The position numbers were made by a program, and so were the translations under genes. DNA of 64,000 nucleotides, taken from the NCBI RefSeq assembly GCF_003201355.1, contig NZ_QICL01000002.1, positions 186,001 through 250,000 on the forward strand, given 5' to 3'. Positions 1 through 64,000 of the stretch are shown here, one piece after another. The notes under the pieces were generated by a model, which did no database searches, was not told the DNA's origin, and worked only from the letters and a program-made list of their open reading frames with translations. Each line of letters begins with the position of its first letter. Positions within the stretch are counted from its first letter, which is position 1. The stretch is from Indolivaga alginatilytica. Its GTDB lineage: Bacteria; Bacteroidota; Bacteroidia; Bacteroidales; Dysgonomonadaceae.

Positions 1-1099
1 ACCAAATACCTTTGTAAGCTCCTGCTTCTCCCCAAGAGTTTTTTACTAAATAGTATTTAGTTCCGTTTTGATCTTTTACGATGCCAAAAATCTGCATACC
101 ATGATCGTCAGTTGTCTCATAGTTATCATATCCTTTTTGGCGCATCTCTTGAGTAATTACAAGTTCTTTAACGGGACCTTGCTCAATTTTCTTTTTTAGG
201 GTTGAAGTCTTTTCTGTTGCAGACAATCCTAACCAATGAGCTTGGTCTGAACCTACATTCTCGGGAGCACTATCATCCGGAACTACTGCGATTCCGTTAC
301 GAGAAAAACCTACCTCGCTTACATCCGAAGCCCAAGCAATAGTATATCCTTTTTCGATGGCATTATCCATTACCTTTATCATATCGTCCAAAGGAACATT
401 GTAAGACAATGCCCAACGCCAGTTGTCCGGAACTTCTACCGCAAAGGGAGCGTAGAATGGGTGATGTGTAAATGAGGTGAATGATATATAATTATTGCTG
501 TTTAAGCCAAGTTCTTTAGCAAAACTTTGTGGTGTATAGTTTTTACCTTTATATGTGAAGTTTTCGGGCTTTTGTCCTAAAAAAGCATCAAGTATACCTG
601 AGAATCCGTTATACCATGATGTTGAAAGCTTTTTGTTGCCGTTCTTCATGATGCCGTTGATGTATCCTGTAAGACCGTCAGCCATTTCACCGTGTTTGTG
701 TCCGGTTTCACCGTAATCAAGTCCGGGCATCACTTCATTGGGTGCGACTCCGTATTCGTTTAAAGTTTCGATAACATCGGCAAAAGAACCTCCCTGAGAG
801 AAGTTAAGGCTTCCGTTCAGGCGGATATATTTTACCGCTTTGTCTTCATAATTGCGGCGTACGATATACATTTCGGAAATATCCTGTTCTCCTTTTCCCA
901 TTTTCAATAGTTCTGACTCTAAAAAGCCAACACCTGAGAATGACCAACAGGTACCACTGCTTCCCTGATTTTTTATGGAAGTGATTGGGTTTTCTTTTAC
1001 TACTGAAAACTGATAACCGGGTGAGTTCGTGTTATCAGTTTGTGCCCATGCCGATACAGCTATCAAGAGAGCAACAGATGCAACAAAAAGTTTCTTCAT
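1..1099 (-). CDS. C1B family cysteine peptidase (bleomycin hydrolase/PepC-like), 3' end cut by window edge
   Basis: This is a papain-like aminopeptidase of the C1B (bleomycin hydrolase/PepC) family, read from 1099 leftward and running off the window. About 366 codons are visible. A signal peptide (residues 1-19, ending AWA) implies export, whereas classical C1B enzymes are cytosolic; exported versions are common in Bacteroidota. The catalytic cysteine is about residue 51 in QGSSGTCWSFS. The histidine region is DDHGMQIFG, and the asparagine motif KNSWGE is near the window edge, so all three active-site regions are present. A TACCTTTG box 23 bases upstream supports the ATG at 1099. The C-terminus and any downstream partner cannot be seen. 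Confidence 0.88.
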   Translation of the reverse strand, partial: MKKLFVASVALLIAVSAWAQTDNTNSPGYQFSVVKENPITSIKNQGSSGTCWSFSGVGFLESELLKMGKGEQDISEMYIVRRNYEDKAVKYIRLNGSLNFSQGGSFADVIETLNEYGVAPNEVMPGLDYGETGHKHGEMADGLTGYINGIMKNGNKKLSTSWYNGFSGILDAFLGQKPENFTYKGKNYTPQSFAKELGLNSNNYISFTSFTHHPFYAPFAVEVPDNWRWALSYNVPLDDMIKVMDNAIEKGYTIAWASDVSEVGFSRNGIAVVPDDSAPENVGSDQAHWLGLSATEKTSTLKKKIEQGPVKELVITQEMRQKGYDNYETTDDHGMQIFGIVKDQNGTKYYLVKNSWGEAGAYKGIW

Positions 1100-1121
1100 A
1101 TTATATGTTTTTTTAGTATCA

Positions 1122-1129
1122 CAAAGGTA
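1122..1129 (-). promoter_or_regulatory. -7 promoter box for the C1B peptidase gene
   Basis: On the minus strand this reads TACCTTTG, matching the Bacteroidota -7 consensus TAnnTTTG. It would give a short leader before the ATG at 1099. No convincing TTTG lies at -33. Confidence 0.5.
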
Positions 1130-1268
1130 AAGAAATAAGTATAAAGACTATATTTTTTATCCTAAAAGAGTTAATAAGTAAATAAAAGTATTTAAATGGA
1201 CTGTTTTATAATCATAGCAGATTATAGGTTCTGTTTTAGTCGAAAGTTTAATAAATCAGTGATTTTCT

Positions 1269-2363
1269 TTATAACCATGTGTCTAAATATTGCTGTGCTA
1301 TTTTTATATAGTCGTGATGTTGTTCTACGAATAAACGGCTATTGATTGATTGTTGAGGAATCTGTTCCCTATTTAAGATTAGATTCTCTAGTTTGTTGAA
1401 TATATCCTCCTCGCTAGGGAGTACATTTATGATAGGATGATTGTCCTTTTCATTTAGCAGGTTGTACATTTCGGGTTCTCCACCTCCTACCGCTAGAAGT
1501 CCCTGTGCCATGGCTGTTAGCGCATTCATGCCCGGCGTGTACGAATAGAGTTGATCCAGCAATACATCTGATTGATCTCTCATTGCAATGTATTTATCGT
1601 AAGGCACAGATTCTGCTTTATGGATGATACATTCATTCGGATATTTTGATTGTACTTCTTGCAAGCATTTATATAGGATATCAGTTCCTTTGATTTCGTT
1701 TCTCTGTTTTTGTATCCCTATAAAAAATCTCACCTTAGATTGGTCTTTACCTCTTTGGGTGAAAATGATTTCCGAAGTATTGATAGGGGCGGGAATATAG
1801 GTAAGTTTTTTCTCGAATTGAGGCTTGTAAGAAACGAAATACTCATAAAGGCAGGCAATTATACCGTCCGATCTTTCAGCTATTTCCCTGTTTACATCCA
1901 CTTTATCTTTATCAGTCCAAACCCTGATTATTTCTTTGGCTGAATCGAGATAGTCCGCTCGGTTTGGTATATCAAACTCCGAATAGCGAAAAGTCTCTTT
2001 GTCTAAACAGGCTTTCAGCCAATAAGCATCATTTCCAAAAGCTCCCATGAATACTTTGCCATTGTATTTCTTTAAATGGTTGAAAGCCAATAAATTCTTA
2101 TGGGGTTTAAGGTCGAGGAAAAGTGGATTTATAATCTGTACAACATCAAATCCTTTGAATTGTCTGAAATTTTTGCTGAGAAGGTAAGTATATTTAAGAG
2201 TGTCGATACTGTTGTAGCTCTTTCGGGAAATATCAATATCTCTTCTGTAATTCTTGAATCGGTCTCCATTGGAGGCTACCACAACCGAATGCCCTAAAGC
2301 CCGTAGCCCTTGTGCTAAAGTCCAATGAAGGTTGCTATATTCTCCCAATAAAAGAATTTTCAT
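1269..2363 (-). CDS. Glycosyltransferase, GT-B fold (group 1-like)
   Basis: This 364-residue protein probably transfers a sugar to a cell-surface glycan. The N-terminus (MKILLLGEYSNLHWTLAQGL) has the strand, loop and helix pattern of a GT-B donor-side Rossmann domain. The C-terminal half has a conserved-looking stretch, YSYTPGMNALTAMAQGLL then GGGEPEMYNLL, similar to the donor-binding E-x7-E region of group 1 enzymes. There is no signal peptide or membrane segment, so it is likely cytoplasmic. It has its own promoter box upstream, nearly identical to that of the neighbouring LysE-type gene. The Stealth gene nearby also points to glycan work. The sugar donor cannot be inferred. Confidence 0.7.
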   Translation of the reverse strand: MKILLLGEYSNLHWTLAQGLRALGHSVVVASNGDRFKNYRRDIDISRKSYNSIDTLKYTYLLSKNFRQFKGFDVVQIINPLFLDLKPHKNLLAFNHLKKYNGKVFMGAFGNDAYWLKACLDKETFRYSEFDIPNRADYLDSAKEIIRVWTDKDKVDVNREIAERSDGIIACLYEYFVSYKPQFEKKLTYIPAPINTSEIIFTQRGKDQSKVRFFIGIQKQRNEIKGTDILYKCLQEVQSKYPNECIIHKAESVPYDKYIAMRDQSDVLLDQLYSYTPGMNALTAMAQGLLAVGGGEPEMYNLLNEKDNHPIINVLPSEEDIFNKLENLILNREQIPQQSINSRLFVEQHHDYIKIAQQYLDTWL

Positions 2364-2378
2364 TCAAAAAAGATTGAT

Positions 2379-2415
2379 GTGTAAACAAAGGTATAAACTT
2401 TTGTAAAATATACAG
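2379..2415 (-). promoter_or_regulatory. Promoter region of the glycosyltransferase gene, near-duplicate of 3205-3242
   Basis: The minus strand carries the -7 box TACCTTTG at 2386-2393, preceded by TTTTACAAAAGTTTA. The whole stretch of about 37 bases recurs with few changes at 3205-3242 upstream of the next minus-strand gene. Confidence 0.6.
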
Positions 2416-2514
2416 GGGAGGAGTTAAACTTATATGTCTTGATCTTTTTAACGCACCCTCTGGGATATGTTTTTCATTTCTCCTTGATATAACAAAAAAA
2501 TAATTATAAAAGTA

Positions 2515-3138
2515 TCAGCCTGTAATTAAATCATATAAAAGAATGAAGGCAAAGAATAAGATTAATAACCCCGAAAATAAATCGATGCGTTTCAATATGC
2601 TGTCACTGATCATTTTCTTCAATTTGTGAGTGAAGCCACTTAATAAGAGCCACCATGCAGCAGAGCCGATAAATACGCCCGAAACAAGCAATATGGATGC
2701 AAATTTATCTTGTTTGGTATTGGATAATCCGAGACCTGCAAAAACAGCCAGAAAGAATAAAATGGTCAGAGGATTGGTTATTGTCAGCAAAAATGTTGTT
2801 GTATAATCGTTCAGTAATCCTTTGTTATAACTTGTACTGAATTTGGCTTGAGAGGTGTTTCTTGTCAAAGTTTTTATACCTGTATAAAATAAGAATGCTA
2901 ATCCGATCACTTGAAACCAAATTTGCTGCCCGACCAAGAAATTGGAAACGATGGTAAGTCCAAAACCCGCTATACAGCCATATATAAGATCAGCTGTTGC
3001 TGCACCCAAACCACTTGTTAAGCCTGACGCATACCCTTTATGGAGGGTTCTGTTGATGCACAGTACACCGATAGGGCCTACGGGGGCGGCAACCGAAAAT
3101 CCGAGAATAAACCCCTTGTATAGAAATGAAAAGTCCAT
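2515..3138 (-). CDS. LysE family amino-acid exporter/translocator
   Basis: This 207-residue inner-membrane protein matches the LysE/RhtB exporter family in length and layout. There are about six hydrophobic segments, and the N-terminal motif GFSVAAPVGPIGVLCINRTL is the family signature (G-x-x-x-GP-x-G). The central TITNPLTILFFLAVFAG segment is also typical. The family exports amino acids or related small molecules using ion gradients; the substrate cannot be read from sequence. The gene stands alone with its own TACCTTTG promoter box, transcribed divergently from the Stealth gene. Confidence 0.85.
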   Translation of the reverse strand: MDFSFLYKGFILGFSVAAPVGPIGVLCINRTLHKGYASGLTSGLGAATADLIYGCIAGFGLTIVSNFLVGQQIWFQVIGLAFLFYTGIKTLTRNTSQAKFSTSYNKGLLNDYTTTFLLTITNPLTILFFLAVFAGLGLSNTKQDKFASILLVSGVFIGSAAWWLLLSGFTHKLKKMISDSILKRIDLFSGLLILFFAFILLYDLITG

Positions 3139-3204
3139 TGTTTTGTTTTCTGATTGGCTGAAATTATGCCAAATTTTCGATTGGTTAAAAAAAATAGTAC
3201 GAAT

Positions 3205-3242
3205 GTGTAAGCAAAGGTATAAACTTTTGTAAAATTATACTG
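3205..3242 (-). promoter_or_regulatory. Promoter region of the LysE-type gene
   Basis: The minus-strand -7 box TACCTTTG is at 3212-3219, in a stretch almost identical to the promoter at 2379-2415. It sits next to the oppositely oriented box at 3245-3252, so the two divergent genes share this control region. Confidence 0.6.
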
Positions 3243-3244
3243 TT

Positions 3245-3252
3245 TATATTTG
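3245..3252 (+). promoter_or_regulatory. -7 promoter box for the Stealth gene
   Basis: This reads TATATTTG, a perfect TAnnTTTG match, 39 bases before the ATG at 3292. A TTTG at 3226-3229 is a possible but closely spaced -33 element. Confidence 0.5.
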
Positions 3253-3291
3253 TAGTAGAATATACCTTATTCTATTAATTACAGAAATTAA

Positions 3292-4293
3292 ATGAATACA
3301 TCTGGTATCGATATTGTATTACCCTGGGTGAATGGACAGGATAAGGAATGGCAGCAAAGTTTCAGGCAGCATGCAGGACGGTCGCCTATAGGTGATACCA
3401 GTTCAATCCGTTTCAGGGATTGGGATTTGCTTCGTTATTGGTTCAGGGGGATAGAAAAATTTATGCCTTGGATTGATAAAATTCACTTTGTAACATCGGG
3501 TCACATTCCAGATTGGCTCAATCTGGAGCATCCTCAATTGAATTGGGTAAAACATGAAGATTTTATTCCCCACGAATATCTGCCTACATTCAGTGCAAAT
3601 GCTATAGAATTGAATCTACATCGTATAGAATCCTTGTCCGAGCATTTTATATATTTCAATGACGACTTGTATGTTCTGAATCCTGTAAAACCATCACGTT
3701 TTTTTAAGAAGGGTTTGCCTTGCGACTATGCTGTGATGACTTCAAAGCCTTCGGATGGTACTATTATCCATATGGCTATAAATGACTTGGATATAATTGA
3801 TTCCTATTTCAATAAACATCAACAGATAAGAAAGTTCTGGAAAAAGTGGTTTTCTTTAAACTATGGGTTTAGCCTGTTGAGTAATGCTTTTTTATTTACT
3901 TGGCGCGATTTTTCGGGCTTTGTTGATCCCCACCTTCCTAATGCATTTCTTAAGTCTACTTACCACGAAGTGTGGTCTCAGGCAACGTCTGCATTGCATC
4001 TGACATGTAGATCGAGATTCAGATCAAACTCCGATGTTAATCAGTGGTTGATCCGTTACTGGCAATTGGCAGCCGGAAAATTTCATCCTTACAATACTGT
4101 AAAAGATACTACTTTTGTGGATATTACAGATCATTCGCTGCTTCATATCTGCGATCAGATCAGACGTCAGGAGTATGATATTATGTGTCTCAATGACAGT
4201 GTAGAAATATTGGATTTCAAGCGTGCGAAAAATACTTTAAAGAGGAGCTTTAAAGAAGTATTTCCTCTAAAATCAGCTTTTGAGAAGTATTGA
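3292..4293 (+). CDS. Stealth family sugar-phosphate transferase
   Basis: This 333-residue protein belongs to the Stealth family, whose characterised members transfer hexose-1-phosphate units onto capsule or exopolysaccharide chains. Conserved region 1 is the N-terminal DIVLPWVNGQDKEW. Region 2 runs from RFRDWDLLRYWFRGIEKFMPW through IHFVTSGHIPDWL to FSANAIELNLHRIESLSEHF, followed by the acidic FNDDLYV motif. Region 3 is likely around FLKSTYHEVW. There is no signal peptide, so it probably acts on the cytoplasmic side. It ends 22 bases before the convergent lpxB gene. The acceptor glycan is unknown. Confidence 0.85.
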   Translation: MNTSGIDIVLPWVNGQDKEWQQSFRQHAGRSPIGDTSSIRFRDWDLLRYWFRGIEKFMPWIDKIHFVTSGHIPDWLNLEHPQLNWVKHEDFIPHEYLPTFSANAIELNLHRIESLSEHFIYFNDDLYVLNPVKPSRFFKKGLPCDYAVMTSKPSDGTIIHMAINDLDIIDSYFNKHQQIRKFWKKWFSLNYGFSLLSNAFLFTWRDFSGFVDPHLPNAFLKSTYHEVWSQATSALHLTCRSRFRSNSDVNQWLIRYWQLAAGKFHPYNTVKDTTFVDITDHSLLHICDQIRRQEYDIMCLNDSVEILDFKRAKNTLKRSFKEVFPLKSAFEKY

Positions 4294-4307
4294 GGTCTCG
4301 CAAACCT
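4293..4307. repeat. Degenerate copy of the AGGTCT palindrome family
   Basis: AGGTCTCGCAAACCT starts at the last base of the Stealth stop codon. Only the outer AGGT/ACCT arms pair, so membership is uncertain. Confidence 0.3.
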
Positions 4308-4315
4308 ATCCGTTC

Positions 4316-5464
4316 CTAAGGTTCTTTGTTAGCATGTAGTTTCTGTATAATAATTTGTGCGGCTTTTCGTGATGCTCCCGGTTCACCTAATATAGTGATG
4401 ATCCGATCGTATCCTTCCAGCATCTTATTTCTGTAAGCGGCGTCATTTAGTAGTCTGTCAACTTCTTCTTCGATATTCTGACGGGTGAAATACTTTGCAA
4501 ACAATTCTTTTACAACTTCTTTATTTGCAATCAGATTTACAAGAGAAATGTAAGGTGTATGTAAAATATGCTTGAATGCCCAATGTGCAATATATGGTAC
4601 AGGCATTCTGTAACAAACGACTTGCGGTACTCTGAATAATGATGTTTCGAGAGTTGCTGTTCCCGAGGTTACAAGTGCGGCATCCGAATAAGAAAGCAGG
4701 CGATAAGTCTGGTCGAAAATAATTTTGCAATTACTGTCTGCTATGTATGTTTTGTAATAATCGGGGTCCATTCCCGGTGCTCCGGCAATCACCGCTTGAT
4801 AATCAGGGAATTTTTTTACCACCTCTAGCATTGTAGGGAGGTTGTCTTTTATTTCCTGTTTGCGGCTTCCCGCCAATAGAGCGATAAAAGGTTTTGTATC
4901 TAATTTATTATCCTGTATGAATTTCTCGCGAGAATCGTCTTTGTTCTTTTCGTTGAAGGCGGCTATTGCATCAACTGTCGGATTGCCTACATAATTTACC
5001 TGATAGTTGTGTTTCTTAAAGAAATCAACCTCGAAAGGAAGTATACAAAGCATCTCGTCTACATATTTCTTGAACGATTTTACTCTGTATTCTTTCCATG
5101 CCCATACTTTGGGCGAGATATAATAATAGACGGGAATATTAGTCTGAGTTTTTACAAACTTGGCAATCTTCAGATTAAATCCCGGATAGTCTATCAGAAT
5201 AATGACATCGGGCTGGTAATCGACAATTGCTTGTTGACACATTTTCATATTGCGGAGAATTGTCTTCAGATTCAGCAAGACGGGAATGAAGCCCATGAAA
5301 GCCATTTCCCGGTAATGTTTGATGAGCTTGCCTCCCTGAGCCTGCATCAAGTCACCACCCAAGAAGCAGAAATCAGCTTTGGGGTCTGATGCTTTTAAAG
5401 CAGCCATAAGATTAGAAGCATGCAAATCGCCCGAAGCTTCTCCTGCAACAAGAAAATATTTCAT
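4316..5464 (-). CDS. lpxB: Lipid-A-disaccharide synthase
   Basis: LpxB (GT19 family) condenses UDP-2,3-diacylglucosamine with lipid X to give the tetra-acylated disaccharide of lipid A at the inner face of the inner membrane. The length, 382 residues, is typical. Family signatures are the N-terminal VAGEASGDLHASNLM, the YYISPKVWAWKEYR block, LLAGSRKQEI and the C-terminal VTSGTATLETSLF donor site. The gene lies 5 bases downstream of surE on the same strand, so the two are probably co-transcribed from the promoter before surE. Its presence implies a lipopolysaccharide-bearing outer membrane. Confidence 0.96.
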   Translation of the reverse strand: MKYFLVAGEASGDLHASNLMAALKASDPKADFCFLGGDLMQAQGGKLIKHYREMAFMGFIPVLLNLKTILRNMKMCQQAIVDYQPDVIILIDYPGFNLKIAKFVKTQTNIPVYYYISPKVWAWKEYRVKSFKKYVDEMLCILPFEVDFFKKHNYQVNYVGNPTVDAIAAFNEKNKDDSREKFIQDNKLDTKPFIALLAGSRKQEIKDNLPTMLEVVKKFPDYQAVIAGAPGMDPDYYKTYIADSNCKIIFDQTYRLLSYSDAALVTSGTATLETSLFRVPQVVCYRMPVPYIAHWAFKHILHTPYISLVNLIANKEVVKELFAKYFTRQNIEEEVDRLLNDAAYRNKMLEGYDRIITILGEPGASRKAAQIIIQKLHANKEP

Positions 5465-5469
5465 ATCGG

Positions 5470-6252
5470 TTAAATTAGATTTTCCAGGTTTTTCATCTGA
5501 TCCACAAATTCATGGTCGGTAAAGTCAACTTTGGTTGGAACAACCGAAGCGTAACCATTAGCTAATGCCCATTCGTCAGTAGAAGTATCATTGGGGGTGT
5601 CGTTTTCAAAATATCCTGTTAACCAGTATATTTCGTTATCAGCTCCATCTGCCGATTTTTTGAATTCTTTTACAAATTGTCCCGGAGCTTGTTTACAAAC
5701 TTTCAGACCTTTCAATTCCTTTGTCGAATGAGGTATATTTACATTCAGACAAACACCTTTAGGTAATCCGGTTTTTAATACGCTTTCGCTCAGAGAACGG
5801 GTTATTTTGTATGTGTGGGAAAAATCAGCATCGAAATGATGATCCAGCAACGAGAATCCGATAGATGGCACTTTATATAAGCACCCTTCTATGGCAGCAC
5901 CCATCGTTCCCGAATAGATAACACAGATAGAGGCATTAGAGCCGTGGTTGATTCCCGAAACCACAAGATCGGGTTTTCTGTCTAATATCTCGCTGATTCC
6001 CAATTTTACACAATCCACAGGTGTACCTGTACATCCGTAGATGGTTATATCTTTTTCTATGTTTTTTTCTAATAAATAATAGCGTATCGGTTGTATCGAT
6101 GTGATGGCGCTAGACATTCCCGATCGTGGACCATCGGGTGCAACAACTACTATTTCACCTAATCCGACTAGTGATTCGGTTAGCGATTTTATACCTTTGG
6201 CTTGGTAGCCGTCATCGTTTGTAATGAGTATTAATGGTTTCTTTGCAGACAT
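5470..6252 (-). CDS. surE: 5'/3'-nucleotidase SurE
   Basis: SurE is a divalent-metal phosphatase acting on nucleoside 5'- and 3'-monophosphates. The 260-residue protein has the family's N-terminal metal site ITNDDGYQAKGI, the GPRSGMSSAIT loop, and the SGINHGSNA motif with the later YSGTMGAAIEG. Length and motif order match the family. It is first in a two-gene unit with lpxB, with a TATCTTTG promoter box 27 bases upstream. The lpxB pairing does not imply a shared pathway. Confidence 0.95.
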   Translation of the reverse strand: MSAKKPLILITNDDGYQAKGIKSLTESLVGLGEIVVVAPDGPRSGMSSAITSIQPIRYYLLEKNIEKDITIYGCTGTPVDCVKLGISEILDRKPDLVVSGINHGSNASICVIYSGTMGAAIEGCLYKVPSIGFSLLDHHFDADFSHTYKITRSLSESVLKTGLPKGVCLNVNIPHSTKELKGLKVCKQAPGQFVKEFKKSADGADNEIYWLTGYFENDTPNDTSTDEWALANGYASVVPTKVDFTDHEFVDQMKNLENLI

Positions 6253-6279
6253 AACAGATTTATATTTTACATTGAATTA

Positions 6280-6287
6280 CAAAGATA
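6280..6287 (-). promoter_or_regulatory. -7 promoter box for surE-lpxB
   Basis: The minus strand reads TATCTTTG, a TAnnTTTG match, giving a leader of about 20 bases before the surE ATG at 6252. Confidence 0.5.
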
Positions 6288-6368
6288 CAGAAATATTTTC
6301 GGTGAGCTTAAATGAATAGAAAAAGACTTCTTCACTATTTTGTAACAAGATTATTGATCTAAAATCTC

Positions 6369-6376
6369 TATTTTTG
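6369..6376 (+). promoter_or_regulatory. -7 promoter box upstream of the alkaline phosphatase leader
   Basis: This reads TATTTTTG (TAnnTTTG). If used, the alkaline phosphatase transcript has a leader of about 280 bases containing the structured element at 6438-6560. No good match is closer to the gene. Confidence 0.4.
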
Positions 6377-6437
6377 TAAAAAACTAATGTTTCCTATCTT
6401 TTTATTATTAATGCGAATGAGTCATTGAATTGTTCAA

Positions 6438-6560
6438 AACGCTCTTTTAAGTTATTTATACTACGCGCAATCACAGATTACTTATTTCGTTTTGCATCAA
6501 GGCAAAATGAAAGACAAACCCGATAGGGTGCGTCAGTAAGAAAGAGCGTTAATTACTGAC
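6438..6560 (+). other. Structured leader element with competing stems
   Basis: AACGCTCTTT (6438-6447) pairs perfectly with AAAGAGCGTT (6541-6550). Inside lie two short hairpins: TTTTGC/GCAAAA at 6490-6507 and ACCC/GGGT with a GATA loop at 6518-6529. GTCAGTAA (6532-6539) can pair with TTACTGAC (6553-6560), a hairpin whose loop contains the 3' strand of the outer stem, so the folds compete or form a pseudoknot. It lies in the 390-base gap before the alkaline phosphatase gene. It matches no RNA class I recognise. Confidence 0.45.
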
Positions 6561-6662
6561 AATTTAACTACTGATTGGCATTATTAATGGGGTAGCACAA
6601 GAGATATCCCGAATTGAAAATATCTTATTAATGAAATCCTGCTTTTGCTAAATATTATTTTT

Positions 6663-8309
6663 ATGAAAAAAACAATTTGTTCCTTACTTCTAATTCTTTC
6701 GTGCAGTTTGGTTTGGTCTCAGCAATATCACAGACCTGTTAAACCTGTCAAAAACGTAATAGTAATGATTCCCGACGGTACTTCTATCGGTGTAGTTTCT
6801 GCGGCACGGTGGTATCAAATATACAATAAACTGGGTGGTGAAAATCTGAATATCGATCCATATATGTGTGGCACGGTGAAGACTTTTTCGTCTAATGCTC
6901 CTATTGGCGATTCGGCTCCAACAACATCTGCATACATGACGGGTATGCCTCAACGTACGGGTAATGTGGCTATTTATCCTGTTGCCGACCCCGAGAATGA
7001 TCTGGTAAAGGTCGACCCTTCGATGGCTTATCAACCTTTAGTGACTATTCTCGAAGCAGCTAAAATTCAGAAAAAGAAAGCAGTCGGAATGGTTGTAACT
7101 GTTGAATTTCCTCATGCTACGCCTGCCGATTGTTCGTCTCACTATTATGCACGTGGCAAATACGAATATATCGCACCTCAGATAGCCTATAATAATCTGG
7201 ATGTAATGTTTGGTGGAGGTAATTCTATCGTGACAGACGATATGAAGAATCATTTCAAGAAGAACAACACAACCTTGATTCAGGATGACATAAACGCTTT
7301 CCGTTCATTCGATGGCGATAATAAAGTGTGGGCATTGTTTCAGGAGAAGGAATTGCCTTATGATTTAGATCGCGATGATTCGAAGATCCCTTCTATTGAA
7401 GAGATGACCAGAAAAGCAATAGATCATTTATCTGAAAACGACAATGGCTTTTTCCTTATGGTAGAAGGTAGTAAAGTAGATTGGGTAGCACATGGTAATG
7501 ATGCAGTAGGTTGCATTACTGAATACTTGGCTTTCGATAAGGCGGTAGGTGCAGCCATTGAGTTTGCAAAGAAAGATGGCGAAACAGCGGTTATAGTACT
7601 TCCCGATCATGGTAATAGCGGATTTACTATCGGGCGCAGGGATTTAAAGAGTTATGATAAAGCAACTATTCACGATCTGTTTGCCAATGTTTCGAAATAC
7701 AAAAGAACAGGCGAAGGACTAGAGCGCATCTTACTACAAGAGAAACCCGAAGATTTTAAAGCAATATTTAAGAAATATACAGATATAGATCTTACTGAGG
7801 AAGAATTAGCCAGTTTATTAAGTTCTAATAACTACAAAGAGGCTGATTATATGAAGAAAGCCGAAAGTCAGAATATGGGACATGCCATTGTCGATATAAT
7901 GAATAGCCGTACTTACTTTGGCTTTACAACCGGAGGTCATACGGGCGAAGAGGTTTTTCTGGCAGCTTATCACCCACAGGGCGATGTACCATTGGGTATG
8001 AATACAAATGTGCAGATTAATCATTATCTGTCAGATGTTTTAGGACTTAAAGAAAGTCTTCCCGAAATGACAAAAGAAGTCTTTGCAAAACATCAGGAGG
8101 TTTTTTCAGGATTAAACTGCACGATTGATAAATCGACAGCATTCCCCCAATTAACAGTAAAAAAGGGAAAGAAAACATTGATTGTTCCAGCCTTTAAGTC
8201 GGTTGCCTACATGAATGGAAAAGAAATTGATCTGGGATCGGTAACGGTTTATATAGATAAAAACGATACGTTTTATCTTCCTGCAAATTTGATAGAACAG
8301 TTGAATTAA
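6663..8309 (+). CDS. Alkaline phosphatase, exported
   Basis: This is a PhoA-superfamily alkaline phosphatase that releases phosphate from monoesters outside the cytoplasm. The ATG at 6663 is chosen because it begins a clean signal peptide (MKKTICSLLLILSCSLVWSQ); the longer frame from a TTG at 6645 adds six unrelated residues. Metal and catalytic motifs are all present: MIPDGTSIG, the serine nucleophile in DSAPTTSAYMTG, MVEGSKVDWVAHGND, LPDHGNSGF and the late GGHTGEE histidine. The length, 548 residues, fits the family. A small exported protein gene follows after 3 bases, so they form one unit. The long structured leader suggests regulation. Confidence 0.93.
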   Translation: MKKTICSLLLILSCSLVWSQQYHRPVKPVKNVIVMIPDGTSIGVVSAARWYQIYNKLGGENLNIDPYMCGTVKTFSSNAPIGDSAPTTSAYMTGMPQRTGNVAIYPVADPENDLVKVDPSMAYQPLVTILEAAKIQKKKAVGMVVTVEFPHATPADCSSHYYARGKYEYIAPQIAYNNLDVMFGGGNSIVTDDMKNHFKKNNTTLIQDDINAFRSFDGDNKVWALFQEKELPYDLDRDDSKIPSIEEMTRKAIDHLSENDNGFFLMVEGSKVDWVAHGNDAVGCITEYLAFDKAVGAAIEFAKKDGETAVIVLPDHGNSGFTIGRRDLKSYDKATIHDLFANVSKYKRTGEGLERILLQEKPEDFKAIFKKYTDIDLTEEELASLLSSNNYKEADYMKKAESQNMGHAIVDIMNSRTYFGFTTGGHTGEEVFLAAYHPQGDVPLGMNTNVQINHYLSDVLGLKESLPEMTKEVFAKHQEVFSGLNCTIDKSTAFPQLTVKKGKKTLIVPAFKSVAYMNGKEIDLGSVTVYIDKNDTFYLPANLIEQLN

Positions 8310-8312
8310 GAT

Positions 8313-8891
8313 ATGAAAAAAAAGTTATTGCTATTTGTCCTGTTCTCAGTTTTTATAGTTAAAGCTCAAGAGAATATTTCATTTCCTGCCAGTTTTAAGT
8401 TGAATCCGAAATTGTTAAGCGGAATGGTTATTGCTGAAATCCCGGCAGAGTATAAAAAAGAAGGAATTATCAATAATCCGGCTGTAATCGAAGATACACA
8501 TGCCATTCGTATGATGGCTAATTCTGATAATCGCGATATCTTACAGCTTTATTATGAGATTTATGAAACGAAGGAAGAAGATGATTATGGTCGTGATGAT
8601 GCGGGGGTAATTGTTTCTCGGTTTGTGTCGGAGGAAGCCCTGAAGAATAATTTGGGGGAGTTAAGAAACCAGAGTAATCTTGCCTATCTTGTCAAAAATA
8701 ATTATTTGATCAAAGTTTGGAGTGATGCATCTCAAAATAGTGAGGAGCATATAAACGGAATGGTGAATTACTATCAGAATAGCTTACAAGCAGAACTGTA
8801 TCAGGCTGCCGAGCAGCCTGGCGACACAACCGAAGTCGTGCAAATAGAATTTTATGAACCAGCGGATAGTACAGGCATCTCCTTGTGGTAG
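8313..8891 (+). CDS. Exported protein of unknown function, co-transcribed with alkaline phosphatase
   Basis: I do not recognise this 192-residue protein. It starts with a signal peptide (MKKKLLLFVLFSVFIVKAQ), so the product is exported. The rest is soluble-looking, with an acidic stretch (ETKEEDDYGRDDAG) and no cysteine-based lipobox. It begins 3 bases after the alkaline phosphatase stop codon, which implies co-translation and perhaps a shared job in phosphate scavenging (inference only). The C-terminal 25 residues are Glu/Asp/Thr-rich. Confidence 0.75.
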   Translation: MKKKLLLFVLFSVFIVKAQENISFPASFKLNPKLLSGMVIAEIPAEYKKEGIINNPAVIEDTHAIRMMANSDNRDILQLYYEIYETKEEDDYGRDDAGVIVSRFVSEEALKNNLGELRNQSNLAYLVKNNYLIKVWSDASQNSEEHINGMVNYYQNSLQAELYQAAEQPGDTTEVVQIEFYEPADSTGISLW

Positions 8892-9005
8892 AATGTAATA
8901 AAGTAGAGATTGTTAGCTGGCTGACATAATATACGTTAAGGTGCGGAGGTCTGTGTTTTTTTAGTATCTTCGCATTCTTTTTATGTAACTAAATAAATTA
9001 CGAAT

Positions 9006-10119
9006 ATGATTACTGTAGACCAACTCAAAGAAGTGTTGGAGCGCGAGCAAGCGTTGAGGGGGTACCTTTGACGTCGATGCAAAAATAATCCAATTAGAAG
9101 AAGAGGAAATAAGAACGCAAGACCCTGACTTTTGGACTGATAACAAAGCTGCCGAAGAGCAAATGAAAATAATCAGAGGTCTGAAAGGATGGCTTTCGGG
9201 TTATAATAAAGTGAAAGCGGCTGTAGAAGAATTGCAGTTGGCATTTGATTTCCAAAAAGAAGGAATTACTTCGGAAGAAGAAGTCGATGAGGTCTATAAC
9301 CAGACAATAGAAATATTGGAGGATATGGAGCTTAAGAATATGCTTCGCCGTGAGGAAGATAAACTGGGTGCAGTACTCAAAGTAAACAGTGGTGCAGGTG
9401 GTACCGAAGGTCAGGATTGGGCTTCGATGCTTTTCCGTATGTATCAACGCTGGTGTGAGTCGAAAGGATATAAAGTAACCATTACCAACTTTCAGGAAGG
9501 TGATGAGGCAGGAATCAAAACAGCAACTATTCAGGTTGAGGGAGATTTTGCCTATGGATATCTTAAGTCGGAGAATGGCGTACACCGTTTAGTGCGTGTG
9601 TCTCCATACAATGCACAAGGTAAACGTATGACTTCCTTTGCTTCTGTTTTTGTGGTGCCTTTGGTTGACGATACAATCGAGATCGAAGTCAATATGGGTA
9701 GCATTACATGGGATACTTTCCGCTCGAGTGGGGCAGGAGGTCAAAATGTAAATAAAGTAGAAACGGGTGTTCGTCTTCACTACAAATACAAAGACGAGGA
9801 AACAGGCGAAGACAAAGAGATTGTAATCGAAAATACGGAAAGCCGTTCTCAGTTCGGTAATAAAGACAATGCGATACGTTTATTGAAATCGCAACTTTAT
9901 GATATGGAGCTGGAAAGACGAAGCCGCATGCAATCTGCGGTGGAAGCCGGAAAGAAAAAAATAGAATGGGGATCACAAATCCGCAGTTATGTTTTTGACG
10001 ACCGCCGTGTGAAAGATCACAGAACAAATTATCAGACTTCGAATGTGAACGCTGTTATGGATGGCGATATTGATGGTTTCATCAAAGCCTTCCTGATGGA
10101 GTTCGGTGCAGACGTATAA
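9006..10119 (+). CDS. prfB: Peptide chain release factor 2, made by programmed +1 frameshift
   Basis: RF2 recognises UGA and UAA stop codons and triggers peptide release. The first frame (9006-9068) encodes MITVDQLKEVLEREQALRGYL and ends at an in-frame TGA at 9069-9071. Skipping T9069 continues at GAC (9070) in the frame that ends at 10119, for about 370 residues. The GGQ peptidyl-hydrolysis motif is GAGGQNVNKV. The usual RF2 stop-recognition tripeptide SPF reads SPY here (VRVSPYNAQGK). An annotation that begins at the internal ATG at 9163 would miss the N-terminal domain. A strong terminator follows. Confidence 0.95.
9057..9072 (+). promoter_or_regulatory. prfB programmed +1 frameshift signal
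   Basis: AGGGGG (9057-9062) is an internal Shine-Dalgarno-like element, then TAC, the slippery CTT, the TGA stop and C. Apart from one synonymous base in the TAY codon this equals the E. coli prfB site, with the same three-base spacing. Slow termination at TGA when RF2 is scarce favours the shift, so RF2 autoregulates. Confidence 0.93.
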
Positions 10120-10142
10120 ATCTTTGACTAATAATATAACTT

Positions 10143-10180
10143 AAAAGAGGTTGTCCGAGAAATCGGACAACCTCTTTTTT
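10143..10180 (+). terminator. Rho-independent terminator after prfB
   Basis: AAAAGAGGTTGTCCGA pairs perfectly with TCGGACAACCTCTTTT around a GAAA loop, ending in a run of T. The rest of the gap to 10434 holds one AGGTCT-family copy and nothing else I recognise. Confidence 0.9.
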
Positions 10181-10253
10181 GTAATAAATAGCTAAAGCGA
10201 TGTTCTCTCATTATAACTATCTCTAATTGTTTTGTTTATCTAAAGTGTTAAAG

Positions 10254-10267
10254 CAGTCTTAGACCTT
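10254..10267. repeat. AGGTCT palindrome family copy
   Basis: CAGTCTTAGACCTT: one arm has an A in place of G. The flank AAAGTGTTAAAG resembles the family's AAAGYAATAAA flank. Confidence 0.5.
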
Positions 10268-10434
10268 AATATTGTAAAGTAGTATTTAGATAATCTTTTT
10301 TATTCATGCCTTCTTTCAACTGCATTTTGGGTATATTTCAATTTATTTCTTTTTTTAATGTGAAATTTTGGCAAGTTTTGACTCTAGAATATATATAATC
10401 GTATATTCTATTTACTTAAAATACTCTGGAAAGC

Positions 10435-13400
10435 ATGAAAAAATATCTGACACTAATTCTACTTTGCTTACTCTCAATTACAGTGTGGGCGCAGGAGCAG
10501 AGGTCGCCTAATATTCAGATTAACGGTCTCAGTAAAGACGAAAGCCCGGTAAGGATATCGGATGTGAAAATCGATGTAAAAGTAGTCGGGTCACTCGCTG
10601 TAACTACTGTCGACATGACTTTTTACAATCCGAATAATCGTATTCTTGAGGGTGAATTGCAGTTCCCTCTTGCCGATGGACAATCTATCTCGCGTTTTGC
10701 TTTAGATATAAACGGCAACCTGCGAGAGGGCGTTGTAGTTGAAAAGGCAAAAGGACAGGAAGTATTCGAATCTACAATTCGCAGGAAGGTAGATCCCGGA
10801 CTGCTCGAAAAAACAGTCGGAAATAATTTTCGTACACGGGTGTATCCTTTACCCGCAAAAGGAACACGACGTATTGTGATTGCTTATGAGCAGGAACTAA
10901 CCAAAGGTAATGACGATTATCTGTTTTTCCTGCCTGTTGAATATCGGGATGTACTCGATAATTTCAGTCTGAATATAGCTGTGCATGCCGATGGACAAAA
11001 GCCAACAGTGGAGAAAACCCCTTGGGGTAGTTTTTCGTTTGATAAATCGGGAGAAGCTTATCTGGCATCTTATTCGGCAAAACAATATCCTTCAAAAGGA
11101 CAATTGGTATTTTCTATACCTATCAAGAGCAACAAACAAATTTATATTGAGAAAGGACTGATAAGTAGTCAGCCGGTGTTTTATGCTCAGGTTTTTCCTT
11201 CACTTACCGTAGAAGCCAAACAGAGTCCGAAGAATATAGCTCTTTTCTGGGATGCATCTTCATCTATGAACGGGCGCAATCTGCCTTTGGAGATAGAATT
11301 ATTGGATAACTATTTTAAAGAGAATGGAAACCTGACTGTTGAACTGTACACATTCAACTGTATTTTAGGCAAATCGCAAACATTCCCGATTAAAAACGGG
11401 AACTGGGATAATCTAAAGGATGTACTCAAAAATATACCGTACGATGGAGCTACTCAATTGGGATTGCTCGATTTTTCGAAACTGAATGTCGATGAGATTC
11501 TTCTGTTTACTGACGGGTTGAGTAATTTTGGTAAATCTCAGCCTATTATGGGTAAGTCTCCTGTATCGGTAATAACTTCATCTCTGAGTGCCAATCACAG
11601 TCTTCTGAAATACATCAATATATCATCGGGAGGAACTTACATTAATCTGATGAGCCAAACGCCGCAAGATGCCGCAAAAATGATGAAGAATGAAAGTTTC
11701 AGGTTGATTTCTGCCGATTATGATAAATCCGAAATCAGTGATTTGACAACTTCCGGTACTGTTGTCAATCCGAAGGCAGGATTTACGATGGCCGGTAAAC
11801 TAAAGAAACAGAAAGCTTCTATCACACTTTCGTTTGGTATAGGCAGTCGTGTGTTATATACCGAAACCCTTGTCATAGACCAAAACAATATTGCGGATTA
11901 TGGTAATATAGTGGAACGTGTATGGGCTGAAAAGAAGATAGCTGAGCTTGATTTATTGTTCGATAAAAATAAAGACGAAATAGAATCATTGGGACGTAAA
12001 TACAATATTGTAACACGGAATACGTCACTCATTGTTTTGGATGATGTACAAGATTATGTCACTCATAGAATAACCCCTCCGGCTGAACTCTTAGACGAAT
12101 ATAATCGGATAGTAAGCGAACAGGAAATATGGAACACAAAACAAAAGCAGGATCGGATACAAGCTGTAATATCTATGCTTGAAGCACGGAAAGCCTGGTG
12201 GAACAGAGATTTCAGAAAAGAAATGGAAGAAGCAAAAAAACGGGCTGAGGAGGAAGAGGTTTTAAGAAGGGAAAGAGCTCAAAATCAAAGAGCAGAGCCA
12301 ACATCGGGTCGTTCAATGATTGCCCGTCAGACGAATTCATATAATGGACGGGGTGTTAGTGGAATAATTAAAGATGAAACGGGTGAGCCTCTCATCGGAG
12401 TCTCTGTTAATATAAAAGGAACCAATACAGGTACTGTTTCCGATTTAGATGGGAAATATTCCATTAATGCTAAAGTTAATGAGGTTTTGCGATTCTCTTT
12501 TGTAGGAATGAATTCGATCGAGGTCTCTGTTCGGGGTAGCGAGTTGGATGTTGTTCTTGCCGATGATCAAGCGACGTTGAATGATGTTGTCGTTGTAGGT
12601 TATGGTGCTCAAAGACGTAGTGATCTCACAGGCTCGGTATCTCAGTTTACGGCTCCCGAAACTGTAGCCGATGAATTGCAGGGTCGTGTAGCAGGTATTC
12701 AGGTAAGCGAATCTGAAAGTCAAGACATCAGGAGAAGAAGCCCTAAATCGGTTTCTTCCAATAATTCACCTTCCGAATCTTTAAATTATAAATTAACTGC
12801 CGGCATAACATTGAACAAATGGAGCCCTGATGCTGCTTATCTGAATGAATTGAAAACTAAATCGGATAAAGAACTATATGCATCCTATTTGTCAATCAGA
12901 GATGAATATAAGTCGACACCCTCTTTTTTTCTGGAAGTATCAACTCTTTTCGAGGAAAGAGGATTAAAAGACGAAGCACTTATTATTCTCTCTAATCTGG
13001 CTGAACTGGAAGTTGAAAACTATAGATTGACGCGTGTATTGGCTCATCGTCTGAAACAGATGGGGTATAATGATTATGCTATCGATCAGTTTAAGTTGCT
13101 ATTGACTCTTCGCCCTGAAGAACCTCAGACTTATCGGGATTTAGGACTGGCTTATGCTCAGAATAAAGAGTATCAGCAAGCTGTCAATACACTTTATAAG
13201 ATGCTTGAACGCAGGTGGGACACTCGTTTCCCTCAGGTGGAAATGTTTGCAGTTGAAGAAATAAATAATGTAATAGATAAAGCTAAACGCGAAAAGATTG
13301 AACTGGATCTTAGTTCGGTAGACAATCGTCTGATATATAACATGCCCGTAAATATACGTGTTGTACTCAACTGGGACACCGATAACAGCGATATGGATTT

Positions 13401-13713
13401 GTGGGTAACAGACCCTAATGGCGAAAAATGCTTCTATAGTCATAAGCAAACTCGGATAGGAGGTTTAATGTCCTATGATTTTACGGGTGGCTATGGTCCC
13501 GAAGAATTCCTGATAAAAGAAGCGATAAGAGGTAAATATAAAATACAGGCAAACTATTATGGAAGTAGTGAACAGACTCTGGTTGGTCCAACGACTATCT
13601 ATCTCGATATTTACACTTATTATTCGAGCGGAAAAGAAAAGAAAGAAACAATAACCTTACGTTTGTCGAGTAACAAAGAAACGATTGACATAGGTGAGGT
13701 AAATTTTGAATAG
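10435..13713 (+). CDS. VIT/VWA protein fused to a SusC-like N-terminal module, TPR and DUF2135-like domains
   Basis: This exported 1092-residue protein (signal peptide MKKYLTLILLCLLSITVWAQ) has an unusual domain order. A VIT domain spans about residues 25-160. A von Willebrand A domain spans about 275-430, with MIDAS motif DASSS and FTDGLSNFG. A charged helical stretch at about 560-620 includes EEAKKRAEEEEVLRRERA. A carboxypeptidase-regulatory-like fold begins near 638 (VSGIIKDETGEPLIGVSVNI). It is followed by a TonB-receptor-like VVVVGYGAQ near 717 and by LQGRVAGIQVSES near 747, both typical of SusC proteins, but no barrel follows. TPR-like helices precede a C-terminal beta domain (WDTDNSDMDLWVTDPNGE) resembling DUF2135. 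The role is unknown; adhesion or envelope scaffolding is a guess. Confidence 0.85.
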   Translation: MKKYLTLILLCLLSITVWAQEQRSPNIQINGLSKDESPVRISDVKIDVKVVGSLAVTTVDMTFYNPNNRILEGELQFPLADGQSISRFALDINGNLREGVVVEKAKGQEVFESTIRRKVDPGLLEKTVGNNFRTRVYPLPAKGTRRIVIAYEQELTKGNDDYLFFLPVEYRDVLDNFSLNIAVHADGQKPTVEKTPWGSFSFDKSGEAYLASYSAKQYPSKGQLVFSIPIKSNKQIYIEKGLISSQPVFYAQVFPSLTVEAKQSPKNIALFWDASSSMNGRNLPLEIELLDNYFKENGNLTVELYTFNCILGKSQTFPIKNGNWDNLKDVLKNIPYDGATQLGLLDFSKLNVDEILLFTDGLSNFGKSQPIMGKSPVSVITSSLSANHSLLKYINISSGGTYINLMSQTPQDAAKMMKNESFRLISADYDKSEISDLTTSGTVVNPKAGFTMAGKLKKQKASITLSFGIGSRVLYTETLVIDQNNIADYGNIVERVWAEKKIAELDLLFDKNKDEIESLGRKYNIVTRNTSLIVLDDVQDYVTHRITPPAELLDEYNRIVSEQEIWNTKQKQDRIQAVISMLEARKAWWNRDFRKEMEEAKKRAEEEEVLRRERAQNQRAEPTSGRSMIARQTNSYNGRGVSGIIKDETGEPLIGVSVNIKGTNTGTVSDLDGKYSINAKVNEVLRFSFVGMNSIEVSVRGSELDVVLADDQATLNDVVVVGYGAQRRSDLTGSVSQFTAPETVADELQGRVAGIQVSESESQDIRRRSPKSVSSNNSPSESLNYKLTAGITLNKWSPDAAYLNELKTKSDKELYASYLSIRDEYKSTPSFFLEVSTLFEERGLKDEALIILSNLAELEVENYRLTRVLAHRLKQMGYNDYAIDQFKLLLTLRPEEPQTYRDLGLAYAQNKEYQQAVNTLYKMLERRWDTRFPQVEMFAVEEINNVIDKAKREKIELDLSSVDNRLIYNMPVNIRVVLNWDTDNSDMDLWVTDPNGEKCFYSHKQTRIGGLMSYDFTGGYGPEEFLIKEAIRGKYKIQANYYGSSEQTLVGPTTIYLDIYTYYSSGKEKKETITLRLSSNKETIDIGEVNFE

Positions 13714-13725
13714 GAGAAAGATTAC

Positions 13726-13736
13726 GGTCTCAGACC
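13726..13736. repeat. AGGTCT palindrome family copy
   Basis: GGTCTCAGACC is followed by TTTTTATTACTTTGG, the reverse complement of the family's CCAAAGYAATAAA flank. It lies 12 bases after the preceding stop codon. Confidence 0.65.
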
Positions 13737-13798
13737 TTTTTATTACTTTGGCAAGTAAAATAATTATAGTTAGTTAGAGAATGATGAAATAAATATTT

Positions 13799-13832
13799 GA
13801 AAGGGTTGTCCATGTTTTTGGATAACCCTTTC
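13799..13832 (+). terminator. Probable terminator hairpin after the VIT/VWA gene
   Basis: GAAAGGGTTGTCC pairs with GGATAACCCTTTC (one G-T pair) around an 8-base loop. There is no long T run after it, so termination strength is uncertain. Confidence 0.55.
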
Positions 13833-13944
13833 AAGTATTATTATAAAAAAAAGAGGCATACATGTGTGATTTTTGGATAGGGTATGTTACTAATCGGAAT
13901 AGAGTGTATCTTAATTGGCTGATTTATAAAAAAGCAACAACGGA

Positions 13945-14451
13945 ATGGCAGATAATGATATTCAAGAGCAGTTCCTATCTATTTTAGAAGAAAATATCGG
14001 GATGATTATAAAAATTTCAAGGGCTTATACCAAAGTCGTGCAGGATCGTGAGGATTTAATTAATGATATTACTCTTGAATTGTGGAAATCATTTAAGCAT
14101 TTCAAGGGAGGCTCGAAAATTTCGACATGGATCTATCGGGTCGCCTTGAATACTTCGATGAACTATAAACGGAAAAAGACCAGTGGCTCTCTATTCTCCT
14201 ACTTTAACGATTTGAAGGAGAAAGATACTTACTCATGGCTTATGGAAGAAGATAATTCGCCGGAACTGGAAATCTTATATAACTGTATTGATGAGTTAAA
14301 TGAGATCAATAAGGCAATTATTTTACTCTATCTTGATGATAATTCGCATGATGAAATATCAGAGATAATGGGCATCTCGAAAACAAATGTCGGTACGCGA
14401 ATTAGTAGAATTAAGGAACAGATTAAAAATTTAGCAATTTCAAAAATCTAA
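13945..14451 (+). CDS. RNA polymerase sigma factor, ECF type
   Basis: This 168-residue protein is a two-domain extracytoplasmic-function sigma factor. Region 2 is near residues 20-75 (VVQDREDLINDITLELWKSF then STWIYRVALNTSMNYKRK). Region 4 is near 115-160 (EINKAIILLYLDDNSHDEIS and GISKTNVGTRISRIKEQI). It lacks the extra domains of housekeeping sigma factors. The next gene begins 5 bases later and encodes a membrane protein, the usual place for a sigma regulator. The signal sensed and the regulon are unknown. Confidence 0.9.
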   Translation: MADNDIQEQFLSILEENIGMIIKISRAYTKVVQDREDLINDITLELWKSFKHFKGGSKISTWIYRVALNTSMNYKRKKTSGSLFSYFNDLKEKDTYSWLMEEDNSPELEILYNCIDELNEINKAIILLYLDDNSHDEISEIMGISKTNVGTRISRIKEQIKNLAISKI

Positions 14452-14456
14452 GAATC

Positions 14457-15050
14457 ATGGAACTAACAGAACTGGAAAATATCTGGAGAGAATCTGATAA
14501 AAAGATAGCGGATAATACTCGTTTAAATAAAGAAATTCTGAAAAGGATGTTGATGTCTAAGCCCGAGAAGCGATTACACCGGATGAAAATCAAAGTTGTT
14601 TACAATGTGCTTTCGCCTGTAATCCTTTTTATTGTGTTGGTGATTATAGATTTTCAATTTCGTTTAACAGTTAACTTCTATATTGGCTTAAGTCTCTTTG
14701 TATTTATATATGTCATTAATTATATCTGGGATATTAAGTATTTTCTATTGATTCGTAATATTGATTTCTCCGATAAGACTTTAACTCTAAAAAAGAAATT
14801 TGCTAAGCTTGAAAAATACACGATCAAAACATCGAAAATACGACATTTGCTAATGCCTTTTGCTATATTGGCAGCACTACTTATGCTGTTTCAAAAATTT
14901 GTATTCAATATCGAATCAATAGTGATGTTGATTTTAATAGTACTTGTTTTTATTGCATCGACTTACTACAGGTTTAGATATGCAATTTTTGAGCGCTTTA
15001 AGAAACTGAATAAAGAAATTGAAGAAATAGAAAATCTAGAAAAAGAATAA
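14457..15050 (+). CDS. Membrane protein, likely partner of the ECF sigma factor
   Basis: This 197-residue protein is not recognised by family. An N-terminal soluble part of about 50 residues (ELENIWRESDKKIADNTRLN) precedes two hydrophobic hairpins: about residues 55-95 (VLSPVILFIVLVIIDF, FYIGLSLFVFIYVI) and about 138-175 (LMPFAILAALLMLF, SIVMLILIVLVFIAS). The C-terminus is a charged helix (KKLNKEIEEIENLEKE). Its position directly behind the sigma gene suggests it restrains or anchors the sigma factor, with the soluble N-terminus in the cytoplasm. That role is inferred from context only. Confidence 0.7.
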   Translation: MELTELENIWRESDKKIADNTRLNKEILKRMLMSKPEKRLHRMKIKVVYNVLSPVILFIVLVIIDFQFRLTVNFYIGLSLFVFIYVINYIWDIKYFLLIRNIDFSDKTLTLKKKFAKLEKYTIKTSKIRHLLMPFAILAALLMLFQKFVFNIESIVMLILIVLVFIASTYYRFRYAIFERFKKLNKEIEEIENLEKE

Positions 15051-15120
15051 CTTAAAGAGAGTTGTCTCAAAAGTAGTATCAGAACACAGAAAACACAAAG
15101 GAGACAGATATTAAAATACA

Positions 15121-15215
15121 AAAAAGAACCTGTTTAAAAATATATTAAAATCAAAAGGATTAATGTTTAGACTTTTGATTTGTCCAAGTAGAGCTAGCCA
15201 CTTCAGGTTCTTTTT
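15121..15215. terminator. Nested inverted repeat between convergent genes, possible two-way terminator
   Basis: The outer arms AAAAAGAACCTG (15121-15132) and CAGGTTCTTTTT (15204-15215) are perfect complements. Inside, ATCAAAAG (15150-15157) pairs with CTTTTGAT (15172-15179). It lies between genes pointing at each other and ends in T on one strand and A on the other, as expected of a bidirectional terminator. The 71-base loop is unusually long. Confidence 0.5.
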
Positions 15216-15237
15216 TATACATTTATATTATAGGCGA

Positions 15238-16188
15238 TTAATACGCTACAAATATATAAGGCTCAGATACACTTTGGACTTTCCAAGTGGCTGTTGCTGT
15301 TGCTGGTTCTGCGGTGGAAATTAGCCCCCATAGGTACAGTCTTAAAACTCCTCCACTCGTGTTGTTTGTAAAGAACGAAAATTGCCCAATGGAACTTTCT
15401 GTGGTGAATGTGAAGCCTGCAAGTCCCGGAACCAGACTGTATCCTGTTCCATAATGTGCTGTTGAAGAACTGCTAAGGGAAAATGTCGCATAGCCATTAG
15501 CAGAAGCATAAGCAATAAAGCCTCCAACAAATATCTGAGACCTTCCAGAGGGCACATCTATATAGCTTTGTAGATACCTTAAGCTAGATGTCATTGAAAG
15601 ATCGGTACCCCCCATCGTGCCAGCATATGGAGCAGCAGTGACATTTTGCCAAGTAGCATTACCTGTTGCATCCGATGTCAGCACCTTTCCGCTACCAGGA
15701 GTACCACTACTAATCTGAAGTGCTCCCGAAATTATAGAGGGTGCAGATATTGTTAACGTATTAGCTGTTGTTCCCGAAATGGTTGTCGCTTTGGTTAAAG
15801 CTCCGCCCAGTTCAGTCGTTGTTCCGTTCATATTCAAACCGTTATTGGCAGTAGTAACAGCCGCAGGTTGGCTAAACGGTCTCCAAAGAGTATCATCAAA
15901 AAAATAATACCCGATTGCTGTTACCAGAGCAGTTTTCGTTGTAATAGTTCCTGATAAATCGCTTACATAAACTATTGCACCTCTCTGGTCACGGTCATAA
16001 CGTGCATCTTTTTCGATTAATTGAGCGCGTGTCAAATTTGGAGCAATAATTCCTTCGGCTGTAGTACCATCCGTATTTTGTGGTGTGACGTGAAGGGATG
16101 CTTTAGGGTCGGAATTGTTAATCCCAACCTGAGCTTGTGATGTCGCTGCTGCTATGAGGCAGACGAAAAATAAAACCTTTTTTTTCAT
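15238..16188 (-). CDS. Secreted beta-rich fibre-like protein of unknown function
   Basis: This 316-residue protein begins with a signal peptide (MKKKVLFFVCLIAAATSQAQ). The next segment, VGINNSDPKASLHVTP, then IIAPNLTRAQL and IGYYFFDDTLWRPFSQP, resembles the N-terminal module of many Bacteroidota secreted fibre or tail-like proteins. The middle is low-complexity, Thr/Ser/Gly/Ala-rich beta sequence. The C-terminal 130 residues look like a compact beta domain. No enzyme motif is visible, and an adhesive or structural surface role is a guess. The gene is monocistronic. The nearest matching promoter box is about 450 bases upstream, across a structured leader. Confidence 0.7.
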   Translation of the reverse strand: MKKKVLFFVCLIAAATSQAQVGINNSDPKASLHVTPQNTDGTTAEGIIAPNLTRAQLIEKDARYDRDQRGAIVYVSDLSGTITTKTALVTAIGYYFFDDTLWRPFSQPAAVTTANNGLNMNGTTTELGGALTKATTISGTTANTLTISAPSIISGALQISSGTPGSGKVLTSDATGNATWQNVTAAPYAGTMGGTDLSMTSSLRYLQSYIDVPSGRSQIFVGGFIAYASANGYATFSLSSSSTAHYGTGYSLVPGLAGFTFTTESSIGQFSFFTNNTSGGVLRLYLWGLISTAEPATATATWKVQSVSEPYIFVAY

Positions 16189-16252
16189 TATATTACCTAT
16201 TTTATATGTGTTTGATTTTGTTGCTGACCGAGATAGATGTTGACTAAAAAGA

Positions 16253-16283
16253 GCAGCAGCATGTAATCGCTACACGCTGCTGC
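16253..16283 (-). terminator. Terminator-like hairpin in the leader of the fibre-like gene
   Basis: Eight perfect pairs (GCAGCAGC/GCTGCTGC) are extended by TGTA/TACA. On the minus strand TCTTTTT follows directly. It lies 65 bases before the start codon. Confidence 0.55.
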
Positions 16284-16450
16284 CGGACATAATTGTTTCA
16301 TAGGTAACCTAGATATTTCTACTGATTTTAAACGACAACAACAGAAATCAGTTAGTAGAAAAAGTTTACCGATGCAATTATTAATATATTTATTGGGGAA
16401 GTATTGTAATAGATATGCTATTGTGTAAAGAATACTCAAAAACAACAAAA

Positions 16451-16466
16451 GACGGAATAATCCGTC
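16451..16466 (-). terminator. Terminator-like hairpin, perfect six-pair stem
   Basis: GACGGA and TCCGTC pair around a four-base loop. The minus strand continues with a T-rich tail. The plus strand also has a T run some bases later. Confidence 0.5.
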
Positions 16467-16499
16467 TAAAATATTTTTTTCACCAGCGTGGCTGCTAGC

Positions 16500-16531
<32 letters not shown>

Positions 16532-16643
16532 AATATTTCAACGCAAGAAAACAAATCTAAACAGTTAAAATTTAGATTATTATCCGCTGGTATTTTTGTT
16601 AATTTATTAGCCATTGTGAGCGTAAAGGGTTATCTTAGAGATA

Positions 16644-16651
16644 CAAATATA
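16644..16651 (-). promoter_or_regulatory. Promoter for the leader at 16189-16638
   Basis: The minus-strand -7 box TATATTTG is preceded by TTTG (16671-16674) with a 19-base spacer. This is among the best full matches to the Bacteroidota consensus in the window. Confidence 0.7.
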
Positions 16652-16697
16652 CTATTTTTTTTTTAATGCACAAAAATATATGCATTTCTACGGTAAA

Positions 16698-17828
16698 TTA
16701 ATCTACATACATCAAATCGCTCATGATACTGTCTGAAATAAATATGCCTTGTGCGGTTATTATGTAGTGATTATCAGTAAGGATTACATTTCCCGATTCG
16801 AGATGCTTTTTCAGATTATTTTCACAGTACTCAAGCATCTTATCTCCAAACTTATCTTTCAGAGTAGAAATGTTGATGCCCCACATGGTACGCATACCCG
16901 TTAAAATAAAATCATTATATCGGGCTTGAGTATCCAGTATTTCCTCTTGAATATTGGGCTTTTCAGTTTTTATTCCTTCAATGAATTTGGGTATGGATGC
17001 TACATTCCAACATCTATTGATCCGGTTATAGGAATGTGCGGCAGGACCTAATCCCAGGTATTTTTTATCGAGCCAATACGAGCTGTTATGACGGGAAAAA
17101 AGCCCGCCTTTTGCGAAATTGGATGTTTCGTAGTGGATAAATCCGGCTTCTTTCAGTTTTTCAATTAATAGAGAGAACATATCGAGGCTGAGCTCTTCAT
17201 CTGCCGATCTTACATCTCCTTTTTGTAATAGTCGATATAGTTTCGTACCAGTCTCATAGATGAGGTGATAGGATGAAATATGTTGTATATTCAGATTGAT
17301 TGCTTTATCAAGTGTGTCTCTCCATATATCCATTGTCAGGTCGGGAAGACCATACATCAGATCGATACTTATATTCTGAAAGCCGCCTTGCTGAGCTAAT
17401 TTGACTGCATCTATTGCTCTTTGGGTTGAATGCCGTCTGTTGAGGAACTTCAATTGTGCATCATCAAAGCTTTGTACACCCATGCTTAAACGGTTAAAAC
17501 CTGATGACAGGAGCCGATTTATGTAGCTCGCATTCAGGTCGTCGGGGTTGGCTTCAAGGGTGATCTCTGCTTGAGAACTTATTTCGAAAGTATTCCGAAG
17601 TGTATTGAGTACCGATTGTAAATCTTCTATCGTGAGCTGAGAAGGTGTCCCTCCTCCAAAGTAGATGGTTTCGATAGCTTCTCCATCCAAATAATCAGCA
17701 CGAAGAACGGCTTCCTTGGAGATAGCCGATACATACGGATTCTTTTGTTTCATGTCGGTTCTGGTGAAAAAGTCGCAATATATGCACCTTGTTTTACAGA
17801 ACGGGACGTGTATGTATATACCTGCCAT
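16698..17828 (-). CDS. hemW: Radical SAM heme chaperone HemW (coproporphyrinogen oxidase-like)
   Basis: This 376-residue protein is of the HemW/HemN radical SAM family. The iron-sulfur site CKTRCIYCDF (Cx3Cx2C) sits at residues 10-19, and the family motifs FGGGTPSQL, ANPDDLN and SMGVQSFDD follow. HemW binds heme and delivers it to target proteins, and is shorter than true HemN, which has an N-terminal extension absent here. The C-terminal 70 residues form the usual winged-helix-like tail. The start abuts the stop of the acyl-CoA ligase gene upstream, so they are likely co-transcribed. Many databases still name it coproporphyrinogen III oxidase. Confidence 0.9.
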   Translation of the reverse strand: MAGIYIHVPFCKTRCIYCDFFTRTDMKQKNPYVSAISKEAVLRADYLDGEAIETIYFGGGTPSQLTIEDLQSVLNTLRNTFEISSQAEITLEANPDDLNASYINRLLSSGFNRLSMGVQSFDDAQLKFLNRRHSTQRAIDAVKLAQQGGFQNISIDLMYGLPDLTMDIWRDTLDKAINLNIQHISSYHLIYETGTKLYRLLQKGDVRSADEELSLDMFSLLIEKLKEAGFIHYETSNFAKGGLFSRHNSSYWLDKKYLGLGPAAHSYNRINRCWNVASIPKFIEGIKTEKPNIQEEILDTQARYNDFILTGMRTMWGINISTLKDKFGDKMLEYCENNLKKHLESGNVILTDNHYIITAQGIFISDSIMSDLMYVD

Positions 17829-19643
17829 TTATGACTCAGCGTACATTTTGTCAATCAGGTCTTTGTATCTTTCAACTACAACCTTTCTTCTTATTTTGAG
17901 AGTATTGGTTAGTTCGCCCGACTCCATGGTGAATGGCTCGGGTAGAAGAGTGAATCGTTTTACTTTTTCATAAGGTGCAAAATCAGCCTGACGCATTTCT
18001 ATACGTCCTGATATCATCGAATTTACATCTTTGTTCTGGAGCAGATTTTCCATATTGCTGTATACTATTTGGTTCTCCTCAGCCCATTTAACTATAGCCT
18101 CGTAGTTTGGAACAATGAGTGCACTTACAAATTTCACCTCATCGCCAATAACAGCTATCATATCGATAAACTTATCGTTTGCAATAATCGTTTCAATGGC
18201 TTGCGGCGCAATGTATTTTCCGTTAGAGGTTTTGAAAAGGTCTTTGATTCGTTCAGTTAATACGATCACATTCCCTTCTATCATTTTACCGGAATCTCCC
18301 GTTCTGAAAAATCCGTCCTCAGTAAATACTTTGGCTGTTTCTTCGGGTTTCTTGTAATATTCTTTCATGACAGTACGCCCTTTAACTAAGATTTCATCGT
18401 TTAGAGGGTCTATTTTTACTTCCAAGCCCGGCATTACCGATCCTACGGAATGTATCTTGAAATGAACGGGAGGATAGAAGCTCACTGTAGCAGTAGTCTC
18501 TGTAAGACCATAACCTACTATAATAGGTATATTTACCGATTTGAGGAATATGTTTATTTCGTCGGATAGAGGGGAACCCGCACAAGGAAATAATAATCCT
18601 TTTTCGATACCGATTACCATCTTCAATATACGAAATATGGTGTTGTTATAAAAGTGGAATTTTATAGCATTCCCAATCGGAGGTTTTATATCGTTATTCT
18701 TATAATCGAGATTGTATTTTTTTCCGGTCTTAATGGCGTCCGTATATAGCCACTTCATTAAACCTTTAGAGCTTTCGATTTTTTCGGAAACGCCTTGGAA
18801 TACTTTTTCCCAGAATCGAGGTACACTGCACATTACTGTTGGTCTTACCTGCTTGATTGATTTCTGAATTTCCTTTGCATCGGTGTTGATTGCAATAGTC
18901 ATCCCTTTGTGGATGGCATAATACGTCCATGCTTTTTCGAAAATATGAGCCAATGGAAGGAAGTTCATCGATATATCTCTGTTCGACAGTTGTGGTAATC
19001 TTTCATCATGGATTCTGAAAACTTCAAGAAAGGATGAATGTAAAAGAACAACCCCTTTAGGCTCTCCTGTAGTTCCCGAAGTATAAATGATACAGGCAAT
19101 ATCCGTTTCACGGATTGTTTTCATTCTGACGGTCACTTTCACTTCAGCATCGGAGTTTTCTCCGGTTGCCATAAAGTCATCGAAATATACAGATGTGTGG
19201 TCTTCGGGATGAAGTTTTACGTTTGCATCAAATATAACCAGCTTTTTCAGGGTTTCCGATTGCTGTTGTACTTTGTATGCATTATTATATTGAAATTGTT
19301 CTCCTACGAACAGGGTTTTTATTTGAGCATCATTTACAATGTATTCTACCTGATGGGGCGATGCTGTTGCGTATATAGGAACCACAACGGCTCTGTTGGC
19401 AAAAGCTCCGAACTCTGTAAATAAGTATTGACACATATTCTGAGAATATATTCCGATATTCTCCTGAGTGTCAATGCCTACCTCAGCCATAGCCCATGCC
19501 GTTTTCATGACATATTCCGAAAAGCGATTCCATGAGATTGTTTTCCAACGTTTTTCGCTGGCATCTCTGTACTTAAAAACTGTACTCGATTTGTATTTGG
19601 CTGCTCTCTTATGCACCAATTCGGCTAGATGGTAGTAACTCAT
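17829..19643 (-). CDS. Long-chain fatty-acid--CoA ligase (AMP-binding)
   Basis: This 604-residue enzyme of the ANL superfamily activates a carboxylic acid with ATP, most likely a long-chain fatty acid to acyl-CoA. The P-loop-like motif IIYTSGTTGEPKGVV is near residue 185. The YGLTETTATVSF motif and the TGDSGKM adenylate site follow, with the C-terminal catalytic lysine in FKTSNGKYIAPQ. There are no membrane segments. The gene is 22 bases downstream of an AGGTCT palindrome, with a second copy further upstream. The hemW start abuts its stop codon. Substrate chain length cannot be read from sequence. Confidence 0.9.
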   Translation of the reverse strand: MSYYHLAELVHKRAAKYKSSTVFKYRDASEKRWKTISWNRFSEYVMKTAWAMAEVGIDTQENIGIYSQNMCQYLFTEFGAFANRAVVVPIYATASPHQVEYIVNDAQIKTLFVGEQFQYNNAYKVQQQSETLKKLVIFDANVKLHPEDHTSVYFDDFMATGENSDAEVKVTVRMKTIRETDIACIIYTSGTTGEPKGVVLLHSSFLEVFRIHDERLPQLSNRDISMNFLPLAHIFEKAWTYYAIHKGMTIAINTDAKEIQKSIKQVRPTVMCSVPRFWEKVFQGVSEKIESSKGLMKWLYTDAIKTGKKYNLDYKNNDIKPPIGNAIKFHFYNNTIFRILKMVIGIEKGLLFPCAGSPLSDEINIFLKSVNIPIIVGYGLTETTATVSFYPPVHFKIHSVGSVMPGLEVKIDPLNDEILVKGRTVMKEYYKKPEETAKVFTEDGFFRTGDSGKMIEGNVIVLTERIKDLFKTSNGKYIAPQAIETIIANDKFIDMIAVIGDEVKFVSALIVPNYEAIVKWAEENQIVYSNMENLLQNKDVNSMISGRIEMRQADFAPYEKVKRFTLLPEPFTMESGELTNTLKIRRKVVVERYKDLIDKMYAES

Positions 19644-19665
19644 TTCTATGTTTTTTACTTATGGT

Positions 19666-19679
19666 AAGGTCTGAGACCT
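19666..19679. repeat. AGGTCT palindrome family copy
   Basis: AAGGTCTGAGACCT lies 22 bases upstream of the acyl-CoA ligase start. TTTTTATTGAGTAAAC adjoins it, merging the AATAAA flank with the octamer repeat type. Confidence 0.7.
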
Positions 19680-19720
19680 GTTTTTATTGAGTAAACGAGT
19701 TGACGGGTATACAGAATAAA

Positions 19721-19733
19721 AGGTCTGAGACCT
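19721..19733. repeat. AGGTCT palindrome family copy
   Basis: AGGTCTGAGACCT is a perfect dyad around one base, 41 bases from the previous copy and preceded by AATAAA. Confidence 0.7.
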
Positions 19734-19876
19734 CACAAAGTTAGTTGAATAAATCATTAATTGATGTTAATCGCCTGATTTTTATAATTGTCTATGCATT
19801 AGTTGTTGTGGTAACGATGTGCTGAAAATGTTCTGTATTTCCTTCATATTAACTATAATATACATACGATTTATAG

Positions 19877-19884
19877 TATCTTTG
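19877..19884 (+). promoter_or_regulatory. -7 promoter box for the flippase gene
   Basis: TATCTTTG (TAnnTTTG) lies 19 bases before the ATG at 19904, giving a very short leader. Confidence 0.55.
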
Positions 19885-19903
19885 CATCCGAAAAATCAGA
19901 AAG

Positions 19904-21397
19904 ATGGCAGGAGGAATGAAAAGTCTGGCCAAAGATACCGCCATTTATGGTTTGAGTAGTATCTTAGGGAAATTTATAGGTTGGTGCCTTGTGCCGATCT
20001 ATACACGGGTGCTAACCACCGGTGAGTTTGGTGTAATGACCAACGTGTATGCATATACTGCTTTGCTGGCGGTGATTCTTACGTATGGTATGGAGACCGG
20101 CTTTTTTCGCTTTATGAATAAGGGAGACGATGAACCGATGAAGGTATATTCTACAACCCTATTGTCTATTGCTCTTACCTCTATTCTTTTTGTGGTTTTT
20201 TGTTTTACTTTTTTGAACCCGATAGCCGACTTTTTAGATTATGCGCATCACCCCGATTATATTGCCATTATGGCTGTTGTGGTAGGGATTGATACGATAA
20301 TGACTATTCCGTTTGCTTATTTACGATACAAGAAACGTCCCATTCGATTTGCCACTCTCCGGTTGTCGAGTATTTTTATAACCATTGTATTTACTATATT
20401 CTTCCTGATTATTTGCCCTAAGATTCATGCTGTTAATCCGTCATTGATCGCTTGGTTTTATAGTCCGTCATATAAAGAAGGTTACGTATTTGTAGCCAAT
20501 CTTATAGGTTCTGCAATTACATTTATCTTCTTGATTCCCGAACTGAGAGGTTTTAAGTACGTCATCGATACCGATCTGTTGAAGCGTATGCTTAAATACT
20601 GCTTCCCTTTATTGATACTGGGAATTGCAGGTATGCTGAATCAAACAGTCGATAAAATAATTTATCCTTTCTTATTTGATGATAAAGTGGAAGCTTTCCG
20701 CCAATTGGGTATTTATTCGGCATGTTCGCGGGTAGCTATTATTATGATGATGTTTACACAAGCTTTTCGTTTTGCGTATGAACCTTTTATTTTTGCTAAG
20801 AATAAAGATGCGAATAACGATAAGGCTTATACCGAAGCGATGAAATATTTTATCATCTTCTCCTTGATTATATTTCTTGGGGTAATGTTTTACATGGATA
20901 TAATAAAACACTTTATAGGCAAGGATTTCTATGAGGGCTTGAATGTGGTTTCTATTGTAATGATGGGGTATATCTTATTTGGAATCTATTTCAATTTGTC
21001 TTTTTGGTACAAGATGGTCGATAAGACTTATTTCGGAGCAGTATTCTCAATTGCAGGTTGTGTAATAACCATTGTTCTGAATATTATTTTTGTTCCTATC
21101 TATGGATATATAGCCAGTGCATGGGCTACATTGATTTGTAATTTGATAATGATGTTACTTTCATACTACTTTGAACGAAAATACCGGCCATTGCCGTACG
21201 ATTTCAAATCGATAGGTTTGTATTTTGGTCTGGCTATCGTTCTTTATGGAGTAAGTTGTTATGCGCGGTTCGATACTGAAGCGTTGCGTTTGATATTCAA
21301 TACAGTGCTGTTTGCTATTTTCTTTTTTGTACTTATCAAAAGGGATTTACCTCTATCGGAGATTCCTGTTATCGGTAAAATTGTAAAGAGAAAATAA
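19904..21397 (+). CDS. Polysaccharide flippase, Wzx-like (MATE/MOP superfamily)
   Basis: This 497-residue integral membrane protein has about 12-14 hydrophobic segments and the family's N-terminal pattern (KSLAKDTAIYGLSSILGKFIG, then PIYTRVLTTGEFG). It probably flips lipid-linked oligosaccharide units across the inner membrane for surface glycan assembly. A polar loop near residues 270-310 carries GIYSACSRVAIIMMMFTQAF and FAYEPFIFAKNKDANND. It is a single gene without other polysaccharide genes next to it, so its substrate is unclear. It has its own promoter box. Confidence 0.88.
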   Translation: MAGGMKSLAKDTAIYGLSSILGKFIGWCLVPIYTRVLTTGEFGVMTNVYAYTALLAVILTYGMETGFFRFMNKGDDEPMKVYSTTLLSIALTSILFVVFCFTFLNPIADFLDYAHHPDYIAIMAVVVGIDTIMTIPFAYLRYKKRPIRFATLRLSSIFITIVFTIFFLIICPKIHAVNPSLIAWFYSPSYKEGYVFVANLIGSAITFIFLIPELRGFKYVIDTDLLKRMLKYCFPLLILGIAGMLNQTVDKIIYPFLFDDKVEAFRQLGIYSACSRVAIIMMMFTQAFRFAYEPFIFAKNKDANNDKAYTEAMKYFIIFSLIIFLGVMFYMDIIKHFIGKDFYEGLNVVSIVMMGYILFGIYFNLSFWYKMVDKTYFGAVFSIAGCVITIVLNIIFVPIYGYIASAWATLICNLIMMLLSYYFERKYRPLPYDFKSIGLYFGLAIVLYGVSCYARFDTEALRLIFNTVLFAIFFFVLIKRDLPLSEIPVIGKIVKRK

Positions 21398-21558
21398 GAA
21401 ATAAATATAAGGGGATAATTATACACCCAACTAGTGGATGAAAGGTTTTGGCCTTTGATGTATTTATCTATAAATAAGATTACTCAGGAGTGTAGTAGTT
21501 TTGTAAAAGTAACAGTAAACAAGAAAAAATAAAACAGTAAAAAAGTGTCACTTTTTGG

Positions 21559-21593
21559 AACAGTTAGCAGTCAACAATTATCAGTCAACAGGG
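21559..21593. repeat. Heptamer tandem repeat (AACAGTC type)
   Basis: Units AACAGTT, AGCAGTC, AACAATT, ATCAGTC, AACAGGG follow with period 7. The pair AGCAGTC-AACAATT is identical to that at 39456-39469. Confidence 0.75.
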
Positions 21594-21836
21594 GTAGGGG
21601 CTGACCTGCGTGTCTGCCCGAATAGAGAAAAAGTAAACAGTAAACAATAGGAAATAAAACAGTCAGAAAGTGTCACTTTTGTTACCTTTGTAACCTTTTT
21701 GGATAGTAGCTGTTGATTTACAGTCTTTTGACAAATTGGGAAAAGTGACAACAGAATGTTTACTTTGTAACTTAACAGGAAGTTTTTTGTCACCTTTTGT
21801 TACTTTTTTTTAGTATACGTTTCGAAATAATCAAAT

Positions 21837-21850
21837 AGGTCTTAGACCTT
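21837..21850. repeat. AGGTCT palindrome family copy
   Basis: AGGTCTTAGACCTT lies 16 bases before the S46 peptidase start. Together with flanking AT and AAT it equals the copy before ftsA at 44232-44245. Confidence 0.75.
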
Positions 21851-21866
21851 AATTTAAATAATTAAC

Positions 21867-23990
21867 ATGAAGAAAATCTTTTTATTGCTAGGCGTTTTAC
21901 TCTCGCTGGCTTCTGTCCAAGCAGATGAGGGTATGTGGCTGTTGAAAGAGCTAAACAGACAAAGTGCAGCTCGTATGAAAGAGCTGGGATTTACATTTCC
22001 GATCGATAGTATTTACAGCGAAAAAAATGCGTCACTAAAAGATGCAGTTGTTATATTCGGAGGTGGTTGTACAGGTGTAGCTGTATCGCAGGAAGGTCTG
22101 ATTTTCACCAATCACCATTGCGGATATGATGCTATCCAAAAGCATAGTTCTGTAGAACATGACTATCTGAAAGACGGATTTGTAAGCCAATCGAAACCAG
22201 AAGAATTATATACCGAAGGTTTAAATGTATCTTTTCTTCAAAAGACGGAAGATGTAACCGATCAGGTGACACTCGGGATAACCGATGCTACTTCGGAAGG
22301 GGAAAGAAATCATATAATAGATTCGTTATCAACAGATATTCTGGCTCAATATAAAAACAATGAGTTTTTGACTGCACGTATTGTGCCATTCTATACAGGA
22401 AATAAATTCTATCTGGTTGTTTACGAAGTATTCAAAGATGTGAGAATGGTTTTTGCTCCGCCTTCATCAATAGGTAAATTCGGAGGTGATGCCGATAACT
22501 GGCAATGGCCCCGTCATACAGGAGATTTTTCGGTATTCAGAGTGTATGCCAATAAAGATAATCAGCCATCACATTACAGTGCCGACAATGTTCCTTATAA
22601 ACCTAAATACTCTGTGCCTGTTTCAATAAAAGGGTATAAAGACAAAGATTATGCAATGACAATCGGTTATCCCGGAAGTACAGAGCGTTATCTGTCTTCT
22701 TGGGGAATTACTCAGATGATGGAATCGGAAAATATTCCACGTATTGAGGTTCGCACCGTAAAACAAGCTATTTGGAGAAAGGCTATGAATGCAGATGATG
22801 CTGTACGTATCAAGTATTCGGTGAAATTCAGCAGAAGTTCCAATTATTGGAAAAATGCGATGGGTATGAATGCTGCTCTAAAAAAATTGAATGTAGTGGA
22901 ATCGAAGCAAGCTTTGGAATCTCGTCTTGCGGATTGGATCGCAAGCAGTCCTGCCGCAACTGAGAAATATGGTGATGTATTGCCAAGCCTCGAAGTCGTT
23001 TATAAGAACACGATGAAACCTGTAGAAATAGGTACCTATTTTGGTGAAACATTTAATAATGGAATAGAAATTGCCCGTTTGGCAAATAGCGTAAATATTT
23101 CGAATGTTTCGGATAAAGAAGAGCTAATGGCTTATGTTAGGGCAAAACTAACCGATACATATAAGGATTACGTTCCTGAGTTAGATAAACAAGTAATGCC
23201 TGCTTTGCTTAAATTGTACAGAGAAAGAGTTCCAGCAGAATATCTGCCTAGTGTATATCAAACTATTGATAAGAAGTTTAAAGGTGACTATGATAAATAT
23301 GCTGATTGGGTTTTCAAAAACAGTAAATTTACCAACTTAGACAACCTTATCTCTGCAATAAGTGCCGGAGGTTTAAAGGAGTTAGACAAAGATCCTGCTA
23401 TGATTCTAGCTAAATCGGTTGCCGAAGGTCGTTTGAAATTAGTAGAAGACCTGTCGCCTGTATATCCTATAATCGATAGAAACGCCCGTAAGTATATGGC
23501 GGCTCTAATGGAGATGCAACCTGATAAAGCTTTCTCGCCTGATGCCAATTTTACTCAACGTCTGAGCTATGGTTCGGTAGGCGGTTATAGTCCTGCTGAC
23601 GCTATTGAATACGATTACTTCTCTACAAGTAAAGGTATTTTAGAGAAAGAAAATCCTAATGATCCAGAGTTTGCAGTACAGAATTATATCTTAGATAATC
23701 TTCGTGCTGAGAAATGGGGAGAATATGCCAATGAAAAAGGTTCTATGTCTGTTGGCTTCCTGTCGAATAACGACATTACAGGAGGTAACTCAGGTAGTCC
23801 TGTGTTTAATGGTAAGGCTGAATTGATAGGTCTTGCATTTGATGGTAACTGGGAAGCTCTGAGTGGCGACGTAGTATTTGAACCTGAGCTGCAACGTACG
23901 ATCAGTGTAGATATTCGTTATGTTCTTTATACTATCGACAAAATAATGAATTGCCCTCGCTTGATTGAGGAACTTACTATTCAGAGATAA
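21867..23990 (+). CDS. S46 family dipeptidyl-peptidase, DPP7-like
   Basis: This 707-residue exported serine exopeptidase (signal peptide MKKIFLLLGVLLSLASVQA) removes dipeptides from peptide N-termini in the periplasm, supplying amino-acid nutrition. Catalytic features of S46 are present: TNHHCGYDAI for histidine, WQWPRHTGDFS for the aspartate region, and GGNSGSPVFN for serine. The residue 18 positions after the catalytic serine, which in characterised family members separates DPP11 (Arg) from DPP7 (Gly), is Gly in LAFDGNWEA. That predicts hydrophobic rather than acidic P1 preference. A terminator follows. Confidence 0.94.
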   Translation: MKKIFLLLGVLLSLASVQADEGMWLLKELNRQSAARMKELGFTFPIDSIYSEKNASLKDAVVIFGGGCTGVAVSQEGLIFTNHHCGYDAIQKHSSVEHDYLKDGFVSQSKPEELYTEGLNVSFLQKTEDVTDQVTLGITDATSEGERNHIIDSLSTDILAQYKNNEFLTARIVPFYTGNKFYLVVYEVFKDVRMVFAPPSSIGKFGGDADNWQWPRHTGDFSVFRVYANKDNQPSHYSADNVPYKPKYSVPVSIKGYKDKDYAMTIGYPGSTERYLSSWGITQMMESENIPRIEVRTVKQAIWRKAMNADDAVRIKYSVKFSRSSNYWKNAMGMNAALKKLNVVESKQALESRLADWIASSPAATEKYGDVLPSLEVVYKNTMKPVEIGTYFGETFNNGIEIARLANSVNISNVSDKEELMAYVRAKLTDTYKDYVPELDKQVMPALLKLYRERVPAEYLPSVYQTIDKKFKGDYDKYADWVFKNSKFTNLDNLISAISAGGLKELDKDPAMILAKSVAEGRLKLVEDLSPVYPIIDRNARKYMAALMEMQPDKAFSPDANFTQRLSYGSVGGYSPADAIEYDYFSTSKGILEKENPNDPEFAVQNYILDNLRAEKWGEYANEKGSMSVGFLSNNDITGGNSGSPVFNGKAELIGLAFDGNWEALSGDVVFEPELQRTISVDIRYVLYTIDKIMNCPRLIEELTIQR

Positions 23991-24014
23991 GAGAAAACTC
24001 CTTCATTAATATAG

Positions 24015-24054
24015 ATAGTCTTGTCAGATCATGTCTGACAAGGCTATTTTTTTA
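24015..24054 (+). terminator. Rho-independent terminator after the S46 peptidase gene
   Basis: ATAGTCTTGTCAGA pairs with TCTGACAAGGCTAT (one wobble) around a five-base loop, then a T7 tail. Confidence 0.9.
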
Positions 24055-24164
24055 TCTATGAAATAGATCGATTTGTCGAGCAGATTACTCCTTATGTAGA
24101 ATGTCGTTGCGGGTTTTAAGAAAAGCTTATAACATTGGAGTCTGGTTTATAATAATTTTAGAGT

Positions 24165-26051
24165 ATGAGATTAAACAAGTTTTTACTGGGGTTTTTATGT
24201 GTGTCGTCTTTTGTTATCATATCGTGTAGCAGTGACGATGACGATGATGATTTAACAGGTGGAGACGATGGCAGCAATGTTGTGGTTGATGAAGATTTTG
24301 TGACTAACACAAAGGATACCACATTTATAAATTCAGTGCTGATTACGTATTCGGATAATGCAGTTGAAATAAAAAATCCCTATGCCGATAAAGGTATAGT
24401 TGTAACAAAAACAGGTAGCGATGTTACAGTAACATCTACTATTACAGATACAGAAGTGAATTATGTATTGTCAGGGTTAACTAAAGACGGTTCTCTGAAA
24501 ATCTATAGTGATTATAAATTCGGAGTAGGTCTCAATGGTGTCAGTATTATAAACGGCGACGGAGCTGCAATTAATATTCAATCGGGAAAGAAAGTATCCT
24601 TAGTATTGGTTGGAGGTACTTCTAACAGACTGGTTGATAATGCAACTTATGCGGCTAGTGGCGATGAAGATATGAAAGGTACTCTGTTCAGTGAAGGACA
24701 ATTGAATTTCGATGGGAATGGTAGTCTTTTAGTTTACGGATACAATAAACATGCGATAGCAAGTGACGATTACATCCGAATAAAAGGCGGAAATATAACA
24801 GTGAAAACCGCTGTTAAAGATGGTATTCATGCAAATGATTATGTTCGTATAGATGGCGGTACAGTAGATATTACAGCTTTGGGCGATGCCATAGAATGCG
24901 AAGAGGGATATGTTGCCGTAAATGGTGGAAGTATAAAAGTGAAGAGTGTAGGAGACGGAATTAAAACTTCATACAAAGGAACCGATACTTCTATTGTTCC
25001 TTATATAACTATCAATGGAGGTACGCTTGATATTACTACAACAGGCGATGGTTCGAAAGCAATAAAAAGTAAAGGTGATATTACAATTGCTGATGGTGAT
25101 ATGACTCTGGTAACTACGGGTAGTGCTTATTATGATACGGACGATGCGGATATATCTTCATCGGCAGGTATCAAGGCAGGAGGGAACTTCCTGATGAAGA
25201 AAGGTACTGTATCTATCAATAGCTCAGGAGCAGGCGGTAAAGCTATCAGTGTTGATGGAACTCTGACTGTAGATAATGGAACTATATCTGTAATAACCAC
25301 AGGAGATCAATTTAAATATGGGAATGATGATACAGCAGCCAAAGCTATAAAAAGTGATGGAGATCTGACTATCAATAATGGTACTATAACTATTAAGACT
25401 TCGAAAACTGAAGCAGAGGGTTTAGAAAGCAAGACTACACTAACCATAAATAATGGAAAGATCGAAATAGAGGCTTACGATGACTGTATCAATGCTACTA
25501 ATCATATTCAGATAAATGGAGGTTCTATTTATTGTTATAGCGAAACAAATGATGGAATAGATTCTAACGGAACTTTAACTGTAACCGGTGGAACGATTGT
25601 TACAGCAGGGGCAGGAGCACCAGAAGAAGGGTTTGATTGTGATAACAATACTTTCAAAATAACAGGCGGAACATTAGTTGGTGTCGGAGGTTCTACCAGT
25701 ACACCTACATCTAGCGTTAGTACACAACGTACGGTTATTTATGGAGGTTCAGGTACAGCTAATCAATTTGTTCATATTGCAGCGGCTGACGGTACAGGTG
25801 TCCTTACATTTAAAGTGCCCCGAACATATAACCAGATGACTTTATTGTTTAGCAGTGCAAATTTGGCAGCCAATACAGTGTATACAATTTATACAGGAGG
25901 TAGTGTTGCGGGAGGTACAGATTTCCACGGATTATATACCGGCGCAACTTATACCAAAGGAACCTCATCGGGTACATTTACTCCAACCTCGATGGTAACC
26001 ACAGTCGGTAATGTAAGTACTGGTCCCGGCGGAGGTGGAGGGCGTCCTTAA
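24165..26051 (+). CDS. Surface lipoprotein with repeated beta-helix (carbohydrate-binding DUF4353-like)
   Basis: This 628-residue protein has a lipoprotein signal ending VIISC, followed by SSDDDDDD. Acidic residues right after the lipid-bearing cysteine act as a surface-export signal in Bacteroidota, so it is likely displayed outside. From about residue 140 to 530 it has repeated strands with motifs such as [39 protein letters not shown] and [14 protein letters not shown], typical of a right-handed beta-helix and of proteins annotated as DUF4353 carbohydrate-binding. The tail is Gly-rich (GPGGGGGRP). The ligand is unknown. It follows a terminator, so it has its own promoter. Confidence 0.8.
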
Positions 26052-26168
26052 AGAAGAGGGTGTGAGCTGATAACTACTTATTATCTTATTCGAAAGGAAA
26101 CAAGAAGTAATTATAGTTTTATTGTGTTTATGTTTTTTTTAAAAGTGTTTAGCAAATAAAATTGTGCG

Positions 26169-26206
26169 AAGAAAGGGGTGTCTTGGTGATATCCCTTCTT
26201 TATTTT
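26169..26206. terminator. Hairpin terminator between convergent genes
   Basis: AAGAAAGGGGTGTC pairs with GATATCCCTTCTT (one bulge, two wobbles) around TTGGT, then TATTTT. Its 3' arm touches the stop codon of the opposing permease gene. Confidence 0.65.
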
Positions 26207-27030
26207 GCAGTTAGAGTATCTATCTTGAATATAGTATTTATTAATCTGCAAATGAAGTAAATTGCGATAAGAATAAATATAATGAATGCACCGGAAGGTA
26301 CATTGATAAATGCAGATAATATAAGTCCGGAAATACATCCTACTAATCCGAAGATGATAGAAAGAAAAATCATCTTGGAAAAATTGGCTGTGTATAGATT
26401 GGCTGTCATTTGAGGCATAGTCAATAAAGACATTAGCAATACAACACCCACCAAGCGTATGGTAAGAACGATAGATACGGCGATGAAAAACATCATAGCA
26501 TATTCTATAAACTTTACGGGAAGATTTCGGGTCTTAGCAAAATCAGAATCGAATGCTACATACAGAATCTCTCTTCTGAAAAAGTAAAATATAGCAGCCA
26601 ATACTGCTGATAATGCAATAAAGGCATATATATCGGCAGTTGTTATAGTCAGTATATTACCAAACAAGTACTCAGAAAGATTAGGAGCAAAACCTGCTTT
26701 GAGGTATATACAAATAATCCCGATAGCCATCCCAAATGACCAGAATGCAGCTATTGCAGAGTCTTCGCGAACACCTTTTCTTCCGGATAACCATTCAATC
26801 CCGAATGCGGATAGGATAGAAAATACCATTGCCGAAAGTATAGGATTGAAGCCGAAATAGAAACCTATTCCCAGCCCTCCCAATGAAGCATGTGTAATAC
26901 CTCCACTAATAAATACCAGGCGCTTGATTACAATATATGTACCTATTATGCCACAGGCAATACTGGCAAACAATCCTCCTAAAAGAGCATTGATGAAAAA
27001 ATCGTATCGAAAAAGTTCGAAAAAGTCCAT
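26200..27030 (-). CDS. Metal ABC transporter permease (ABC-3, ZnuB/MntB-like)
   Basis: This 276-residue membrane protein has seven to eight hydrophobic segments and the family pattern FINALLGGLFASIACGIIGTY, ISGGITHASLGGLGIGFYFG and LVGVVLLMSLLTMPQMTA. It is the channel subunit of a zinc or manganese importer. The ATPase and solute-binding subunits are not in this window. Its start codon directly follows the stop codon of the small Cys-rich membrane protein gene upstream, which suggests translational coupling. Which metal is moved cannot be told from sequence. Confidence 0.9.
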   Translation of the reverse strand: MDFFELFRYDFFINALLGGLFASIACGIIGTYIVIKRLVFISGGITHASLGGLGIGFYFGFNPILSAMVFSILSAFGIEWLSGRKGVREDSAIAAFWSFGMAIGIICIYLKAGFAPNLSEYLFGNILTITTADIYAFIALSAVLAAIFYFFRREILYVAFDSDFAKTRNLPVKFIEYAMMFFIAVSIVLTIRLVGVVLLMSLLTMPQMTANLYTANFSKMIFLSIIFGLVGCISGLILSAFINVPSGAFIIFILIAIYFICRLINTIFKIDTLTAK

Positions 27031-27459
27031 TTAAGCATTGGTTGGTTGTGTACTACGCAAATCGTTAATTATAAGTAGTATCTCGTCTTTTAATTCATTC
27101 GGAATAGGGATTTCTCGTTGTTGAAGGCTTCTAACCCAACGTGGTTTATCTTCATCAAGCAATGTATAGAATACCTCACGGAATTCGTCCACTTCTTGAG
27201 GAGTATAGTCTTCCTCCGAATATTCTTTGTACTTATCTAGTTCCTCATCATCAAAATAGTCCGATTCCTCAACAAAACAGTTTAGAAGACTGTCTTGCTC
27301 ACAAGTAGCATGTTGTCCGCAACATGTACCATCTGTGGGATCACTATTTACTATTTCGGCACGTTCAGTATTTCCTTGTTTCCGCTGGTATGAATTCCAT
27401 ACAAATAACGCGATCACAAAGAATATGATAATGCCTAAAAAGATGAAGAGTATTTCCAT
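27031..27459 (-). CDS. Small single-pass membrane protein with CCGxHxxC motif
   Basis: I do not recognise a characterised family for this 142-residue protein. It has one N-terminal membrane helix (IFLGIIIFFVIALFVWNSY), then a Cys/His cluster GTCCGQHATCEQDSLLNC that looks able to bind metal. An acidic central part follows (ESDYFDDEELDKYKEYSEED), then a helical C-terminus. It abuts the metal permease gene on one side and lies 7 bases from aroA on the other. A role in metal handling or in coupling the permease is an inference from motif and position. Confidence 0.7.
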   Translation of the reverse strand: MEILFIFLGIIIFFVIALFVWNSYQRKQGNTERAEIVNSDPTDGTCCGQHATCEQDSLLNCFVEESDYFDDEELDKYKEYSEEDYTPQEVDEFREVFYTLLDEDKPRWVRSLQQREIPIPNELKDEILLIINDLRSTQPTNA

Positions 27460-27466
27460 TAATTGT

Positions 27467-28690
27467 TTATTTATCTACCGAGAAGCCGGCTTTACTTAAA
27501 TCTTCCCAAAAATATGGGTAAGATTTGGTAACAACCATAGGCTCGGCTATTGTTAGATTGTCTAATTTTAGAGCAGCCGGTGCGAAAGCCATTGCCATGC
27601 GATGGTCTTCATAGGTAGCTATTACAGGAGTTTGTTCAGGCTCGCATCTTTCGCCGTCCCATTCAAGTATGCTATTGTGGCTATCGGTTATAACGTAGCC
27701 TAATTTTTTCATTTCAGCTTTTAAAGCCTCTATTCTGTCTGTCTCTTTTATTTTAAGAGTTTGAAGTCCAGTGAAAAGGAAGGGTACACCCATCATACAG
27801 CAGACAACAACAAATGTCTGAGCAAGATCGGGCTCGTTTATAAAATTGTGGAATAGCTTTTTAGCAATTCTATCGGTCTTGGTTAGAATAACGCCGTCTT
27901 CTTTAAATTCGGTTTCAACACCTAGGTCTTGAAATAATTCGGCAACCTTAGAATCGCCTTGTCCACTTTCCTGAAATAAGCCTTTTAGCTCAATTTTGGC
28001 ATCGTTGCTCAATGCTGCGATTGAATACCAATAGGAAGCTGCCGACCAATCTGATTCAACCAGATATGGGATTGGCTTATATTCATTCGGAAATATTTTG
28101 ATAACATTATCTACCCAATCGCATTTCACTCCAAATTTTTCCATCATACGAAGCGTTAGCTTTATATAAGGAATCGAAATGACATCACCCTCAAGATGAA
28201 GGGTCAAACCTTTCTCCATTGTCGGTGCAATCATTAATAGAGCCGAAATAAACTGAGAGCTTATTCCGCCCGACAAGAAGATGTCTCCTCCGTCTAATGC
28301 ACTACCTCTAATTTTTAATGGAGGAAATCCTTGATTTTTAAGATATTCAATATGCGCACCAAGAGTGTTAAGAGCTTCCACCAATGTGTTTATTGGTCGT
28401 TGTTGCATCCGTTCACTTCCGGTTATTATCCATTCTCCCGGTATTTTTGATAGATATGCAGTAAGAAAACGCATCGAAGTTCCTGCTGCACCTATATCAA
28501 ATGTATTTGTTTTAGAATTGAATACTTCCAGCATTACTTTCGTATCATCGCAATCAGACAGATTTTCGATAGGAAAAGGGCTGTTGCTAAGAGCCTTTAA
28601 TATAAGAGCTCTGTTACTGATACTTTTCGACGCAGGAAGTTTAATACTTGTATATATCGGAGATTTTGGTGCTGTTATTTTATATTTCAT
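27467..28690 (-). CDS. aroA: 3-phosphoshikimate 1-carboxyvinyltransferase (EPSP synthase)
   Basis: AroA joins phosphoenolpyruvate to shikimate-3-phosphate in aromatic amino-acid synthesis. The 407 residues include LPASKSISNRALILKALS, GAAGTSMRFLTAYL, the RMQQRPI loop, DWSAASYW and the C-terminal KETDRIEAL and TYEDHRMAMAFAP motifs. The length is slightly below the 420-430 common elsewhere but usual for this phylum. It is first in a unit with the small membrane protein and metal permease genes, with a TATCTTTG box upstream. Confidence 0.95.
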   Translation of the reverse strand: MKYKITAPKSPIYTSIKLPASKSISNRALILKALSNSPFPIENLSDCDDTKVMLEVFNSKTNTFDIGAAGTSMRFLTAYLSKIPGEWIITGSERMQQRPINTLVEALNTLGAHIEYLKNQGFPPLKIRGSALDGGDIFLSGGISSQFISALLMIAPTMEKGLTLHLEGDVISIPYIKLTLRMMEKFGVKCDWVDNVIKIFPNEYKPIPYLVESDWSAASYWYSIAALSNDAKIELKGLFQESGQGDSKVAELFQDLGVETEFKEDGVILTKTDRIAKKLFHNFINEPDLAQTFVVVCCMMGVPFLFTGLQTLKIKETDRIEALKAEMKKLGYVITDSHNSILEWDGERCEPEQTPVIATYEDHRMAMAFAPAALKLDNLTIAEPMVVTKSYPYFWEDLSKAGFSVDK

Positions 28691-28724
28691 GAGTATTGGT
28701 AAAATGTATTTATTACAATAATTA

Positions 28725-28732
28725 CAAAGATA
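28725..28732 (-). promoter_or_regulatory. -7 promoter box for aroA
   Basis: The minus strand reads TATCTTTG, about 35 bases before the aroA ATG. Confidence 0.55.
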
Positions 28733-28853
28733 GCAAAAAGCAACTTTGGAAAAGCCAGTCCAAATTAAAGTTTATAAAAATTAAAGTTAAGTTGATACTT
28801 ATCAATGTTTGAAGCAGTATTCTAACCTTGCTTCAAGAGCTTGATGTGTATAG

Positions 28854-29873
28854 CTATTTTGTTCTTTTTGTGGTTTTTGTACGGTACGAACTCCAGTTCC
28901 AGTTGATCATTTGTCGTAATCTTTTTAAGAAACGTTTAGAGGGTTTGTCAAGTATATACGACTCTATATGACGTTTACGCTTTTCTTCCAGAATTTCGTC
29001 TTTGTCGATAAGTATTCCGGTTTCTTCTACGTTTCCAAACAAGTCATTTACGGCTGTTCCAAACACTTTCATCTGTGGAGAAAGACCCATGTAAGCATTT
29101 ACAAGAGGTGGGATATTGATTCCTAATCTGCGGACAGCTGTATTCAATATTTTATAATCACTTTTAAGATCATCTTCAATAAAAAGCTTCTTCAAAACTT
29201 TAGTTTCGGTAGTTATATGCAGGCTCTTCTTTGGATATACCAACTTGTCGGGGTCGGGGAAGTGCTTAAACATGAAATATAAAATCATATCTCTAGCCTT
29301 AGCATCATATGTGTCGTACATGGTAACCTTTCCGAAGAAATATCTCATCGTTGGTTCAGCTACTGATAAGGCACCCAATCCATCCCAAAGGTTGTCAAGA
29401 GCAAAAATCCCTTTCGATCCAGCGCGAGTGCTTTGGTATTCGAGTGAAACAAACGAACGTCCTAGTTCAATAGTATAGGGTAAATATTCGTTGATGAATT
29501 TAGGTGAAAAGTGAAAAAGATGAGAGGTTGCCAATTCGGGCTCTCCGTGCTCATCAAATTTGATATCAGGACCACAGATAAAACGGTAACCGCCTAGTAT
29601 TTCTTCGGCTTCAGGATTCCATACAATCAGTTGTTTGTAGGGGTTATCCATCATATCATACTCGTCTATATCTATTTCTTTGCCTGTACCTCCACCATAA
29701 TAACGGAAAGCAATTTCGCGCAAACGGGCGATCTCGCGCATTACATTCGGAGAATTGTGATGCGTGATAATGTAAATCTCATTATTGGCTTTGTTGGTCT
29801 TACGTAAGAATTTATCTCTTGTAAGCTCAGCTTTTAAAAGTTTCTTATCAATTGCCGGAATAATACTTTCCAT
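28854..29873 (-). CDS. glsB: GNAT-type N-acyltransferase, glycine-lipid synthase GlsB-like
   Basis: This 339-residue protein resembles the OlsB/GlsB acyltransferases (often labelled hemolysin-like). In Bacteroides, GlsB N-acylates glycine to start glycine/serinolipid synthesis. Features are REIARLREIAFRYYGGGTGKEIDIDEYD, the ILGGYRFI segment and the ELGRSFVSLEYQST block that includes the acyl-ACP-interacting ELGRSFV signature. There is no membrane segment; it probably works at the membrane face. The second acyltransferase gene lies upstream with a 94-base gap. The glycine specificity is inferred from the pairing and phylum. Confidence 0.8.
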   Translation of the reverse strand: MESIIPAIDKKLLKAELTRDKFLRKTNKANNEIYIITHHNSPNVMREIARLREIAFRYYGGGTGKEIDIDEYDMMDNPYKQLIVWNPEAEEILGGYRFICGPDIKFDEHGEPELATSHLFHFSPKFINEYLPYTIELGRSFVSLEYQSTRAGSKGIFALDNLWDGLGALSVAEPTMRYFFGKVTMYDTYDAKARDMILYFMFKHFPDPDKLVYPKKSLHITTETKVLKKLFIEDDLKSDYKILNTAVRRLGINIPPLVNAYMGLSPQMKVFGTAVNDLFGNVEETGILIDKDEILEEKRKRHIESYILDKPSKRFLKRLRQMINWNWSSYRTKTTKRTK

Positions 29874-29967
29874 ATTTTAAGTAACGTCAAATATTTATTT
29901 CTGTATTTTATACTTGTAACGATTTTTCGTTATTCTGCTAACCTGAGTAGGAGTATGGTGTATGACC

Positions 29968-30828
29968 TTATTGCTTATTACTTGAGGCTAGACTGTATGT
30001 TATATCTTTTAATTTTTCTGCCCATTGTTGATGAGTTTTTGTTTCATCAAAAGATTCCCACGGTATAGGATCTCCAAAAGTAACAGAAAATGTCTGATGC
30101 TTATTCTTGAACATTTCATCGGGTAGAAAAAAAGTTTCAATGTTAAATTTCACTCCTAGTTTCTTTCTAATATTTGCAAATCTATAAAAGAAATTTGAGT
30201 TTTTCGCTTCAAAATACACAGGAACAACATCTCTCTCGGTTTGTATGGCTTTCTGTATAAAAGACTTCTGCCATTTAAGATCATATATTCTTCCGTTTGT
30301 TTTGCGGGAACATAATCCTGCCGGAAATGTAATGATTTGATTGTCGGAAGCATAGGCTTCGTTCAATAATGCAGCCTTTTCTTTTGCTTGCGATCCGTAT
30401 TTATTGATCGGGATAAATATTGGTCTCAGATTTTTTATAAAATACAAAACATCGTTAACCAAATATTTTATCTTCTTGTCGAACTTGTTTCCAATGATAG
30501 ATGATAAGCAAATACCATCGAGCCCACCTAAAGGATGATTGGAAACAAAAATATATCGATTGTCATTCGGTATATTTTCTAAGCCTTTGACATTTAAGTG
30601 TAAATCGAAATATTGAACAACGGAATCCATAAAATCGACCCCATGTTTATCCGAATAGATAGTCAATATCTCGTTTAGCTCATCAAGGTGTATTTTCTTT
30701 TTTATGTAGTTTAGAGCAAAAGTGGGTGTCTTGGCATAAAGCTTGGGAGCCTTATCTATAAACACCTTGTCCAAATCAATTAAGTTCGGAGCATTATCTT
30801 TTACTTCATCCATTACTTTTCCGGGCAC
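29968..30828 (-). CDS. glsA: PlsC-like O-acyltransferase, glycine-lipid synthase GlsA-like
   Basis: This 286-residue protein has the lysophospholipid-acyltransferase pattern: FVSNHPLGGLDGICL is the catalytic His...Asp motif in the form seen in this Bacteroidota subfamily. IFIPINKYGSQAKEKAALLNEAY and IITFPAGLCSRK follow, the latter being the FPEG-like block. In Bacteroides, GlsA adds the second acyl chain through an ester to N-acylglycine. Pairing with the GlsB-like gene supports that role. Without the neighbour it could be read as a general 1-acylglycerol-3-phosphate acyltransferase. Confidence 0.78.
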   Translation of the reverse strand: MPGKVMDEVKDNAPNLIDLDKVFIDKAPKLYAKTPTFALNYIKKKIHLDELNEILTIYSDKHGVDFMDSVVQYFDLHLNVKGLENIPNDNRYIFVSNHPLGGLDGICLSSIIGNKFDKKIKYLVNDVLYFIKNLRPIFIPINKYGSQAKEKAALLNEAYASDNQIITFPAGLCSRKTNGRIYDLKWQKSFIQKAIQTERDVVPVYFEAKNSNFFYRFANIRKKLGVKFNIETFFLPDEMFKNKHQTFSVTFGDPIPWESFDETKTHQQWAEKLKDITYSLASSNKQ

Positions 30829-30904
30829 AGTAGAAATCCTACCGTTATATTATTGGTTTACTAACTCTATTTCTCTGTTTTTTAATACTCTTAAAGCAAT
30901 AAAG

Positions 30905-30918
30905 AGGTCTGTGACCTT
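30905..30918. repeat. AGGTCT palindrome family copy
   Basis: AGGTCTGTGACCTT, preceded by AAAGCAATAAAG. It lies in the divergent gap between glsA and mraZ; the rest of that 422-base gap holds the mraZ control region and A/T-rich sequence without recognised features. Confidence 0.7.
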
Positions 30919-31110
30919 GTTCTGATTTTCCAAAACTGTAAAGATAATTTTTTTTATACAAAGTCACGGTTTAGTAGTCCTATTTATTCTCATTTTTATA
31001 TTTTAAGATTGTTTTAAGTAATTTGTTTTATCTGTTTTTTATGAACTCTAATGAGTTGATTTTTATAGAAATGAGTGTGTTGAAAACTTTTTATTAAAAC
31101 TTTGTGTTTA

Positions 31111-31130
31111 AAAGTGGGGGAAAGTGGATA
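31111..31130 (+). promoter_or_regulatory. Candidate MraZ operator: direct repeats AAAGTGG
   Basis: AAAGTGGGGG is followed at once by AAAGTGGATA, two direct repeats with 10-base spacing, just upstream of the -7 box at 31137 and overlapping the expected -33 zone. MraZ binds spaced G-rich direct repeats at its own promoter in several bacteria, so autoregulation is likely. Confidence 0.55.
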
Positions 31131-31136
31131 ATTTTA

Positions 31137-31144
31137 TACCTTTA
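31137..31144 (+). promoter_or_regulatory. Candidate -7 box of the dcw operon promoter
   Basis: TACCTTTA differs from TAnnTTTG at one base and would give a leader of about 100 bases before mraZ. Confidence 0.4.
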
Positions 31145-31250
31145 CGCACTATTGTATAGAATACAAGGTGTGTAAGCAATGTTTTAGAATGTAATCACAG
31201 CATTTCTGTTTGGAATATTAACAAATTGAAATGTCTAAACTTAGGATAGA

Positions 31251-31700
31251 ATGCAGTTTTTAGGTAGTATAGATGCAAAGATTGACGCAAAGATGCGTGT
31301 GTTTGTGCCTGCGAATTTCCGAAAGGTTTTGCAAGCAGAAGTTCAATCTGTACTTATTCTGCGTAAAGATATTTTCCAAGATTGTCTTGTTTTGTATCCA
31401 GTGGAGGTTTGGGATGCTGAGGTTCAGAAGCTACGTTTGCGGTTGAGTCGTTGGGATAAAGCTCAACAGCAACTGTTTCGTCAGTTTGTGGTAGATGCCG
31501 AGCGTTTGGAAATTGATGCCAGTGGTCGTATTCTTATACCGAAGCGCTATTTGCAAATGATAGGCGTTGGTTCTGAAATACAATTCCTTGGTGTTGACAA
31601 TACAATAGAAATTTGGGGTAAAAATCAATTGAATGAAACTCTGGTTGCTCCCGAAGATTTCGGAGTTGAGATTCAACGTATAATGAGTGGAGAAGATTGA
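31251..31700 (+). CDS. mraZ: Transcriptional regulator MraZ
   Basis: MraZ is the DNA-binding regulator at the head of the division and cell-wall cluster. The 149 residues contain two AbrB/SpoVT-like halves, each with a DxxxR signature: IDAKMRVFVPANFRKVL near residue 8 and IDASGRILIPKRYLQMIG near residue 85. It is the first gene of a cluster running to ftsZ. Candidate binding repeats lie about 125 bases upstream of the start. Confidence 0.95.
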   Translation: MQFLGSIDAKIDAKMRVFVPANFRKVLQAEVQSVLILRKDIFQDCLVLYPVEVWDAEVQKLRLRLSRWDKAQQQLFRQFVVDAERLEIDASGRILIPKRYLQMIGVGSEIQFLGVDNTIEIWGKNQLNETLVAPEDFGVEIQRIMSGED

Positions 31701-31701
31701 T

Positions 31702-32637
31702 ATGGCAAAAAATAAAAATACGGTTGTAACGGCTGATGGTTATCATGTACCTGTTCTGTTAAAAGAAAGTGTAGATGGTATGAATATTCAGGCAAATGAT
31801 GTTTGCGTGGATGTAACGTTTGGTGGAGGAGGACATTCTCGGGAGATTTTATCTCGACTAGGTTCCGATGGTCACCTGTATGTTTTCGATCAGGATGAAG
31901 ATGCAATACATAATATTACTGATGATAAGAGACAAACTTTTATTCGCAGTAATTTTTGTTTTCTAAAAACGTTTCTAAAATATCATAATGTAACAGAGGT
32001 AAATTCTGTTCTTGCTGATTTGGGCGTATCTTCTCACCACTTTGACGATAGCGAACGCGGTTTCTCGTTTCGTTTCGAAGAAGGTGATCTTGATATGAGA
32101 ATGAATCAGAAGTCGAATCTTACAGCTGCAAAGATATTGAATGAGTATGCGGAAGAAGATATTGCGAATGTTCTCTATCTATATGGAGAATTGAAACCTT
32201 CGAGACAAATTGCTGCGGTAATAGCTCGTCAACGCAAAGAAAAGCCATTCGAAAAAGTAAAAGATTTATTGGCGATATTGACTCCGTATGCAAAAGGAGT
32301 TAAAGAGAAAAAGATATTGGCTCAGGCTTTTCAGGCTCTGCGTATTGAAGTGAATCAGGAGATGCAGACTCTAAAAGATATGTTGACTCAGGCTTTAAGC
32401 GTTTTAGTCCCAGGCGGACGCTTGTCGGTTATCACATATCATTCGTTAGAAGATCGTTTGGTTAAGAATTTCTTTAAGACCGGTAATTTCGAAGGAGAGG
32501 TAGATAAAGATTTTTACGGAAATATAAATACTCCCTTTGTATTGGTGAATAATAGAGTTATAACTCCATCTCCTGAAGAACAGGATGCTAATCCCCGATC
32601 AAGAAGTGCTAAGCTGAGAATTGCAGAAAAGAAATAA
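31702..32637 (+). CDS. rsmH: 16S rRNA (cytosine-1402-N4)-methyltransferase RsmH
   Basis: RsmH (MraW) methylates C1402 of 16S rRNA using S-adenosylmethionine. Motifs are HVPVLLKESVDGM, the SAM site VDVTFGGGGHSREIL, ADLGVSSHHFDD and the late ALRIEVNQEM. The ATG at 31702 is one base after the mraZ stop and fits the family start; the in-frame GTG at 31687 would overlap mraZ and adds five residues. Length 311. Confidence 0.95.
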   Translation: MAKNKNTVVTADGYHVPVLLKESVDGMNIQANDVCVDVTFGGGGHSREILSRLGSDGHLYVFDQDEDAIHNITDDKRQTFIRSNFCFLKTFLKYHNVTEVNSVLADLGVSSHHFDDSERGFSFRFEEGDLDMRMNQKSNLTAAKILNEYAEEDIANVLYLYGELKPSRQIAAVIARQRKEKPFEKVKDLLAILTPYAKGVKEKKILAQAFQALRIEVNQEMQTLKDMLTQALSVLVPGGRLSVITYHSLEDRLVKNFFKTGNFEGEVDKDFYGNINTPFVLVNNRVITPSPEEQDANPRSRSAKLRIAEKK

Positions 32638-32647
32638 GATTGAAACG

Positions 32648-32660
32648 AGGTTGTAAACCT
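32648..32660. repeat. AGGTCT-family copy with paired change (AGGTT/AACCT)
   Basis: AGGTTGTAAACCT keeps a perfect five-base dyad although both arms differ from AGGTC/GACCT. It lies 11 bases after the rsmH stop. Confidence 0.45.
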
Positions 32661-32672
32661 ATAAATTAGAAC

Positions 32673-33011
32673 ATGCGTGTGAAGCTCAAGGATATAAAGA
32701 AAAATATAATGCACGTATTAGGTGGGACTATTCTCACTGAAGATTTCTTCTTGAAGAATACCCGCTTTATGCTTGTCGTTTTTATTATTATGGTGCTGTA
32801 TATCAGTAATCGTTATAGTTGTATCTCGAAAATGGCAGAGATAGAATCTTTAAAAAGAGAACTTAAAGATGTTAAATACGAGTCGTTAACTATCTCTTCG
32901 GATTTGACGGGTATAAGCAGGCAAACTCAGGTGCAAACTCTTATCGATCAGAATGATCTTAAGTTGATGACACCTTCCGTTCCGGCTTTTAAATTAGATA
33001 AACAGAAATAA
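32673..33011 (+). CDS. ftsL: FtsL-like cell-division protein
   Basis: This 112-residue bitopic protein sits in the ftsL position between rsmH and ftsI. It has a short cytoplasmic N-terminus, one membrane helix (FMLVVFIIMVLYISNRY) and a periplasmic coiled-coil-like segment (MAEIESLKRELKDVKYESL), as FtsL has. FtsL joins FtsB and FtsQ in the septal complex that activates FtsW-FtsI. Sequence conservation in this family is low, so the name rests on position and topology. Confidence 0.85.
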   Translation: MRVKLKDIKKNIMHVLGGTILTEDFFLKNTRFMLVVFIIMVLYISNRYSCISKMAEIESLKRELKDVKYESLTISSDLTGISRQTQVQTLIDQNDLKLMTPSVPAFKLDKQK

Positions 33012-33037
33012 AAACAACACATATATATTAGTATAGC

Positions 33038-35245
33038 ATGTCAAAAGATGCGAATAATATCAGAAAAAAGAAGAATGCGATAATCAATCGATATGGGTTG
33101 ATCGTGATTCTTTTTTTGACTGTTTTTATTGTAATCTTCGGTTATATCATTCGCATAATGTTTGTAGAAGGCGAACAGTGGCGCGCATTAGGTCTCAAAG
33201 AGACTGTGAAAAAAGATAGAGAGATTAAGCCCAATAGAGGTAATATTTATGCTGCCGACGGTCGTTTGTTGGCAACGAGTGAACCTCTTTATGGGGTGTA
33301 TATGGATTTTATGTCGGAAGGTATACGAAAAGATACCTTAATGAAATATGTAGGAGATTTGTCGGTTAGGTTATCTAAAAAATTTCCTGATAGAACGGCT
33401 GCTCAATATAAAAATATTATTCTGAATGGCTGGGAATTAAGCCGTAGAGAATTAGCTGAAATAGAACGTAACAAAGCTAGTGGTTCTGATAAGCAAGTGA
33501 AGTTGAAAAGTCGTTATGTCCGCATCATAAAACGAGACATAGACTACTTGGAATTAAAAGAACTGCGTACTTATCCATTCTTGAATCAACGTTCAAACAA
33601 AACGGGCTTGATTGTAGAGGAGAGAACAATGCGTGCTAAACCTTTTGGCAGACTTGCCGGACGTACCGTTGGGTCTATCTATAAAGATATGGCAAAAGGC
33701 GGGGCGAGTGGTATCGAAATGAAATACGATTCGATATTGAGAGGTAAGCCTGGTGTGAAGAGCCGTCAGAAAGTACAAGGACGTTGGATTGATATAGTTG
33801 AAGTTCCTGCCGAAGATGGTTGGGATGTAAAAACAACTCTTGATGTAGATATTCAAGATATAACCGAACGTGCATTGTATGCAAAGTTGGTAGAAACGGA
33901 TGCCGAATCGGGCACAGCTATTATAATGGAGGTTGCAACGGGTGAAATCAAAGCAATTTCGAATCTCGACCGAATTTCGGATGGTGTATATGCAGAAGGT
34001 AATCCAAATGCATTTTCGTATATGAACGAGCCGGGGTCGACCTTTAAGACACTCTCTATAATGATTGCCTTAGAAGATGGAGTTGTTACTCCTAATGAAA
34101 AGTTTCATGTGGGGAACGGTTTGTATCAATACGGTAAAAGTTGGATACGAGATCACTACTGGCAAAAGGGGCAGGATAGAGGTGATTTGACAGTGTCGGA
34201 GGGTATGTATATATCATCTAATATTGTTATTGCAAAAACTATTTTGAAGGGGTATGAAAATAATCCGGAGAAATACGTTCAACGTTTATATGATTTAGGA
34301 ATTACGAAAAAGATAGAATGGGATGTGCCATTGAACGGAAAAGAAGGTACAGCCGTTATTCGTCATCCAAATGATAAATCAAGTTATTGGTCAAAAACTA
34401 CACTTCCTTGGATGTCATTCGGATACGAAACTCAAATTCCACCTATTTATATACTCATGTTTTATAATGGTATTGCCAATGGTGGTAAAATGATAAAACC
34501 ATTTCTTACTAAGGCATTTATAAAAGATGGAGATGTTCAGGAGAAGTTCGAAACAGAGGTGATTAATCCCTCTTTATGTTCTCCTAAAACCTTAGAAGAG
34601 ATAAAAGCAATGCTTGTAGGTGTTGTGAATGAAGGAACGGGTAAGGCTGTTGCATCGAAATCGTTTCAGATTGCAGGAAAAACGGGTACAGCTCAAATTG
34701 CAAGTGGTGGTAATTATGCTAACGGGCACTTTGTGTCGTTTTGTGGATATTTTCCGGCAGATAAACCTTTATATACTTGTTTTGTAGGTATCAGACGTCC
34801 TAGAGGTATTCCTTCGGGAGGGCTTATGCCGGGAGGAGTTTTCAAGCGTATAGCCGAGGAAGTATATGCTCGTAATGTTTTTGTTGCGCCAGATCAATGT
34901 AAGCCCGATTCTGTGATGACGATGATGCCTTATGTTAAAAATGGGTCTTTAAAAGATATGCAAACAGTGTTTACTCAGTTGAATATTCCATTTACGCTTC
35001 CCGTTGGTGAGGCTGAATGGGTAATGGCTAGTACATTGCAAAATAAGATAGAATTAAGTAAAAATGTAGTTCAGAACGGATTAGTACCTGATGTTCGCGG
35101 AATGGGTGCTAAAGATGCTTTGTTTCTTCTTGAAAGAGCAGGTCTAAGGGTGGTCTTACAAGGATACGGAACTGTAACATCTCAATCTGTTCCGGCAGGA
35201 AGCAGAGTAATTAAAGGTTCGCAAGTAACACTTGGGCTAAAATAA
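33038..35245 (+). CDS. ftsI: Septal peptidoglycan transpeptidase FtsI (PBP3 class) with PASTA domain
   Basis: This is a class B penicillin-binding protein that crosslinks septal peptidoglycan. It has 735 residues: an N-terminal membrane helix (GLIVILFLTVFIVIFGYII), the dimerisation domain (REIKPNRGNIYAADGRLLA) and the transpeptidase domain. Active-site motifs are STFK in NEPGSTFKTLSIM, SSN in MYISSNIVIAK, and KTG in AGKTGTAQIA. A single C-terminal PASTA domain (GLVPDVRGMGAKDALFLLE) is typical of Bacteroidota FtsI. Confidence 0.95.
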   Translation: MSKDANNIRKKKNAIINRYGLIVILFLTVFIVIFGYIIRIMFVEGEQWRALGLKETVKKDREIKPNRGNIYAADGRLLATSEPLYGVYMDFMSEGIRKDTLMKYVGDLSVRLSKKFPDRTAAQYKNIILNGWELSRRELAEIERNKASGSDKQVKLKSRYVRIIKRDIDYLELKELRTYPFLNQRSNKTGLIVEERTMRAKPFGRLAGRTVGSIYKDMAKGGASGIEMKYDSILRGKPGVKSRQKVQGRWIDIVEVPAEDGWDVKTTLDVDIQDITERALYAKLVETDAESGTAIIMEVATGEIKAISNLDRISDGVYAEGNPNAFSYMNEPGSTFKTLSIMIALEDGVVTPNEKFHVGNGLYQYGKSWIRDHYWQKGQDRGDLTVSEGMYISSNIVIAKTILKGYENNPEKYVQRLYDLGITKKIEWDVPLNGKEGTAVIRHPNDKSSYWSKTTLPWMSFGYETQIPPIYILMFYNGIANGGKMIKPFLTKAFIKDGDVQEKFETEVINPSLCSPKTLEEIKAMLVGVVNEGTGKAVASKSFQIAGKTGTAQIASGGNYANGHFVSFCGYFPADKPLYTCFVGIRRPRGIPSGGLMPGGVFKRIAEEVYARNVFVAPDQCKPDSVMTMMPYVKNGSLKDMQTVFTQLNIPFTLPVGEAEWVMASTLQNKIELSKNVVQNGLVPDVRGMGAKDALFLLERAGLRVVLQGYGTVTSQSVPAGSRVIKGSQVTLGLK

Positions 35246-35282
35246 AGCAATTAATAATTGAGGACTTAACAAAATACAGGAT

Positions 35283-36743
35283 ATGGAATTGCAGGCTTTG
35301 ATATCAAACATAAAATCGGAAGATATAGTAGAAATACTAGGCATTAAAGATGTAAATGTAACAGGTATTACTTCCGATTCACGCAAAGTAACCACAGGTT
35401 ATGCGTTTATAGCACTGAAAGGTGTTCAAGTGGATGGGCATGATTTTATTGCGAAAGCAATAGAGTTGGGAGCAAAAGTTATTATTCATGACGAAGATAC
35501 TGATACATCTAATTCATCAGTTACTTACATAAAGGTAAAAGATGCGGCGGATGCCATTGGGAAAATAGCCTCGGCATGGTATGGCAACCCTTCTCAGAAA
35601 TTGAATCTGGTTGGTGTTACCGGTACAAATGGTAAAACAACTACTGCAACTCTTCTGTATAATGTTTTTCGTAAATTAGGATATGGAGCAGGATTGCTTT
35701 CTACCGTTTGCAATTATGTAAACGACGATCAGTTTCCGGCAACTCATACCACGCCGGATCCTATTTCGTTGAATGAATTTCTGGCTAAGATGGTTGAAGC
35801 AGGTTGTGAGTATGCTTTCATGGAAGTTAGTTCGCACGCTATTCACCAAAAGCGAATCAGTGGCTTAGAGTTTAAAGGAGGTATATTCTCTAACTTGACT
35901 CAAGACCACTTAGATTATCACGGTACTATGCAGGATTATTTAAAAGCTAAAAAAGCATTTTTTGATAATCTGCCAGCTACCGCTTTTACGTTGACAAATG
36001 TTGATGACAAGAATGGTTTGGTAATGTTACAAAATACCAAAGCCAAAAAATATACATATTCACTACGAACTCTTGCCGATTTTAAGGCTCGTGTTATCGA
36101 AAAACATTTCGATGGAACTGCTATCGAAATAAATGGTAGAGAACTTGAAGTTCAGTTTGTAGGAGTATTCAATGTCTATAACCTACTGGCAGTATATGGT
36201 GCATCTGTACTGCTCGGTGAAGACCTGGAGAAAATATTGATAGTGTTGAGTACTTTGAAATCGGTTGCAGGTCGTTTCGAAACTATTCGTTCCAAAGATG
36301 GCTTTACTGCAATTGTAGATTATGCACATACACCCGATGCACTTGTTAATGTGCTTGGTGCTATTCATGATGTCTTAGAAGGAGGCGGTCGTGTAATTAC
36401 CGTAGTAGGTTGCGGTGGTAATAGAGATAAAACCAAACGCCCTATAATGGCTCGCGAGGCTGTAACATTAAGCGATCAGGTGATTTTGACATCGGATAAT
36501 CCCCGATTCGAAGAGCCTCAATCTATCGTTGATGATATGGTTGCAGGTTTAGACCCTGTACAGATGAAAAAAGCTTTGTGTATTGTAGATAGAGAACAGG
36601 CAATAAAAACAGCTTGTACTTTTGCAAAACCCGGAGATGTGATACTTATTGCAGGCAAAGGACACGAAGATTATCAAGATGTAAAAGGCGTGAAACATCA
36701 TTTTGACGATAAAGAAATTGTCAAAAATATACTTGGATTGTAA
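35283..36743 (+). CDS. murE: UDP-MurNAc-tripeptide ligase MurE
   Basis: MurE adds the third amino acid to the peptidoglycan stem peptide. The ATP site is [15 protein letters not shown], and [11 protein letters not shown] and [13 protein letters not shown] follow. The substrate-selecting motif is DNPR ([10 protein letters not shown]), which marks meso-diaminopimelate enzymes. Length 486 is typical. murF, usually next, is absent here. Confidence 0.95.
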
Positions 36744-36799
36744 TCCTAAATTAAGAAATTATAAACTACCTGATATAGGCGATAAAATTAAATTATATA

Positions 36800-38062
36800 A
36801 TGCTATACTATCTATTCAACTATTTGGATTCCTTAGACTTTCCCGGTGCGGGTATGTTTAGGTATGTATCTTTCAGAGCAGTCATAACGATTATCCTTTC
36901 TATGGGAATATCTACTATTATAGGTCGACGGATTATTGATAAATTGCAAGTATTGCAAATCGGAGAGACTGTACGTAATCTCGGCTTGGAAGGACAACTA
37001 AGTAAAAAGGGTACTCCTACCATGGGAGGGGTCATTATTATCATTGCTATTATAATTCCTGTGATATTATTGGCACGTCTGGAGAATACTTATATCATAT
37101 TGATGTTGATAACTACAATATGGTTAGGATCGTTAGGCTTTTTAGATGATTATATAAAAGTTTTCAAAAAAGATAAAGAAGGATTACATGGTAAATTTAA
37201 AGTCATAGCACAAGTTGGTCTTGGCTTGATTGTAGGCTTAACTTTATATCTGAGTCCGACGGTTATAGTACGTGAAAATACCGAAATACGTAATCAAGAG
37301 AATGTAATCGAAAGAGTTACTTATACAGTTGAAGGAGTAAAATCAACGCAGACAACTATTCCTTTTCTTAAGAATAATAACTTGGATTATGAATCGTTTG
37401 TTACTTTTCTGGGCGATTACTCAACTCCTGCTGCATGGATATTATTCGTGTTTGTAGTTATATTCATTGTAACCGCTGTATCAAATGGAGCTAATCTTAC
37501 CGATGGTCTCGATGGATTGGCTGCCGGTAGTTCGGCTATTATAGGTGTAACACTCGGGATTCTGGCATATGTATCGGGACACGTTGAATTTGCTTCTTAT
37601 CTGAATATAATGTTTATTCCCGGTAGTGAAGAGTTGGTTGTATTTGCTGCCGCCTTTATAGGTGCAACAATCGGATTTCTTTGGTACAACTCTTATCCTG
37701 CTCAGGTATTTATGGGAGATACAGGAAGTTTGACATTAGGAGGTATTATAGGTGTATTTGCTGTTATTATACATAAAGAACTATTGTTACCTATACTTTG
37801 CGGAGTTTTCTTCGTGGAAAGTTTATCGGTAATGATGCAGGTGTTTTATTTCAAGTTTACCAAAAAGAAATACGGAGAAGGTCGCCGCGTTTTCAAAATG
37901 ACACCTCTGCATCACCATTTTCAGAAAGCGGGAAATTCAGGGATACAGGCACTTATACAAAAACCGTTTAATCCTGTGCCTGAGTCTAAAATTGTGATTC
38001 GTTTCTGGATTATCGGGATTATATTAGCGGCTGTTACTTTGGCTACATTGAAAATGAGATAA
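36800..38062 (+). CDS. mraY: Phospho-MurNAc-pentapeptide transferase MraY
   Basis: MraY transfers phospho-MurNAc-pentapeptide to undecaprenyl phosphate, forming lipid I in the inner membrane. There are about ten membrane helices, with the motifs [33 protein letters not shown] and MTPLHHHFQ. At 420 residues it is longer than the usual 360. The extra length is a polar insert near residues 155-205 ([20 protein letters not shown]), a feature of this phylum. Confidence 0.95.
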
Positions 38063-38108
38063 CATGTAGAGGCGAATTACATTCGCCTGGTATTATAATA
38101 TATACGAA

Positions 38109-39443
38109 ATGAAAAAGATAGTAATACTCGGAGGTGGCGAAAGCGGAGTAGGTTCTGCTATACTTGCTCAGGCAAAAGGATTTGAAGTCTTTTTGTCCGA
38201 TAACGGGGCTTTGCAGGAGAAATACAAGATTGAATTGACAAGCCGAAATATTCCTTTTGAAGAAAAAGGTCATACCGAAGAGAATATACTTTCAGCAGGC
38301 GAGATAATTAAGAGTCCTGGTATTCCCGATAGCGTACCTCTGATTCAGCAGGCAAAAGCAAAAGGAATATCTATTATTTCGGAAATAGAATTTGCAGGCA
38401 GATATACCGATGCAACAAAAATATGTATTACGGGTAGCAATGGTAAAACAACTACAACAAGTTTGCTTTATCATCTACTAAAATCTGCCGGACTGAATGT
38501 AGGTCTGGGAGGTAATATCGGAAAAAGTTTTGCAAGGCAGGTTGCCGAAAATAGTTATGATTATTATGTCTTGGAATTGAGTAGTTTTCAATTAGATAAT
38601 ATGTATGATTTTAAAGCGGATATTGCCATACTACTCAATATAACACCCGATCATTTGGATCGGTACGATCATGATTTTCAGAAGTATGTAGACGCAAAGA
38701 TGCGTATTACTCAAAACCAAACACCGGAAGATGCTTTTATTTATTGGGCAGAAGATCCGGTTGTAACAAAGGAAGTGGCAAAGAAACAGCCTATAGCTAG
38801 GGTGTTTACATTCTCGGAGCATAAAGCTGATAATGTTTCAGCATATGCAGATAATGATCAGATAGTAATTAATACATCAAAATCAGTATTCACTATGGAG
38901 CAGGATTTATTGGCTTTAACGGGTACTCATAACTTATATAATTCTTTGGCTTCGGCTATTGCAGCCAAATTATTGGATATCAAGGATGAGAAGATAAGGC
39001 AGTCGCTGAGTGATTTTAAAGGTGTAGAACATCGGTTAGAAAAAGTAGCTACTGTAAGAGGGATACAATTTATAAATGACTCTAAGGCTACTAATGTCAA
39101 CTCTTGTTGGTATGCCTTGAAAAGCATGAAAACAAAAGTTGTACTTATATTAGGTGGAACAGATAAGGGAAATGATTATCAGGAAATAGAGGAGCTTGTA
39201 AAAACAAAAGTACATGCTCTGGTTTTCTTGGGAGTGGATAATTCGAAACTACATAAATTTTTCGATGGAAAGATCGGAACTATTGTTGATGCAGGTTCTA
39301 TGGAGGAAGCTGTAACAAAAGCTTATTCGTTATCGAAAGAAGGAGACTCGGTTCTCTTATCACCATGCTGTGCAAGTTTCGATTTATTTAAAAATTATGA
39401 GGATAGAGGTGACCAGTTTAAATATTGGGTAAGAAAATTATAA
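38109..39443 (+). CDS. murD: UDP-MurNAc-L-alanine:D-glutamate ligase MurD
   Basis: MurD adds D-glutamate to UDP-MurNAc-L-alanine. The 444-residue protein has the N-terminal Rossmann GGGESGVGSA, the ATP site ITGSNGKTTTTSLLYH, LNITPDHLDRYDHDF, and the late INDSKATN and LSPCCASFD motifs. Its stop codon overlaps the first unit of a heptamer repeat array (39442-39469). Confidence 0.95.
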   Translation: MKKIVILGGGESGVGSAILAQAKGFEVFLSDNGALQEKYKIELTSRNIPFEEKGHTEENILSAGEIIKSPGIPDSVPLIQQAKAKGISIISEIEFAGRYTDATKICITGSNGKTTTTSLLYHLLKSAGLNVGLGGNIGKSFARQVAENSYDYYVLELSSFQLDNMYDFKADIAILLNITPDHLDRYDHDFQKYVDAKMRITQNQTPEDAFIYWAEDPVVTKEVAKKQPIARVFTFSEHKADNVSAYADNDQIVINTSKSVFTMEQDLLALTGTHNLYNSLASAIAAKLLDIKDEKIRQSLSDFKGVEHRLEKVATVRGIQFINDSKATNVNSCWYALKSMKTKVVLILGGTDKGNDYQEIEELVKTKVHALVFLGVDNSKLHKFFDGKIGTIVDAGSMEEAVTKAYSLSKEGDSVLLSPCCASFDLFKNYEDRGDQFKYWVRKL

Positions 39444-39469
39444 CAGTCAACAGTCAGCAGTCAACAATT
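39442..39469. repeat. Heptamer tandem repeat (AACAGTC type) after murD
   Basis: Units AACAGTC, AACAGTC, AGCAGTC, AACAATT start inside the murD stop codon. They are followed by octamers leading to the ftsW start. Confidence 0.8.
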
Positions 39470-39475
39470 GACTAT

Positions 39476-39506
39476 CTACTTGTTTACTCGTGAATTTGTA
39501 AACTAA
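39476..39506. repeat. Octamer repeat before ftsW
   Basis: CTACTTG, TTTACTCG, TGAATTTG, TAAACTAA have period 8 and run to 5 bases before the ATG at 39512. They resemble the array before ftsQ. Confidence 0.65.
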
Positions 39507-39511
39507 AGAAT

Positions 39512-40714
39512 ATGAACGTCTTTGAGCGAATATTTAAAGGAGATAAAACAATTTGGTGCATATTTATAGCTTTATGTATCATCTCATTATTGGAAGTATT
39601 CAGTGCTTCCAGTACCATTGTTTATCGCCAGCACAACCATTGGGGGCCTATTTTGCGTCATGCGGTATTCCTTCTGATTGGTTTTGGATCTGTCATGTTC
39701 CTTCAAAGGGTTCCTACACGCTATTTTGCAGCGTTATTACTATTACTGCCTATTTCGTGGATATTGCTGGTAATGACTATGTTTATAGGAACAGACGTTA
39801 ATGGAGCACAGCGTTGGTTGGGCGTAGGTGCTTTTACGATACAACCGTCGGAGTTTGCAAAGTTGGCTTTAGTTGGCTTTGTAGCCTTCTTTTTGAGTAA
39901 AATGAAGCCCGATAACGAGTCGTTTCTGTTTAAAATATTAATGGGTGGTATATTAGTCACCTGTGCGCTTATTATTACTGAAAACCTATCTACAGCATGT
40001 CTGCTTTTTGGCGTCTGTTATTTGATGATGTTTATTGGTCAGGTTAGCTTTAAGAAATTAGGACTGATTGCGTTATGCGGAATCAGTGCTTTGGTTCTAT
40101 TAATAGGTTCTTTAACTCTTATACCTAAATCTACCGCAAAAGATTACTTACCGGATCGTTTTGCGACCTGGCAAAATCGTATTGACCGACATTCTGCGGA
40201 GCAGGACGAGAGCAATATCTCATCGCCCGAGGAATATAAAATAACTGATGACAACTATCAGGTATCACATGCCAAGATAGCAATAGCTAACGGTGAAATT
40301 ATAGGTCTGCCCGGTAGTGGAAACGAACGTGACTTTTTACCTCAAGCATACTCTGATTTTATTTTTGCTATTATTCTCGAAGAAATGGGATTGCTGGGTG
40401 GTCTGTTTACATTACTTTTGTATGTAGCCTTAATGATTCGAACAGGAGTTCTGGCATCTAAATGTGAGAAATTATTTCCCCGTTATCTCTTGTTGGGTGC
40501 GGGATTGATTATAACAGTACAGGCATTAGCCAATATGGCTGTTGCCGTGAATTTGATACCCGTTACGGGGCAACCTTTACCACTTATCAGTCGTGGAGGA
40601 ACATCTACTATTATAACGTGTATTTATTTTGGAATAATACTAGCGTGTTCAAATGCAAAAGAAGATCAACATGAAGATGTGGATGAAGATATTGCAAATG
40701 TAGAATACGAGTAA
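39512..40714 (+). CDS. ftsW: Septal peptidoglycan polymerase FtsW (SEDS family)
   Basis: FtsW is the SEDS-family glycosyltransferase that polymerises septal glycan strands with FtsI. The 400-residue protein has about ten membrane helices, with the conserved RWLGVGAFTIQPSEFAKLALV and the C-terminal NLIPVTGQPLPLISRGGTS signature. Position in the dcw cluster favours FtsW over RodA. The upstream gap is filled by heptamer and octamer repeats. Confidence 0.93.
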   Translation: MNVFERIFKGDKTIWCIFIALCIISLLEVFSASSTIVYRQHNHWGPILRHAVFLLIGFGSVMFLQRVPTRYFAALLLLLPISWILLVMTMFIGTDVNGAQRWLGVGAFTIQPSEFAKLALVGFVAFFLSKMKPDNESFLFKILMGGILVTCALIITENLSTACLLFGVCYLMMFIGQVSFKKLGLIALCGISALVLLIGSLTLIPKSTAKDYLPDRFATWQNRIDRHSAEQDESNISSPEEYKITDDNYQVSHAKIAIANGEIIGLPGSGNERDFLPQAYSDFIFAIILEEMGLLGGLFTLLLYVALMIRTGVLASKCEKLFPRYLLLGAGLIITVQALANMAVAVNLIPVTGQPLPLISRGGTSTIITCIYFGIILACSNAKEDQHEDVDEDIANVEYE

Positions 40715-40727
40715 AATTAAACGATCG

Positions 40728-41843
40728 ATGAAACAGCCAATGAGAGTTATTATAAGTGGAGGAGGTACGGGAGGTCATATTTTTCCTGCCATATCTATTG
40801 CCAATGCTATAAAATTGCGTTATCCGGATGCAGCTATTCTTTTTGTAGGTGCAGAAGATAGAATGGAAATGACTCGTGTCCCAAAAGCAGGATATGATAT
40901 TGTAGGTCTTCCGGTAGCAGGTTTCAATAGAAAAGAATTATTCAAAAATATATCGGTTGTAAAGAAACTGATAACAAGCCTTTTTAAGGCAAACAGCGTT
41001 GTGAAGAAATTTAATCCTGATATAGCAATTGGTGTAGGAGGTTATGCAAGCGGCCCATTATTAAAGGTTGCTTCGAGAAGAGGTATACCGACTCTTATTC
41101 AAGAGCAAAATTCATATGCCGGAGTAACTAATAAGTTATTAGCTAAAAAAGCTTCTAAGATTTGTGTAGCTTACGAAGGGATGGAAGCATTCTTTCCTAA
41201 AGATAAAATAGTATTGACAGGTAACCCTTGTCGTCAGGATTTGCTATCGGATGTGTCGAAAGAAGAAGCATACCGTTTCTTCAAGCTTGACCCTATGAAA
41301 AGAACTATTCTTGTTTTGGGAGGAAGTCTTGGAGCACGCACTTTGAACCAGAGTATAATGAGAAATTTATCACTCTTGGATAATTCAGGAGTACAGATTC
41401 TTTGGCAGTGCGGCGAACGCTATCAATATGATCTGACAATAGAATTAACTGATAAATCTCAGGCTCAATATATCCATCTGTATGATTTTATAAACAGAAT
41501 GGATTTGGCTTATAAGGCTGCCGATATTGTGGTTTCCAGAGCGGGAGCAGGTTCTATCTCGGAACTTAGCATATTGGCGAAACCTACTATTCTGATCCCG
41601 TCTCCGAATGTAGCAGAAGATCATCAAACCAAAAATGCAATGGCATTGGTTGATAAAAATGCGGCCATAATGATCAACGACGAAGATGCTGCGTCTAAAC
41701 TTCTGGGTAGTGCATTGCAGATAGTAAAAGATGATAGTATGCTTGCTATGTTAGCAAAAAATATAAAGACAATGGCGCATCCCGATGCGGCAGATCAGAT
41801 TGTGGACGAAATAGAAAAACTGGTTAATAAAGAAGGTAAATAG
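40728..41843 (+). CDS. murG: UDP-GlcNAc transferase MurG
   Basis: MurG adds GlcNAc to lipid I to make lipid II at the cytoplasmic membrane face. The 371 residues show the GT28 signatures ISGGGTGGHIFPAISIA, IGVGGYASGPLL, EQNSYAGVTNKLLAK, LVLGGSLGARTLNQS and the SRAGAGSISELSIL donor site. The murC start follows after 5 bases. Confidence 0.96.
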   Translation: MKQPMRVIISGGGTGGHIFPAISIANAIKLRYPDAAILFVGAEDRMEMTRVPKAGYDIVGLPVAGFNRKELFKNISVVKKLITSLFKANSVVKKFNPDIAIGVGGYASGPLLKVASRRGIPTLIQEQNSYAGVTNKLLAKKASKICVAYEGMEAFFPKDKIVLTGNPCRQDLLSDVSKEEAYRFFKLDPMKRTILVLGGSLGARTLNQSIMRNLSLLDNSGVQILWQCGERYQYDLTIELTDKSQAQYIHLYDFINRMDLAYKAADIVVSRAGAGSISELSILAKPTILIPSPNVAEDHQTKNAMALVDKNAAIMINDEDAASKLLGSALQIVKDDSMLAMLAKNIKTMAHPDAADQIVDEIEKLVNKEGK

Positions 41844-41848
41844 AGATT

Positions 41849-43225
41849 ATGGAAAATATAAAGTCAGTATATTTTTTAGGGATAGGTGGTATTGGTATGA
41901 GTAACCTGGCTCGCTATTTTCTTTCGAAAGGAAAGAAAGTTGCAGGGTATGACAAAACCGAGACTTTGCTGACTCAGACTCTTGTGCAGGAAGGTGCAAG
42001 TATTCATTACGATGATAATACAAATAATATTCCTACTGATTTTACAGATAAAGATTCAACTTTAGTTGTTTATACTCCAGCTCTGCCGAGTGATAGTGCT
42101 GAGTTACAATATTTCCAACAAAACAATTTCGATCTTAAAAAACGAGCTCAGGTTTTAGGCTTGATAACTAAAAGCAGTAAAGCTTTATGTTGTGCGGGTA
42201 CTCATGGCAAGACAACTACTTCAAGTATGCTTGCTCATATTCTGAAAGGTTCTCATCTCGATTGCAATGCTTTTCTGGGAGGAATACTTAAAAATTACGG
42301 AAGTAATCTGATGTTGTCCGATACCAGTGAATTTACAGTAGTAGAAGCTGACGAGTACGATCGTTCTTTCCATTGGCTGCATCCTTATATGGCTCTGATA
42401 ACTTCAGTTGATCCCGATCACTTGGATATATACGGAACGGAAGCCGAATATTTGAAAAGCTTTGAAAAATTCACAAGCCTGATCCAACCCGGAGGGGCTT
42501 TAGTGATGAAACACAATATTAAACTGTCTCCTAAACTAGTCGAAGGAGTCAGACTATATACATACTCTATTGATAGAGGTGATTTTCATGCTACAAATAT
42601 AAAAGTAGGTGGAGGTACTATTCGTTTCGATTTTGTGACACCTAAAAGCACTGTCAAAAATATAGAATTGGGAGTTCCTGTTAGAATTAATATCGAGAAC
42701 GGAATCGGTTCTATGGCTCTGGCTTGGTTAAACGGAGCGACGGATGAAGAATTACGCCGTGCGATGGCTACCTTTCAAGGAGCAAAACGTCGTTTTGACT
42801 TTCTCCTAAAATCCGATGATCTGGTAATGATAGATGACTATGCTCATCACCCCGATGAACTTTCGGCAAGTATATCTTCTGTCAAAGAATTATATCCGGA
42901 TAAAAAAGTGTTGGGAGTTTTTCAACCGCACTTATATACACGAACCCGGGATTTTGTAGATGAGTTTGCCAGAAGTCTCTCTCTCTTGGATGAGTTGATT
43001 CTTTTGGATATATATCCTGCCCGCGAAAAACCGATTGAAGGAATAACCTCAAAAGTTATTTTTGATAAAGTTTCCTGCAAAAAAACGTTGTGCAAAAAAG
43101 AAGAGCTATTAGATTTACTGGAGAAAAAGGACGATATTGAGGTGCTTTTGACAATAGGAGCCGGAGACATAGATCAATTGTTACCCGAAATAAAAGAAAT
43201 TATTAGTAACAGAGTTAACCGATAG
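41849..43225 (+). CDS. murC: UDP-MurNAc:L-alanine ligase MurC
   Basis: MurC adds the first residue, L-alanine, to UDP-MurNAc. The 458-residue protein shows the N-terminal GIGGIGMSNLARYF, ATP site CAGTHGKTTTSSMLAH, EADEYDRSFHWL, SVDPDHLDIYGT and the IDDYAHHPDEL motif. It precedes ftsQ with an octamer-repeat spacer. murB and ddl, often next to murC, are absent. Confidence 0.96.
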   Translation: MENIKSVYFLGIGGIGMSNLARYFLSKGKKVAGYDKTETLLTQTLVQEGASIHYDDNTNNIPTDFTDKDSTLVVYTPALPSDSAELQYFQQNNFDLKKRAQVLGLITKSSKALCCAGTHGKTTTSSMLAHILKGSHLDCNAFLGGILKNYGSNLMLSDTSEFTVVEADEYDRSFHWLHPYMALITSVDPDHLDIYGTEAEYLKSFEKFTSLIQPGGALVMKHNIKLSPKLVEGVRLYTYSIDRGDFHATNIKVGGGTIRFDFVTPKSTVKNIELGVPVRINIENGIGSMALAWLNGATDEELRRAMATFQGAKRRFDFLLKSDDLVMIDDYAHHPDELSASISSVKELYPDKKVLGVFQPHLYTRTRDFVDEFARSLSLLDELILLDIYPAREKPIEGITSKVIFDKVSCKKTLCKKEELLDLLEKKDDIEVLLTIGAGDIDQLLPEIKEIISNRVNR

Positions 43226-43243
43226 GCGAGTAGACAAGTCTCG

Positions 43244-43275
43244 TTTACTTGTTTACCTGTTAACTTGTAAACTAA
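43244..43275. repeat. Octamer tandem repeat before ftsQ
   Basis: TTTACTTG, TTTACCTG, TTAACTTG, TAAACTAA follow with period 8 and end 5 bases before the ftsQ ATG. The last unit is identical to that before ftsW. Confidence 0.75.
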
Positions 43276-43280
43276 AATGA

Positions 43281-44015
43281 ATGGTAAAAAAAATATTAGT
43301 TATTATCGGATTGTGTTTATTGGGTGGTTACCTGATTTTTGCGGCTTTCTTTTTCGAGAAAAAGCCACAAGATAAGATATGCAACCAATTTGAGATTGTG
43401 GTAAACAATGAAGATACTGACCGCTTTATAAATGTTGCCGACTTAGAAAAAGATATAGACTCACGAGGGTTAAATCCTTATGGAAAGCAGCTAAAAGAAG
43501 TTAATACTTTGGCTATACAAGAGGCTTTGTTATCTAATAAATTAATCAAGTCTGCCGAGGTTTTCTTAACTAGCGGAGGTGGTATCAGAGCTGTAATTAT
43601 TGAGCGAATCCCCATTCTGAGGGTTATGCCAGCAGGTGGGCAAAGTTACTATATTGATAAAGACGGGGAGAAAATGCCTCTCTCTATTCACAATACAGCA
43701 TACCTGCCAATTGCAACCGGAGAAATAAAAGATGAGTTTGCAAAGACAGATTTATATAAATTTGCACTATTTTTGTCTAAGAACGAATTTTGGAATGCTC
43801 AGATCGAACAAATTGTGGTGCAGTCCCCGAATGAAGTTGTCCTGATAACCCGAATAGGGAATCACGAAGTACTGATGGGAAAGCTGGAAGATGTTGATGC
43901 TAAGCTAGATCGATTGAAAAAATTCTATACCGAAGCCTTACCCGGTACGGGCTGGAACAGGTATACAAAAATAAATTTGAAATACGACAAACAAGTTGTA
44001 GGCACAAAGCGTTGA
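43281..44015 (+). CDS. ftsQ: Cell-division protein FtsQ
   Basis: FtsQ is a bitopic periplasmic division protein that binds FtsL and FtsB. The 244 residues have an N-terminal membrane helix (ILVIIGLCLLGGYLIFAAFFF), a POTRA-like region (FINVADLEKDI to KSAEVFLTSGGG) and a beta-rich rest including GIRAVIIERIPILRVM. The name rests on topology and position before ftsA; sequence similarity in this family is weak. Confidence 0.88.
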   Translation: MVKKILVIIGLCLLGGYLIFAAFFFEKKPQDKICNQFEIVVNNEDTDRFINVADLEKDIDSRGLNPYGKQLKEVNTLAIQEALLSNKLIKSAEVFLTSGGGIRAVIIERIPILRVMPAGGQSYYIDKDGEKMPLSIHNTAYLPIATGEIKDEFAKTDLYKFALFLSKNEFWNAQIEQIVVQSPNEVVLITRIGNHEVLMGKLEDVDAKLDRLKKFYTEALPGTGWNRYTKINLKYDKQVVGTKR

Positions 44016-44106
44016 ATGTAAGATAATACTAAGTGTCCAAAAAGTATTTATCACATGGTCCGGAATCATAATAGCTTGTTGTTATTATGTTTACCGAAGC
44101 AATAAA

Positions 44107-44121
44107 AAGCTCTGTGAGTTT
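44107..44121. repeat. AGGTCT-family copy with paired change (AGCTC/GAGTT)
   Basis: AAGCTCTGTGAGTTT, preceded by AAGCAATAAA. Relative to AAGGTCTGTGACCTT a G in one arm became C and its partner C became G. One wobble pair remains. It lies in the 245-base ftsQ-ftsA gap. Confidence 0.5.
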
Positions 44122-44231
44122 CAATATTTTTGTGAAAAGAGCGTTTAGTATGTATATAAGTAAATAAAAGAGTTTAGAGATCTATCTAAGTAAACAAACT
44201 AGAATTGTTTTGCTTGTGGAAATGATATAAT

Positions 44232-44245
44232 AGGTCTTAGACCTT
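44232..44245. repeat. AGGTCT palindrome family copy before ftsA
   Basis: AGGTCTTAGACCTT lies 15 bases before the ftsA ATG. Confidence 0.75.
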
Positions 44246-44260
44246 AATAGGAAAGAAGAT

Positions 44261-45673
44261 ATGGAACAATCAGGTTTTATTGTCGGTATCGACTTAGGGA
44301 CTTCGAAAATTGTAGGATTGTTAGGACGGAAAAATGAGCAGGGAGTAATATCTATTCTCGCATCAGAATCTATCCCATCTGATAATTGTGTAAAGCACGG
44401 AGTGGTTTACAATATAGATGAAGCGGCAGGAAAAATAAAGAAGTTGGTAAACTTGTTGGAAAACAAGTCGGGTCGTAAAATAGGAAAAATATACGTGTCA
44501 GTTGCCGGGAAATCTTTGCGTGCAATAGAATATACTTTAACAAAAGATCTTATAGATGAGTCGGAAGTTTCATTTGCGGTTATAGACCAAATGGAACAAC
44601 AAGCTCGTCAGAATAAACCTGATTTTTTGACAAATTATAGTGTTGTTGCACCCGAAATATTTTTGGATGGACATCCCGAGGATGACCCTATTGGTAAAAC
44701 TGCAACTCTTGTAGAAGGGCGTTATCGTCTTATAGTAGGTCGTCCTAATATCAAGAGTAACCTGATAAAATGTATTACTGAAAAGAATCAGTTAGACATT
44801 GCCGGATTTATTGTTGGACCCGTTGCAGCCGGAGCTATCGTTCTGGATGAGACTGATAAGCAAGCAGGCTGTGCCCTTATCGACTTTGGTGCAGGTACAA
44901 CTACACTATCAATATATAAGGAAGGTCTTCTTCGCTATATGGCAGTGATACCATTTGGAGGTCGCACCATTTCTAAAGATGTAAAAGAACTAGGTTTTAT
45001 AGACACAGCTGCCGAATCGTATAAAATAAAATACGGTAGAGTAGGCAAGGATAAAAATAAACAAGCAACATCTTCTTCTAATTCAGAAGTTGACGTAAAG
45101 GAGATGAATAAAGTAATCCAACTTCGTGAAGAAGAGATTATTTTAAACATCCTTAATCAGATAAAAGAATCGGGTTATGCAGGCAAATTAGATGCCGGTA
45201 TAATAATAGTGGGAGGTGCTTCTCAATTGACAGGGTTACCTGAGTTTTTAGAAGAAAAAGCACAGATGCCAGTTAAAAAAGGAGCAGCAAAACGATTGTA
45301 TATTAATAACGCAGCCGATTTGTTGCAAAATCCTGCATATGCTCAATGTTTAGGACTATTGTTATTTGCAAATGAAAACTGCGAAAAAGTAGAAGCTCCT
45401 AAAGTTGATTATATCAACCGTCCACGTCCATTAGATTCAGCACAAAGTGGTAGTTATTCCGAAGCCACAGAAAGAAATCAAAATTCATCAGCACATCATG
45501 AACAACCACCTGTGGATAATGATGATGACGAAGAATACGAAGACGAAGAGCCGGAGTACGAAGAAAGATCGAGAAAAGGAAAAAAGGTGAAAGATAAAAA
45601 ATCACCCGGTCTTTTTGATTTCTTCGGTAAAATACAGAACTTAGGTGGAACTATGTTTAAAGATGAAGATTAA
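44261..45673 (+). CDS. ftsA: Cell-division protein FtsA
   Basis: FtsA is an actin-like ATPase that tethers FtsZ to the membrane. The 470 residues show the actin-fold phosphate loop VGIDLGTSKIVGLLG, the later IDFGAGTTTLSIY and IIIVGGASQLTGL. A long acidic and basic linker near residues 415-450 (NDDDEEYEDEEPEYEERSRK) leads to a C-terminal amphipathic tail (LFDFFGKIQNLGGTMF) for membrane binding. The linker is longer than in E. coli FtsA. Confidence 0.95.
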   Translation: MEQSGFIVGIDLGTSKIVGLLGRKNEQGVISILASESIPSDNCVKHGVVYNIDEAAGKIKKLVNLLENKSGRKIGKIYVSVAGKSLRAIEYTLTKDLIDESEVSFAVIDQMEQQARQNKPDFLTNYSVVAPEIFLDGHPEDDPIGKTATLVEGRYRLIVGRPNIKSNLIKCITEKNQLDIAGFIVGPVAAGAIVLDETDKQAGCALIDFGAGTTTLSIYKEGLLRYMAVIPFGGRTISKDVKELGFIDTAAESYKIKYGRVGKDKNKQATSSSNSEVDVKEMNKVIQLREEEIILNILNQIKESGYAGKLDAGIIIVGGASQLTGLPEFLEEKAQMPVKKGAAKRLYINNAADLLQNPAYAQCLGLLLFANENCEKVEAPKVDYINRPRPLDSAQSGSYSEATERNQNSSAHHEQPPVDNDDDEEYEDEEPEYEERSRKGKKVKDKKSPGLFDFFGKIQNLGGTMFKDED

Positions 45674-45720
45674 TTAATCTGCAACTTTTAGTCCTCCATT
45701 CGAATTAATAGCTAATTAGG

Positions 45721-45732
45721 GGTATTAGACCT
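45721..45732. repeat. Partial AGGTCT-family copy
   Basis: GGTATTAGACCT has one altered arm. It lies 14 bases before the next copy in the ftsA-ftsZ gap. Confidence 0.4.
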
Positions 45733-45745
45733 AGAAAAGCAATAC

Positions 45746-45760
45746 AAGGTCTGCAACCTT
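45746..45760. repeat. AGGTCT palindrome family copy before ftsZ
   Basis: AAGGTCTGCAACCTT preceded by AAGCAATAC. The outer arms AAGGT/ACCTT pair. Confidence 0.6.
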
Positions 45761-45791
45761 ACAAACGTGATAAATAAAGAAGATACGCTAT

Positions 45792-47084
45792 ATGAATGAC
45801 GAGATATTAGAATTTCAGTTTCCGCGAAAAACCCAGACTATCATCAAAGTAATTGGTGTAGGTGGTGGTGGTGGAAATGCCGTGAATCATATGTATAATG
45901 AGGGAATACATGACGTATCGTTTGCTCTCTGTAATACAGACAATCAGGCATTGCATGAATCTCCCGTTGAAACCCGTGTACAACTTGGTCGACGTACAAC
46001 CGAAGGTCTGGGAGCAGGTAACCGCCCCGAGGTAGCAAAATCTGCTGCCGAAGAAAGTCGCCAAGACATACAAGAACTTCTGGCTGATGGTACCAAAATG
46101 GTATTTATTACGGCAGGTATGGGGGGGGGAACCGGAACCGGTGCAGCTCCTGTTGTAGCCCGTATTGCAAAAGATATGAATATTTTGACCGTTGGTATTG
46201 TTACAATACCTTTTGTGTTTGAAGGTCGTAAAAAGATAATCCAAGCCCTTAGAGGTGTTGAAGATATTGCTCAGAATGTAGATGCCTTATTGGTAATCAA
46301 CAATGAGCGTTTGATAGATATATATTCGGATCTTACGATTCCGAATGCATTTGCCAAAGCTGATGATACTTTAGCTATTGCAGCAAAAGGTATTGCTGAG
46401 ATTATAACTGTACACGGACATATAAATCTCGACTTTGCCGATGTTAAAACCATCCTTAAAGATGGTGGTGTAGCCATCATGAGTAGTGGTATGGGCGAAG
46501 GTGAAAACAGAGTAGAAGAAGCTATCAGAAACGCATTACATTCACCATTGTTGAATAACAATGATGTATTTAAAGCAAAAAAGATACTATTCAACATTTA
46601 TGCAGGAGCAGAAACTCCACTTATTGTTGAAGAAATGGAATCTGTATCTGAATTCATGAAACGCTTTGGTCCAGAGATTGAAGTTATCTGGGGTACAGCA
46701 ACAGAAGAAAGCTTAGGTGGTAAGGTTAAAATTACTTTGCTGGCAACAGGTTTTGGAATGTCGAGCATACCGGGTATAGGAGATCATCTGAGAGAAATGA
46801 CCGAAGAAGAGCAACGCTTGGAAGAGGAACGTTTCATCAAAGAAGAAGAAGAGAAACGCCGTATCAATACAATGATTGAGCAGCATTACGGGAAAGACGG
46901 AGTTAAAACTATGGATGTTAAATCATTCTTTACTCCACGTCCTATTATATTATCGACCGAAGAACTGGATGATGATAAGATAGTTGAAGCATTGGAAAAC
47001 ACTCCTGTATTTAAAAGAGGAGAAGATTTCAATCCGAACGACTATAAGCCCGAAACTAAAAAGCCAACAGATTTATTTAACTAA
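45792..47084 (+). CDS. ftsZ: Cell-division GTPase FtsZ
   Basis: FtsZ is the tubulin-like GTPase that forms the division ring. The 430 residues show the N-terminal VIGVGGGGGNAVNHM, the tubulin signature GMGGGTGTGAAPVVARIA and the T7 region NLDFADVKTIL. A charged linker (EEEQRLEEERFIKEEEEKRR) follows, and the C-terminus is variable. Its TAA stop codon overlaps the AGGTCT-family copy at 47083-47097. Confidence 0.97.
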   Translation: MNDEILEFQFPRKTQTIIKVIGVGGGGGNAVNHMYNEGIHDVSFALCNTDNQALHESPVETRVQLGRRTTEGLGAGNRPEVAKSAAEESRQDIQELLADGTKMVFITAGMGGGTGTGAAPVVARIAKDMNILTVGIVTIPFVFEGRKKIIQALRGVEDIAQNVDALLVINNERLIDIYSDLTIPNAFAKADDTLAIAAKGIAEIITVHGHINLDFADVKTILKDGGVAIMSSGMGEGENRVEEAIRNALHSPLLNNNDVFKAKKILFNIYAGAETPLIVEEMESVSEFMKRFGPEIEVIWGTATEESLGGKVKITLLATGFGMSSIPGIGDHLREMTEEEQRLEEERFIKEEEEKRRINTMIEQHYGKDGVKTMDVKSFFTPRPIILSTEELDDDKIVEALENTPVFKRGEDFNPNDYKPETKKPTDLFN

Positions 47085-47097
47085 GGTCTGAGGCCTT
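47083..47097. repeat. AGGTCT-family copy overlapping the ftsZ stop codon
   Basis: AAGGTCTGAGGCCTT begins inside the ftsZ TAA. It has one changed base in the second arm. Confidence 0.65.
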
Positions 47098-47113
47098 AAA
47101 AATACAACCATAT

Positions 47114-47563
47114 ATGGACTTGTTTGATAGAGTAAGTGAAGATATTAAAGATGCAATGCGTGCTAAAGATAAGATCAAATTAGAAGCATTACGCGGAGCG
47201 AAAAAAGAGTTTATTGAAGCAAAAACAGCTAAAGATAGCGATGGCGAATTGTCGGACGAAGTTGCTGTGAAGATTCTTCAAAAAATGGTAAAGCAAAGAA
47301 GAGACAGTGCAGATATCTACAAGTCGCAAGATCGTCCTGAGCTAGCTGAGAAAGAATTGGAAGAAATAGCTGTACTAGAGCACTATTTACCAAAGCAACT
47401 CACAGAACAAGAACTTGAAGTTAAATTGAAAGAGATTATAGCTTCTGTCGGAGCAACAAGTGCAGCCGATATGGGTAAAGTAATGGGCGCTGCTACAAAA
47501 CAATTAGCAGGATTAGCTCCTGGAAAAGCAATTTCTGATACTGTAAAGAAACTACTATCATAA
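47114..47563 (+). CDS. GatB/YqeY domain protein
   Basis: This 149-residue protein is the small YqeY family related to the tail domain of the GatB amidotransferase subunit. It is helical throughout, with typical motifs KDAMRAKDKIKLEALRG, VKILQKMVKQRRDSADIY and LEHYLPKQLTEQEL, ending MGKVMGAATKQLAGLAPG. Its exact role is uncertain; a tRNA-related function is assumed from GatB. It is the last gene before a strong terminator. Confidence 0.92.
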   Translation: MDLFDRVSEDIKDAMRAKDKIKLEALRGAKKEFIEAKTAKDSDGELSDEVAVKILQKMVKQRRDSADIYKSQDRPELAEKELEEIAVLEHYLPKQLTEQELEVKLKEIIASVGATSAADMGKVMGAATKQLAGLAPGKAISDTVKKLLS

Positions 47564-47564
47564 G

Positions 47565-47579
47565 AGGTTATCAGACCTT
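47565..47579. repeat. Degenerate AGGTCT-family copy after yqeY
   Basis: AGGTTATCAGACCTT starts 2 bases after the yqeY-family stop; only the outer arms pair. Confidence 0.4.
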
Positions 47580-47590
47580 TTAATTCTTAT

Positions 47591-47639
47591 AATAACAAAG
47601 AAGCCGATGAAAATTATTTTCATCGGCTTCTTTGTTATT
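47591..47639. terminator. Bidirectional terminator, 23-bp perfect stem
   Basis: Left arm 47591-47613 and right arm 47617-47639 are perfect complements (core AAGCCGATGAAAA/TTTTCATCGGCTT) around TTA. It sits between the convergent yqeY and metH genes. Confidence 0.88.
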
Positions 47640-47696
47640 ATTGTACCTTTTTAGTTATACCTAACGGATACAGTTTTACCTTAACAAAGCAATAAA

Positions 47697-47710
47697 AAGG
47701 TCTGAGACCT
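47697..47710. repeat. AGGTCT palindrome family copy overlapping the metH stop
   Basis: AAGGTCTGAGACCT, preceded by AAAGCAATAAA. Two bases belong to the metH TAG stop codon. Confidence 0.75.
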
Positions 47711-50700
47711 ACATCATATTGGCAGCTAAGAACTTTCTGGTTAGCTCAGCTTTCTCTCCTCTGCGTTGGATATAATTCTCAGCTTGCTCTTCTGAAATCT
47801 GTCCGATACTGAAATATCTGGATTGTGGATGAGCAAAGATTAATCCACTCACCGAAGCATTAGGTAGCATAACACCGTTTTCAGTTAGTTCAACACCTAT
47901 TTCTGTCGATTGTAAAAGATCGGTATTCAATAGGAAGTTGATAGACTGATCGGGTATAGAAGGGTAGCCTACTGCCGGGCGGATCCCTTGATATTTAAGA
48001 GTAAACATCTGATCTATTGTGATATCTTCATCCGGAGCAAATCCCCAGAATTCTTTTCTAATTTTAGCATGAAGGTATTCAGTTGTGGCTTCAGCCAAAC
48101 GGTCGAGTAATGATTTTAATAACAATACATTGTACTCATCTCCTTGATGTTCGTATTGACTTAGCAATTCGTTAGAACCTACACCTGCTGTTGCAGTAAA
48201 TCCTGCTACATAATCCTTTTTGCCACTGTTTTTTGGTAGAACAAAATCACAAAGAGAAAGATACACCCCTTTGTCGTTCTTCTTTTGTTGACGCAACATC
48301 GGGAAGCAAATATCATTGATATAGATGCATTCATTATCTACATAAGCTTCATGAATGGCATATACAGCTTTGATGTACTCAGCCTTTGAGAAGATTAGCT
48401 GATCTAACATTTTCTTGGCATCACGATATAAACTCATACCCTCTTGAGCTTTCTCTCTTTCTTTCTCTGGGAAAGTGTTCAGCCATTCAGTATTGCAACT
48501 AGGACAGCCATCTAGATGTTGTACAGTGTGATAACGTGCCGAAAGATTCCAAGAATGGAAGAAGAACTTCCAATCGATATATGGAAGAATCTCCTCTATT
48601 GGAATATGAGGAATTATATGACGTCCTAAGTTGTTTGGAGTAGATGGTGTGTAATTTGCCCAATCAATTTTGAATGAATTCTTTATAGCTTCATCAAGTG
48701 GAACAAGTTCTACTTTTTTTGTCACCATTGAATCTCTCAGATCCTGATACTCGTCTCTTATCTCTTGGATAAAAGATTCTTTAGAGGCTGGGTTGATAAG
48801 TTTAGCAACAGCCGATGGAGCTTGCGAAGCATCCTTCACATATACTACCGAACCGTTGTTATATTTAGGATCAATTTTTATTGCTGTATGCAGTTTAGAA
48901 GTCGTAGCACCCCCAATCATAAGAGGAATTGTAAATCCAGCTTTTTCCATCTCATGAGCAACAATACTCATTTCTTCGAGGGATGGAGTAATAAGTCCGC
49001 TAAGACATAGTATATCTGGTTGCTCTTCTATTACTTTTTGGATAATTACTTCCGGTGGAACCATTACTCCAAGGTCGATAACTTCATAGTTGTTACATGC
49101 AAGAATGATAGCTACGATATTTTTACCGATATCGTGAACATCGCCTTTCACGGTTGCGATAACAAGTTTACCGGCACTGTTAGAAACCGACTTAGAATCT
49201 TTTTGAGCCTCGAGTGTAGGTTCAAGTATGGCTACAGCACGTTTCATTGTACGTGCGGTTTTTACAACCTGTGGTAAAAACATTTTTCCAGATCCGAACA
49301 GATCTCCTACTTTGTTCATACCTGACATAAGAGGCTTGTCAATGATGTCTACAGCTTTTGGATATACTCTTAGAGCTTCTTCTAAGTCTTCTTCCATAAA
49401 GTCGCTGATACCTTTAATCAGAGCATATTCTAAACGCTGATCTAGGGCATAGCTGCGCCATTCTTCTACTCTTTGCTCAGGCTGGTTCGATTTCTCATTC
49501 TTGATACGCTCAGCGTAATCAATAAGCTCATCGGTAGCTTCTTCCCTTCTGTTGAAGATAACGTCTTCTATGAGGTTTCTAAGGTCTGTGGGGATGTCAT
49601 CATATATAACCGACTGCCCCGGATTCACAATACCCATATCCATACCCTTTTGGATGGCATAGTAAAGGAATACCGAGTGCATAGCTTCCCGTATATAATC
49701 ATTCCCGCGGAACGAGAACGAAAGGTTACTAACACCTCCACTTATTTTAGCATGAGGTAGATTTGCTTTTATCCATTCAATGGTCTTAAGAAAATCAACT
49801 GCATACCCTCTATGTTCTTCAATCCCCGTAGCTATGGCTAATATATTGGGGTCGAAGATTATATTCATCGGATTAAATCCGTCATTTACAAGTAACTTAT
49901 AAGCACGCTCACATATTTCGATACGTCTTTCGAATCTGTCAGCTTGTCCTGTTTCATCAAATGCCATAATAATTACGGCTGCTCCGTATTGGTTAACCAA
50001 ACGTGCTTGACGAAGAAACTCTTCCTCTCCACCTTTCAGCGAGATTGAGTTTACAACAGCTTTACCTTGCAGACATTTAAGACCCGCTTCAAGTACTTCC
50101 CATTTAGATGAATCGACCATTACTGGAATACGTGATACATCGGGATCGGATGCTACAAGATTAAGGAAAGTGGTCATTTCTTTGACTCCATCCAATAGAC
50201 CTTCGTCCATGTTTACATCAAGAATCTGAGCACCATCTTCTACTTGTCTGTGGGCAATGGTTAGCGCTTCTTCGTATTTTTCTTCTTTAATAAGTCGAAG
50301 AAACTTACGAGAACCGGCTACATTACAACGCTCACCAACATTTATAAAGTTAATTTCTGGTTTAGCTTCTAATAGCTCTAAACCAGAAAGCCACATGTAT
50401 TTAGGCTTTTCAGCAGGTTTATGAGGAGTTGCTCCTTCAACTAAGCTTACGTATTGTGCTATGTGATCTGGGGTAGTACCACAACATCCACCAAGAATAT
50501 TAACAAGACCTTCATCTACATATTCTTTGATCTGTTTAGCCATAATTTCGGGAGTCTCGTCATACTCTCCAAATTGATTTGGCAAACCTGCATTAGGATA
50601 TGCCGATACATATGTAGGTGCAAGTCTGCCCAATTCCTTAAGGAAAGGTTTCATGTCAGATGCTCCGAATGAGCAGTTAAGACCTATTGAAAGGAAATCG

Positions 50701-51401
50701 ATATGGCTGACAGATGCAAGAAATGCACCGGTTGTTTGCCCCGAAAGAGTACGCCCGCCTTTGTCTGATAACGTTACCGAAATCATGATCGGTATCTCTA
50801 TATTTCGTTCTCTGCGAACTTCTGCTGCCGCAAAAAGAGCTGCTTTAGCATTCAGTGTATCAAATATAGTTTCTATTAAAAGCAGATCAACTCCACCATC
50901 AATCAAACCTTCTATTTGCTCTTTGTATACTTGATGCAAATCGTCAAAAGTCACAGCACGGTAGATAGGATTCTCTACTTTAGGACTCATAGATGCAGTC
51001 TTATTAGTAGGACCTATTGATCCTGCTACAAAGCGAGGTTTATTAGGTGTACGTTTTGTATATTCATCTGCTGCCTTACGTGCAAGACGAGCTGCTGCAA
51101 TATTCATTTCTTTAACCAAGTCCGACATATTATAGTCGTCCATCGAAATAGAGTTTGCATTAAACGAGTTAGTCTCTATAATATCTGCTCCTGCTTCTAA
51201 GTATTCGCAGTGGATAGCTTCAATTATATCAGGACGTGTAAGACACAGTAAATCGTTATTACCTTTCAGTAGATTCGTGGAATTCTTGAATCTGTCTCCA
51301 CGAAAATCTTCTTCAGTAAGGGTATATCGTTGTATCATGGTACCCATGGCACCATCTAATATAAGTATTCTGTCTTTTAGTATATCTTTAATCTGTAGCA
51401 T
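47709..51401 (-). CDS. metH: Cobalamin-dependent methionine synthase MetH
   Basis: MetH methylates homocysteine from methyltetrahydrofolate through a cobalamin cofactor. The full 1230-residue protein has all modules. The homocysteine domain starts [17 protein letters not shown] and has the zinc cysteines in GLNCSFG and [10 protein letters not shown]. The folate domain includes [16 protein letters not shown]. The cobalamin domain has the base-off ligand motif DVHDIGKN and [11 protein letters not shown]. The C-terminal activation domain includes [15 protein letters not shown]. No cobalamin riboswitch lies before it; the upstream gap is only 32 bases, so it may be co-transcribed with the upstream membrane protein gene. 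Confidence 0.96.
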
Positions 51402-51433
51402 TATTAGTATTCTTTTTTATTTAGTATTCTATT

Positions 51434-52831
51434 CTATTTTACTTTAATAGATTTGATGTTATGATATCTACTATAGCAGAAATTGTCCCAAGCGTTTGGA
51501 TCGGGTGACATATCATACAGCATTGTAAATTTGGTCTTAGGAACGAACCTTTCATCAGAAACAAATTCAAAATCGGATTTATTTATTTGTTTGTCTATAA
51601 TCACTTCTCTCTCCTTCATTATTCTACTAAAATTATTTACATCCTTATAACCTTTTGTATATAGCGGAACAAAATTAATAATAGAGTAAATAATAAGAAT
51701 ACTCTTTATCGTGAATAGATACATCGAGTTTATCTTTATATTGGCATATAGTAATCCAATGGCAATTATATAGAATGTAATTGCTCCAAATAAAACTCGA
51801 AGTTCAAACTCAGGAGAGGCAATCATTGCTAAGTCTGCAATAATTCCGGCAATACAGAGTATGAATGATAAAAATACGATCTTTTGATTCCAATTCTTCT
51901 CAAAGTGTATATATGTTGCTAGTATTAGCAAGTATATTAATACTAAAGGTAGTATTATCTTATAGAACTCTCCTATGACTGGTAATGTTCGTGTAAAATA
52001 ATAAATGATTTTAGATTCTTTTATGAGAGTATTATCTATAGTGGCTGAATCATATCTTATATAATTTCCCGGAGCTATAATCATAATTATAAATCCAATA
52101 AGAACGCCGATTACTCCGTAAATCATCCATCTTGGCGTTTTTATCTTTTTTATTTTGAGATAAATAATGAGGCTGAAAATAATAAATATCATGCCAATCA
52201 CAGTATTTTCATTTGTCCAACCCGCAATTATTCCAGCAAGAAAGAATAGAATATCTTTAGATATAGAATTTTCACTTTGTTCTGATATAAAAGCACGGCA
52301 ATAAAAATAAAGAAAAGAGATAATAATAAGAGTACCCCAGAGGTAATTAGCACTACCTGTTATCCACAAAAAAGTTTGCCCAAATGAGGGTTGATAGAAC
52401 CAGATTAATATATTAATAAAAAAGTATAGAGACATATTAATCTTATTATTCAAATTGGCTATTTTATAGATAACATATGTGAAAATAATATAAGCGATGC
52501 TGTTCAGAATATCCATCCAATAACCATTTATAAGCAATAATGATTCAGCCAGTACATGTACGACGGATCGACCTCCATGCCCAAAATAATGGCAATATTG
52601 AGATTGTAGAATGTCAGAAAAACTTGTTACCCTTTCTGTGACGTCTGTCCCTCCAATAAATGAGTAGCGCCAGTCATCACCGTATATCGGATATAAAATA
52701 TTCAGCAAAAGTATAAGGGAGAAAAAAGATAAAATAAGAATGCCGAAAATCGAAAAGACGACTTTCTTTTCAGATAATTTATTCTCTATTTTTTGATAAA
52801 GGGTAATCATATCTTGTGTGTATTTGTACAT
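51434..52831 (-). CDS. Polytopic membrane protein, DUF6056-like (paralogue A)
   Basis: This 465-residue protein has about ten to twelve membrane helices. An exposed acidic motif follows the first helix (LYPIYGDDWRYSF), a pattern seen in GT-C type membrane glycosyltransferases and GtrII-like proteins. Other shared motifs are WITGSANYLWGTL and AGWTNENTV. The C-terminal tail has DMSPDPNAWDNFCYSRYHN. It is about the same length as, and clearly paralogous to, the protein at 53164-54543. A surface-glycan glucosyl transfer role is inferred; I am not certain of the family name. metH follows after 32 bases. Confidence 0.78.
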   Translation of the reverse strand: MYKYTQDMITLYQKIENKLSEKKVVFSIFGILILSFFSLILLLNILYPIYGDDWRYSFIGGTDVTERVTSFSDILQSQYCHYFGHGGRSVVHVLAESLLLINGYWMDILNSIAYIIFTYVIYKIANLNNKINMSLYFFINILIWFYQPSFGQTFLWITGSANYLWGTLIIISFLYFYCRAFISEQSENSISKDILFFLAGIIAGWTNENTVIGMIFIIFSLIIYLKIKKIKTPRWMIYGVIGVLIGFIIMIIAPGNYIRYDSATIDNTLIKESKIIYYFTRTLPVIGEFYKIILPLVLIYLLILATYIHFEKNWNQKIVFLSFILCIAGIIADLAMIASPEFELRVLFGAITFYIIAIGLLYANIKINSMYLFTIKSILIIYSIINFVPLYTKGYKDVNNFSRIMKEREVIIDKQINKSDFEFVSDERFVPKTKFTMLYDMSPDPNAWDNFCYSRYHNIKSIKVK

Positions 52832-53163
52832 AATCCAGATGATTAAAAATAAAATTATTCATGAGTTTATTACTTAGTGTGCTGACATGGCCGGTTTTAA
52901 TTCTAATGCCAAGTCTTAGTCTGATAGTAATTATTTATTTGTTATTTCTCGAATTAACCCAAATTTAGTGATAAAAGTATATCCCAAAGCTTCAGCATAC
53001 AATGGAGAGGTAATATTCAGCAGAAGAATAAGACCTCTAGAAACAAAAAAATGTATTCAAAATAGATTTTGTTGCTCCTTCTACCGAATGAAACGTATCT
53101 ATTATCTGATAACGACAGGTGATTTGTCTATAATTTTTTTCCATTGCGAGGTGTTAGTGCTGT
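52832..53163. other. 332-base gap between the two membrane paralogues
   Basis: It holds a probable gene remnant (52931-53056) and a TAAATTTG box on the minus strand at 52960-52967 that may drive paralogue A. Otherwise no feature is recognised. A short plus-strand frame at 52968-53186 looks accidental. Confidence 0.6.
52931..53056 (-). pseudogene. Probable remnant of a third DUF6056-like paralogue (N-terminal part)
   Basis: The minus-strand frame ending at TAA 52931-52933 reads GLILLLNITSPLYAEALGYT then FITKFGLIREIT. This aligns without gaps to SLILLLNILYPIYGDDWRYS then FIGGTDVTERVT of paralogue A, including the membrane helix end and the P-Y-acidic-Y-F motif. An in-frame stop lies just upstream and the frame ends early, so it would be a decayed duplicate. 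The match is short and the acidic pair is lost, so chance is not excluded. Confidence 0.45.
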
Positions 53164-54543
53164 TTACGGATTTGTCCGTTTTATAGAATTTAATTTATAA
53201 TAGTCGGAGCACATCGTATTTCGCCAAGATTTCGGATTATCCGAGATATCTTCAAAATCAAATTCAGGAGGGAGTACAATTGGATATTCTTTCAATACAA
53301 TATCCTTATTACCTATCTTTTTTTGGTCTTCTATGTATAACTCTCTTACTTGATATCTATCGGAAAGAGAAGATAATACTTGGTATCTCACCGAATAAGT
53401 AAATGCGAAGATAACAGTTCCTCCGATCAATATCAAAATATTTCCGATTTTAAGAGTCAGATTACTCAAACTGATATTTGCATAGAGTATAGATATTGAT
53501 ATGATCATAAAACTTGACAGGCAGAATGTTGCACGAAGTGGAAATATAGGCGAGCCAATCATTGCAAAAGCCGAGACATGAGCTGCTGTGAAAAACAATA
53601 ATGAGCCAAACCACGCTTTGTAATTCCTGCTATCCTTATTCTGACAGAAAAAGAGAAACGTGAAGCATGCATATATTACGATAAGAATACCTATTGAATT
53701 GACATATTTGTATATCCAATATATATTTCGGGCTTTGTACTGCAATACATCCATAAATGGTTTGTCAGTCAGATTAAACGCTGCATGAGTATCTTTTGAC
53801 CTGATGAAATTACCGGGTGCTAACAACATAATGATGCAACCTATGCAAACTCCAATAAAGCCATAGGTAGCCCATAAAGGAATTTTAATCTTTCTTATCT
53901 TAAAATACAGAAGTATATTGAATAGAATAAAAATAAGTGCAATGGCGGAGTTTTCATTTGTCCATCCTGCAACAACTCCAAAAATTAAAAACAGAATGTT
54001 TCTAAGAACGCCTTTATCCTTTTTTTCGTTTAAATAAAAGCTATAATAGTATGATAGAAATGCAACGATGATTAAGGTGCCCCATAAATAATTGCTACTG
54101 CCTGTAATCCAAATAACTGTTTGAGGAAATACCGGTGTTAATAACCAGAGCAATAAATTGATAAGTAAAAATAAATAGGGGTTAGTTGGTCTTCCGTTAT
54201 TGGCTATTCTGTATATTATGAATGCGAAAAGAACATAAGCTATACTATTAAGTATCTCTCTGATAATAGGATTCAGCAATAACAAAAGCTGATCGATGAA
54301 ATGAACTACATTTCGTCCGCCCCAATACAGATAATGATTGTATTGTGATACAAATATATCGAGCACGCTCTCAATTCGTTTGGGAGGAGTTTCATTGAAT
54401 ATAAATGAGTACATCCAATCATCGGAATGGATGGGATATAATCGATTTAGTAAAAAAACTAAGATGAAAAAAATAAGAAGAGATAATCCCAGAATAATCT
54501 TATTAGTATTATCTTCCGTTATTCTTTTTTTATTATAATTCAT
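53164..54543 (-). CDS. Polytopic membrane protein, DUF6056-like (paralogue B)
   Basis: This 459-residue paralogue of 51434-52831 has the same helix layout and motifs: LYPIHSDDWMYSFI after the first helix, WITGSSNYLWGTLI, AGWTNENSAIALIF and the tail DISDNPKSWRNTMCSDYYK. The shared tail pattern S/D..P..W.N..C..Y marks both proteins. The predicted role is transfer of a sugar to a lipid or glycan on the outer face of the inner membrane (inference). smpB lies 6 bases upstream. Confidence 0.78.
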   Translation of the reverse strand: MNYNKKRITEDNTNKIILGLSLLIFFILVFLLNRLYPIHSDDWMYSFIFNETPPKRIESVLDIFVSQYNHYLYWGGRNVVHFIDQLLLLLNPIIREILNSIAYVLFAFIIYRIANNGRPTNPYLFLLINLLLWLLTPVFPQTVIWITGSSNYLWGTLIIVAFLSYYYSFYLNEKKDKGVLRNILFLIFGVVAGWTNENSAIALIFILFNILLYFKIRKIKIPLWATYGFIGVCIGCIIMLLAPGNFIRSKDTHAAFNLTDKPFMDVLQYKARNIYWIYKYVNSIGILIVIYACFTFLFFCQNKDSRNYKAWFGSLLFFTAAHVSAFAMIGSPIFPLRATFCLSSFMIISISILYANISLSNLTLKIGNILILIGGTVIFAFTYSVRYQVLSSLSDRYQVRELYIEDQKKIGNKDIVLKEYPIVLPPEFDFEDISDNPKSWRNTMCSDYYKLNSIKRTNP

Positions 54544-54549
54544 TCCACG

Positions 54550-55002
54550 TTACTTTTTCATTATTCTATCCATCATTCTTTTATCGTCTTTTTCTTTTAG
54601 AGTTTGTCGTTTGTCATATTGCTTTTTACCTCGTGCAATTGCAATATTTAATTTTGCCAATCCCCTGTCGTTAAGAAATAGGCGTGTAGGAACAATTGTA
54701 TAGCCTGTTTCTTTAACAGATCTCTGAATTTTTTTTAGTTCTTTTTTATTGAGTAGAAGTTTACGGTCTCTGCGAGCTACGTGGTTATTGTATGAACCGT
54801 AGAAATATTCAGTAATATTCATGTTCCTTACCCAGAGGGCATCTTTCTCGAATATACAAAAAGTATCAACCAGACTGGCTTTTCCTAATCTGATTGATTT
54901 AATTTCGGTTCCGGTTAATACTATTCCGGCAGTGTATGTATCGAGTAACTCATAGTCGAAAGTTGCTCGTTTATTCTTTATATTAATATTTAATTGTTTC
55001 AT
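54550..55002 (-). CDS. smpB: SsrA-binding protein SmpB
   Basis: SmpB binds tmRNA and brings it to stalled ribosomes for trans-translation. The 150 residues show [20 protein letters not shown], the [18 protein letters not shown] motif and a basic C-terminal tail ([20 protein letters not shown]) that enters the decoding channel. The tmRNA gene itself is not in this window. The paralogue B gene follows 6 bases later. Confidence 0.96.
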
Positions 55003-55081
55003 CCTATAAGTAAATTCATCTATTTATTGCTACATTTGAGCCATAACCATCTGCGATTATTACACTAGCCAAAGTAATAAA

Positions 55082-55096
55082 AAAGTCTGAGACTTT
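55082..55096. repeat. AGGTCT-family copy with paired change (AAAGTCT/AGACTTT)
   Basis: AAAGTCTGAGACTTT is a perfect 15-base palindrome. The third base and its partner both changed (G to A, C to T). It is preceded by CCAAAGTAATAAA. Confidence 0.7.
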
Positions 55097-55136
55097 AATC
55101 TATCTTGGAGTAGCTGTGCGGGAATAAGGAGTAATC

Positions 55137-55574
55137 TTATTCTTTCAGCAGTTTATCTAAAAAATCGTCGAATTCTTTGTCGATACGGCTTAGGAAATCA
55201 TTTTCGATTCGGATAATTGAATCATCCTCAATAACCAATAATTCCTCCTGAACCACTAGATTTTCATCAGCAATATTAATAGAGAATGGCTTAAACACAT
55301 CAAGAGAGTCAAACTTATTATCCATGTCGAATTGCTCCACAACCTCTCTTAATTGGCGGGCAATAATTTGGTCGTCATCTTCTGAAGCCCATGCCTCCAC
55401 TATGATTTGAGACAATAAGTTTTCTTCGTCATCAAAAACTGATAGGCTGCCACTATCTTTATCGACAACAAGAAATATATCAGTTAAAGAACTACCTGCA
55501 TACTCTTCGTTCAAACTGTTAATTGCATCAGTTAGAGCTTTTGAAATTTCTTTATACACTTTTCTTGCTGTCAT
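55137..55574 (-). CDS. Conserved acidic protein of unknown function
   Basis: I do not recognise this 145-residue cytoplasmic protein. It is highly acidic, with a helical N-terminus (KVYKEISKALTDAINSLNEE), a predicted beta stretch (DIFLVVDKDSGSLSVFDDEE), and an acidic helical C-terminus (RIDKEFDDFLDKLLKE). No enzyme motif, membrane helix or signal peptide is seen. It starts 38 bases downstream of the S41 protease stop and is probably in the same unit. It looks like a conserved housekeeping-type protein. Confidence 0.75.
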   Translation of the reverse strand: MTARKVYKEISKALTDAINSLNEEYAGSSLTDIFLVVDKDSGSLSVFDDEENLLSQIIVEAWASEDDDQIIARQLREVVEQFDMDNKFDSLDVFKPFSINIADENLVVQEELLVIEDDSIIRIENDFLSRIDKEFDDFLDKLLKE

Positions 55575-55612
55575 AATCTATTGATGTTTATTCTTTTCTT
55601 TCTTGATACTTC

Positions 55613-57205
55613 TTATTGAAGTAATTTATTGTATTCAGTATCACTGTTTATAATTTCAAGACCCTTTTTGAAGATTTCACTTTCATCATTGATAATTTTG
55701 AAATATCCCTCAGTGTTGAATAGATCTCTTGCCATTAAGGCTTTTATTCTGCGCTTAAATTGCTCTTTAGATCTCAGATACTGATCTTCTTTATATTCTA
55801 TCTTATCATCGGTTGCCATCTTTACCATTTTGGAAAGTAATTCATCCGATACCTCATATTCTTTTTTGAATTTCTCGATAGTCGGATATTTCTTCAGAAG
55901 CTCTTTTCTATTAGAGTCCACTGTTTGTAATGACAGTCGATAGATGATACCCATTGCATTTATGCGCCCGCTGTATTCTGTATACTCAGCAGTATCTATT
56001 GGTACAAAATAGTCGGGCATGATACCTCCACCACCATATACGGTACGCTCGTTTACGAGTGTTTTATATTTCAAAGAATCAGGGAAATGGATGCTGTCCG
56101 CATTCATCATTTCACCTCTGTTGTATCTGTCAATCAGATCTTTATTGTACGAATCCTGATCTCCATGTGTATATGGCTTCTGAATAGAACGTCCGGTAGG
56201 TGTGTAATAACGTGCTACTGTCAAACGAATCATAGATCCATCGGGTAGGGGAAACTGTCTTTGAACAAGACCTTTTCCAAATGTACGTCTGCCCACAATT
56301 AAACCTCTATCCCAATCCTGAACTGCTCCCGATACGATCTCGCTAGCCGAAGCCGAACCTTCATCAACCAGAATTACTAATTTACCTTTCTCAAACAAAC
56401 CTCTATCTGTTGTTGAGTCACTGGTTCTGGCTTGATGAGTACCTTCCATATAAACAATAAGTTTATCTTTATCTAAGAATTCATCAGCAAGTTCTGTCGC
56501 AGCATTTAAATAGCCACCGCCATTACCTTCTAAGTCCAGAATTAGATTCTGTAATCCCTGAGCTGAAAGCTTAATTAAGGCTTCTTTAAATTCGGCAACT
56601 GTTGTAGCCCCAAAACGGCTCAAACGAATGTATCCCGTCTTATCATCAATCATATAGGCTGCATCCAGACTATAAATAGGAATTTTTGCACGTACTATCT
56701 GAAAACTTATTGGTTTTTGGACACCTCGGCGAAGCACTTTTATATTCACCTTAGTTCCTTTTGGTCCTTTCAGCCGCTTCATAATATCACGTGTATTCAT
56801 ATTAACGCCTGCAATGGCTGTATCGTTCACTGCTATGATACGATCGCCCGGTAGTAAGCCTACGCGCTCCGAAGGGCCGTCGGCTATTGTTTCTATCACA
56901 TAGAGCGTGTCTGAGATCATGTTAAATGATATACCTATTCCATCGAAATTACCTTCCAACGGTTCATTCATATCGGCTACAGTTTCAGCACTTAGATAAG
57001 AGGAATGAGGATCGAGTTCCTTTAGTATGGCTACGATTGCATCTTCTGCTAACTTTTCGTCATCAACAGTATCAACATACATTCTCTCTATTAAAGTCAT
57101 AGTCGTGGCTAATTTCTTAGTCCCCTGACTCATCGCGTATTGTGCCGAAATCGTATTAACAAAAATAAATGTACAGGTTATTATCAATAACAGTGTCTTT
57201 TTCAT
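55613..57205 (-). CDS. S41 family C-terminal processing peptidase
   Basis: This 530-residue exported protease (signal peptide ending TISAQ) belongs to the CtpA/Prc family and trims or degrades periplasmic proteins. Order: helical start, PDZ domain (FDGIGISFNMISDTLYVIE to GDRIIAVNDTAI), then the protease core. The serine is in DEGSASASEIVSGAVQD, and the lysine follows in GKGLVQRQF. The C-terminal 120 residues are helical. Substrate unknown. Confidence 0.93.
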   Translation of the reverse strand: MKKTLLLIITCTFIFVNTISAQYAMSQGTKKLATTMTLIERMYVDTVDDEKLAEDAIVAILKELDPHSSYLSAETVADMNEPLEGNFDGIGISFNMISDTLYVIETIADGPSERVGLLPGDRIIAVNDTAIAGVNMNTRDIMKRLKGPKGTKVNIKVLRRGVQKPISFQIVRAKIPIYSLDAAYMIDDKTGYIRLSRFGATTVAEFKEALIKLSAQGLQNLILDLEGNGGGYLNAATELADEFLDKDKLIVYMEGTHQARTSDSTTDRGLFEKGKLVILVDEGSASASEIVSGAVQDWDRGLIVGRRTFGKGLVQRQFPLPDGSMIRLTVARYYTPTGRSIQKPYTHGDQDSYNKDLIDRYNRGEMMNADSIHFPDSLKYKTLVNERTVYGGGGIMPDYFVPIDTAEYTEYSGRINAMGIIYRLSLQTVDSNRKELLKKYPTIEKFKKEYEVSDELLSKMVKMATDDKIEYKEDQYLRSKEQFKRRIKALMARDLFNTEGYFKIINDESEIFKKGLEIINSDTEYNKLLQ

Positions 57206-57294
57206 ACTGCGTTCTCTTTTAAGTAAATAAAAGTATTAAGTGATATATCTTAGAATTATAACAGGTTATAATAGTTATAGTTCTAAAGTAATAA

Positions 57295-57309
57295 AAGGTC
57301 TGTGACCTT
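57295..57309. repeat. AGGTCT palindrome family copy
   Basis: AAGGTCTGTGACCTT preceded by AAAGTAATA, in the gap between coaD and the S41 gene. Confidence 0.7.
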
Positions 57310-57319
57310 ATTTTATAGA

Positions 57320-57353
57320 AAAGAGTCAAGCAAAGGCTCTTACTTGACTCTTT
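57320..57353 (-). terminator. Terminator after coaD
   Basis: AAAGAGTCAAG and CTTGACTCTTT pair perfectly around a 12-base loop, 33 bases downstream of the coaD stop. The minus strand continues TCTATAAAATA. Confidence 0.65.
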
Positions 57354-57385
57354 GGATAGTTTTATTTTATTCCAATTTAATGGTC

Positions 57386-57847
57386 TTAGTCTGTATTAAT
57401 ATCAATTCCATCCGGTATAAATTTACTGACATCGTGTTTGTAACGCAAAAGTTCCCGAACGATTGTTGAGCTAATATGAGTAAGCTCAGGCTCAGTAAAG
57501 AGTACCAATGTTTCGATACCCGAGATATTGCGATTCATGTCAGCAATAGTTTTCTCGTATTCAAAATCATTAACGGATCTTATTCCTCGGATAATAAATT
57601 TTGCATCTACCTTGTTTGCAAAATCAACAGTCAGGGAATCGTACGAACCTACCGAAACACGAGGCTCATCCGCATACAATTTTTCTATCATTTTGATTCG
57701 TTGCTCCAAGGAAAAATAACTTCTTTTACTATCGTTAATTCCAATTGAGATAACAATCTCATCAACCACGTTTAATCCTCTTCGAACCAGTGATGCATGA
57801 CCAATTGTAAATGGGTCGAATGTACCCGGAAAAATAGCTCTCTTCAT
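57386..57847 (-). CDS. coaD: Phosphopantetheine adenylyltransferase CoaD
   Basis: CoaD makes dephospho-CoA from 4'-phosphopantetheine and ATP. The 153 residues show the nucleotidyltransferase motif [29 protein letters not shown] and the C-terminal ISSTIVREL. Length is typical. Immediately upstream lie octamer and heptamer repeats in the same layout as before ftsW. Confidence 0.96.
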
Positions 57848-57856
57848 TTATTCTTT

Positions 57857-57883
57857 TAGTAAACGAGTTGACAAATAAACAAG
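57857..57883. repeat. Octamer repeat before coaD
   Basis: On the minus strand CTTGTTTA, TTTGTCAA, CTCGTTTA follow with period 8, ending 10 bases before the coaD start. Confidence 0.6.
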
Positions 57884-57902
57884 ATGCAAGAGCTAGTCTT
57901 GT

Positions 57903-57930
57903 GAACTGTTAACTGATGGCTGTTAACTGC
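57903..57930. repeat. Heptamer repeat between recQ and coaD
   Basis: On the minus strand GCAGTTA, ACAGCCA, TCAGTTA, ACAGTTC follow with period 7, starting 2 bases after the recQ stop codon. Confidence 0.7.
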
Positions 57931-57932
57931 AA

Positions 57933-60119
57933 TTAATTTGCCATATCGGAAATGAACTTGATTCTTACCAGACGAATTTCTTCTTCTGTAAACATGCCTA
58001 GTTCATTAATTGCATCTTCAAGATCATCCGATTCGGCTTCCTGAAAGTAGTCAAAGATGTCTGCCATATGATCTTCGTCTATCACTTCATTCAAGAAATA
58101 ATCGATATTTATTTTGGTACCCGAGTAAACAATCGCTTCAAGTTCTACCAATAATTCTGGAAATTCTATACCTTTTGATTCAGCAAGGTCATCGAGTGCA
58201 ACCTTACGGTCGATACTTTGAACTATCGCTACTTTTAGCTTCGATTTATTTGCTACTGTTCTAACACGTAAATCTTCAGGGCGTTCAATTTCGTTTTCTT
58301 CTACGTGCTTTTTGATGATTTCAACAAATTCAGCACCGTATCTTTTAGCTTTACCTGCTCCCACACCCGGTATATTTTGTAATTCGTCGATACTTGTAGG
58401 ATAGATGGTAGCCATCGATTCCAATGAAGGATCTTGAAATATTACGTAAGGAGGAACATTCAGCTTTTTAGACATCTTCTTACGAAGGTCTTTCATTATC
58501 GAGAATAGTACAGGATCGACAGCCGAACTTCCGCCACCGCCTTTGATAACTACCTCATCATCATTTTCATCATCAAAATCCTCTTCTTGAGCAATTTTGA
58601 ATGAAACTGGTTTCTTTAAAAAGTCTTTTCCTTTTTTGGTAACTTTCAGTAAACCGTAGTTTTCAATATCCTTGTCCAGATAACCCGCAATTAACCCCTG
58701 TTTTATAACGGCATTCCAAGTTTCGTCGTTTGTCTCTTCGCCAGATCCAAATGCCTCTAACTCTTGATGTCCGTAGGTTTCAATCTCAGATGTTTCTTTC
58801 CCTCTAAGGAAATTAATCACATACTCGGTCTTAAATTTTTCTTTTAATGCTAGCACAGCTTCTATCGCTGTTAATAATAAATCTTGAGCTTCCACTTGTT
58901 TTTTAGGGTTTATACAATTGTCACAATTACCACAATTATGTTGATTATATTTTTCTCCGAAATAATGTAATAGAACTATTCTACGACACATCGCTGTCTC
59001 AGCATAAGCTGCAGTTTCAAGAAGAAGTTGCTTGCCTATTTCCTGTTCGGCTACAGGTTTTCCTTGCATAAACTTTTCGAGTTTTTGCAAATCTTTATAA
59101 GAATAGAATGCAACACATTGCCCTTCGCCTCCGTCACGTCCTGCACGTCCTGTCTCCTGATAATATCCTTCGAGACTTTTGGGCATATCATAATGGATCA
59201 CATACCTGACATCGGGTTTGTCAATTCCCATTCCAAAAGCAATAGTGGCTACAATTACATCCACTTTTTCCATTAAGAACGAGTCTTGATTCTCTCCGCG
59301 TGTAGAGGCATCTAACCCTGCATGATATGCAAGCGCATTTATATTATTGGCACGAAGAATTTCTGCGAATTCTTCTACTTTCTTTCTGCTTAAACAATAT
59401 ACGATACCTGATTTTCCAGCCTGAGATTTAATATAACGGATAATGTCCCGATCTACTTTCTCTGTTTTGGGTCGAACTTCGTAATAAAGGTTTTCGCGAT
59501 TAAAAGATGATTTGTAAATTTTTGCATCCAACATACCCAGACTCTTCTGGATGTCGTGCTGTACTTTAGGTGTTGCTGTAGCGGTTAAGGCTACAAGCGG
59601 ACGTTGCCCGATCTCCATAATAATGGGTTTGATACGTCTGTATTCGGGTCTGAAATCGTGTCCCCATTCCGAGATACAGTGTGCTTCGTCTATCGCATAA
59701 AACGACACCTTGATATGTCGCAAAAAATCGATGTTTTCTTCTTTCGTTAAAGACTCGGGAGCTACATATAATAATTTTGTTTTGCCCGATACTACGTCAG
59801 CTTTTACCAATTCAATGGAAGCCTTGTTTAACGATGAGTTCAAAAAGTGAGCTATCCCATCTTCTTCGCTGAAGTTGCGCATGGCATCGACCTGATTTTT
59901 CATCAATGCAATCAATGGGGATATAATAATAGCTGTACCCTCCATCAATATTGCAGGAAGCTGATAGCAAAGAGATTTGCCACCTCCTGTCGGCATCAAA
60001 ACAAAAGTATCTTTTTCCGCCAAAACATTCTGAATGATAGCCTCCTGGTTACCCTTGAATTTATCAAATCCAAAATGTTTTTTCAGATTTTCAATTAATA
60101 GATCTTCTCGTTTTGACAT
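57933..60119 (-). CDS. recQ: ATP-dependent DNA helicase RecQ
   Basis: RecQ is a 3'-5' helicase in recombination and replication restart. The 728 residues show Walker A LMPTGGGKSLCYQLP, the DEAH box AIDEAHCISEWGHDFR, TATATPKVQ and GRAGRDGGEGQCV. A zinc-binding cysteine cluster follows (AMCRRIVLLHYF, then CGNCDNC), then a winged helix and an HRDC domain (PYVIFQDPSLESMATIYP). The C-terminal 100 residues extend beyond the E. coli protein. Confidence 0.95.
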   Translation of the reverse strand: MSKREDLLIENLKKHFGFDKFKGNQEAIIQNVLAEKDTFVLMPTGGGKSLCYQLPAILMEGTAIIISPLIALMKNQVDAMRNFSEEDGIAHFLNSSLNKASIELVKADVVSGKTKLLYVAPESLTKEENIDFLRHIKVSFYAIDEAHCISEWGHDFRPEYRRIKPIIMEIGQRPLVALTATATPKVQHDIQKSLGMLDAKIYKSSFNRENLYYEVRPKTEKVDRDIIRYIKSQAGKSGIVYCLSRKKVEEFAEILRANNINALAYHAGLDASTRGENQDSFLMEKVDVIVATIAFGMGIDKPDVRYVIHYDMPKSLEGYYQETGRAGRDGGEGQCVAFYSYKDLQKLEKFMQGKPVAEQEIGKQLLLETAAYAETAMCRRIVLLHYFGEKYNQHNCGNCDNCINPKKQVEAQDLLLTAIEAVLALKEKFKTEYVINFLRGKETSEIETYGHQELEAFGSGEETNDETWNAVIKQGLIAGYLDKDIENYGLLKVTKKGKDFLKKPVSFKIAQEEDFDDENDDEVVIKGGGGSSAVDPVLFSIMKDLRKKMSKKLNVPPYVIFQDPSLESMATIYPTSIDELQNIPGVGAGKAKRYGAEFVEIIKKHVEENEIERPEDLRVRTVANKSKLKVAIVQSIDRKVALDDLAESKGIEFPELLVELEAIVYSGTKINIDYFLNEVIDEDHMADIFDYFQEAESDDLEDAINELGMFTEEEIRLVRIKFISDMAN

Positions 60120-60193
60120 AGTTTAATTAAATCGCATAAATGGAATATCAAAAATAGGCATAACCTACACTCGTTATTTTTGAAAATGTAATG

Positions 60194-60207
60194 AAGGTCT
60201 AAGACCT
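60194..60207. repeat. AGGTCT palindrome family copy
   Basis: AAGGTCTAAGACCT, followed by CTTTATTGCTTTGG, the reversed flank. It lies between recQ and clpX. Confidence 0.7.
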
Positions 60208-60356
60208 CTTTATTGCTTTGGTAGTATATCAACCAGAGCCTGTTTTGATTTGAAAGTATATCATTAAATACTTTTGTTCACTTATATCATACGAAGATAA
60301 CTTCTTAAGTCAAAAATACAATAGAAAAAGATTTTTTTTTAATAGAAAAATGAGAT

Positions 60357-61601
60357 TTATTCATAAGAATTTTTCAGCCTGTCCAGATTCGAGCTTTCCA
60401 ATTGCTTTATAGCATAGTCTTTTGTTATATGCAAGCTCTTTTCTTTGCTCGATGGGATGGTAAACATGGCTTCCATCATCACTGTTTCTACTATTGAACG
60501 AAGCCCTCTGGCTCCCAATTTATACTCAACGGCTTTGTCCACTATGTAATCATATACATCTTCGTCAAAGGTCAATTCCACATCATCCATTGTAAACAAT
60601 TTCAGGTATTGTTTGATAATTGAGTTTTTAGGCTCGGTCAGAATTCTTCTTAAAGCCGAATGATCCAACGCATTCAAATAAGTAAGAATAGGCAGACGAC
60701 CAATAATTTCAGGAATTAATCCAAAAGATTTTAAATCCTGAGGAGTTATATATTTCAATAATTCTTTCCTGTCAATGTCTGCATTTTTCAGAGCAGAAGA
60801 ATATCCTACAACACGAGTATTCAGACGTTGTGCTATCTTACGCTCGATACCATCAAAAGCACCTCCACATACGAAAAGTATATTTTTCGTATTTACGGCT
60901 ATCATCTTTTGGTCAGGATGTTTACGTCCTCCCTGAGGTGGAACATTCACTATAGAACCTTCCAATAATTTCAATAAACCTTGTTGTACACCTTCGCCGC
61001 TTACATCACGAGTGATAGAAGGGTTATCTCCTTTACGGGCTATCTTATCTATTTCGTCAATAAATACGATACCACGTTCTGCAGCAGCAACATCGTAGTC
61101 GGCAGCTTGCAAAAGACGGGTCAATATACTTTCGATATCTTCCCCTACATATCCCGCTTCGGTCAATACAGTAGCATCCACTATTGCGAATGGTACATGT
61201 AATAGTTTTGCGATTGTACGTGCCAGCATCGTTTTACCCGTTCCGGTAGGTCCTACCATGATAATATTAGATTTTTCGATCTCAATATCATCTTCGCCGA
61301 CTTCCTGTAATAATCTTTTGTAGTGATTATATACCGAAACCGAGAGGTAGCGTTTAGCATCATCTTGTCCAATAATATATTGATCCAAGAATTCTTTTAT
61401 TTGTTTTGGATTTGGCAATGTCTTTCTGTCAAGTAAACCTCCAAAGCCCTTGTCTGATTTTAGAGAATCTTTCACTATAAGATATGCCTGATCTACGCAT
61501 TTGTCGCAGATATGAGCTGATATTCCTGCAATTAATAAATTGACATCGCTATCTGGTCGTCCACAGAAGCTACAGGTATCGTTTGTTCCTTTTTTAGCCA
61601 T
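60357..61601 (-). CDS. clpX: ClpX ATPase subunit of ClpXP protease
   Basis: ClpX unfolds tagged proteins and feeds them to ClpP. The 414 residues begin with the zinc-binding domain ([10 protein letters not shown], then CDKC). The AAA+ core follows, with Walker [17 protein letters not shown], Walker [13 protein letters not shown] and the [10 protein letters not shown] sensor 2. It lies downstream of clpP on the same strand with a 133-base gap containing an AGGTCT palindrome 11 bases before its start and a weak hairpin. Confidence 0.97.
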
Positions 61602-61612
61602 ATTTTTTATTT

Positions 61613-61626
61613 AAGGTCACAGACCT
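61613..61626. repeat. AGGTCT-family copy before clpX
   Basis: AAGGTCACAGACCT lies 11 bases upstream of the clpX start. The centre reads ACA instead of TNA. Confidence 0.6.
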
Positions 61627-61673
61627 GTTTTTGAAATGTATTTATTATCTATTGCGAATGTCTACAAACGAAT

Positions 61674-61705
61674 AATTGACTGCCTAAAAAATTAAGCAGC
61701 CAATT
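61674..61705 (-). terminator. Weak hairpin between clpP and clpX
   Basis: AATTGACTGCCTAA and TTAAGCAGCCAATT pair at 12 of 14 positions. Without a T run it may be a partial terminator or mRNA-processing stem within the clpP-clpX unit. Confidence 0.35.
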
Positions 61706-61734
61706 ATTAAGTCATTAACAATGATATGTATGCA

Positions 61735-62400
61735 TTATTTTGTTCGAACTAATATTTCGTCAATCATACCGTAGTCTTTAGCTTCAGTAGAATTCATCCA
61801 ATAATCACGATCCGAATCCTGAGCAACCTTTTCGATAGTTTGTCCGGAGTGATCTGCTATAATAGCATATAGTTCTTGTTTTACTTTAGCAATCTCACGA
61901 GCAGTAATCTCTATATCAGAAGCTTGCCCTTGTGCACCACCTAGAGGTTGGTGTATCATGGTACGTGAGTGTTTCAAGCCGAAACGTTTGCCTTTTTGTC
62001 CTGCAACCAACAGTACTGCTGCCATAGAAGCTGCCATACCTGTACAAATTGTAGATACATCGCTACTGATAAATTGCATAGTGTCGTATATTCCATATCC
62101 GGCATATACTGATCCTCCCGGTGAATTGATATAGATAGAAATATCTTTACCCGAATCGGCAGAATCTAAATAAAGTAATTGTGCCTGAATAACATTGGCA
62201 GTATAATCGTCGATACCGGTACCAAGGAAAATGATACGGTCCATCATTAAACGTGAGAACACGTCCATTTGCGCAACATTAAGTTGACGTTCTTCAATGA
62301 TGGTTGGTGAAATATAGCTGCTGGTTATATCCATGTATTGATCGAGAGCCAATCCGTTCAAACCAATATGCTTGGTTGCGTATTTTCTAAAATCATTCAT
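61735..62400 (-). CDS. clpP: ATP-dependent Clp protease proteolytic subunit ClpP
   Basis: ClpP is the serine protease barrel that works with ClpX. The 221 residues show the oligomer motifs [20 protein letters not shown] and [15 protein letters not shown], the serine in [13 protein letters not shown], the histidine in [10 protein letters not shown], and the aspartate region at [14 protein letters not shown] promoter candidate lies about 200 bases upstream inside the trigger factor terminator stem. Confidence 0.97.
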
Positions 62401-62534
62401 AGTTGTTTATATCTTTAATTATTAATTCATCTAGGAGACTGCAAATTTTATGCCTAACTTTTAATGTCGTAAGTTACAGTAACTATTTTGTATGTTATTT
62501 AGATTATAACTTAATAACCTGTTGAAGCAATAAA

Positions 62535-62550
62535 CAGGTCTTAGACCTTG
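62535..62550. repeat. AGGTCT palindrome family copy
   Basis: CAGGTCTTAGACCTTG, preceded by GAAGCAATAAA. The inner dyad is perfect and the end bases extend it (CAGG...CTTG, with one mismatch). Confidence 0.7.
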
Positions 62551-62567
62551 TTGTGCAGCAAATAAAA

Positions 62568-62675
62568 AAGAGACCTTTGCCATTGGAGCTTAGTCTAAAA
62601 CAAAGTTATAAATAATTATTGGAAACCAACAAATAAAAACTTTGTCTTTCTTAAGATTAGAGGCAAAGGTCTCTT
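62568..62675 (-). terminator. Long-stem terminator after tig enclosing the clpP promoter
   Basis: AAGAGACCTTTGCC (62568-62581) and GGCAAAGGTCTCTT (62662-62675) are perfect 14-base complements. An inner pair ACAAAGTT (62600-62607) and AACTTTGT (62638-62645) adds a second stem. On the minus strand the structure ends in CTTTTTTATT, as a terminator for tig would. The loop holds a strong promoter match. Confidence 0.65.
62601..62608 (-). promoter_or_regulatory. Promoter for clpP
   Basis: The minus-strand -7 box TAACTTTG is preceded by TTTG (62630-62633) with a 21-base spacer. Transcription would begin inside the terminator stem region and give a leader near 195 bases. A weaker CAAATTTTA (minus TAAAATTTG) at 62442-62450 is a possible second start. 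Confidence 0.6.
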
Positions 62676-62720
62676 CGTATAGACCTTATTTTTTTATTGC
62701 AATATTATGAATAGGGGTCT

Positions 62721-64000
62721 TTATTCAGCGTTAGCTTCTCCTTCGAAGAATTTTTTGAATTCGTCAAGACTCATTTCTTTCTCTTCTACTCCAAGGATAG
62801 ATTTAAGACATGCAACGATTTTTTCTTCCATTGCTTTGTCAACCAAGTTGCGAGAAGTTTCTTTGTTCTTAAGCATTTCGTTTGCATAATTTGCAAGAAC
62901 ATCATCAGGCATACCCATCATTCCGTATTGAGCAAATTGTACACGAGCTGCTTGTAGAGCTACAGCACGAACATCAGCTTCTTCGATCTTAAGATCGTTT
63001 TCTTTCACTAATTGTTCTTTGATTAAATGGAATTTAAGATCTTCGATGATTTTAGGGTAATCGGCCTCTAGAGATTCTGCAGTTCTGTCAGCACCTGTTG
63101 CCATTAACCATCTTTTTAGGAATGCATCTGGGAATTCAAGATTACCTGCTTTTTCTTCAAGTAATACACGTGCATCCAATAAGAATTTGTAGTCGCTATC
63201 TGGAGCTAATTGTGTTTGAAGAGTTTCTTTTACTTTAGCGATAAAATCAGCCTCAGTTGTAACAGTTCCTTCTCCAAATACTTTGTCGAATAATGCTTGA
63301 TCCAAATCAGCCTCTTTGTAACGAGTAATTTCGTTTACAGTGAATGAAAATTCAGCAGCAATAGATTCTACTGCATCTTTTTCGATATGTAAGAACGAAG
63401 CTATTTCAGTTTCGTTTCCTTCGTAAGCTTTACCTGGGTTGAAAACGATAGTTGCACCTTTCTTTACATCTGCAAATTTAGCTTGCTCTTCTTCGTCTTT
63501 CATATAAGAAGGCATCAAAACAGCTCCTTCTACGCGGATACCACCGTCTTTAGGTTTGCCACCTTCTAGCTCTACTACTTCACCTTTAAGAAGGTCAGTT
63601 GGTTTAGCGCCCTCTTCGACAGTTTCGTATTTACCGTAGTTTGCTTTGTAAGAAGCGATTTGTTTGTCAACTAAATCTTGTCCTACTGCTATTTTGTAAT
63701 AAGTGATTTTGTCTTTTTTGCTCAAAGCCAATTTAACTTCAGGAGCAAGAGCAATATCAAAGAAAAACTCGAAATCTTCTTCTTTAGAAAAATCAACAGG
63801 TTGTTGTTTTTCTTCGTTAGGAAGAGGTTCACCTAATATATTAAGTTTGTTTTCTTGTATGTAATTGTAGATTCCTTCACCAACTAATTTGTTCACCTCT
63901 TCGGCAAGGATCGATTTTCCGTGCATTTTTTTAACCATACCTACTGGTACAGTTCCCGGACGGAATCCCGGTACATTCGCCTTTTTGCGAAAAGTTTTGA
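62721..64000 (-). CDS. tig: Trigger factor (ribosome-associated chaperone), 5' end beyond the window
   Basis: Trigger factor binds nascent chains at the ribosome exit tunnel and has prolyl isomerase activity in many species. About 426 codons are visible. The frame stays open past 63938 to the window edge and encodes KTFRKKANVPGFRPGTVPVG, the ribosome-binding signature of the N-terminal domain. The true start is therefore outside, and the ATG at 63938 is internal. The middle is divergent and the C-terminal domain is helical (KEKEMSLDEFKKFFEGEANA near the end). It lies upstream of clpP-clpX, the usual order. Confidence 0.93.
   Translation of the reverse strand, partial: KTFRKKANVPGFRPGTVPVGMVKKMHGKSILAEEVNKLVGEGIYNYIQENKLNILGEPLPNEEKQQPVDFSKEEDFEFFFDIALAPEVKLALSKKDKITYYKIAVGQDLVDKQIASYKANYGKYETVEEGAKPTDLLKGEVVELEGGKPKDGGIRVEGAVLMPSYMKDEEEQAKFADVKKGATIVFNPGKAYEGNETEIASFLHIEKDAVESIAAEFSFTVNEITRYKEADLDQALFDKVFGEGTVTTEADFIAKVKETLQTQLAPDSDYKFLLDARVLLEEKAGNLEFPDAFLKRWLMATGADRTAESLEADYPKIIEDLKFHLIKEQLVKENDLKIEEADVRAVALQAARVQFAQYGMMGMPDDVLANYANEMLKNKETSRNLVDKAMEEKIVACLKSILGVEEKEMSLDEFKKFFEGEANAE

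Follow-up and report, generated by a model that had tools for sequence, protein, structure and literature searches.

The window, that is, the whole 64,000-nucleotide stretch of Indolivaga alginatilytica DNA analysed here, encodes a VIT-VWA protein into which a putative docking module of receptor origin is built, so that known parts stand in a new combination. The module family is found across Bacteroidota in the same slot of orthologous proteins and is no accident of one genome. The reading we prefer, to which we give an even chance, is that the protein is a periplasmic VIT-VWA/TPR-DUF2135 scaffold whose own chain includes a handle that a TonB-family protein can take hold of.

A VIT-VWA protein with the front end of a SusC-type receptor

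The gene (10435-13713; this and all features below lie on the + strand) is one open frame of 1092 amino acids with no internal stops, comprising a VIT domain, a VWA domain, a SusC-type NTE, a Ton box, a first plug strand, TPR-like helices and DUF2135. The sequence-only reading had described a single frame with these domains and a SusC-type segment, and the domain matches bear it out. VIT and VWA are adhesion-type domains. A putative type I signal peptide without a lipobox was read from the sequence at residues 1-20 (10435-10494), and a lipobox-like motif was found in 0 of 126 orthologues. The VIT domain spans residues 42-151 (10558-10887; PF08487, E 5.2e-25 in Pfam). The VWA domain, at residues ~265-420 (11227-11694), was matched by no Pfam VWA model at E ≤ 1 and was assigned from its fold, for which Foldseek gave inter-alpha-inhibitor heavy chain 1 (6fpy) as the best match, and from invariant residues. 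D273, S275, S277, T340 and D360 are invariant in an alignment of 39 rows hand-picked out of 81, and we take them to be the VWA metal-site positions. With a VIT domain followed by a VWA domain carrying metal-site residues, and with its best fold match in 6fpy, the window protein is a VIT-VWA protein resembling the inter-alpha-trypsin-inhibitor heavy chains; unlike these, it is bacterial and carries an NTE-Ton box module, TPR-like helices and DUF2135. The AlphaFold2 model, built with the 39-row alignment as input, had a mean pLDDT of 82. It places long helices before the module (residues 550-617; 12082-12285), TPR-like helices after it (residues 801-952; 12835-13290), where Pfam TPR models matched below cut-off at residues ~870-930, and strands of a C-terminal beta domain (residues 972-1091; 13348-13707) that includes DUF2135 (PF09906, E 1.1e-14, residues 1030-1077 in Pfam).

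Between the VWA domain and the TPR-like helices lies the receptor-derived module. The SusC-type NTE (CarbopepD_reg_2) covers residues 641-720 (12355-12594; PF13715, 1.6e-16); in the model it is folded, with pLDDT ~90 up to residue 712, and Foldseek aligned it to 9hfj, the NTE of SusCdex BT3090, with an rmsd of 0.7 and 40% identity. The Ton box, LNDVVVVGYG, was located at residues 715-724 (12577-12606) in the translation, at profile columns ~76-85, and was assigned because its position after the NTE matches that of VDEVVV in Bt1763 (PMC7782687). A plug fragment running through LQGRVAGIQV (residues 725-757; 12607-12705) was recognised from the translation and the TIGR04056 match. Both the Ton box and the plug fragment are held in a disordered tether (residues 714-786; 12574-12792; pLDDT < 50). 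The folded NTE followed by a disordered Ton box resembles Bt1763, in which the Ton box was described as flexible by NMR (PMC7782687).

The NCBIfam model TIGR04056 (RagA/SusC) matched residues 641-763 at profile positions 3-133 of 981 with an E-value of 7e-38 and 130.6 bits, the whole-protein cut-off being 368. Since the match ends at residue 763 with nothing beyond, the receptor barrel is absent, as the sequence-only reading had stated; a 22-strand barrel was found neither by the TIGR04056 search nor in the AlphaFold2 model. That reading had also taken LQGRVAGIQV for the start of a plug domain. The first plug strand is indeed present, but it is disordered and no folded plug domain follows: PF07715 was unmatched in Pfam at E ≤ 1, and since residues 714-786 are disordered in the model, the window copy has a tether only and no plug domain. 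With the plug and the barrel, two defining features, both missing, the window protein is not a TonB-dependent transporter; on the reading we prefer, the absence of the barrel means that no transport is involved. Like SusC/RagA transporters it has the NTE, the Ton box and the plug start; unlike them, its module is barrel-less, has an incomplete plug and sits between the VWA and TPR parts of a soluble-type protein. In the model of an orthologue that has plug elements through the plug end (L106), residues 708-770, holding the Ton box and the first plug half, are likewise disordered; further on, the plug end folds into a small unit of strand and helix with pLDDT ~75.

Elsewhere in the window genome the module has 57 other matches, all of them over the module and at no more than 47% protein identity; TonB_C matches number 14. 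Assembly error had been raised as an explanation of the fusion. A chimeric assembly is unlikely because the 57 genome matches are so divergent and because the layout is common to the orthologues.

The module recurs in one slot across Bacteroidota

The window genome has one gene of this type, and among the six genomes of the genus it alone carries one, so the gene is dispensable. The VIT-VWA part was matched in 12 of 101 relatives, the window genome counted, seven of them at 1e-98 or better. The sequence-only reading had proposed an architecture search and structure prediction as checks; the search found Bacteroidota orthologues with the module in the same slot, and the prediction gave a folded NTE with a disordered Ton box and plug fragment. 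The opposite case, a fusion confined to this genome with frames broken in relatives, is not what was found, as the orthologues share the layout. The module is receptor-derived, as the idea of a captured TonB-receptor piece had it, but its presence in orthologues phylum-wide speaks against a local capture; in some relatives the plug elements are retained as far as the plug end.

Orthologues were collected in three ways, and the module was scored in the VWA-TPR slot with a profile made from seven SusC N-termini of the window genome. Genome contigs were scanned with a 7-row alignment, and the best 80 of the 383 relatives obtained were retained; with the window protein included and two partial proteins left out, this gave a similarity-ranked set of 79 full-length proteins, which is biased because the ranking used a module-bearing query. 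In it, the Ton box was found in 74, the first plug strand in 62, the NTE in 52, the plug middle in 36 and the plug end in 30; all five elements were present in 17 of the 79, and two Ton boxes in five. A phylum-wide draw chosen on the VIT-VWA part alone matched 46 of 395 genomes at 1e-20. Among the 29 best orthologues besides the window's, 15 had some element and 14 had none (Ton box 14, plug strand 11, NTE 8, plug end 6, plug middle 5); the element-free proteins include one with a box-like motif (L136), one with a TonB domain (L131) and one with a PF13620 domain (L147). The third draw was made within one family, picked because L131 belongs to it, and matched 33 of 299 genomes at 1e-40. It yielded 28 new proteins, from which four short ones and one of another kind were dropped; all 23 kept had some element, 21 had the Ton box and 17 had all five.

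Taken together, the two sets chosen on VIT-VWA (n = 52) gave 35 Ton boxes, 32 plug strands, 28 NTEs, 26 plug ends and 23 plug middles, with no element at all in 14; leaving out five repeats of the first set (n = 47), the figures were 30, 27, 23, 23 and 20. The combined Ton box figure is raised by the one-family draw (21 of 23, vs 14 of 29 phylum-wide). Slot contents between the VWA and TPR parts differ greatly among orthologues. As a weak observation, Oar-type plug pieces were seen by eye in L143, L145, L146 and L148; PF07715 matched L143 only at E 0.095, and L145, L146 and L148 gave no match to it at E 0.1.

One orthologue with a TonB C-terminal domain instead of the module

In L131/L236 the VWA-TPR slot holds a TonB C-terminal domain, a call that rests on a PF03544 score just above cut-off (25.1 bits, cut-off 24.6) and on similarity to TonB-like ORFs. 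Among the ORFs of its own locus, the slot domain of L131 matched the C-terminal part of a 241-residue ORF (phmmer, 8.2e-33) that has the layout of TonB, with a membrane segment and a proline run. TIGR01352 was unmatched in L131 at E 0.001, a search of PDB sequences with the domain returned one unrelated weak match, and as a query against 131 orthologue proteins it matched one. A congener of L131, L178, has the NTE, Ton box and plug in that slot, and the tree places L131 among module-bearing proteins. The L131 genome is a single contig.

Retention of the Ton box

The Ton box was the commonest element in every orthologue set scored. Between residues 588 and 802, the only columns conserved at 90% or more in the 39-row alignment are 717 and 719, both within the box. 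Approximate dN/dS was calculated in five groups, a box core value being missing for L051/L052. In the other four the Ton box core gave 0.07, 0.08, 0.08 and 0.11 and the linker preceding it 0.18, 0.22, 0.25 and 0.10, figures to be read with synonymous sites near saturation and a core of ten codons. The core lies near the range of the globular domains (0.02-0.13) and, in three groups, well under the preceding linker; in Mucilaginibacter (0.11 vs 0.10) box and linker are constrained alike. Synonymous divergence, high at the box in two Flavobacterium groups but low in L051/L052, hinted at replacement of the module by gene conversion, which we do not claim because other windows of the same genes are similar or the low stretch continues into the TPR part.

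A random-truncation control expected 12.1 ± 1.5 of 18 partial modules to keep the Ton box; 15 did so (P 0.055). Much of the retention can thus be put down to random truncation. The Ton box has the fewest changes on a 126-tip tree (10, vs 14-20 for the others). Measured against shuffled labels, it is not steadier than the NTE or the plug end (10 vs 20.9 for the box, 16 vs 39.8 for the NTE, 14 vs 40.8 for the plug end). The Ton box is special among the module elements in part.

These data bear on two rival readings. In one, which we hold to be distinctly unlikely, the linker is a permissive landing site in which fragments of the commonest genes in these genomes become trapped and gradually decay, serving no function. 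The varied slot contents, the 57 module matches in the window genome, the control that was not rejected and the 14 of 52 orthologues that persist without any element fit such a site. It accords poorly with a Ton box core evolving in four groups near the rate of globular domains, with near-invariant linker columns falling in the Ton box only, with one family keeping all five elements in 17 of its 28 proteins (17 of 23 full-length), and with the same fusion at another position in a second protein family, YfbK (below). In the other, the NTE is the working part, a general Bacteroidota module for envelope assembly or protein-protein contact, and the Ton box is a passenger. The folded NTE with its match to 9hfj agrees with this, as does Bt1763, in which deleting the NTE is reported to have abolished detectable growth over 24 h and so to have done more harm than losing the Ton box; that study gives the NTE's function as unknown (PMC7782687). 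Matches to the NCBIfam BamP model, well short of its cut-off, also fell on the NTE regions of L106 (3.9e-5) and P0001 (1.1e-4), but in the main text of the BamP paper the terms 'carboxypeptidase', 'NTE' and 'N-terminal extension' never occur. The NTE is moreover lost oftener than the Ton box (present in 52 vs 74 of 79 and in 28 vs 35 of 52), and Pedobacter groups keep the box and plug strand with the NTE missing, so that we regard a passenger Ton box as very unlikely.

Gene neighbourhoods and a second VWA family

Downstream of the window gene lies an ECF-type sigma factor gene (13945-14451; sigma70-ECF, 8.4e-22), followed by a small predicted membrane protein (14457-15050; an ORF whose membrane nature was judged by eye) that matched no family over cut-off and no TonB domain. 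The sigma factor is not a constant partner, as homologues lie near the VIT-VWA gene in two of 80 other loci, or three of 81 with the window. Across the 81 VIT-VWA loci, a single-sequence search found no TonB-domain neighbour, and no neighbour gene was widely shared. The widest cluster, an aminotransferase-like gene found at 23 of the 81 loci (upstream in 21 cases) and mainly from Flavobacterium among the 14 loci listed, was rejected as a partner, and the other clusters are confined to Flavobacterium or Pedobacter.

The window genome also encodes a VWA protein of the YfbK type, whose N-terminal part carries an NTE and LSETVVIGF, and a phylum search matched this protein in 45 of 198 genomes, its own included. 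We examined 19 YfbK loci, namely 18 hand-chosen from the other 44 and the window genome's own. A box-like motif was seen by eye in 12 of the 19 (L229 being counted without the sequence that follows its NTE), and eight have nearby an ECF sigma gene as well as a protein whose C-terminal domain is TonB-like. For the seven of 18 other loci with such neighbours, P is ~1e-6 against the TonB-domain density of the window genome with kinship ignored. In L217, L220, L222 and L224 the TonB-domain protein itself has an NTE; Pfam, run on three of the four, matched both domains in each, the TonB domain of L217 falling just under cut-off. L229 joins a zinc-finger anti-sigma domain, an NTE and a YfbK VWA domain in one chain. 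In L107, L108, L235 and L238 the YfbK-plug gene directly adjoins the VIT-VWA gene. YfbK is a second VWA family that often carries the fusion of NTE and Ton box, at the N-terminus and thus at another position than in VIT-VWA proteins.

The YfbK loci make a relay plausible, the VIT-VWA gene itself being without a widely shared partner gene. In a signalling relay, the VIT-VWA protein would be a periplasmic sensor whose NTE-Ton box is read by a TonB-domain anti-sigma factor or a neighbouring ECF sigma system, a barrel-less form of cell-surface signalling. The NTE-bearing YfbK proteins beside an ECF sigma gene and a membrane protein whose C-terminal domain is TonB-like, the single chain of L229, the adjoining YfbK-plug and VIT-VWA genes and the sigma gene after the window gene all point this way. 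A precedent exists in VreA of the PUMA3 system, a barrel-less protein combining an STN with a TolA/TonB-type domain, which acts with sigma factor VreI and regulator VreR (PMC2729926). For the window protein, however, the relay remains unlikely, given the sigma gene in so few VIT-VWA loci, the lack of a TonB domain match in the neighbouring membrane protein and the absence of TonB-domain neighbours from all the VIT-VWA loci searched.

Discussion

The retained elements are the ones by which a TonB C-terminal domain would take hold, which makes docking of a TonB-family protein the most economical reading. The sequence-only reading had offered a separate job for the module, for example TonB recruitment or docking onto receptors of the SusC type. 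Recruitment of a TonB-family protein is the better supported of these, through the retention and conservation of the box, its disorder, L131 and the YfbK loci, whereas nothing came up that favours docking to SusC/SusD. Against recruitment stand the 14 of 29 orthologues of the phylum-wide draw that lack every element, and a partner gene linked to the VIT-VWA gene was not found. On the scaffold reading, the window protein would be exported to the periplasm and would present the handle, an NTE and then a Ton box on a disordered tether, between its two halves. A TonB C-terminal domain would pair with the Ton box in the manner of TonB and its receptors, belonging either to an energised TonB or to a TonB domain fused to a membrane regulator. 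Pairing might pull on, position or switch the scaffold, and the effect could be force transmission, anchoring of the scaffold at the inner membrane or reporting to a sigma factor. The rest of the plug would be dispensable and trimmed differently by lineage.

For Bt1763, deletion or mutation of VDEVVV after the NTE is described as impairing growth on levan to much the same extent as losing SusD (PMC7782687). Among the open-licence PMC papers searched, the nearest published ideas are the VreA system (PMC2729926) and the suggestion of coupling for PorE (PMC12204202). Like the window protein, VreA is mostly soluble and barrel-less with a receptor-type part, a receptor-signalling domain in its case, tied to ECF sigma signalling; unlike it, VreA is from Pseudomonas, has an STN instead of an NTE, lacks VIT and VWA and carries its own TonB-type domain (PMC2729926). 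PorE, for which the authors suggested TolA/TonB-like force transduction, is an envelope protein of Bacteroidota that likewise has no barrel and contains a carboxypeptidase domain resembling the NTE; it differs in its CpoB-, TolB- and Pal-like domains, in being a putative outer-membrane lipoprotein and in having no VIT or VWA (PMC12204202). The same source proposes VWA domains in periplasmic force transduction, as force transducers in which a VWA domain replaces the TonB C-terminal domain on a membrane-tethered transducer; unlike these, the window VWA protein itself bears the Ton box (PMC12204202). Among the titles and abstract starts of open-licence PMC papers, we found no VIT-VWA protein with an NTE or plug as a subject, and among open-licence PMC papers none on a barrel-less plug domain with TonB.

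That many Bacteroidota relatives carry a barrel-less receptor front end suggests that the TonB grip of receptors has been reused for another job. A wider reading, which we put somewhat below an even chance, is that TonB in Bacteroidota powers more than transporters: a set of periplasmic VWA proteins (VIT-VWA and YfbK type), which bear Ton boxes and in some cases a nearly complete plug or a TonB C-terminal domain, would pass TonB-family force or binding on to a machine unconnected with transport or to a relay with ECF sigma factors. By having the NTE and Ton box in the absence of a transporter, such a phylum-wide family separates gripping by TonB from transport, and a barrel-free construct would allow direct measurement of how different TonBs recognise the NTE and Ton box. 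Should the YfbK arrangement prove to be a relay, ECF sigma factors would have one more periplasmic input that needs no barrel.

Occurrence of the SusC-type N-terminal extension in other genes

Tandem arrays of three genes were observed at L107:77-7257 and L108:1929-9132, each comprising a YfbK-type VWA gene with the SusC-type N-terminal extension (NTE) and plug, a VIT-VWA gene and a gene for a 551-residue protein consisting of NTE, plug, TPR and DUF2135. A separate VIT-domain family (L031:2538-5885 and L032:4932-8270) has its NTE and VVVVGYG-type motif N-terminally, not mid-protein. In the VIT-VWA pair L051/L052, synonymous divergence is low at about residues 659-825 (the Ton box and the early TPR part) relative to the rest of the gene, possibly reflecting recombination. 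The linkers between VWA and TPR in the distant orthologues L143, L145, L146 and L148 contain pieces that, by eye, weakly resemble the central part of Oar-type plugs (RGSR...VDG) and lack a Ton box. A SusC-type gene at L034:942-3982 (G000:C40) is split between overlapping frames, one of 311 and the other of 704 residues, through a frameshift or an assembly error.

The YfbK-type VWA protein encoded at L033:352-4782 (G000:C1:200351-204781) bears an NTE and Ton box; divergently oriented to it are an ECF sigma gene and the gene for a membrane protein whose C-terminal domain is TonB-like, and a 123-residue protein, hardly more than an NTE, is encoded downstream. Two other YfbK-type loci encode fusions in one chain: an anti-sigma-type N-terminus with a zinc finger, NTE and YfbK VWA protein at L229:3554-6229, and an anti-sigma-type N-terminus, assigned here by layout only, NTE, plug and YfbK VWA protein at L232:4939-7623. 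Anti-sigma-like membrane proteins of four further YfbK-type loci (L217:2773-4035, L220:3182-4489, L222:7372-8748 and L224:2400-3674) combine an NTE and, following it, a TonB-like C-terminal domain in a single chain.
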